Shown: positions 1-30,647 of the stretch, one piece after another
How the letters are laid out: every line of letters begins with the position of its first letter
Position numbering within the stretch: the stretch's first letter is position 1
Origin: a virus
Reading direction: 5' to 3' (one strand)
DNA length: 30,647 nt
Virus record (IMG/VR): IMGVR_UViG_3300027746_000069
Location: 1 to 30,647 of that record
The notes under the pieces: generated by a model
What the model saw: only the letters and a program-made list of their open reading frames with translations
Told to the model about the DNA's origin: nothing
The model's database searches: none
Program-made: the position numbers and the translations under genes

Positions 1-1095
1 AAGAAAACTCAGTTTTCTGGTACTGAAGCTTCAGAAAAACCATTTGTTATTCAAAATCGCACCGGTAATCCAGCTTTACAACCAAATATAGGTGGAATAA
101 AAACTCTTTTGGATACAGCTTTATCAACTGATGCTGGTAAAGTTGTGCAAGAAAAATTTCAAACTAGTGTCAATTCTCTTTTAGGTGGTCTTTCCAGCAC
201 AGGTAAAGCAGGAGAAGTTTTAGCTGGTCTTGCAAGTGGAGTTGGTAATGAATTAACACAATATATAAAAGATATTGATCCTATTGGGTTTACAAGAACA
301 ATTCGTAGAATTAAAAACACAATTGTTTTGTATATGCCTGATACATTAATGTTTTCACAAAGTCAAAATTATGACCAACTCAACATTGGTGGAGGTATTG
401 TTTCTGGCATGATGTCCGCCGCTGGATCATTAATGGATACAAAAAAGAATAATCCGCAAGCCAATAGTCAAGATTTGTCTTATCTTTACGGAAAAAATTT
501 AGCACCATTTTTTGCTAGTGCTGCTTTAAATCAATCCGCACTTGGCAAAACAATTTTTGCCGCTGCTACAGGCACAGTTGTTAATCCAATGATGGAGATA
601 CTTTATAGTTCTCCAACGCCTCGTAATTTTCAATTCGATTTTCAGTTTAATCCAAGAGATGAAAAAGAAGCAAAAGAAGTTCAAGATATTATTGATAGTA
701 TTAGATTTTTTCAAGCTCCTGAAATTAAAGAAGGAAGCGGAGGTTTCTTTTTAATTCCTCCTGCTGAATTTGATATTAGTTTTTATTATAACGGAAAAAT
801 TAATCCAAATATACCACCAGTATCTACTTGTGTATTATCAAATGTTAATGTAAATTATGCTCCAAATGGTTTTTCTACTTATGAAATTCCTAATGAAACT
901 AGTGCTCAAATTGGAAGAACTGGTATGCCAGTTTCAATTATTATGCAATTGACATTTATGGAAACCGAAATGGTTTATAAAAATAGTAATTTATTAAGAA
1001 GGCCAGCTGGAATAGCTTACTCTGGAAGCAAAGATTTTGAAAGAGAGAGAGAATTAAATAATATAAGAACAAGAGATGCAAATAACCCATTATAA
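1..1095 (+). CDS. 48: Baseplate tail-tube cap protein, gp48-like (5' end outside window)
   Basis: The frame is open from base 1 to the TAA at 1093-1095, so at least 364 residues are present and the true start lies upstream; the TTG at 109 is only an internal codon. T4 gp48 is 364 aa, so little may be missing. In T4, gp48 sits on the baseplate hub beneath the first tail-tube ring and helps start tube polymerisation. The C-terminal half carries the pattern I associate with gp48/gp54-type tube-like proteins of marine T4-like phages: YMPDTLMFSQSQNYDQLNIG, then TPRNFQFDFQFNPRDEKEA followed by EVQ..I..IRFF.AP, and a late NVNVNYAPNG segment. The next gene is gp53, as expected for a hub-proximal baseplate operon. 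The alternative is gp54, the tube initiator, which shares the fold. The family is fairly sure; the number 48 is less so. Confidence 0.72.
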   Translation, partial: KKTQFSGTEASEKPFVIQNRTGNPALQPNIGGIKTLLDTALSTDAGKVVQEKFQTSVNSLLGGLSSTGKAGEVLAGLASGVGNELTQYIKDIDPIGFTRTIRRIKNTIVLYMPDTLMFSQSQNYDQLNIGGGIVSGMMSAAGSLMDTKKNNPQANSQDLSYLYGKNLAPFFASAALNQSALGKTIFAAATGTVVNPMMEILYSSPTPRNFQFDFQFNPRDEKEAKEVQDIIDSIRFFQAPEIKEGSGGFFLIPPAEFDISFYYNGKINPNIPPVSTCVLSNVNVNYAPNGFSTYEIPNETSAQIGRTGMPVSIIMQLTFMETEMVYKNSNLLRRPAGIAYSGSKDFERERELNNIRTRDANNPL

Positions 1096-1104
1096 TATAA
1101 AAAA

Positions 1105-1743
1105 ATGTCAAAATATTTTAATTACTTTCCAAAAACTTTTTATAAGTTAAATGAAAATTCAAACGATGTTGATGCTGTTACAAATATAACATCTCGTTTT
1201 GGATTTGAGCAATCTTTTAAAAATAATTCTGCTGTTTATTATGAATATGATGTGCAAGATAGTGATACTCCAGAAATAATTGCAAATAAGTTTTATGGAT
1301 CTCCAGAACGCCATTGGGCAGTTTTAATGATAAATGATATTGTGGATCCACAATTTGATTGGCCTCTTGACCAAAGAACAATCATTTCTTTTATTGATGA
1401 AAAATATACTGCAAATGCCAATTCAGGCCAATCTGGAATAGCTTGGGCTCAATCAAATATACATTCATATTATAAAGTAGAAACACGCACCTCAAATTCA
1501 ACTGAAGCTGAACTGCAATCAAAATTACAAATTGATGCAAATACATATGCTAATGTGGCAGCAACAACAACAAATTTAACTTTGGATGATGGTAATTCAA
1601 TTACAATTAAAGTATCTAAAGAAAACAAATCATATTATGATTATGAGGTTGAAGAAAATGAATCTAAGAGAACCATTAAATTGTTAAAGCCAGAATTTGT
1701 TTCATCCATTGAAGAAGAATTTAAAATTATTTTTAATACATAA
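1105..1743 (+). CDS. 53: Baseplate wedge protein gp53
   Basis: A 212-aa protein. Residues 1-100 match the gp53 family well: YFNYFPKTFYKL near the N-terminus, then YYEYDVQDSDTPEIIANKFYG, ERHWAVLMINDIVDPQFDWPL. This is a LysM-like fold in which the Y-D-x-P-E-x-IA-x-x-x-YG-x-x-x-x-HW signature is typical. In T4, gp53 links neighbouring wedges around the hub and is required for the central ring. The C-terminal half (about residues 100-212) is less conserved and Glu/Lys-rich at the end. The start ATG lies 9 bases after the previous stop in an A-rich stretch without a clear Shine-Dalgarno. The stop TAA overlaps the next start (TAATG), suggesting translational coupling. Confidence 0.9.
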   Translation: MSKYFNYFPKTFYKLNENSNDVDAVTNITSRFGFEQSFKNNSAVYYEYDVQDSDTPEIIANKFYGSPERHWAVLMINDIVDPQFDWPLDQRTIISFIDEKYTANANSGQSGIAWAQSNIHSYYKVETRTSNSTEAELQSKLQIDANTYANVAATTTNLTLDDGNSITIKVSKENKSYYDYEVEENESKRTIKLLKPEFVSSIEEEFKIIFNT

Positions 1744-3038
1744 TGTCCGTTGAAATAAATCAAACCACACAATTTAAAATAAAAGATTTATCAATTATAT
1801 CAAAGTTTGGTAAAATTGATATAGGCGGAGCATTTGAGGAATTAAACATTTTTGATACAATGTTAATGCCTTGTATGTCAGGCAATATTGTTATTCGTGA
1901 TGCTATAGGCCTTTCTCAAAAATTATATTTTGACGGTAGTGAGAGTATCAGTATTGATATTTCTAAAAGTGATGAAAATTTAGCTTCAATTAATATGAAA
2001 AAAGTATTTAAAATTTATAAACAAACAGATAGAAAAAATGAAAACCAAACTTCAGAAAGTTATATTTTACATTTTGTTTCTGAAGAATTTATATATTCCT
2101 TGCAACAAAAAATTAATCAATTCTTTACCGGTTCATATAGTTCTGCAGCTAAAAAAATATTAAAAAATTATTTAAAAGTTAAAACTCCAATTTTTGTTGA
2201 AGAATCTCAAGGCCTTCACGATTTTATTATTCCTCTATTATCACCTTTTGATTCTCTTAATTGGTTAGCTACTCGTTCTTTAAACAGTAAAAATTTACCA
2301 AATTTTATATTTTTTCAAAACAAATATGCTTATAATTTTACTTCTTTAGATACAATTTTTTCAAATAAAGAAATTGCAAAAATTAATTTTAATCCAAAAA
2401 ACACAGGCACTTCAGTAGAAAACGATGAATTTTTTGGTGCAAGAGATGTAAGAATAATATCTCAATTTAATATAGCACAAAATATATTAGATGGAGCATA
2501 TTCTGGAAAATTTATTGGTTTTGATGTTTTAACTAGAAATTTAAGCATAAATTCAATTCCTTTTAATAATGTTTATTCAAAAGGAAAACACTTAAACAAA
2601 TATCCTAATGTTCCAGCTGCAAAAAATAGACAAAATTTAAATGTTGATGAGATGACGGATTCTAAAATTAATTTGTATCCATTCATGTCAACAAGAGTAA
2701 ATAGTTCATATGTTAAAAAAAATTACAATCGAAATGCAACCGTTATAGATGATACGGATAATTATGTGTTTCAAAGAGCTGCTTTGTTATCAAATCTAAT
2801 TGCAACCAGGTTACAAATAACTTTGCCTGGTAATTTTTCTCTTTCATCAGGATTTAATGTTTATCTTAAATATCCAAAACGAGGAGTTTATGATAACCCA
2901 TCTGAAGCTATGGATAAAACTTTAGAGGGTAAATACTTAATTGTGGCCGCAAGACACATAATTAGATATGATAGACATGAAACTTTACTTGAAGTTGCTA
3001 GTGATTCAAGCAATCGTCCTTTAGTAACACAAGGATAA
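1743..3038 (+). CDS. 27: Baseplate central hub protein, gp27-like
   Basis: A 431-aa protein overlapping the gp53 stop by one base. The N-terminus (ISKFGKIDIGGAFEELNIFD, then TMLMPCMSGNIVIRDAIGL) is the pattern of gp27-like hub proteins of marine T4-like phages: a first tube-like beta domain built around a GNI.I.D element. A central segment (HDFIIPLLSPFDSLNWLATR) fits the hub linker region, where SPFD..NWLA is a good family signature. T4 gp27 is 391 aa and forms the trimeric torus that carries the gp5 spike. Here the gene lies directly upstream of a gp5 OB-fold gene, which supports the assignment. The C-terminus (EGKYLIVAARHIIRYDRHET) resembles the closing beta strands of such hub proteins. 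The family call is good; the gene number rests on position and fold family. Confidence 0.8.
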   Translation: MSVEINQTTQFKIKDLSIISKFGKIDIGGAFEELNIFDTMLMPCMSGNIVIRDAIGLSQKLYFDGSESISIDISKSDENLASINMKKVFKIYKQTDRKNENQTSESYILHFVSEEFIYSLQQKINQFFTGSYSSAAKKILKNYLKVKTPIFVEESQGLHDFIIPLLSPFDSLNWLATRSLNSKNLPNFIFFQNKYAYNFTSLDTIFSNKEIAKINFNPKNTGTSVENDEFFGARDVRIISQFNIAQNILDGAYSGKFIGFDVLTRNLSINSIPFNNVYSKGKHLNKYPNVPAAKNRQNLNVDEMTDSKINLYPFMSTRVNSSYVKKNYNRNATVIDDTDNYVFQRAALLSNLIATRLQITLPGNFSLSSGFNVYLKYPKRGVYDNPSEAMDKTLEGKYLIVAARHIIRYDRHETLLEVASDSSNRPLVTQG

Positions 3039-3040
3039 AA

Positions 3041-3337
3041 ATGGAAAAAGTGAATTTTGCTGGAGCAAACGGTTTTATATGGTGGGTTGGTGTGGTTGAG
3101 GATCGACTTGATCCTTTAGCCATTGGCCGGTGCCGTGTAAGAATATTTGGATGGCACTCTGAAAAAAAGACTTTAGTTCCTACAAAAGATTTACCTTGGG
3201 CTCACCCAATGCAACCAATTAATAATTCTAAAAATTTCTCTGCTCCAAGAATTGGAGATTGGATTGTTGGTTTCTTTTTAGATGGTGAAAATGCACAACA
3301 ACCAGTAATGATGGGAGTTTTACCAGGAATAAAATGA
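3041..3337 (+). CDS. 5: Stand-alone gp5-type OB-fold spike protein
   Basis: A 98-aa protein that is essentially only the N-terminal OB-fold of T4 gp5: WWVGVVEDRLDPLAIGRCRV, then RIFGWHSE, LPWAHPMQPI, PRIGDWIVGFF and a final QQPVMMGVLPG. The pattern V-G-V-V-E-x-R-x-D-P-L-x-x-GR-x-(R/K)-V-R-(I/V)-G is diagnostic, and the ending D-G-E-x-x-Q-x-P-V-x-x-G is the last OB strand seen in gp5/VgrG/gpV proteins. T4 gp5 is 575 aa and continues into a lysozyme domain and a beta-helix. Here the protein stops at the end of the OB domain, and a separate gene 1.1 kb downstream encodes the needle. It follows the gp27-like gene by two bases and overlaps the next gene by four (ATGA). Probable role: adaptor between hub and spike. 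Confidence 0.88.
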   Translation: MEKVNFAGANGFIWWVGVVEDRLDPLAIGRCRVRIFGWHSEKKTLVPTKDLPWAHPMQPINNSKNFSAPRIGDWIVGFFLDGENAQQPVMMGVLPGIK

Positions 3338-3561
3338 GTAAATTAATGGAACTACATAAGTTGGCTGCAAAAGTAAAAATATTAGAAGAAAAATATTTTG
3401 CTGGAGTATTAACTGAAAAAGAGTTTGCTGAACAAATGGAAAAAACAAACTGCCATTGCCATGATGATATTGTGCTTGATGCTTGTCATGCAGACCAAGA
3501 TGTTTGTTATCGTGAAATAATTAATAATGCAATGAAAATGATTAAAAAAGGAACATCATAA
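3334..3561 (+). CDS. Small Cys/His-rich protein in the spike operon, function unknown
   Basis: A 75-aa protein that starts inside the OB-fold gene (ATGA overlap) and ends on the next start (TAATG). Residues 1-38 look helical and charged (LHKLAAKVKILEEKYFAGVL). The middle has C40-H41-C42-H43, C51-H52 and C58, which would suit metal binding. The C-terminal part is a basic helix. I do not recognise the family. The coupling at both ends suggests it is made with the spike parts. It could be a structural peg, an assembly factor or a metal-binding helper for the needle apex; these are guesses from position and composition only. Confidence 0.7.
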   Translation: MSKLMELHKLAAKVKILEEKYFAGVLTEKEFAEQMEKTNCHCHDDIVLDACHADQDVCYREIINNAMKMIKKGTS

Positions 3562-4454
3562 TGGCTACGGAAGCTATACCAAGCCCTAATGTTGCAAAGA
3601 TAGATTCTTTAACTTCTGCTGACACTAATGATAAGAAAAAGAATTTGCCGTCAAACCCACCAGCTTTAGGTGTAGGCATTGTTGAAGGCACAATTGTTGA
3701 CAATTTAAATTCTCAAATATCCCATGTCTGTGATTTTTCTTTAGATATTCAAAAAAATATTGGGTTAAAAAAATATATTAAAGCCATTTCTAGGTTTATT
3801 AGAGATGGAATTCGTGCTGTTAAACTTGCATTAGGTTTTGGAGAGCCATCTGGACTTATTTTTACCGTTATTGAGAAATTAAAAGCTGCAGCTGCTTTTA
3901 TTAGATATGTTCAAAAAGAATATATTCAACCTGTTCTTGATTTTCAAAAATATGTTCTTGATGTTGTTGTAAAAATAAAAAAACTAATTCAATGGATTTT
4001 AAGTTTGCCAGCAAAAATATTTGCCATGTTAAAAGGTTGTTTAACAAGACTTTATAAAACAATTGCAAGTATTTTCTCTGACGCTTGGAACGAAGCTACA
4101 GCTGAAGAAGCAGCTGACTTTGCCGCACAGAATCCAACTAGCGATTTGATTACTGAACCACCAGGAACACCAGAAGAAGGGTCTTTCGCCGAATTAAGAG
4201 AAGCTGCTAGTGATTTGAATAATGCTAGAAATGAACTCACTCAAGGAGTAGAAACTGTTGTTAAAGATACTGTAACAATATTAGCTTCTGCAACAAATTT
4301 AACTTCCGTTTCAACCACAGATGACGGTGATTTGGATTCAGAATTACTAACAGAAATTCTTGTTGAAGTTGAAGAATCATCAACTAACGCTACACTTGTT
4401 GCTGAAAATAATTTTAATAATGTATCAAATATTACTAACGCAAAAGGAGGATAA
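3561..4454 (+). CDS. Helical protein between spike genes, probable virion component, function unknown
   Basis: A 297-aa protein, coupled to the preceding gene by TAATG. Three parts can be seen: a Pro/Asn-rich N-terminus (1-45); a hydrophobic and amphipathic helical core at about residues 65-175, including LKAAAAFIRYVQKEYIQPV and IKKLIQWILSLPAKIFAMLK; and an acidic Thr/Ser/Glu-rich C-terminus. No lysozyme motif or peptidase motif is visible. The long amphipathic region recalls hub-associated or membrane-active virion proteins, but there is no family match I can name. Its place between the OB-fold and the needle genes, where T4 gp5 has its lysozyme domain, suggests a hub role. The end contains an AAGGAGG ribosome-binding site for the needle gene. 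Confidence 0.7.
   Translation: MATEAIPSPNVAKIDSLTSADTNDKKKNLPSNPPALGVGIVEGTIVDNLNSQISHVCDFSLDIQKNIGLKKYIKAISRFIRDGIRAVKLALGFGEPSGLIFTVIEKLKAAAAFIRYVQKEYIQPVLDFQKYVLDVVVKIKKLIQWILSLPAKIFAMLKGCLTRLYKTIASIFSDAWNEATAEEAADFAAQNPTSDLITEPPGTPEEGSFAELREAASDLNNARNELTQGVETVVKDTVTILASATNLTSVSTTDDGDLDSELLTEILVEVEESSTNATLVAENNFNNVSNITNAKGG
4444..4450 (+). promoter_or_regulatory. Strong Shine-Dalgarno of the needle gene
   Basis: AAGGAGG lies six bases before the ATG at 4457, inside the last codons of the upstream gene. It is the best ribosome-binding site in the window, where many starts have weak or no Shine-Dalgarno sequences. It fixes the needle gene start at 4457. Confidence 0.8.
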
Positions 4455-4456
4455 TT

Positions 4457-5299
4457 ATGGCAACGTATGAAAGACCTCCAATTGAAAGTACCTGGATTGA
4501 ACCAGAATCTGCTGCGAACGATGAAACTAAACCAGAATATCCATATAATAATACTCAACAAACTGAAGGCGGACATTCATTTGAAATGGATGACACACCT
4601 ACTCGTGAAAGAGTTCGTATTCAACATGGCAAATCAAAAAACTTTATTGAAATGCACCCCAATGGTGACCAAGTTGTAAAGATATTTGGTGATGGGTATG
4701 AAATTGTAGCTAAAAATAAAAATGTTTTAATAAAAGGTGTTTGTAATATTACTGTGCGTGGTGATTGTAATATGGAAGTTTTAGGTAATTTTAATCAATC
4801 TGTTACTGGTGATTATAATCTTGCTGTTAAGGGTCAATATAATGTTAGAGCAGTTAAAGATATTTCTATATCAGGTGATGATGATGTATCAATTTCTGCA
4901 AATGAAAATACTGGCGGTTCTGTAAGACTTGGTGCTGCAACATCGGTTGATATAAGTTCAGATTTAAATGTATATGGACCAGCTACTTGTGATTCGCTTG
5001 TTGCAACAACACGAGTAACTGGAGGTATGGGTGTTACAGCTGGGCCATATGGATTTACATCGGCTCTCGGAGGTCTTTCTCTTGGCAAACCAACTCCAGC
5101 AACTCCAGTTGCAATACCTGGTTCTATCACCACGGTGGGACCAATTATTTCTGATGTATCTGTGGCTGCACCTCTTGGTAATTTTTTAATAATGACTTCT
5201 GTTTTGATGACAGATATAGTTAATACGACAATGTATAATTTTCACCAGCATCCTGCACCAAGAGGAATTACAGGATTTCCAACTTTGCCAATGATTTAA
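4457..5299 (+). CDS. Spike needle protein, gp5 C-terminal beta-helix type with HxH apex
   Basis: A 280-aa protein. Residues 45-70 (RVRIQHGKSKNFIEMHPNGD) match the segment that opens gp5/gpV-type needles. Residues about 75-155 form an array of short repeats of roughly eight residues with recurring V-x-G (VLIKGVCNITVRGDCNMEVL, then GNFNQSVTGDYNLAVKGQYN), the hallmark of the intertwined triple-stranded beta-helix of T4 gp5C. The C-terminus has an H263-Q-H265 motif (MYNFHQHPAPRG) just before the end; in P2 gpV and phi92 gp138 an HxH motif at the spike apex binds iron. There is no lysozyme domain. Together with the OB-fold gene at 3041 this gives both structural parts of gp5 as separate proteins. 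Role: membrane-piercing tip under the hub. Confidence 0.85.
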   Translation: MATYERPPIESTWIEPESAANDETKPEYPYNNTQQTEGGHSFEMDDTPTRERVRIQHGKSKNFIEMHPNGDQVVKIFGDGYEIVAKNKNVLIKGVCNITVRGDCNMEVLGNFNQSVTGDYNLAVKGQYNVRAVKDISISGDDDVSISANENTGGSVRLGAATSVDISSDLNVYGPATCDSLVATTRVTGGMGVTAGPYGFTSALGGLSLGKPTPATPVAIPGSITTVGPIISDVSVAAPLGNFLIMTSVLMTDIVNTTMYNFHQHPAPRGITGFPTLPMI

Positions 5300-5318
5300 T
5301 TTATAATGGAGAAATAAA

Positions 5319-6197
5319 ATGACAACAATAGCAAATTCAGCGGGAGTTTTTGCAAGACTTGGATATAACTTTGATGATCCAAATGAAACCATACAAGTTT
5401 TTTCAGACGAAACAAAAGCACAACTAAATGCAGTTCCTGCTTTACTTGATTCTTGGGCTGGAAAAGATTTAGCAACTAGTAATGTAAATGCTTATTACAA
5501 AAATCCTGTGGCTACAGATGTGCAAACTATTAGTAATTCTGCAAATTCAATTATTTCACTTGTTACTGCAGCCAATGGATTACAAGGATTAACGGGAACA
5601 ATTACTACTTTATTTGCTAATATTGCAAATACTAATTTGGCTACTGTTTGCCAATCTTATAAATTACATACTGATAGGCTTTCGGGAGTAAGAAATTTTG
5701 ATGATGATGTTGGTGCCAATACTTCAGCCATTTACACCTCGCCATATAAAGATCCAGCAATTGGTTATGGCAAATCAGCAATGTATATTGTTAATCAAAC
5801 AGATGGAATTGTCAACACCGCACCAATTTTAGGTAGTTTTACCAGTCTTTTTGTTGGTCCACAGATAAATGCAAACTCAAGTATAATTTCAACTTACTAT
5901 AATATAATTAATAATAGTATAACAATAACACAAGACACAAGTGGAGCTTACTCAAACACAGTCCACACCTCAAACCTTTCTTTATCGGTAGTTACAACAA
6001 TTGATAGCCAGCTGGCGAACACCACTATATTTTTGGCAAACAGAGAAAATCACGATAAAAATTATTATGCCAATCTAAAAACTGTGTCGGAAGATTATCA
6101 AGAGCTTCGTAAATTACAAAATTTGGGACAATCAGAAAGCACTTTGATTGAAGATTTTATTGGTACAGACAAACTACTTTCTAGGTTGAACGCATAA
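5319..6197 (+). CDS. Uncharacterised baseplate-region protein
   Basis: A 292-aa protein with a good Shine-Dalgarno (GGAG at 5308-5311) seven bases before the ATG. I do not recognise a family. The N-terminus (GVFARLGYNFDDPNETIQVF) and a central SPYKDPAIGYGKSAMYIVNQ stretch are the most structured parts. Much of the rest is Asn/Thr/Ser-rich. The final third (EDYQELRKLQNLGQSESTLI) looks helical. It lies between the spike and gp25, so a virion or baseplate assembly role is likely by position only. Its stop codon TAA is part of a CATAAATA octamer just before gp25. Confidence 0.7.
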   Translation: MTTIANSAGVFARLGYNFDDPNETIQVFSDETKAQLNAVPALLDSWAGKDLATSNVNAYYKNPVATDVQTISNSANSIISLVTAANGLQGLTGTITTLFANIANTNLATVCQSYKLHTDRLSGVRNFDDDVGANTSAIYTSPYKDPAIGYGKSAMYIVNQTDGIVNTAPILGSFTSLFVGPQINANSSIISTYYNIINNSITITQDTSGAYSNTVHTSNLSLSVVTTIDSQLANTTIFLANRENHDKNYYANLKTVSEDYQELRKLQNLGQSESTLIEDFIGTDKLLSRLNA

Positions 6198-6200
6198 ATA
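6193..6200 (+). promoter_or_regulatory. Late-promoter-like octamer CATAAATA before gp25
   Basis: CATAAATA differs from the T4 late promoter TATAAATA by one base and contains the TAA stop of the upstream gene. It lies only four bases before the gp25 ATG. With a T4-like geometry the transcript would begin about at the start codon, so it may be leaderless, serve downstream genes, or be chance in AT-rich DNA. Confidence 0.35.
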
Positions 6201-6204
6201 AGAT

Positions 6205-6609
6205 ATGGCAACCGTAACCACAAACATCGCTCGGGAATATAGTGATTTAGACTTAAACTTCACTATTCATCCAGTTAAAAAAGACATAAACCGCCATGTT
6301 GGTGATATGGCGGTCATCAATTCTATAAAGAATTTGGTGTTAACTAATCACTATGAGAGACCATTTCAACCAGACATTGGTAGCAATATTCGCCGACTTT
6401 TGTTTGAAAATATGGACACAATTACGGCTTCTTCCATAGAAAGAGAAATAGAACAGACAATATCAAACTACGAACCTAGAGCTAGAGTTTCAAGAATTAA
6501 TGCTATTGCAGATTTTGACAGAAATGGGTTTAAGGTGGAAATGGAATTCTTTGTTATCAATAGAACTGACCCAATCACAATTAATTTTTTCCTAGAACGG
6601 ATTAGATAG
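6205..6609 (+). CDS. 25: Baseplate wedge protein gp25
   Basis: A 134-aa protein, the same size as T4 gp25 (132 aa). It shows the GPW/gp25 family pattern: DLNFTIHPVKKDINRHVGDM, then AVINSIKNLVLTNHYERPFQ, DIGSNIRRLLFENM, and the conserved EPR motif in NYEPRARVSRI. The fold resembles lysozyme, but the protein is structural: in T4, gp25 with gp6 and gp53 forms the core that triggers sheath contraction. It is followed by gp6 two bases downstream, matching the conserved gp25-gp6 pairing of contractile tails. No Shine-Dalgarno is evident. Confidence 0.95.
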   Translation: MATVTTNIAREYSDLDLNFTIHPVKKDINRHVGDMAVINSIKNLVLTNHYERPFQPDIGSNIRRLLFENMDTITASSIEREIEQTISNYEPRARVSRINAIADFDRNGFKVEMEFFVINRTDPITINFFLERIR

Positions 6610-6611
6610 AA

Positions 6612-8666
6612 ATGGCTAACGCTCGTTTACAAATCTCTGACCTTGATTTTGACCAAATCAAAACAAACTTAAAAACATATTTAAAACAACAATCTCAATT
6701 TCAAGATTATGATTTTGATGGTGCTGGATTAAATATTCTTTTAGATATTCTTGCTTATAATACCCACTACAATTCATACTACTTGAACATGGTGGCTAAT
6801 GAAGCATTTTTAGATACTGCTTTATTAAGGGATTCGGTTGTTTCTCATGCCAAAACTTTAGGTTATATTCCTTTTTCCGTTACTGCACCACGAGCTATTG
6901 TTAATGTAACTGTGAATAGTGGAACAACAACACCTGAAACATTGACTATTCCAAAAGGATTTACATTTAGTTCAAATTTAATTGATAGCCTTTCGTATAA
7001 TTTTGTTGTATTAGAAGAATCCACAGTAACAAAATCCAACACTTCTTTTTTCTTTGAAAACTTGGACATCTATGAAGGTTCATTGGTAAGTTATGTTTTT
7101 AACTATACTGAAAACTCTAATCCAAAATCTATATTTGTTTTGCCTGATAACAATATTGACACCACAACAATTTCTGTATCAGTATCACCAAATGTTGGAA
7201 ACACATCAACACAAGTCTATAATCAAGTAACGGATATATTGGATATTACTTCAACATCTGAGGTTTATTTTTTACAAGAAAGTAAAAACGGAAACTATGA
7301 GATTTATTTTGGCGATGGAGTAGTTGGCAAAGCACTCAATGATGGTGCAGTTGTTACTGTAACATATTTGGTTACCAATGGTGTTGCTGCCAATCAAACG
7401 GACGGTTTTATTGCTGCCGCTTCAATTGGTGCTTATTCTGATATTGTTATTGATGTTGTTGACGTGGCATCTGGTGGTGCAACTCGTGAAACAGTTGATT
7501 CAATTAAATATTCCGCTGCAGCTCAATACGCAACACAAAATCGTTTAGTTACAGTTAAAGATTATGAATCATATATTAAAAGTAAATACCCAAGTGTAGA
7601 TTCTTTATCTGTTTGGGGTGGCGAAACTGAAACACCAAAAGTATTTGGTAAAGTTTATATTGCATTAAAACCAAAAGCCAATTATTACATTTCTGAAACT
7701 GAAAAACAAAGAATTATTGATGAGATTATTAGTCCAAAATCTATTGTATCTGTTAATGCAGAGATTCGTGACCCACAATATTTGTATTTAATTATTGAAA
7801 GTAGAGTTCAATATGACCCAAAGAAAACTTCTTTGGATGAAGGCAGCATTAAAACAAATATTCGCCAAGCAATTTTAGATTATCGTGATATTAATTTGAA
7901 TAAATTTGCTGGTACATTTGTGCTTTCAAAATTGCAAGATGCAATTGATTCAACCAATGGCGATTCAATCATAGGTTCGGAGAGTGTTGTTCGTGTTCAA
8001 CGCCGTTTTCAACCTCAATTAAATGAATCTGTAAGTTATACAATTAAATATAATGTTCCTATTCATCGTGGTACATTAATAAATAAATTAACTTCAACTC
8101 AATTTACAGTATTTGATGTTACTGGAGTAGTAAGAACAGCACAGCTTGAAGAAATTCCACAATCTTTTACTGGTATATCTTCAATTCAAATTACAAATCC
8201 TGGAACAGGATATACAACCACACCAACCATTACAATTAATGGTGACGGAACAAACGCAACAGCAGAAGCCGTAATTGTTAATGGTAGAATTCAAACAATT
8301 AACATTACTAATCGTGGTACGGACTATACTCGTGCTACAATTTCTATTACTGGTGGTAATGGATATGGTGCAGAAGCTGTTGCTGTAATTGATGGTAAAA
8401 CAGGAACACTCAGAACAGTTTACTACGACAGTTTAGCTCAAAGACAAATTATTAATTCTAATGCAGGCACTATTGATTATGACAATGGTATTTTAACAAT
8501 TAATAATATTCGTTTTTTAACTGTTGATTCAGACGATGGGTTAATTCGTATAACTATTGAAGCAGAAAAAGGAATCATTGAATCAACAAGAGATACAATT
8601 CTTACAATTGATGAAACTGATCCAATAGCAATTTCAACAATATTAGAAAAGAAATTTAATTTATAA
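6612..8666 (+). CDS. 6: Baseplate wedge protein gp6 (baseplate J-like)
   Basis: A 684-aa protein, close to T4 gp6 (660 aa). The N-terminus (DFDQIKTNLKTYLKQQSQFQ, then GAGLNILLDILAYNTHYNSY and NEAFLDTALLRDSVVSHAKT) is strongly gp6-like, and the middle (GAEARETVDSIK-type pattern at GGATRETVDSIKYSAAAQYA, then NRLVTVKDYESYI) is the baseplate J core. In T4, gp6 dimers make the inner ring that holds the wedges together and rearranges on contraction. Residues about 525-600 carry two 'GxGY' modules (NPGTGYTTTPTI and NRGTDYTRATISITGG) near the C-terminus; similar modules occur in the next three wedge proteins. The stop overlaps the next start (TAATGG). Confidence 0.95.
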   Translation: MANARLQISDLDFDQIKTNLKTYLKQQSQFQDYDFDGAGLNILLDILAYNTHYNSYYLNMVANEAFLDTALLRDSVVSHAKTLGYIPFSVTAPRAIVNVTVNSGTTTPETLTIPKGFTFSSNLIDSLSYNFVVLEESTVTKSNTSFFFENLDIYEGSLVSYVFNYTENSNPKSIFVLPDNNIDTTTISVSVSPNVGNTSTQVYNQVTDILDITSTSEVYFLQESKNGNYEIYFGDGVVGKALNDGAVVTVTYLVTNGVAANQTDGFIAAASIGAYSDIVIDVVDVASGGATRETVDSIKYSAAAQYATQNRLVTVKDYESYIKSKYPSVDSLSVWGGETETPKVFGKVYIALKPKANYYISETEKQRIIDEIISPKSIVSVNAEIRDPQYLYLIIESRVQYDPKKTSLDEGSIKTNIRQAILDYRDINLNKFAGTFVLSKLQDAIDSTNGDSIIGSESVVRVQRRFQPQLNESVSYTIKYNVPIHRGTLINKLTSTQFTVFDVTGVVRTAQLEEIPQSFTGISSIQITNPGTGYTTTPTITINGDGTNATAEAVIVNGRIQTINITNRGTDYTRATISITGGNGYGAEAVAVIDGKTGTLRTVYYDSLAQRQIINSNAGTIDYDNGILTINNIRFLTVDSDDGLIRITIEAEKGIIESTRDTILTIDETDPIAISTILEKKFNL

Positions 8667-11170
8667 TGGCTGACCAAAAAACATCGTTACTGATTAATCG
8701 TCAGGTACCGGAGTTTGTTCGTGAAGAACATCCTAATTTTATTGCTTTTTTAGAAGCATATTATGAATTTTTGGAAAATAAACAAGGCACAAAAAAGAAT
8801 GATTTAGTAACTAAATCAAAAGACCTTCGTTATGTTTCTGATGTTGATGCTTCCATAGCAGAGTTTGAAAATAACTTTTTCAATACTTACGGCAACTTAA
8901 TTCCTCGTAATGTTGAAGTAGATAAAGCATTTTTAATTAAAAACATTTTGCCATTATATTTGGCAAAAGGTAGTGATAAATCATTTCAACTTTTATTCAG
9001 ACTTCTATTCAATGAAGAAGTAGAAATTGTTAAACCAAATCAAAGCGTTTTGCGAGCTTCTGATGGTAAATGGTTAATTGAAAATGCATTTAGAACCGAA
9101 CAAGGTGTGTATAGTGTATATACAGGAAATGGTTCAAATACCACATTTAAGTTAGCACAAATTGTTTCTGCTAGTAACATTTCTGTTTACATTAACAATG
9201 TCTTACAAACTTCTGGTTTTAATATTCGTAGAGAAACTAGAAAGTTAATATTCAATACTGCACCGGCAAACAACTCTGTAATTGAAGTTTTGTATAGTGA
9301 TTTTGATTTTGATTTATTGTCAAACAGAAAAATAACAGGTACTGTATCTGGTGCTACTGCTCTTATTGAAAGAACAGCTCAAAAAACTGTTAATGCTATT
9401 CCAATTTTTGAATTGTATATTAATACAAAAACTTTACTTGGAACTTTTGAAAATGGCGAAACTGCTACATTAGACATTATTGATCCTGACGATAACACTC
9501 TTATTACTATTAGAGTTCACGGGTTATCCATTCTTCGTAATATCTACATTATAGATGGCGGTGCTAGTTATAATGTTGGTGATCCAGTTATTATTTCTGG
9601 TGGTGAAGCAACACGAGATGCTCAAGCTGTTGTTTCTGAAGTATTTTCTGGATTCATTAATCAAATTAGAGTTTTAGCTGGTGGTGCAGGATTCAAAACC
9701 GGTTCTAATGTTTATGTAATTGGTACAGGTTCTGGTTCATTAAGTATGGCTATTGATTCTGTTGATGTTTCTGGTCAAAATACTTCTAACTTTTTTGTTG
9801 TAAATACAGATAGAATTGCTGATTATGGAAGCATTGCAATTAATGCTGCTAACTATGGATTTAATGCTTCAGTTGTTGCTGAAAATGTTAATTCAAAAAT
9901 TGTTGATTGTTTAGTTTTTGAAAATGTTACAAGTATTGGTGCAATTACCAATGTGGCAATTTTATTTGCAAATGCAACTTTTTCTAGTGTTCCAACATTA
10001 GATGCTGATTCAGCTCCATTCTTAGCTAATGGAACAACACATCAAGTTTTAAGTTCTCATTCTTTAGGTCGAATTAGAATTAATAGTGGTGGATTAAATT
10101 ATCAAATTGGTGATGAGTTAATATTTGCAGAAACACAACCAATGGCCATTGGCGTTGGTGCGGCCGCAGCGGTAACCAACATATCATCAACAGGTGCTAT
10201 CACTAAGGTTGAATTACAACCATCAAGAATTACTGGTACTGCAAATACTTTTGCTAACATTAATGTAACAGTTATTGGAACAGGAACATTATTTCAAGAT
10301 GAGTTGCGTGTTGGCGACCGCATTATGATTAATAATGAATCTCGTTATATTAATGCAATCAGTTCAAATACATCATTAAATGTTAATGCAAACTTTGTGT
10401 ATGCAACCACAAGTAAAAAGATTGGTAAATATGATGAGTATCCAATTGGCGGACAAAATTATAGTCAGACACACCCTCCAACAGTAACGGTATTATCTGC
10501 AACAGGTTCATCTGCTAATTTGTCCACAATAGCGTTAATGGGAGATGGTGAGAATCTATTTGCAACCGCAGACCAAGATCCTGGTGCAATTACAAAGATT
10601 CGTATTATTGATGCTGGTTCTGGTTATGTGTTTCCGCCACAAATTGATTTAACACAGTCTGGTGATGGAACAGCTTTAGCTAATTCAGCTATTGAACCAA
10701 GTTATGTTACATTCCCTGGCCGTTGGACAACATCTGATTCTATTCTGTCAACCACAGAAAGAGTTATTCAAGGTCGTGAATACTTTGTTGACTATTCTTA
10801 TGTGTTATCTTCACAGGTTGAATTTACTAAGTTCAAAGATGTGTTCAAATCTCTAGTTCATCCAGCTGGGTTTATTGAATATGCACAATATAATATTAAT
10901 GAAATTGTTTCTGCCAATAATGTTAGCCGTAGTAACATTACAGTTGCCAATACAATTTCTGGAACGGTCAATGTAAATAGCAGCATCTATATAACTGGTA
11001 CAAACACTAAGTTTAATGTTGTAAACAATAAAGTTATAACAATTGGTTCTCAGATTGCGGTTAACTCTGAAATTAGATACATTAATGCTATTTACAGCAA
11101 TGGAACAATGACAGTCAACACGGCATTTACAATCACTTCAAACAATGAAACTCTTGTAATTGTTACATAA
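8666..11170 (+). CDS. 7: Baseplate wedge protein, gp7-like
   Basis: An 834-aa protein. The N-terminus (INRQVPEFVREEHPNFIAFL, EAYYEFLE, then LIPRNVEVDKAFLIKNILPL, YLAKGSDKSFQLLFRLLFNE) is the pattern of the gp7-position wedge protein of marine T4-like phages; T4 gp7 is 1032 aa. Residues about 150-215 form a TGNGSNTTFKL...INNVLQ...NTAPANN module also found in fibre genes of this window. Several 'GxGY'-type elements follow (about 297, 339, 473, 649). Two related beta repeats end the protein's variable parts (about 520-585 and 770-834, both with RYINAI). A conserved segment at about 675-740 (YVTFPGRWTTSDSILSTTER, then FKDVFKSLVHPAGF) is typical. Gene number is by synteny between gp6 and gp8. Confidence 0.82.
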   Translation: MADQKTSLLINRQVPEFVREEHPNFIAFLEAYYEFLENKQGTKKNDLVTKSKDLRYVSDVDASIAEFENNFFNTYGNLIPRNVEVDKAFLIKNILPLYLAKGSDKSFQLLFRLLFNEEVEIVKPNQSVLRASDGKWLIENAFRTEQGVYSVYTGNGSNTTFKLAQIVSASNISVYINNVLQTSGFNIRRETRKLIFNTAPANNSVIEVLYSDFDFDLLSNRKITGTVSGATALIERTAQKTVNAIPIFELYINTKTLLGTFENGETATLDIIDPDDNTLITIRVHGLSILRNIYIIDGGASYNVGDPVIISGGEATRDAQAVVSEVFSGFINQIRVLAGGAGFKTGSNVYVIGTGSGSLSMAIDSVDVSGQNTSNFFVVNTDRIADYGSIAINAANYGFNASVVAENVNSKIVDCLVFENVTSIGAITNVAILFANATFSSVPTLDADSAPFLANGTTHQVLSSHSLGRIRINSGGLNYQIGDELIFAETQPMAIGVGAAAAVTNISSTGAITKVELQPSRITGTANTFANINVTVIGTGTLFQDELRVGDRIMINNESRYINAISSNTSLNVNANFVYATTSKKIGKYDEYPIGGQNYSQTHPPTVTVLSATGSSANLSTIALMGDGENLFATADQDPGAITKIRIIDAGSGYVFPPQIDLTQSGDGTALANSAIEPSYVTFPGRWTTSDSILSTTERVIQGREYFVDYSYVLSSQVEFTKFKDVFKSLVHPAGFIEYAQYNINEIVSANNVSRSNITVANTISGTVNVNSSIYITGTNTKFNVVNNKVITIGSQIAVNSEIRYINAIYSNGTMTVNTAFTITSNNETLVIVT

Positions 11171-11173
11171 ATA
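11166..11173 (+). promoter_or_regulatory. Late-promoter-like octamer CATAAATA before gp8
   Basis: CATAAATA overlaps the gp7 TAA stop and lies 12 bases before the gp8 ATG. T4-like geometry would give a leader of only about seven bases, with no Shine-Dalgarno. One mismatch from TATAAATA. Confidence 0.4.
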
Positions 11174-11185
11174 GAATACTAAACC

Positions 11186-12742
11186 ATGGCAACTTTTTAT
11201 ACTTCCAAAAAACTTTCGTTTAATAACGCAGAACAATTCAAAGAATCGTTCTATGAGCCAGAGCCAGCTACAGTTGGTTATGTGACCATTGGTAACCATG
11301 TTCCGTATGCAAACGAATCTTCTCCAAACTCCATAGTTGATTCTGTATCAGACGAGAAATCTGTATGGGACAATATGTATGCCGCCAAAAAGATTACAGG
11401 CAACGATGTTGAGTTGGTTATTCCTCGTGTTAATTGGACATCCAGCACAAAATACAAACAATACGATGACAAGATTTCTGTTGACGATTTGCTAACTGGC
11501 AATACGACAATAAATGTGAAACCAATGTATGTTCTTACATCTTCACGGAATGTCTATAAGTGCCTATCTAATAATTCTTCTGCCAATTCTACGGTTGAAC
11601 CATCTGGTGACTTTACAACGGCTAACGGAACAATCTCTACTGCCGATGGATACATCTGGAAGTACCTGTATAATGTTAAACCTACCAATAGGTTTTTAAC
11701 AACAGATTGGATTCCTGCACCAATATCAACAAATAAACTGGACTATAATGTAAGTCAGACCAGTCCGATTGATGGTGAAGTAACCACAATTGTTGTAACA
11801 AATCGTGGAACAGGTTATGCTCACCCAACAATTAACGCTTCTGCATTTGGAACAGGCGTAACCACAATTACTCTTGCTAATACCACAAATGTGGCTGCCA
11901 ATATGATTGTTACTGGAACAGGTATTGCGACTGGAACATTAGTAACGGCTGTCAATTCGGTTACAAGTATTATTACAATAGATACTGCAACAAGCGCCAA
12001 CGGTGGCGGAACAACAGCAAATGCTTTGAGTTTTTTAACAAAAATTTATATTCAAGGTGATGGCGCAAGTCTTGAAGCCTCCGCTAATCTTTTTGCTAAT
12101 GGTGCGGTTTCTAAAATTACTGTTGATGTAACTGGCACAGGATATTCTTATGCCAATGCCACAATCTATGGCTCTGGCACAGGTGCAAATACTCGTGTGA
12201 TTTTGCCACCAAAGTTTGGCCATGGATTTAACTCAGCAAAAGAATTAGACGCAACAAATGTGATGATATCAGAGAGAATTGGTTCAATTGATTCAACAGA
12301 AAATGGATTAATTTCTACTTCTACATCATTCCGACAGTATGGACTTCTAAGGGATCCGTATAAATATGGCAATACTTCACCAGTAATTAGTTCAAATGCT
12401 AATACTGTTATTTCACAGACCACAAACATAACTCTAATTGCTGGTACAAATTTTGAGTTAAATGAGTTTGTCTATCAAGGCGCTGCTGCTAATAGTGCCT
12501 ATTTTTATGGTTTTGTGAACTCACAGACAGCAAATGAAGTTAGATTGACTAAAGTTAGAGGAACAATTACAGTAGGTGGATTATTGATTGGTGCAAATTC
12601 GGGTGTCAATAGAACTGTTGTAAAATTGACCAATCCTGAATTTCAACCATACACTGGTGATGTATTGTATACTGAAAATATTCAACAAGTTACACGAGCA
12701 GATGGACAAGCTGAAAATGTCAAGTTTGTTATTAGATTCTAA
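11186..12742 (+). CDS. 8: Baseplate wedge protein gp8
   Basis: A 518-aa protein. Residues 1-190 match gp8 of marine T4-like phages: FYTSKKLSFNNAEQFKESFY, VWDNMYAAKKITGNDVELVI, PRVNWTSSTKYKQYDD, PMYVLTSSRNVYKCL, then TADGYIWKYLYNVKPTNRFL. The C-terminal part resumes this character (FGHGFNSAKELDATNVMISE and SFRQYGLLRDPYKYG). T4 gp8 is only 334 aa; the extra length lies mainly at about residues 200-340, where two 'GTGY' elements (NRGTGYAHPTI; GTGYSYANATIYGSGTG) flank a GTGIATGT beta segment. In T4, gp8 dimers bind gp7 and gp10 in the outer wedge. Confidence 0.93.
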   Translation: MATFYTSKKLSFNNAEQFKESFYEPEPATVGYVTIGNHVPYANESSPNSIVDSVSDEKSVWDNMYAAKKITGNDVELVIPRVNWTSSTKYKQYDDKISVDDLLTGNTTINVKPMYVLTSSRNVYKCLSNNSSANSTVEPSGDFTTANGTISTADGYIWKYLYNVKPTNRFLTTDWIPAPISTNKLDYNVSQTSPIDGEVTTIVVTNRGTGYAHPTINASAFGTGVTTITLANTTNVAANMIVTGTGIATGTLVTAVNSVTSIITIDTATSANGGGTTANALSFLTKIYIQGDGASLEASANLFANGAVSKITVDVTGTGYSYANATIYGSGTGANTRVILPPKFGHGFNSAKELDATNVMISERIGSIDSTENGLISTSTSFRQYGLLRDPYKYGNTSPVISSNANTVISQTTNITLIAGTNFELNEFVYQGAAANSAYFYGFVNSQTANEVRLTKVRGTITVGGLLIGANSGVNRTVVKLTNPEFQPYTGDVLYTENIQQVTRADGQAENVKFVIRF

Positions 12743-12754
12743 GGAAAATAGTTA

Positions 12755-15700
12755 ATGTCGTTAAATACCAATTTTAATGTCAATCCATATTATGATGATT
12801 TTGACGAAGATAAAAAGTTTCTTCGGATATTATTTAAGCCTGGTTTTGCTGTTCAAGCTCGTGAATTAACACAATCTCAAACTCTTTTACAAAAACAAGT
12901 TGAGCGTTTTGGCGAACACGTTTTCAAAAACGGTTCTGTCGTTTCTGGTGGTCAACTGTTCATCCATGATTCCACATATTTAAATGTGGTCACAGATTAT
13001 GCTGGTACAGCGGTTAATATTAACAATTTTAACGGCAAAACAATTACCAATTTGGCAGGAACAAAAACTGGTCAAGTTGTGGTTGTTTATGATGCTGATG
13101 CTGGTACTGGTGATCCAAAAACAATCTATGTAAAACAAATTTCAGGAACAGCTTTTGCTGCTGGTGATACAATTACCACAGTTGAAGCTGCTCCAGTTTT
13201 TGCTAATGTTTCAACAGGTGGTGTTGGAACTGGCAAAACATTTTCTGTAAGTGATGGTGTTTATTTTTATGATGGTTTTTTCATTAAAAACAGTTCTCAA
13301 ACAATAGCACTCAGTAAATATAATACATCTGCCAATGCAAGAATTGGTTTTGAAATTACAGAATCTATTGTTGAATATACACAAGATACTTCTTTGTTGG
13401 ATCCAGCACAAGATGCTTCTAACTTTCAAGCTCCAGGTGCCGACCGATTTAAGATTGAACTAATTCTTTCTAGCAGAACGCTTGATTCTACCGATGACAC
13501 GCAATTTATTGAGTTAGCTAGAACTGTAAATGGAACTCTATCTTACGCATTAATTTATCCACAATATGCTGTGTTAGAAGATACTTTAGCACGCAGAACA
13601 TATGATGAATCTGGTAACTATACTGTTCGACCATTCAAACTTGCATTAGAAACAAGTGCAGCTAATACTGCAAAGGCTAACGTCATTCTATCGCCAGGTA
13701 AAGCATATGTTTATGGTTATGAATTTGAAACCATTGCACCAACAACAATTACATTTGATAAACCAAGAACAACCGATTCAGTAAATAATAAACGACTGAC
13801 TGCTGACTATGGTTATTATGTGTATTCAAATACACATTTTGGTTCTTTACCAATTAACAGTTTACAAACAGTAGATTTACATTGTGTATCAAATAGCACA
13901 ATCAATGTGGCAACTGCTGGTACAATTACTAATACTAAGATTGGTACAGCTCGTGTTAAATCTATTGCATTTGATTCTGCATCCAATACACAAAATTCTT
14001 CAACATATACCTATCGCACATACTTGTTTGATGTGAATGTTGGTTCTATTACAGGTGGTAATGTAGTTGTTTTAGGAACAAATACAGGTTATGTTCAGAT
14101 TGCAAATAGTATAACTGGTTCACAATTATATTCTACTGCTAATACCGCTTATGTTGGTGCCAAGTTTAGAGTTATTGCTGGTCCTGGTGTTGGTGAAACA
14201 CCAAAAACAATTACCAATTACAATGGTGCAACTCAGACAATTCAACTTTCTGAGCCTTTCATTACTACACCAAATTCATTATCTAATTGGTCTATTGACT
14301 TTGAAGTTAATGATGTTAAGTCATTATCAATAGTTAGCGGTACAACTCGTCTTGCCGCAGCTGATATTGATACTTCATCTAAAGATCCAGCTTCAACGTA
14401 TAACGACACATTTATTTCAGATAGCAACCTTGAGCCATTATTGTTTAATCTTGGCCAAAACTATATTGCACAAAATACAATTGCTGATTTTTCATACTCG
14501 TATAAGCGTCTGTATGCATCTCAGTCATTCTCATCTTCAGATTCTCCAGCATTAACTGTTGGTACTGGTGAAACAATTTCTGCTGCTACAAGTTCTTCTG
14601 CTAAGGCTGAGAATTATCAAATTGTTGTAACAACTGCCGGCACATCACCATATACTGTTGGCCAAATTATTCCTGCTAACTTGTATACCGTAGATACAGG
14701 AACTCGTAAAATTACGGTTACTTCTGGTAACAACATGGTTGCAAATATTACTGCAACTATTGATTCAAGTAATCCTGGTTCAAAAGGCAAAACATATGTT
14801 GCTGCCAATGCTACTGTGCAAACATCTGGCGGCACAAGTATTTTTGCAAATAATGGAGTAATTCTTTATACTGCAAATGGTCAAGTTCATATTATGGCCA
14901 ACACAGTTTATAAAACTCCAGGTACAGTTCAATCATTATTTGTTCCTGATGTTATTGAATTGGTTTCTGTTTTAGATTTTAATAACACTTTAATTACTGT
15001 TGCTAACTCAACAACTGCAACAGATGTTACATCACGCTACACTTTAGATAGCGGCCAAAGAGATTCACTTTATGACCATTCATCTATCAGATTAAAAGCT
15101 GGTTCAGCTGCACCTACTGGTCCGTTAGTTGTTAAGTTTAATCGTTTCAGCTCATCTGGTGCAGGATTTTTTACCGTAGATTCGTATGTTGGATATAGTT
15201 ACGGAAGTATTCCTACTTATACTTCTAAGGCAACAGGACAAGTTTATGAATTAAGGGATTGCCTTGATTACAGACCAGTTAGGTCAGTACCAACAACACC
15301 AGCAACAGCAAACACCGTCAGCTTTGATGTTGATTCAACCACGACTGGTCCTAAGATTCCAGAGAATGGTTCCGACATACTTTTAGACTATCAATATTAT
15401 CTACCAAGAACGGACAAAGTAATATTGAATAAGAATCGTACCTTTGAAGTTCTCCAAGGCAACCCATCGTTAACTCCTGTTCAGCCAAACGATAAAGATG
15501 GTGCGATGACAATGTATATTCTTCGTGAGCCTGCCTATGTTGCCAACACATCTGATATTGATGTTGAATATGTTGATAACAAACGCTATACAATGCGTGA
15601 TATTGGTAACCTTGACAAACGGATTGGCAACTTAGAATACTATACTTCGCTTTCTTTGCTTGAACAAAATGCATTGAACAAACAAGATTTGACTATTTTG

Positions 15701-18685
15701 GATTCTACAAACTTACCACGATTTAAGAATGGTATTGTTGTAGATTCTTTTGATGGTACTTCTGTTGCTGATGTAACTAATAATGACTATTCTATTGCTG
15801 TTGATCCTAAGAGAAAAGAAATTAGGCCAACATTTAATATTACATCACATCTATTAACATTTGATTCAGCCAATTCATCTAATTATTTGAAGGCTGGTCC
15901 AATTGTGATGCCTACAGCAACACATACTGTTTTTGTTGACCAAAATAAATCTTCAAAAGTATATAATATTAACCCATTTAATATTGTAAACTACATTGGT
16001 AAAATTCAGTTAGACCCACCATCAGATGTTTGGATTGATACAGACAAACAACCAGATGTTCTTGTAAACCTTGAAGGTGATAAAGACGCATGGGCTTTAA
16101 TTACACGAGATGCTTACAGTTATGAATGGGGTAATTGGGAAACTTATTGGACAGGAACAACAAGTTCTTCATATGTTGCTGATAGGCGCCCAGCACTCGT
16201 TCAAGTAACAACTACAACGACAACACAAAACCAAACTCGCTCTGGTGTATTCTCGCAAGTTGTACCATCAACAATCACTCAATCCTTGGGTGACCGTGTT
16301 ATTGATGTGTCAATTATTCCTTATATGCGTGACCGTGGTATATTGTTTACTTGCTCTGATTTCAAACCAACCACAGAACTTTTTGGTTTCTTTGATAACA
16401 TTAGTGTAAACAAATACATTGCTCGTGCAAACAAGTTTACATTAAGTTCTAATAACTTGGGTTACATTACACAGTCTGGTAATGCAGAAAAAGTCAATGT
16501 AACTAATACTGCAACAAGTACCGTTAATGCAACAGCATTTGTTGTTCGCACATCAAATAGAGAAGCATTTGTAGTTAATTTGAATCCATCAACATTGTTG
16601 AATGGCGCAACTATGAATTTGGTTGGCCAATCTAGTGGCACAACAATTAAGATTAATGGGTATGACCATTATTCTGGATTTGTAACTTCTGCCACATCTA
16701 ACACAATCGTATTGTCTGTGGATGCTACAAGTGCAAATAATACTGGTGATTATGCTGGTTCAACAGTTTATATTGTGTCTGGAACTGGCGCTGGTCAATC
16801 TGCCACAGTTTCTTCTTACACCGCAGGAACAAGAACATTAGCAATTGTTGGAACATGGACAACCACGCCAACATCCAATTCTATTTACTCAATTGGCAAT
16901 TTAACAACAACATCTGCAGGCGATGTTGCTGGTGTGTTTAATATACCAAATGGAATATTCCGTATTGGTGAGAAAAACTTCCGATTGATTGACACCTCAA
17001 GTGGTGATATTGGTTCTTCATCTACAAATGGAGATGCCACATTTTTTGCACAAGGTATTTTACAACAAACAGAAAACACAATTATTTCTGCAACTGTTCC
17101 AACAATTCAACGTGTTGCTGTTAAAGATAATCGTGTTGTTACGACAACAGCTGTTACTGAACGTGTTGTTGGTTGGTATGACCCATTAGCACAAACATTC
17201 TTAGTATCTCCTTCAAATTATCCACAAGGTATTTTCTTATCTAAGGCTCGTTTCTGCTTCAAAACAAAAGATCCAACTGTACCTGTTACATTACAAGTTC
17301 GTTCTGTTGTAAACGGATACCCATCAACATCTTTGATTTATCCATATTCAACAGTTACATTAACACCAGATAAAGTTAAGACAACTACATCTCCTAATTT
17401 GGATGATGCAACCAAATACACAGAATTTGTATTTGATTCTCCATTGTTCTTGCAACCTGGCGAACATTGTTTTGTATTGTTATCTAACTCTAACAAGTAT
17501 GAAACATATTCAGCTGAAATTGGTAAATTAGATACAGTATCAGCAAGACAAATTTCAGAACAACCATATCAAGGTTCATTGTTCTTATCACAAAACGGTT
17601 CTACATGGACTGCCGAGCAAAACTCAGACTTGATGTTTAGATTATTCCGTTATACTTTTGATACTGGCACAACTCAAACACAATTCAATGTTAATTATCC
17701 ATCTGCGAATACGGCATATGATTTAATGCATTTGATTGCAAATGGTATATCTGTTGAAAACACTTCAATTACATATCAATTTAATTCTGAGAAAGCTACA
17801 ACTGGTGGTAAAACAGGTTTCTTGCCATTTACTCCGCTGAATGATTATCCAATGACCGATGGTTATGGTCGCCGTGTATTAACAACAACTGCTAATACAA
17901 CATTGACAGTTAAAGCTACAATGGCAACAAGCAATCCTGATATTGCACCATTTATTGATACTTCACGCATGAGCATGATTGCGGTTGAAAACATCATTAA
18001 TGATTTGCCATTAAGTAATTCTGGAATTGTATTGTCAAGTGGTGGTACGGGTTACTCTACTAACGCCAATGCCGTTGTAACAATTACAGGTGGCGGCGGT
18101 TCAGGTGCAACTGCAGCTGCCGTAGTTACTAACAATGTGGTAACATCTGTATATCTAACTGCTGCTGGTTCTGGTTACGAAACATCACCAACAATTACAT
18201 TGGTTGATGCTAATACAACACCAGGTAGCGGTGTAACAATTACCTATAACGGTGAAGATAAGAAGTCTGGTGGTAACTCCAATGTTCGCTACATTACTCG
18301 CAAGGTTAATTTAGCAGATGGCTTTGACTCTGGTGATTTGCGTGTTTATGTAACCGCATATAAACCATCAGGCTCAAATGTTCGTGTTTACTACAAACTA
18401 TTGTCTATTTCTGACCCTGATGCATTTGAAGATAAGAACTATCAGTTGATGACACAATTGAATAATACCAACTTTGTGTCAAATAGCTATGATGATTATC
18501 GTGAAATATCATATGCTCCAGGTGTGTCAGGCACAGCAAACAATTCTGTAAGTTACACTTCAGGTTCTACTTCATTTAGTAACTTTAGAACATTTGCAAT
18601 TAAGATTGTATTGACTGGCACATCAACTGTTGATGTTCCTAAGGTGCGTGATTTCCGTGCAATTGCTTTACCTGCAGGTAGTTAA
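12755..18685 (+). CDS. Giant DUF4815-type baseplate wedge/fibre-attachment protein (gp9/gp10 position)
   Basis: A 1976-aa protein with an AAGGAA Shine-Dalgarno at 12741-12746. The N-terminus (NPYYDDFDEDKKFLRILFKP, GFAVQARELTQSQTLLQKQV, then FGEHVFKNGSVVSGG) is the DUF4815 pattern. Residues about 930-1000 contain YTMRDIGNLDKRIGNLEYYT. Residues about 1110-1230 contain W.NWETYWTG, then GDRVIDVSIIPYMRDRGILF. Residues about 1470-1600 hold DPLAQTFLVSPSNYPQGIFL and FDSPLFLQPGEHCFVLLSNS, all typical of the large wedge protein of marine T4-like phages. Two 'GxGY' modules are at about 1765-1820, and a beta domain closes the protein. It follows gp8 and precedes the fibres, so it likely takes the role of gp9/gp10: docking fibres to the baseplate rim. 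No frameshift is visible over 5.9 kb. Confidence 0.85.
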   Translation: MSLNTNFNVNPYYDDFDEDKKFLRILFKPGFAVQARELTQSQTLLQKQVERFGEHVFKNGSVVSGGQLFIHDSTYLNVVTDYAGTAVNINNFNGKTITNLAGTKTGQVVVVYDADAGTGDPKTIYVKQISGTAFAAGDTITTVEAAPVFANVSTGGVGTGKTFSVSDGVYFYDGFFIKNSSQTIALSKYNTSANARIGFEITESIVEYTQDTSLLDPAQDASNFQAPGADRFKIELILSSRTLDSTDDTQFIELARTVNGTLSYALIYPQYAVLEDTLARRTYDESGNYTVRPFKLALETSAANTAKANVILSPGKAYVYGYEFETIAPTTITFDKPRTTDSVNNKRLTADYGYYVYSNTHFGSLPINSLQTVDLHCVSNSTINVATAGTITNTKIGTARVKSIAFDSASNTQNSSTYTYRTYLFDVNVGSITGGNVVVLGTNTGYVQIANSITGSQLYSTANTAYVGAKFRVIAGPGVGETPKTITNYNGATQTIQLSEPFITTPNSLSNWSIDFEVNDVKSLSIVSGTTRLAAADIDTSSKDPASTYNDTFISDSNLEPLLFNLGQNYIAQNTIADFSYSYKRLYASQSFSSSDSPALTVGTGETISAATSSSAKAENYQIVVTTAGTSPYTVGQIIPANLYTVDTGTRKITVTSGNNMVANITATIDSSNPGSKGKTYVAANATVQTSGGTSIFANNGVILYTANGQVHIMANTVYKTPGTVQSLFVPDVIELVSVLDFNNTLITVANSTTATDVTSRYTLDSGQRDSLYDHSSIRLKAGSAAPTGPLVVKFNRFSSSGAGFFTVDSYVGYSYGSIPTYTSKATGQVYELRDCLDYRPVRSVPTTPATANTVSFDVDSTTTGPKIPENGSDILLDYQYYLPRTDKVILNKNRTFEVLQGNPSLTPVQPNDKDGAMTMYILREPAYVANTSDIDVEYVDNKRYTMRDIGNLDKRIGNLEYYTSLSLLEQNALNKQDLTILDSTNLPRFKNGIVVDSFDGTSVADVTNNDYSIAVDPKRKEIRPTFNITSHLLTFDSANSSNYLKAGPIVMPTATHTVFVDQNKSSKVYNINPFNIVNYIGKIQLDPPSDVWIDTDKQPDVLVNLEGDKDAWALITRDAYSYEWGNWETYWTGTTSSSYVADRRPALVQVTTTTTTQNQTRSGVFSQVVPSTITQSLGDRVIDVSIIPYMRDRGILFTCSDFKPTTELFGFFDNISVNKYIARANKFTLSSNNLGYITQSGNAEKVNVTNTATSTVNATAFVVRTSNREAFVVNLNPSTLLNGATMNLVGQSSGTTIKINGYDHYSGFVTSATSNTIVLSVDATSANNTGDYAGSTVYIVSGTGAGQSATVSSYTAGTRTLAIVGTWTTTPTSNSIYSIGNLTTTSAGDVAGVFNIPNGIFRIGEKNFRLIDTSSGDIGSSSTNGDATFFAQGILQQTENTIISATVPTIQRVAVKDNRVVTTTAVTERVVGWYDPLAQTFLVSPSNYPQGIFLSKARFCFKTKDPTVPVTLQVRSVVNGYPSTSLIYPYSTVTLTPDKVKTTTSPNLDDATKYTEFVFDSPLFLQPGEHCFVLLSNSNKYETYSAEIGKLDTVSARQISEQPYQGSLFLSQNGSTWTAEQNSDLMFRLFRYTFDTGTTQTQFNVNYPSANTAYDLMHLIANGISVENTSITYQFNSEKATTGGKTGFLPFTPLNDYPMTDGYGRRVLTTTANTTLTVKATMATSNPDIAPFIDTSRMSMIAVENIINDLPLSNSGIVLSSGGTGYSTNANAVVTITGGGGSGATAAAVVTNNVVTSVYLTAAGSGYETSPTITLVDANTTPGSGVTITYNGEDKKSGGNSNVRYITRKVNLADGFDSGDLRVYVTAYKPSGSNVRVYYKLLSISDPDAFEDKNYQLMTQLNNTNFVSNSYDDYREISYAPGVSGTANNSVSYTSGSTSFSNFRTFAIKIVLTGTSTVDVPKVRDFRAIALPAGS

Positions 18686-18687
18686 TT

Positions 18688-18912
18688 ATGTTTGCTAAAG
18701 TAAAAGACCACGAAAACTTAGTAAGAGATATGAACTCCAAAGCGATTCTAAATACAGATAAATTAGCTTTGCAAGAGTATTATCAGAAAAGAGAAATGGC
18801 AAAAAAAGAACTATCTGAAAAGGTAGAATCAAAACAACGCCTAGATAAAATAGAAAACGAAATGTCAGAAATAAAAGACTTGTTGCGTGAACTTATTGGC
18901 AGAGGTAAATAA
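18688..18912 (+). CDS. Small coiled-coil protein of the baseplate/fibre junction
   Basis: A 74-aa protein, two bases after the giant gene and overlapping the next start (TAATG). It is almost entirely charged helix (LALQEYYQKREMAKKELSEK, then RLDKIENEMSEIKDLLRELI), with a heptad-like pattern in the last 30 residues, so a short coiled coil is likely. I recall small proteins of this kind after large wedge genes in marine T4-like phages, but no function is known to me. An assembly factor or a fibre-linking peptide would fit. Confidence 0.75.
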   Translation: MFAKVKDHENLVRDMNSKAILNTDKLALQEYYQKREMAKKELSEKVESKQRLDKIENEMSEIKDLLRELIGRGK

Positions 18913-19616
18913 TGGCTATTACACAATTATCAACAGCCAATACATTCCAACAATGGCTGATTGCAACACAAGCATTAATTACCACAGCAAACACATTAAC
19001 TGATGGTAATGGCGCTTCGTTTATTGCTAACACCAAGTTAGATGTTTCAGGCACAGGTTCACAGTTAAATGTCCGCAATAGTGCTGGTATCAATACACTC
19101 TATGCGAACAATGCAATTCTTGGTGGCTTCACTAATGTAACCACACTTAATGTATCATCTTCTGGTTATATTGGTGGCGATTTACAAGTTAATGGTAATG
19201 TAACTGTTTCTGGTAATATCATATTAGATTCTATTGGCTTTGATGATATTATTGCCAATGGTTCTATTGAAGTTGGAAACAATTTAACAGTTAGTAAAAA
19301 TACAACACTTAATAATGTAACTGCGACATACAGTAATTTCAGTACCGCCAACGTTACAATTTTAACTGGTTCGGCCAACACAGCAATATATAGCAATATT
19401 ACAATAAGTCAGGCCTTTGCCACATCGGCTGGGTTATATGCTAACTCAGCATTTTTACGGGCTAACACACCAAGTTATACTGCCAACTCTGGCTCAGGGT
19501 ATGCAAATAGTGCTTTTGTATCGGCAAATAGTGGTGCCGTGTATGCGAATAGTGCGTTTACGGCTGCAAATAACGCAATTGACACCTCAATAGCTTTGTC
19601 GATTGCACTTGGATAA
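18912..19616 (+). CDS. Short tail-fibre protein with YANSAF repeats
   Basis: A 234-aa protein with an AGAGG element before its start. The N-terminus (ITQLSTANTFQQWLIATQAL, then TTANTLTDG) is the fibre-type lead-in that attaches fibres in this phage group. Residues 45-160 are beta-rich with many V-x-G and N-V-T repeats (LQVNGNVTVSGNIIL). The C-terminus has three or four imperfect repeats of YANSAF/SANSG at about residues 175-225, ending abruptly. There is no recognisable receptor domain, so it may be a fibre shaft or adaptor to which later proteins attach. Its stop codon TAA lies within the first of two adjacent late-promoter-like octamers. Confidence 0.8.
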   Translation: MAITQLSTANTFQQWLIATQALITTANTLTDGNGASFIANTKLDVSGTGSQLNVRNSAGINTLYANNAILGGFTNVTTLNVSSSGYIGGDLQVNGNVTVSGNIILDSIGFDDIIANGSIEVGNNLTVSKNTTLNNVTATYSNFSTANVTILTGSANTAIYSNITISQAFATSAGLYANSAFLRANTPSYTANSGSGYANSAFVSANSGAVYANSAFTAANNAIDTSIALSIALG

Positions 19617-19627
19617 ATACATAAATA
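19612..19627 (+). promoter_or_regulatory. Tandem late-promoter-like octamers
   Basis: GATAAATA (19612-19619) is followed directly by CATAAATA (19620-19627); the first contains the stop of the upstream gene. The next ATG is at 19652 with AAGGAA at 19635-19640, so a transcript starting some six bases after either octamer would carry a normal leader with a ribosome-binding site or close to it. This is one of the two best-placed late promoters in the window. Confidence 0.55.
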
Positions 19628-19651
19628 GAGTATTAAGGAACATAAAATAAT

Positions 19652-19978
19652 ATGGCAAATACATTCAAATCAACTGCAAATGTAAACATTGAAGTTACTT
19701 CAAATACTGTTTACACTTGTCCGTCTGCTACTCAAACAACTCTTATTGGAATGACATTATCCAATAAATCAGCTGGTACAATTACCGCAAATGTGTTCTT
19801 ACGCCGAGCTGGTGTGGATTGTTCATTAATTTCCAATGCACCAATTCTAACTGGTTCAACATTAGTGCCAATTGGCGGAGACCAAAAAGTTGTTTTACAA
19901 GCAGCCGACACACTTAAAGTTACAGTAAGTGCAAACAATGCTGTTGACACAATTGTTTCACTATTAGAAATCGCCTAA
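19652..19978 (+). CDS. Small beta-rich structural protein
   Basis: A 108-aa protein with AAGGAA eleven bases upstream and the tandem late-promoter-like octamers ahead of it. The sequence (NVNIEVTSNTVYTCPSATQT, LIGMTLSNKSAGTITANVFL, then GGDQKVVLQAADTLKVTVSA) has alternating strands with no membrane or catalytic motif. Proteins of this size and pattern occur among the fibre genes of marine T4-like phages, where they look like virion surface or fibre-associated proteins. It may be a decoration or fibre-base subunit; this is inferred from context. Confidence 0.75.
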   Translation: MANTFKSTANVNIEVTSNTVYTCPSATQTTLIGMTLSNKSAGTITANVFLRRAGVDCSLISNAPILTGSTLVPIGGDQKVVLQAADTLKVTVSANNAVDTIVSLLEIA

Positions 19979-19987
19979 GGATAATTC

Positions 19988-21832
19988 ATGGGATATATTG
20001 GAGCAGTAGGTCCTGCATACGATCCAACTAGAGCAACTGTACCTCAGTTTGATGCTGAGCGTTTTAGTGGTAACAATTCTGCCGTTGCATTTACACTTCT
20101 AAGACAAGTTGTAAGTCCAACTGATGTGGATGTTTTTGTTGAGAATGTTCGACAAGAACCAATTGTTGCTTACAGTATTGTAAACGGTAGCACATTAACC
20201 TTTACAGAAGCTCCACAGACCGGTACAAATAACATCTATGTTATCTACCGTGGCTCTGGTATGTCAAATTATGCTTTTGTACCGGATGGTTCAATCTCAT
20301 ATGCCAAGTTAGCAAACAATATTCGTCAGTTCAACGTAGATAATTTTACTGCAAACGGAACTGGTCAAACATTTACACTCTCTGAAACTCCTGCTACTGC
20401 AAATACTGTAATAGCAGCAATTGATGGTGTAGTTCAAACTGCACCAAGTAACTATAATATTTCAGGAAGCACAATCATTTTTACATCGGCACCAGCAGCA
20501 TCTGCCAATGTTACAGTAAGACATTTAGGTTTTAGAACAACATCAACAGTTACCGCATTATCAGCAGCTTCTGTAACGGCTACTGAGTTAGCCGATGGTG
20601 CTGTTACTAATGCAAAACTTGCTGGTTCTATTACATCTGATAAAATTTCATCTGTTAATGGTGCATCACTATTAGCAAATACTATTCCAGTTAATACAGT
20701 AAGTGGTAATGTTATTGTTGCAAATACTGTAAGTAACTCTGCGTTTACTACGGGTTCTATTGAGAATTATCTGCGTAACCAAACATTAGACTTCGGTATG
20801 CGGAACAGAATCATCAACGGCGCCATGCGAATTGACCAAAGAAATGCTGGTGCAGCTGTTACTCCAGGAAGTGGTTCAACTTATACATTAGATAGATGGG
20901 CTAGTAGTCAAAGTGCTTCATCAAAATTTTCTGTGCAACAAGATTCTTCCGCTAACACGGTTGCAGGTTTTACTAGTTCATTAAAAGTTACTTCTTTGTC
21001 TGCGTATTCTCCAACATCGGGTGAAGAATTTATTATGTATCAGCCAATAGAAGGCTTAAACATAAGTGATTTGGGTTGGGGAACAGCTTCAGCTAAACCG
21101 GTCACATTATCATTTTGGGTTCGTTCTTCATTAACTGGTACTTTTGGTGGGTCATTAAGAAATAGTGCAACAAATCGTTCATATCCTTTTTCCTATATCA
21201 TTTCTGTCGCAAACACATGGGAATACAAAACTGTAACCATCGCTGGCGATACATCAGGCACTTGGTTAACTACTAATGGCGTAGGAATCTATGTTAGTTT
21301 TGGACTTGGTGCTGGTTCTTCAAGAGTGGGTACTGCTGGTGCATGGGCTGGTGCTGATTATGCTTCTGCCACAGGCGCAACATCCGTAGTTGGTACAAAT
21401 GGTGCTACTTGGTATATTACTGGCGTCCAATTGGAAGAAGGCTCTGTTCCAACTTCTTTTGAATATCGCCAACACGGTACTGAATTTGACCTTTGCCGTA
21501 GATATTTTGAAAAAATAAACTTTACAAATGTTGGCGGTGCTAATCAATATGTTGGTGGTGGTGTGGGTATGGCATACGATACAAATGATGCTCGAATACA
21601 GCTTCAATATTACCCAAAAAGAGCATCTGCAACTGCAACTTTTTCAGGAACTATTAAGTTTGCAAATGCTGGTTCAAATAGTGGAAATTTAACAACTGCA
21701 TTATTTGACAATGCTGGAACAGATACCACATTGCTATATCGCAATGATTTATCTGGGTTAACTCGTGGTCAAGCGTATCAATTATCTGCTCAAGCAACAA
21801 ATACTTATGTTTCATTTAGTGCGGAGTTATAA
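19988..21832 (+). CDS. Tail-fibre adhesin with MRNRIING scaffold, type 1
   Basis: A 614-aa protein with AAGGATAA before its ATG. In order: an MGYIG N-terminus; two copies of a fibre module at about residues 24-90 and 118-181 (F-x-G-N...FTL...V-x-V-x-V-Q...F-T-x-AP); a Thr/Ala 'ADGAVTNAKLAGS' linker; GMRNRIINGAMRIDQRNAGA at about 270-290; then a jelly-roll-like domain (LSFWVRSSLTGTFGGSLRNS, WEYKTVTIAGDTSGTWL, GVQLEEGSVPTSFEYRQHGT). The last 107 residues after RRYFEK are unlike those of the two sister adhesins, until the shared end FSAEL. It is probably a trimeric receptor-binding fibre. The small gene at 21835 follows two bases later. Confidence 0.85.
   Translation: MGYIGAVGPAYDPTRATVPQFDAERFSGNNSAVAFTLLRQVVSPTDVDVFVENVRQEPIVAYSIVNGSTLTFTEAPQTGTNNIYVIYRGSGMSNYAFVPDGSISYAKLANNIRQFNVDNFTANGTGQTFTLSETPATANTVIAAIDGVVQTAPSNYNISGSTIIFTSAPAASANVTVRHLGFRTTSTVTALSAASVTATELADGAVTNAKLAGSITSDKISSVNGASLLANTIPVNTVSGNVIVANTVSNSAFTTGSIENYLRNQTLDFGMRNRIINGAMRIDQRNAGAAVTPGSGSTYTLDRWASSQSASSKFSVQQDSSANTVAGFTSSLKVTSLSAYSPTSGEEFIMYQPIEGLNISDLGWGTASAKPVTLSFWVRSSLTGTFGGSLRNSATNRSYPFSYIISVANTWEYKTVTIAGDTSGTWLTTNGVGIYVSFGLGAGSSRVGTAGAWAGADYASATGATSVVGTNGATWYITGVQLEEGSVPTSFEYRQHGTEFDLCRRYFEKINFTNVGGANQYVGGGVGMAYDTNDARIQLQYYPKRASATATFSGTIKFANAGSNSGNLTTALFDNAGTDTTLLYRNDLSGLTRGQAYQLSAQATNTYVSFSAEL
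21425..21475 (+). repeat. 51-bp exact repeat, copy 1 (end of adhesin scaffold)
   Basis: These 51 bases recur without mismatch at 28958-29008 in another adhesin gene. They encode VQLEEGSVPTSFEYRQH at the end of the shared scaffold, about 30 bases before the point where the tip sequences diverge. Synonymous identity over the stretch suggests recent recombination rather than only protein-level selection. Confidence 0.9.
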
Positions 21833-21834
21833 AA

Positions 21835-21993
21835 ATGTATAAACAATATATTGGTGCTGATGGCACATTATCCAAAGGAATTATTCGCACAAGTGATAAT
21901 GCCCATATACCTTGTGACGAAGCCAACACAGACTACCAAGCCTACCTAAAATGGGTAGCTGAAGGTAACACTCCAGAACCTGCTGACGAATAA
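21835..21993 (+). CDS. Small fibre-partner protein with IPxD...DYQAYLKW motif
   Basis: A 52-aa gene starting two bases after the adhesin stop and shorter than usual gene-finder cut-offs. The product begins MYKQYIGADGTLSKGI and ends in DNAHIPCDEANTDYQAYLKW followed by VAEGNTPEPADE. The pattern IP-x-D-x-x-N-x-DYQ-x-Y-x-x-W-x-x-x-GN-x-P-x-P is common in small proteins next to, or at the end of, phage tail-fibre and fibre-assembly proteins. A chaperone or cap for the adhesin just upstream is the likely role; this is inference from position and motif. Confidence 0.82.
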   Translation: MYKQYIGADGTLSKGIIRTSDNAHIPCDEANTDYQAYLKWVAEGNTPEPADE

Positions 21994-21995
21994 CA

Positions 21996-22003
21996 AATAA
22001 ATA
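21996..22003 (+). promoter_or_regulatory. Late-promoter-like octamer AATAAATA
   Basis: AATAAATA lies in the 34-base gap after the 52-aa partner gene and 24 bases before the ATG at 22028. The leader would include a purine-rich AAGAGAA stretch (from 22013) usable as a weak Shine-Dalgarno. One mismatch from TATAAATA. Confidence 0.45.
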
Positions 22004-22027
22004 AAGAATTATAAGAGAAAAAAATAG

Positions 22028-22636
22028 ATGCCTATTCAGAAAATCACCACAGGTGTAATTGATTCAATTGCTAATACGCAAATTAGTGGTAATATTGTAT
22101 CTTCGCAAATTACCTCTGTTGCTAACACGCAGATTACTGGTAATATTATAGCTTCTCAGATTGCGGCGGTTAATGCTTCAACAGTAACAACAGGAACATT
22201 ACCTTCAGCAAGGTTAGGATCGGATGTAATGGTGTCAGGTAATATGCCAGCGTTTAGTGCTTACGCAAGCACAGCAACATCAATTTCTGGTGGTGTTTAT
22301 ACAAAAGTTACTCAAAATGTAGAGGAGTTTGATACCAACAATAATTTTGCATCTAGTAGATTTACTCCTACTGTTGCTGGTTACTACCAAGTTAATGCTG
22401 GCTCTAATACTCCAGCCTCAAACTACGCAAATTCTGCTATTTTTAAAAATGGTAGCGTCTACAAAAGTGGAACAAATGGTAGCGGTGCAGTAAACTCATC
22501 ATGTGTATCTACGCTCGTATATTTAAATGGGTCTACTGATTATGTTGAATTTTATTTTATAAATGGTTCTAGCGTAACACTAGGTACCGGAGCGGAAAAT
22601 TGTTATTTCAATGGTTGTTTGGTAAGGAGTGCGTAA
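22028..22636 (+). CDS. Adhesin with C1q-like C-terminal domain, copy 1
   Basis: A 202-aa protein. Residues 1-65 are a short shaft with the repeat 'NTQI(S/T)GNI(V/I)(S/A)SQI' and a TVTTGTLPSARLGSD linker. Residues about 69-202 look like a C1q/TNF-type jelly roll: SGNMPAFSAYASTATSISGG, FDTNNNFASSRFTPTVAGYY, QVNAGSN, then a hydrophobic strand and NGSTDYVEFYF, ending in YFNGCLVRSA. C1q-like tips form compact trimers that bind surface sugars or proteins. The stop overlaps the next start (TAATG), and that gene is XkdW-like. A second copy of this adhesin-partner pair ends the window (29927 onward). Confidence 0.85.
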   Translation: MPIQKITTGVIDSIANTQISGNIVSSQITSVANTQITGNIIASQIAAVNASTVTTGTLPSARLGSDVMVSGNMPAFSAYASTATSISGGVYTKVTQNVEEFDTNNNFASSRFTPTVAGYYQVNAGSNTPASNYANSAIFKNGSVYKSGTNGSGAVNSSCVSTLVYLNGSTDYVEFYFINGSSVTLGTGAENCYFNGCLVRSA

Positions 22637-22809
22637 TGACATTAACTGAAAAAATTATGGATTTATATCCAGAATTAAAAATAGAAGATTTTTTATTTGG
22701 AACAATCACACTACAAAACGATTCAGATGGCAACGGAGCTTACATTGCTAAATGGGAACATCCAACGCTTACTAGACCAACACAAGAACAGCTTGATGCT
22801 GTATCATAA
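22636..22809 (+). CDS. XkdW-like small partner protein, copy 1
   Basis: A 57-aa protein. The ATG at 22636 overlaps the adhesin stop (TAATG) and is preferred over an upstream in-frame TTG-type start at 22600, which would lie deep in the adhesin gene; the sister gene at 30478 starts in exactly this way. The sequence TLTEKIMDLYPELKIEDFLF, LQNDSDGNGAYIAKWEH, then PTLTRPTQEQLDAV matches the XkdW pattern (YPEL...DF ... I..W ... PT..QL). XkdW belongs to the tail-fibre end of the B. subtilis PBSX prophage tail operon. A fibre-assembly partner is probable. Confidence 0.85.
   Translation: MTLTEKIMDLYPELKIEDFLFGTITLQNDSDGNGAYIAKWEHPTLTRPTQEQLDAVS
22713..22798 (+). repeat. Shared XkdW-like DNA patch, copy 1
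   Basis: These 86 bases align without gaps to 30561-30646. They encode LQNDSDGxGxYIAKWEHPTL and the following TRPTQ..LD. Several mismatches are present, mostly in the middle, while the outer parts are identical over runs of 14 or more bases. It is a likely site for homologous exchange between the two cassettes. Confidence 0.75.
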
Positions 22810-22815
22810 TAAATA
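22808..22815 (+). promoter_or_regulatory. Late-promoter-like octamer AATAAATA
   Basis: AATAAATA overlaps the stop of the XkdW-like gene and ends seven bases before the ATG at 22823. The stretch AATAAATAGACCAxTATGCC is shared with 29574-29593 ahead of another fibre gene. T4-like geometry would leave almost no leader. Confidence 0.4.
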
Positions 22816-22822
22816 GACCATT

Positions 22823-24088
22823 ATGCCATTAACAAAAGTATCGTTTTCCGTAATTCAAGTTGCTAACAATGTAACTTCTACGACTGTTGGTAACACAACA
22901 TCTATTCCGTCATTTACTTTTGACCAGAATGGCGTAATTACATCAGCATCAAATACAGCAATCTCTGGTGCTGGTATCACAGCAAACACGATTGCTAACT
23001 CAGCATTCCAGACAGGTTCTATTGAGAATTATAGTAGAGCTACTGGATTGCTTTCTGGTATGCGGAATAGAATAATCAATGGTGCGATGGTGATTGACCA
23101 GCGTAATGCTGGAGCTGCTGTTACATCAAATGGTGCTTTTCCTGTTGATAGATTTACTGTAAGCAACGGAACTGACGGAGCGTTTTCTGCTCAACAAGAT
23201 TCCTCTGTACCAGCGGGTTTTACTAAATCAACAAAAATAACCATAACTACCGCAGATACAAGTCTTGCCGCAACACAAAATCTTTCATTTCTTCAAAGAA
23301 TAGAAGGCTACAATATTGCTGATTTGAATTGGGGTAGTGCAAACGCTAAAACAGTTACGCTATCCTTTTGGGTTCGTTCTAGTCTAACTGGAACTTTTGG
23401 CGGTGCATTAAGAAATAACGATACTAATCGGTCTTATCCATATACATATTCCATTTCAGTTGCTGACACTTGGGAATACAAAACAGTAACTATAACTGGT
23501 GATACTAGTGGAACATGGGCTACTGACAATAACACTGGAATAAACTTAATTTTTGGTCTTGGTGCTGGTGCTGATAGAAGTGGAACTGCTGGTGCTTGGA
23601 ATTCAAATACTAATTCTTCTGCTACAGGAGCAGTTTCAGTTGTCGGTACTTTAAACGCTACATGGTACATCACAGGAGTTCAACTTGAGGTAGGCTCTAC
23701 AGCTACTAGCTTTGATTACAGACCTTATGGAACTGAATTACAGCTTTGCCAACGCTATTATTACAATATTTTTGGAACAGCATCCGATTTTCAAGCATTT
23801 GGTTGTGGTGTTTGGCTTTCATCAACAGTTGGAAAAGTTTTGATAGACCTTCCAGTGCCTTTGAGAGTAGTTCCAACATTAGAAGCTGCAAGTCTTAGAC
23901 TTTTTGATGCCGCAGCATCAACCACTAGGTCAGCAACTGGTTTTTCCATAGCTTACACAGTAACAGCAACAAATAAAGCTTTTATTGATGTTAGTGTTGG
24001 CAGTAGTTCAGCTTCTGCTGGAGATGCTTGTTTGGCTGTATTAAATACTTCAACCAGTGCAAGAGTTGGTTTTAGTGCGGAGTTATAA
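22823..24088 (+). CDS. Tail-fibre adhesin with MRNRIING scaffold, type 2
   Basis: A 421-aa protein. The N-terminal 75 residues are a short shaft (PLTKVSFSVIQVANNVTSTT, then ITANTIANSAFQTGSIENY). GMRNRIINGAMVIDQRNAGA follows at about residue 80, then the same jelly-roll-like scaffold as the adhesin at 19988 (LSFWVRSSLTGTFGGALRNN, WEYKTVTITGDTSGTWA, TWYITGVQLEVGSTATSFDY). After QRYY the last 108 residues are a tip unrelated in sequence to the other two, except for its final GFSAEL. It lacks the long N-terminal modules of the 19988 protein, so the two may attach at different points. It is followed one base later by a small partner gene. Confidence 0.85.
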   Translation: MPLTKVSFSVIQVANNVTSTTVGNTTSIPSFTFDQNGVITSASNTAISGAGITANTIANSAFQTGSIENYSRATGLLSGMRNRIINGAMVIDQRNAGAAVTSNGAFPVDRFTVSNGTDGAFSAQQDSSVPAGFTKSTKITITTADTSLAATQNLSFLQRIEGYNIADLNWGSANAKTVTLSFWVRSSLTGTFGGALRNNDTNRSYPYTYSISVADTWEYKTVTITGDTSGTWATDNNTGINLIFGLGAGADRSGTAGAWNSNTNSSATGAVSVVGTLNATWYITGVQLEVGSTATSFDYRPYGTELQLCQRYYYNIFGTASDFQAFGCGVWLSSTVGKVLIDLPVPLRVVPTLEAASLRLFDAAASTTRSATGFSIAYTVTATNKAFIDVSVGSSSASAGDACLAVLNTSTSARVGFSAEL

Positions 24089-24089
24089 A

Positions 24090-24302
24090 ATGTATCAATT
24101 ACAAAAAAATTTGATGTTAAACAAAGTTTGTGCCGTTAATAAAACTACGGATAATGGAATGATATCTATTCCCATCTATGTTGGCAACACCGACTACGCT
24201 AACTTCAAAAAAGAAGTCTTAGCTGGTGCAGAACTGCAAGATGCCGATGGGAATGTGATGACCACAGAAGAAGCTAATGCGTTCATTGGAACACTTTCAT
24301 AA
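24090..24302 (+). CDS. Small fibre-partner protein with AELQDADG motif, copy 1
   Basis: A 70-aa protein. The ATG at 24090, one base after the adhesin stop, is chosen over an in-frame alternative at 24057 because the 52-aa gene at 21835 and the partner at 29362 start at the same place relative to their adhesins. The N-terminal half (YQLQKNLMLNKVCAVNKTTD) is specific to this gene. The C-terminal half (AGAELQDADGNVMTTEEANA, then FIGTL) is almost identical to the end of the gene at 29362. Likely a chaperone or cap for the MRNRIING adhesin upstream. Confidence 0.8.
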   Translation: MYQLQKNLMLNKVCAVNKTTDNGMISIPIYVGNTDYANFKKEVLAGAELQDADGNVMTTEEANAFIGTLS

Positions 24303-24305
24303 TTA
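24221..24305 (+). repeat. Shared 85-bp patch at end of partner gene, copy 1
   Basis: These bases align without gaps to 29484-29568, with the first 42 identical and about seven differences in all by my count. The patch covers the AELQDADGNVMT...AFIGTL coding end and the stop codon. The N-terminal halves of the two genes differ, so it looks like a conserved module joined to variable partners. Confidence 0.85.
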
Positions 24306-24308
24306 GCA

Positions 24309-24316
24309 CATAAATA
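24309..24316 (+). promoter_or_regulatory. Late-promoter-like octamer CATAAATA
   Basis: CATAAATA lies just after the partner-gene stop and 28 bases before the presumed ATC start at 24345. A transcript starting some six bases downstream would carry the AAAGGTGA ribosome-binding site. It supports a gene start at 24345 rather than at 24429. Confidence 0.5.
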
Positions 24317-24330
24317 GAACATAACAGATT

Positions 24331-24338
24331 AAAGGTGA
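24331..24338 (+). promoter_or_regulatory. Shine-Dalgarno pointing to an ATC start
   Basis: AAAGGTGA ends six bases before ATC at 24345. No ATG, GTG or TTG lies in frame between it and 24429. Its position is ideal for initiation at 24345 and useless for 24429. Confidence 0.6.
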
Positions 24339-24344
24339 ACTAAA

Positions 24345-24770
24345 ATCGGATATCTTGGCAACTCTCCGCAAAGCGGCGCAATCAGGTCAGAATTCTTTAC
24401 TGGCAATAACTCTACGACCACATACAACTTGGCGTATGAGTATGGCAACGAAGCTTCGGTTCTCGTATTCATTGATGGCGTAAAACAAAAGACCGATTCA
24501 TATGCAGTTATAAACGGTCAAATTATTTTCACAACTGCTCCACCTAATTCTGGTACAAACAACATTGAAGTTGTTTATCTTGGTGGATCAGTTGTTACAA
24601 CACCATATTTGTCCGCAGATGAATTTGGTATCATAAGAATTAATGCTGCTGAGCTAACACAAAATGCAACCATTACCACCGGATATAACGCTAGCTCAGC
24701 CGGGCCATTAAAAGTGGCGAATAATATAACCGTAAGTGTGGCTAATAATTCCACATGGACAATATTTTAA
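24345..24770 (+). CDS. Short fibre protein, apparently starting at ATC
   Basis: The frame is open from 24339 (stop TGA at 24336). From ATC at 24345 it reads (I/M)GYLGNSPQSGAIRSEFFTGN, parallel to MGYIGAVGP...ERFSGNNS of the fibre gene at 19988. This indicates that the true N-terminus is at 24345 and not at the TTG of 24429, which would cut into the conserved fibre module (FFTGNNSTTTYNL ... VFIDGVKQ ... IIFTTAPPN ... IEVVYLG). The protein would be 141 aa. Its C-terminus (SSAGPLKVANNITVSVANNS, then TWTIF) is an 'AGP...STW.I' end module also present in the gene at 29589. An ATG-to-ATC change, by mutation, sequencing error or real non-canonical initiation, is the simplest explanation. Confidence 0.72.
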   Translation: MGYLGNSPQSGAIRSEFFTGNNSTTTYNLAYEYGNEASVLVFIDGVKQKTDSYAVINGQIIFTTAPPNSGTNNIEVVYLGGSVVTTPYLSADEFGIIRINAAELTQNATITTGYNASSAGPLKVANNITVSVANNSTWTIF

Positions 24771-24786
24771 CTAAAGAGATAAATTT

Positions 24787-25578
24787 ATGGCCGGACTGAT
24801 AAAAGCAGACACAATATATGGCGAAAGTTCGCTACGACTAAACGTTGGTGAAGTAACTCTCATCAATGTAAATGCTACAGCGTTTAATGTCGCACAACCA
24901 CTCAATGTTCAAACCAATGCAACGATAACAGGTAACCTAACTGTTCTTACAGATGCTACTTTCTCTGGCAATGTAAGGATTGAAGGTACTCAGTTCATTA
25001 CCAACACCGAGATTCTTGTTGTTGAAGATAAGAACATTGAAATTGCCAATGTGGCAAACCCAACTACGACAACTGCAAACGGTGCAGGTATCACAATTCG
25101 CACAGGTCTTACAGCTTCAAGTAATAGAGATCCAACAATTCAATGGGAACTTCCAAACCAATCATTTCTAATCAATCAAGGTATTGACATTCAGCAAGTA
25201 ACAGAGCGTGCCAATGTGTCCGCAAATACCTTAAATGGTGTTTCAAACTTTGATGTGCTAGAAGGTGCTGTTAAGTTCTATACAAACAACCCAACGGGTA
25301 ACTGGACAATTAATGTCCGTGGTAGTTCTTCTAATAGTTTTGATAGCATGACCGCAACAGGTGATTCTGTTACCGTGGCTTATATGGCAAACAATGGTGG
25401 TACTGCATACTATCAGACAGGATTACAGATTGACGGATTTACTCGCACAGTAAAATGGCAAGGCGGTTCTGCACCATCTTCAGGTAATGCAAGTAGTATT
25501 GATATCTACTCTATTACATTATTGAAAACTGCTGCCAATACATGGACAGTATTAGCTTCACAAACACAATACGCATAA
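24787..25578 (+). CDS. Short tail-fibre protein
   Basis: A 263-aa protein. The N-terminus (AGLIKADTIYGESSLRLNVG) is a fibre-attachment type start, followed by a beta-rich shaft (TITGNLTVLTDATFSGNVRI). The middle (FITNTEILVVEDKNIEIANV, then GAGITIRTG) is a familiar shaft element in fibres of marine T4-like phages. The C-terminal 90 residues (FYTNNPTGNWTINVRGSSSN through TANTWTVLASQTQYA) form a compact beta domain that often ends such fibres. There is no small partner gene after it. It is probably a minor fibre or the base of an adhesin; receptor binding is not evident. Confidence 0.8.
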   Translation: MAGLIKADTIYGESSLRLNVGEVTLINVNATAFNVAQPLNVQTNATITGNLTVLTDATFSGNVRIEGTQFITNTEILVVEDKNIEIANVANPTTTTANGAGITIRTGLTASSNRDPTIQWELPNQSFLINQGIDIQQVTERANVSANTLNGVSNFDVLEGAVKFYTNNPTGNWTINVRGSSSNSFDSMTATGDSVTVAYMANNGGTAYYQTGLQIDGFTRTVKWQGGSAPSSGNASSIDIYSITLLKTAANTWTVLASQTQYA

Positions 25579-25594
25579 TTTTAGGAATTAGATA

Positions 25595-26944
25595 ATGCCT
25601 TTATTTGGTACTCGTGGTGCAGCATCCGTAACAGGCTTTGGCGGACTAGCCAAGCTTGGTTACCTGCTTCGTAATTCTTTAAGGTTTCGTGCTAGTGCCT
25701 CTGCTACTTTAAGCAGAACTCCAGCTAGTGCAACTAATCGTAGAACTTGGACATTTAGTGCTTGGGTAAAAAGAGGAAAATTAACATCAAACAATACAAT
25801 TCTTAATGCTGGCTATCCAACTGTTTCTTGGTTTGCTTTTATCTTTGGTAGTGATGATACATTGCAAATTGCTCAAACTGCTGGTTCATCTGCTGGCTGG
25901 AAAACTGCGGCTCTTTTTCGTGACCCATCCGCTTGGTATCATGTAATTTGCGTAGTAGATACAACTTCTTCAACATCAACAATGAATGGAAGTTCTACCG
26001 ATAGAATGCGTTTGTATGTAAATGGAGTTCAGTATGTGATGACTAGTGGAACAATTCCATCGCAAAACTCAGATTTACAAGTAAACAATACAATTTCACA
26101 TACTATTGGTGGATATAGCAGTGAATACTACGATGGAGAAATTGCTGAAGTTAATTTTATTGACGGAATAGCTCTTACTCCATCTTCATTTGGTAAAACT
26201 GATCCAGTAACAGGCCAATGGATTCCAATTAAATATACTGGTACTTATGGCACCAATGGATTCTATTTAAACTTTACTGATGCTTCAGCTGCAACAGCGG
26301 CTGCAATTGGTAAAGATTCTTCTGGTAACGGAAATAACTGGACACCAAACAATATTTCTGTAACTGCTGGCACTACTTACGATTCAATGACTGATGTTCC
26401 AACGCTGACTAGCGCAACTGCGGCGAACTACCCTGTGTTAAGCCCATTGATGGGAAATGGAGCTACATTATCTAATGGAAATTTATCGATTTCTGGAGGT
26501 GATGACAATGCTTGCACAATGGCTTGTCCACCAAGCGGCAAATGGTATGCGGAATTCTTTTACACCAATGCTTCAAATTCTTGCCATTTTGGAATTTATG
26601 ACAATTCAAAATCTCCAATATCACTTAATAATTCAATTTTGTATGTAAATAATGGTCAAGTTTATATAAATAATTCGCTTCAAACAACATGGGCTTCTTA
26701 CTCTAGCGGTGATACTGTCGCTATTGCAATAGACATCACTGGCAACACAATTTATTTTTACAAAAATAATACTTTGCAAGGTTCTTACAACTTTGTTAGT
26801 GCTGCAGGTATTTCAACAAGTAATGTTATTTACGGAGTTCGCTGTAATTCTGGTGTTACTGCCAGTGTAAACTTTGGCCAAAGACCTTTTGCCTACACTC
26901 CACCGTCTGGCTTCAAAGCTCTCAACACTTATAACTTACCATAA
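25595..26944 (+). CDS. LamG-like plus SPRY-like adhesin (possible N-terminal half of a split protein)
   Basis: A 449-aa protein. Residues about 30-215 resemble a laminin-G/concanavalin-like domain: TWTFSAWVKRGKLTSNNTIL, FRDPSAWYHVICVVD, RLYVNGVQ, then YDGEIAEVNFIDGIALTPSS. DSSGNGNNWTPNNIS follows. Residues about 288-445 resemble a SPRY domain: GKWYAEFFYTNASNSCHFGI, then IYFYKNNTLQGSY and VNFGQRPFAYTPPSGFKALN. LamG and SPRY folds bind sugars or proteins, so this is a strong adhesin candidate. It ends at NTYNLP; in related phage proteins this is usually followed in the same chain by a sequence like that of the next gene, only two bases downstream. The split may be real or a frameshift. Confidence 0.82.
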   Translation: MPLFGTRGAASVTGFGGLAKLGYLLRNSLRFRASASATLSRTPASATNRRTWTFSAWVKRGKLTSNNTILNAGYPTVSWFAFIFGSDDTLQIAQTAGSSAGWKTAALFRDPSAWYHVICVVDTTSSTSTMNGSSTDRMRLYVNGVQYVMTSGTIPSQNSDLQVNNTISHTIGGYSSEYYDGEIAEVNFIDGIALTPSSFGKTDPVTGQWIPIKYTGTYGTNGFYLNFTDASAATAAAIGKDSSGNGNNWTPNNISVTAGTTYDSMTDVPTLTSATAANYPVLSPLMGNGATLSNGNLSISGGDDNACTMACPPSGKWYAEFFYTNASNSCHFGIYDNSKSPISLNNSILYVNNGQVYINNSLQTTWASYSSGDTVAIAIDITGNTIYFYKNNTLQGSYNFVSAAGISTSNVIYGVRCNSGVTASVNFGQRPFAYTPPSGFKALNTYNLP

Positions 26945-26946
26945 CT

Positions 26947-27972
26947 ATGCCAGTCATTAATAAACCAAATCAACATTTTGATGTTAACCTATGGACAGGT
27001 ACAGGTTCTGCTGGTCAAGTGCAAACCAATAGTGGTTCAATGCAACCTGATTTTGTTTGGATTAAAAATAGAAGTAGTACCGGTGGACATTGGTGGTCAG
27101 ATTCGGTTCGTGGAGCTGCAAATTATATTTCTTCTCAAAATACTGATGCAGAAGCTAGCAGTCCAGTAGGTCTTACTTCTTTTAATTCAAATGGTTTTAC
27201 AGTTGGTTCAGATTCTTGGACTGGAGGCAACGGTGCCACTTATGTTGGTTGGCAATGGAAAGCAGGCGGCACAGCAGTAACTAATACTTCAGGTACAATT
27301 ACATCACAAGTGTCTGCAAATCCAACGGCAGGATTTAGTATTGTTACTTATACAGGCACAGGTAGTAACGCTACAGTAGGTCATGGTTTAGGTGTTGCAC
27401 CATCAATGTATATTGTTAAGCGCAGAAGTAATACTGGCAATTGGTATGTTTATCACATTTCAATTGGAAATACAAATAGACTAAGGCTTGATGAAACAAG
27501 CGCATCAACTGCTGAAAGTGCTGCATGGAACAATACATCACCAACATCAACTGTATTTAGTATTGGAACTTCTGTAGATGTTAACGCCAGCACTAATACT
27601 TATGTAGCCTACTGCTTTGCACCTGTCGCTGGATACTCTGCATTTGGCAGCTATACGGGTAACGGCTCGACTGATGGTCCTTTTGTTTATCTAGGATTTA
27701 GGCCTAAATGTTTTATTGTAAAACGCACCGACACTGCTGGATTACAATGGGAAATATTTGATTCTGCTCGTTTTACAATTAATGGAATGGATAATCCAAC
27801 TTTGTATCCAAATGCAAATACCGCAGAAGCAAGTAATGCAGAAAACTATGGCGATTTTTTAAGTAACGGATTTAAACTACGTTATACAAACGGCAACTTT
27901 AATGCAAACGGTGGAACATATGTCTATGCCGCATTTGCTGAGAGCCCCTTCAAATTCGCTAACGCCCGCTGA
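26947..27972 (+). CDS. DUF7483-like adhesin part (possible C-terminal half of the LamG/SPRY protein)
   Basis: A 341-aa protein. The N-terminus (INKPNQHFDVNLWTGTGSAG) is the pattern that normally continues a LamG/SPRY chain ('NLP..I..P..HFD...YTGTG'). The rest has two related halves: MQPDFVWIKNRSSTGGHWWS and AAWNNTSPTSTVF, then FRPKCFIVKRTDTAGLQWEI and YGDFLSNGFKLR, both with P-D/K-x-(V/I)-x-(I/V)-K-R and W motifs, ending in YVYAAFAESPFKFANAR, the usual end of this family (DUF7483 in my recollection). It starts at ATG two bases after the previous stop with no ribosome-binding site, which fits translational coupling or a broken single gene. The stop TGA is next to a perfect TATAAATA. Confidence 0.8.
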   Translation: MPVINKPNQHFDVNLWTGTGSAGQVQTNSGSMQPDFVWIKNRSSTGGHWWSDSVRGAANYISSQNTDAEASSPVGLTSFNSNGFTVGSDSWTGGNGATYVGWQWKAGGTAVTNTSGTITSQVSANPTAGFSIVTYTGTGSNATVGHGLGVAPSMYIVKRRSNTGNWYVYHISIGNTNRLRLDETSASTAESAAWNNTSPTSTVFSIGTSVDVNASTNTYVAYCFAPVAGYSAFGSYTGNGSTDGPFVYLGFRPKCFIVKRTDTAGLQWEIFDSARFTINGMDNPTLYPNANTAEASNAENYGDFLSNGFKLRYTNGNFNANGGTYVYAAFAESPFKFANAR

Positions 27973-27980
27973 TATAAATA
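27973..27980 (+). promoter_or_regulatory. Perfect T4-type late promoter TATAAATA
   Basis: TATAAATA, an exact match to the T4 late promoter element, starts immediately after the TGA of the upstream gene. The ATG at 28004 lies 23 bases after it, with an AAGAGAGA ribosome-binding site at 27993-28000. Geometry is right for a late transcript with a normal leader. It is the best promoter call in the window. Confidence 0.7.
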
Positions 27981-28003
27981 AAAGAATAAACTAAGAGAGA
28001 ATT

Positions 28004-29365
28004 ATGGCTGGAAAAATAATCGTTTCAACATTACAATCTGATACCGATAACAGTATTTCGTTTGTCGCAAATACTGGTGCAACCATATTCTCTGCGAATA
28101 TATCACATGGTATTGCAGGTTCATTTATTGCCAATGGTTCAATTACTGGTGCTAAGATTGCTTTAGGTACTATTACGGGTGATGATATTGCCACTGGACA
28201 AATCACTGGTAATTTACTCACAGCTAATTGTGTATCAGGAAATAATATTGTAGCTAATACTATATCTAATACTTCAATTCAAACTGGTGCAGTTGAGAAT
28301 TATATGACAGCTCAAGGTTTAGATTTTGGTATGCGGAATAGAATTATTAACGGTACCATGGTGATTGACCAGCGTAATGCTGGCGCAAATACTATTATTT
28401 CTTCAAATGCGCCATATACAGTTGACCGTTGGAGAGCACAAATTTCTCAGCATAACGGAACAATGAATGTTCGCCAAGATTCAACTTCAACCGTTGGATT
28501 TACCAAATCATTACGAGCAATTGTAACAACTGCAAATACATCTTTACCTGCTACTTCAGTAACTAGAGTTTGGACAAATATTGAAGGACTGAATGTTGCT
28601 GATTTAGGATTTGGAACAGCTAATGCTAAGCCAGTTACTCTATCATTTTTTGTTCGGTCAAGTAATACAGGAACATTTAGTGGTGCATTAACAAATTATG
28701 ACGAAAATCGTTCTTATCCTTTTGAATATACTATTAATACAGTTAATACATTTGAGAAGAAAACTATCACAATACCTGGTGACACTTCAGGCAATTGGTC
28801 AAGTAACACAGAAGGTTCATTTGCATTAAACTTTAGTTTAGGTACAGGAACAACTAATCTTGGTACCGCAAATGCTTGGACAGGTTCTTGGAAAGTTGGC
28901 ACAACCGGAAGTTTCTCGTTAGCAGGTGTTTTGAATGCTACTTGGTATTTAACTGGAGTCCAATTGGAAGAAGGCTCTGTTCCAACTTCTTTTGAATATC
29001 GCCAACACACTACTGAATTGGCTTTGTGTCAGAGGTATTACTATAAAATTAAATCTCTTGGAACTGGTTACGACTACGCTCTTGGTTATGCAGTAAGTTC
29101 GACTGTTTATAGGGACTTTACTCCATTTCCAGTAACTATGAGGACTAATCCAACTTCTTTAGAACAAACTGGAACAGCATCAGATTATTCAGTTCGTGCG
29201 CCAGCATCAACAGTTACTTGTTCAGCAGTTCCTTTTTATTATGGTGGTATAACCAACGGTGCAGTAACAGAATATACAGTAGCATCAGGTCTTACTACTG
29301 GTCAAGGTTCAAGTTCAAGATTTCCTAATGTAAACGGCTATGTTGCATGGAGTGCAGAACTATGA
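28004..29365 (+). CDS. Tail-fibre adhesin with MRNRIING scaffold, type 3
   Basis: A 453-aa protein. The N-terminal 105 residues are a shaft with 'GSITGAKIALGTITGDDIAT'-type repeats, as in long fibres of this group. GMRNRIINGTMVIDQRNAGA follows at about residue 110, then the shared scaffold (LSFFVRSSNTGTFSGALTNY, NRSYPFEYTINTVNTFEKKT, TWYLTGVQLEEGSVPTSFEY). The final 107 residues after QRYY are a third, different tip, ending in the shared AWSAEL. The 51-bp exact repeat with the adhesin at 19988 lies at 28958-29008. The stop overlaps the start of its partner gene by four bases (ATGA), implying coupled translation. Confidence 0.87.
   Translation: MAGKIIVSTLQSDTDNSISFVANTGATIFSANISHGIAGSFIANGSITGAKIALGTITGDDIATGQITGNLLTANCVSGNNIVANTISNTSIQTGAVENYMTAQGLDFGMRNRIINGTMVIDQRNAGANTIISSNAPYTVDRWRAQISQHNGTMNVRQDSTSTVGFTKSLRAIVTTANTSLPATSVTRVWTNIEGLNVADLGFGTANAKPVTLSFFVRSSNTGTFSGALTNYDENRSYPFEYTINTVNTFEKKTITIPGDTSGNWSSNTEGSFALNFSLGTGTTNLGTANAWTGSWKVGTTGSFSLAGVLNATWYLTGVQLEEGSVPTSFEYRQHTTELALCQRYYYKIKSLGTGYDYALGYAVSSTVYRDFTPFPVTMRTNPTSLEQTGTASDYSVRAPASTVTCSAVPFYYGGITNGAVTEYTVASGLTTGQGSSSRFPNVNGYVAWSAEL
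28958..29008 (+). repeat. 51-bp exact repeat, copy 2 (end of adhesin scaffold)
   Basis: Identical to 21425-21475. The two copies are 7.5 kb apart in the same orientation, so recombination between them would delete or swap the fibre cassettes in between and join one scaffold to another tip in frame. Confidence 0.9.
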
Positions 29366-29565
29366 TTTATAAATTACTCACAATAACCGAAGATGGTTTT
29401 AAAATACTTGCTCGAATAGATGACGATGGTTTATGTCGTTTAACTTGCACAGCACAAAATCCTGAGTTTCAAACACACATCAAAGCTGGTGCAGAACTGC
29501 AAGATGCCGATGGGAATGTGATGACACAAGCTGAAGCTGATGCGTTCATTGGAACACTTCCATAA
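29362..29565 (+). CDS. Small fibre-partner protein with AELQDADG motif, copy 2
   Basis: A 67-aa protein overlapping the adhesin stop (ATGA). The N-terminal half (IYKLLTITEDGFKILARIDD) differs from that of the gene at 24090; the C-terminal half (AGAELQDADGNVMTQAEADA, then FIGTLP) is nearly the same in protein and DNA. It follows an MRNRIING adhesin, as does copy 1, so partner and adhesin class go together. Role as an adhesin chaperone or cap is inferred from this pairing. Confidence 0.82.
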   Translation: MIYKLLTITEDGFKILARIDDDGLCRLTCTAQNPEFQTHIKAGAELQDADGNVMTQAEADAFIGTLP

Positions 29566-29568
29566 TTA
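29484..29568 (+). repeat. Shared 85-bp patch at end of partner gene, copy 2
   Basis: Gapless match to 24221-24305; see that entry for its content. The first 42 bases are identical. Confidence 0.85.
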
Positions 29569-29573
29569 ACCAG

Positions 29574-29581
29574 AATAAATA
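29574..29581 (+). promoter_or_regulatory. Late-promoter-like octamer AATAAATA
   Basis: AATAAATA ends seven bases before the ATG at 29589, in the same sequence setting as 22808-22815. The leader would be close to zero with T4-like geometry, so its use for this gene is uncertain. Confidence 0.4.
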
Positions 29582-29588
29582 GACCAAT

Positions 29589-29927
29589 ATGCCAATCTCT
29601 CGCATCAATAATAATTCTATTGCCAATAATACCATTGTTGCATCCGACTTAGCCGCTGGTTCTGTTACTGGTGATAAACTCGGTTTGACCGCAATCAATG
29701 CTAATAATGTGGTTGATGCTTCAATTACCGCTGCTAAATTAGCTGCAGGTGCAGGTGGTCAGTTTCTTGATAATCAAGCTGTTCATGTAGTGTATTTTAA
29801 TGGCCAAAATCTTACATCAAATATTTCTGTGTCAGCAAATCAAAATGCGTTTACAGCGGGACCATTTACTATTGATGCTCCATATCAAGTAACATTGAAT
29901 GCTGGTTCTACTTGGGTAATTCTATAA
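29589..29927 (+). CDS. Short fibre protein with AGP...STW end module
   Basis: A 112-aa protein. The N-terminal half is a fibre shaft with repeats around 'NNTIVASDLAAGSVTGDKLG' and 'DASITAAKLAAGAGG'. The C-terminal 45 residues (NISVSANQNAFTAGPFTIDA, then PYQVTLNAGSTWVIL) match the end module of the gene at 24345. The module is common at the ends of small phage surface proteins. There is no separate receptor domain, so it may be a minor fibre or the base on which the following C1q-like adhesin sits. The stop overlaps the next start (TAATGG). Confidence 0.78.
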   Translation: MPISRINNNSIANNTIVASDLAAGSVTGDKLGLTAINANNVVDASITAAKLAAGAGGQFLDNQAVHVVYFNGQNLTSNISVSANQNAFTAGPFTIDAPYQVTLNAGSTWVIL

Positions 29928-30478
29928 TGGCAAATTTAAAATTAAAAAATCCTGCTGGCGGTTCATTAAACTTTGTAAGTGCTGATGGTGCTTCAGATTT
30001 AACAGTTACATTTCCAGCAAGAACTGGTACTGCAATGGTTAGTGGCAATATGCCAGCGTTTCACGCTTGGAATAACAGCTCTTTTTCTTCGGTTGGAACA
30101 ACAAATACAAAAATGGTTTTTGATTCTGTCGATTCTAGTGGCGGTGGTTTTGATACAAACAATAATTACAGCACGGCAAATTCAAGATTTACACCTACTG
30201 TTGCTGGATACTATCAAATAGGTGGTTCGATTTGGGTAAATTCTCCGTCTAGTAACACTATTTTAACTCTGTATAAAAATGGTGGTGCGTTTAAAGAATT
30301 AAATCGTTTAAATTATTCAACTGGTGCATTGGGCATGAATGGTTCTGTTTTAGTATATGCAAATGGAACAACTGATTATTTTGAACTTTATTCATATACA
30401 ACTAATACAACAACAATAGGCGGAACTGGAAACAATGCTTATTTGTGGTTTTATGGTTCTATGATTCGGAGTGCATAA
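29927..30478 (+). CDS. Adhesin with C1q-like domain, copy 2
   Basis: A 183-aa protein. The start at ATG 29927, overlapping the previous stop, is chosen over an in-frame TTG at 29912. Residues 1-35 (ANLKLKNPAGGSLNFVSADG, then TVTFPARTGT) are a common short-fibre lead-in. Residues about 39-183 are the C1q-like domain: SGNMPAFHAWNNSSFSSVGT, FDTNNNYSTANSRFTPTVAG, YYQIGGSIWV, LTLYKNGG, then GTTDYFELYSY, ending in LWFYGSMIRSA. Compared with the protein at 22028 the core motifs agree while loops and shaft differ. An XkdW-like partner gene follows by TAATG overlap, as in copy 1. Confidence 0.85.
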   Translation: MANLKLKNPAGGSLNFVSADGASDLTVTFPARTGTAMVSGNMPAFHAWNNSSFSSVGTTNTKMVFDSVDSSGGGFDTNNNYSTANSRFTPTVAGYYQIGGSIWVNSPSSNTILTLYKNGGAFKELNRLNYSTGALGMNGSVLVYANGTTDYFELYSYTTNTTTIGGTGNNAYLWFYGSMIRSA

Positions 30479-30647
30479 TGACTTTATATGAAAAAATTAT
30501 TGCAATTTATCCTGATTTAACTGAATCAGATTTTTTGCCGTTTACAGGCACAATCCAATTACAAAACGATTCAGACGGCAAAGGCGATTACATTGCCAAA
30601 TGGGAACACCCTACTTTAACTAGACCAACACAAATCCAACTTGATGG
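30478..30647 (+). CDS. XkdW-like small partner protein, copy 2 (3' end outside window)
   Basis: The gene starts at ATG 30478 on the adhesin stop and is open to the window end, giving at least 56 residues: TLYEKIIAIYPDLTESDFLP, LQNDSDGKGDYIAKWEH, then PTLTRPTQIQLD. It matches the XkdW-like gene at 22636 along its whole visible length, which ends at 57 aa, so probably only a few codons are missing. The repeated pairing with a C1q-like adhesin argues for a dedicated assembly role. Confidence 0.85.
   Translation, partial: MTLYEKIIAIYPDLTESDFLPFTGTIQLQNDSDGKGDYIAKWEHPTLTRPTQIQLD
30561..30646 (+). repeat. Shared XkdW-like DNA patch, copy 2
   Basis: Gapless match to 22713-22798 in the first XkdW-like gene; both copies are in the same orientation about 7.8 kb apart. 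Confidence 0.75.

Follow-up and report, generated by a model that had tools for sequence, protein, structure and literature searches.

A probable, weak AUC start codon in a T4-like phage fibre gene as the likely scar of a SegE-like homing endonuclease

Comparison of related alleles makes it likely that the ATC codon at position 24345 of the stretch of DNA analysed here (a virus record of 30,647 bases from an environmental T4-like virus of bacteria, referred to as the window) serves a fibre gene as its real start, although probably a weak one, and is at the same time the scar of an endonuclease gene. The fibre start of relatives is occupied precisely by a gene for a SegE-like GIY-YIG homing endonuclease, whose 3' end (...LIKVN*-A-ATT) makes up the leader AAGGTGAACTAAAAT(T/C). 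The window appears to have lost the endonuclease and to have kept about 25 nt, the leader and first codon of the fibre gene corresponding to the 3' end of the cassette. The features of the locus are collected in Table 1.

Table 1. Features of the fibre locus and comparison gene in the window
Feature	Position	Strand	Remarks
Related fibre gene, ATG start (MGYIG)	19988..21832	+	Comparison gene in the window
Small upstream gene	24090..24302	+	3' part plus late promoter (24185-24322) 99.3% identical to L001
Late promoter, T4-type, CATAAATA	24309..24316	+	Predicted transcript start at about 24321-24322
Putative scar segment, in place of the L001 endonuclease gene and TTG start	24323..24347	+	Identity to L001 breaks off at 24322 and returns at 24348 (codon 2)
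Cassette tail, AAGGTGAAC-TAA-A-ATC	24332..24347	+	Equals the KVN*-A-AT(T/C) 3' end of relatives' GIY-YIG genes
Shine-Dalgarno sequence (SD), AAGGTGA, 6 nt ahead of ATC	24332..24338	+	Not sequestered in the predicted RNA fold
In-frame stop, TGA	24336..24338	+	Rules out an earlier start in the fibre frame
ATC, deduced start codon of the fibre gene	24345..24347	+
Fibre-type gene, 141 codons including stop	24345..24770	+	N-terminal match below cut-off to DUF4183 / T7 tail-fibre N-terminal models; PHROG tail fibre
TTG, codon 29, earliest canonical in-frame start	24429..24431	+	Rejected as start; position unconserved

The fibre gene and its first codon

The region from 24330 to 24360 of the window reads TAAAGGTGAACTAAAATCGGATATCTTGGC. 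Ahead of the ATC the fibre frame reads TGA-ACT-AAA, with a stop 9 nt upstream, and it is intact from the ATC to 24770, the predicted N-terminus being (M)GYLGNSPQSGAIR. The initial annotation had taken this ATC as the first codon, by homology to the MGYIG fibre N-terminus, and had found no in-frame ATG, GTG or TTG before the TTG at codon 29; our analysis agrees on both points, the ATC being aligned with the M of the MGYIG or M[SA]Y[IL]G family and preceded by AAAGGTGA as SD. The protein shows weak to moderate matches to phage tail-fibre families (PHROG 5342 tail fiber, E 1.9e-9; PHROG 18673, E 2.8e-6; Pfam Phage_T7_tail, 0.006, below the cut-off), and the gene combines such a family match with a location in a fibre/baseplate cluster, as T4-like tail-fibre genes do. 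The baseplate wedge gene of the window matches PHROG 219 (E 8.8e-160), and its product is about 40% identical to those of T4-like phages of Methylophilales and Pelagibacter, which are the closest, those of Synechococcus phages being somewhat less close. A near-DNA search of phage records rendered no relatives, and a protein search rendered distant fibres only, less than 40% identical.

In 56 distinct fibre alleles of the form [X][SAG]Y[IL]G the first codon is ATG in 29, TTG in 12, ATT in 8, GTG in 4 and ATC in 3. A single base at 24347 would restore ATG, and consensus errors occur in metagenome contigs; the initial annotation had accordingly considered a sequence error from ATG and had advised a comparison with close relatives. 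In that comparison, carried out on IMG/VR alleles, ATC was also found at the aligned codon in two distinct alleles (L003/L004 and L026) and ATT in eight, all from other metagenomes, whereas ATG was never found behind this tail. Since independent contigs carry ATC or ATT, a base-calling or assembly error is refuted as the origin of the codon, and we assign it a negligible probability.

A scan in which the leader was fixed and the start codon left open (AAGGTNAAYTAAA-NNN-[SAG]Y[IL]G) matched 13 contigs, all of them with ATT or ATC and none with ATG, GTG or TTG (0/13). When 257 Gb of cellular genomes were scanned with this pattern, only chance matches resulted; a single one fell in an open frame, and no fibre was hit. 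The leader AAGGTGAACTAAA is common to the ATT/ATC alleles except L210-L212, which have an unrelated leader, CTGGAGAATAAAA, and yet ATT next to it. A promoter-adjacent scan with the start codon free rendered three recognisable fibres, all with ATG, and is too unspecific to add much. The possibility that AAGGTGAACTAAA is a special element by itself was discarded, as the same ribosome-binding site precedes ATG in 56 viral-contig stretches, mostly the ATG of ordinary phage genes.

Endonuclease cassettes in relatives and their probable residue in the window

In L005/L006, L008, L045, L062, L067 and L100 the leader consists of the last 9 coding bases and the stop of an upstream ORF, which ends in ...KVN* (AAG GTG AAC TAA) and is followed by A and then by ATT; in the occupied loci the upstream ORF ends 4-5 nt ahead of the fibre start. 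These ORFs match the PHROG 314 homing endonuclease (E 5.5e-26 and 2.1e-25) and, below the Pfam curated cut-off, SegE_GIY-YIG (E 6e-5 to 5e-3). They share the motif HLYKITN...EYYIGK and similarity to the GIY-YIG catalytic domain, and a NUMOD-type DNA-binding C-terminus was found, with NUMOD3 above the cut-off in L067 (5.8e-8) and L210 (6.7e-8) and weak or absent in the shorter endonucleases of occupied relatives. Presence or absence at one site is polymorphic in the pairs L271/L100, window/L001 and L279/L120. By these similarities the upstream ORFs are SegE-like GIY-YIG homing endonucleases, with putative cleavage and homing activities. The endonuclease starts with ATG, or with TTG in L005, a short distance after the late promoter, at the place of the fibre ATG in the empty alleles, so that in occupied alleles the native ATG goes to the endonuclease and the fibre starts at ATT, TTG or GTG with a new SD.

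Matched alleles delimit the cassette. The empty allele L271 and the occupied allele L100 are 93.5% identical over about 1.47 kb, through ATGG; past this point they differ, L100 having the endonuclease and another version of the four initial codons of the fibre, and from fibre codon 5 they are 96% identical. Therefore the element brings its own version of fibre codons 1-4, ATT included. The scar alleles L120 and L273, with ATT, and the empty, promoter-adjacent allele L279, with ATG, are 98% identical upstream and about 91% identical in the fibre. In the scars of L020 and L113 the mini-ORF NTMS|IHLIKVN* is kept, the N-terminus of the endonuclease being joined to its C-terminus.

For the window, the matched allele is L001. 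The fibre coding sequence of L001/L002 is 97.9% identical to that of the window, and the 138 nt up to 24322, comprising the end of the upstream gene and the late promoter, are 99.3% identical in L001. Between these matches L001 has an endonuclease of 214 codons with a different tail (LIRI*, then TTG), and the window has 25 nt only, AACAGATTAAAGGTGAACTAAAATC. No endonuclease ORF is found in the window between 24302 and 24345, where the 3' tail at 24332-24347 alone remains; among the loci gathered there is no occupied allele with ATC, and the exact endonuclease behind the ATC scar was not seen. A faulty assembly of a single contig does not account for the scar, because L026 and L003/L004 carry the same or a near-identical scar in other contexts. 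Identity between L026 and the window (24310-24464) begins exactly at the late promoter, the gene upstream being different; in this comparison promoter, leader and fibre are exchanged together as a single module, and the leader could have been moved by recombination.

Probable initiation at AUU or AUC

Initiation at AUU or AUC, probably weak, is the best reading of these alleles because their codons 2-28 are under purifying selection. Between L020 and L067 this stretch has a pS of 0.90 and a pN of 0.14, synonymous sites being near saturation between ATT/ATC alleles. The earliest canonical in-frame codon varies among them (codon 9, 29, 43, 55, 88 or 113), and since its position is not conserved, the conserved N-terminus is out of reach of any other canonical start; as in genes of the infC/pcnB type, the SD is followed by a conserved ORF that has AUU or AUC as its sole possible start codon. 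Over the whole fibre gene, pS and pN are 0.22 and 0.087 between the window and L003 (Fisher p 0.001), and 0.185 and 0.060 between L005 and L008. In codons 2-28 the window and L003 differ by 0.5 synonymous and 2.5 nonsynonymous changes, so that the selection signal in the window lineage rests on few differences. Where their use has been measured, AUC and AUU initiate poorly, and low expression of the window fibre is plausible.

The context of the start codon differs between the two kinds of allele. An SD was recognised, with 4 or more matching nt, in 27/27 non-ATG alleles, and 0/27 are promoter-adjacent. Of the 29 ATG alleles, 15 lack an SD and have the end of the late promoter 4-7 nt ahead of the start codon, exactly 5 nt in 11 of them; promoter-adjacent starts are ATG in 15/15 cases (Fisher p 6e-6). 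T4 late-promoter geometry, from which the +1 position in the window was also deduced, predicts leaderless mRNAs for these promoter-adjacent alleles. In the window itself, the late-promoter motif ATAAATA is found 4-7 nt before the ATG of other genes, without an SD, at 6193-6205, 22808-22823 and 29574-29589, and the late mRNAs of these three genes are also predicted to be leaderless. The occurrence of ATG at all promoter-adjacent starts and of an SD with all non-ATG starts fits the rules described for mycobacteria, in which RTG is required for leaderless starts and, after a consensus SD, ATT is over-represented among start codons (PMC4633059). In E. coli, infC and pcnB naturally start with AUU (PMC9410913). 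An RNA structure hiding or marking the start was also considered and rejected: the predicted fold around it was not better than those of shuffled sequences, and no structure is predicted for the leader.

In related phages the SegE-like gene takes over the late promoter and ATG of the fibre gene, and the 3' end of the endonuclease (AAG GTG AAC TAA A AT(T/C)) supplies the displaced gene with an SD and a near-cognate start. The following course of events can be proposed. In the occupied allele, the late transcript would begin at or next to the endonuclease AUG, and the SD inside the last codons of the endonuclease, whose stop lies 1 base before the AUU, would recruit or retain ribosomes for the fibre. 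The endonuclease ORF would have been deleted in an ancestor of the window allele, in which 28 nt separate the late promoter from the AUC and the SD would drive initiation there; coupling being impossible in the window scar, initiation would depend on the SD, with AUC tolerated at low efficiency. The fMet-tRNA would thus initiate at AUC (at AUU in the sister alleles), a strong SD in an unstructured, A/U-rich leader would compensate, and fibre output would be low but sufficient. AT(T/C) is a single substitution away from ATG, and its persistence suggests that the phage tolerates, or profits from, a low output; alternatively, ATG would recreate the endonuclease target. The cassette of L005 lies behind a TTG of the L009 kind, which shows that not every altered start gives protection.

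Other readings of the gene have to be weighed against initiation at AUC. The gene could be silenced or decaying, as the initial annotation had allowed, if insertion and loss had destroyed the start and left an ORF that is untranslated or residually translated; AUC is among the weakest start codons, and this phage group has several tandem fibre-type genes, so that one of them could be dispensable. However, the ATT/ATC alleles keep intact frames under purifying selection, the first 28 codons included, and the SD is kept in every one of them, so that silencing is not favoured and we regard it as unlikely. The TTG at codon 29 has in its favour that it is the earliest canonical in-frame start, from which a protein with a shorter N-terminus would be made, but codons 2-28 are conserved as protein and the first canonical codon is number 88 in L005, 55 in L020, 43 in L045 and 113 in L120, which makes this start highly improbable.

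It might also be that the frame is entered from another one, by +1 frameshifting or by coupled reinitiation from an upstream ORF or mini-ORF ending in KVN*-TAA. The endonuclease stop, 1 base before ATT in occupied alleles, is ideally placed for coupling, an ATG mini-ORF (MSIHLIKVN*) is kept in L020, and the SD just before AAC TAA A is reminiscent of the RF2 site. In the window, L026 and L003, however, no ATG is found in the KVN frame past the predicted start of the transcript, where it reads only GTG AAC TAA, and slippage from AAC to ACU would be poor. Coupling would modify initiation at AUU or AUC and not replace it, because that initiation is still required. Entry from another frame is hence considered very unlikely as an explanation by itself, and initiation at AUC behind the SD is kept as the preferred reading.

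Known systems and wider occurrence

The closest parallel is found in the free-standing GIY-YIG endonucleases of T4 (SegA-SegG, especially SegE), which share with the cassette a GIY-YIG domain with a NUMOD-type C-terminus, insertion next to or on phage genes, and the use of host promoters. According to a review on T4, seg and mob genes displaced promoters, contain replacements for them in their own coding sequence and are thereby protected from deletion; such embedded promoters for the displaced gene favour retention of seg genes (PMC2988022). Here, in contrast, the embedded element would be translational (stop, SD and non-AUG start), the insertion is on the fibre start codon, and the window retains only the translational element. 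By this analogy, the scar can be regarded as the translational counterpart of the seg/mob promoter substitution, the cassette carrying a substitute start, and it would show that only the substitute-start part of the cassette needed keeping. The same review describes genes split by mob insertion, such as Aeh1 nrdA by MobE and T4 gene 60/39 by MobA, in which an endonuclease also lies within a coding region and the downstream part needs a new start or continuation (PMC2988022); those are HNH endonucleases and split proteins, whereas here the first codons are replaced, the protein is whole and the new start is AUU or AUC.

Natural near- or non-cognate starts are described for E. coli infC and pcnB (AUU) and Streptomyces sigR (GTC), with regulation linked to IF3 reported for infC and sigR and a translationally limited expression for pcnB (PMC9410913; PMC5472188). 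These are cellular genes, while here the gene is a phage structural one and the codon was brought by a mobile element. The empty fibre alleles, always with ATG, resemble the leaderless mRNAs of mycobacteria with their RTG rule (PMC4633059), although the transcript starts are predicted here and the window allele is leadered. No paper on a homing endonuclease supplying an AUU or AUC start to a phage gene was found in the open-access literature, which is weak evidence of absence. Gene callers limited to ATG, GTG and TTG will truncate or miss such fibre genes. The naturally matched alleles (leaderless ATG; SD and AUU with the endonuclease; SD and AUU or AUC in the scar) offer material other than E. 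coli infC and pcnB for tests of initiation at near-cognate codons, and they show that a selfish gene can occupy a start codon without killing the host gene and that its regulatory end can persist after the gene is lost.

As for other genes, the distinct ORFs of 100 aa or longer that end in KVN* upstream of a gene were of the GIY-YIG type in 6/6 cases before ATT/ATC genes and in 0/12 before ATG genes, the calls being judged from the sequences, with profile matches for 5/6; five of the six belong to one SegE-like family, and these homologous cassettes are not independent observations. The sixth, in L076 (8870-10217), with L040, L071, L073 and L135, is a PF01541 GIY-YIG ORF of unrelated soil phages that ends in GKVN*-A-ATT. 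The gene after it in L076, with 247 codons, is antitermination-Q-like and has a homologue annotated as exonuclease in phage Tunturi_5; it starts with ATT, and the Tunturi_5 homologue, an empty allele, has ATG at the aligned position. It is tempting to propose, tentatively and with a little less than even confidence, that GIY-YIG endonucleases of unrelated phages share a portable 3' module of stop, SD and AUU or AUC that gives the displaced gene a non-AUG start and outlives the endonuclease as a scar. If so, the module could limit the dose of the displaced gene, or it could alter the cutting site and render the occupied or scarred allele resistant to cleavage. Targets seen for the module include several fibre types, the antitermination-like gene of L076 and possibly gp46 in L105.

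In the last case (L105:2672-2687), a gp46-like recombination endonuclease gene has ATC (IIHFENIKFKNFLSTG) as its first codon, behind the 13-nt leader AAGGTGAACTAAA, where Syn33 has ATG. The small gene upstream also ends in KVN*, but this is a single contig with no endonuclease, and the ATC start may be a coincidence.

Some further arrangements were observed in relatives of the cassette. In L005 (3300-4001) the cassette lies behind a leader and TTG (cataggaacacattTTG) that resemble the fibre start of L009; a stacked invasion is possible in this locus, and the L009-type TTG leader may itself be an older scar. In L216, L219, L220 and L221, related SegE-like endonucleases are located between the stop of the fibre module (TTTTAATG overlap) and the next gene (MAGKII..., the equivalent of that at 24787 in the window), which restarts with ATG or TTG at or just behind the endonuclease stop; this is a second insertion site of the SegE-like family. 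In L222 and L224, a diverged relative of the cassette ends in a TAATG stop-start overlap that gives MAY[IL]G fibres their ATG back, which solves the problem of the displaced start in another way.
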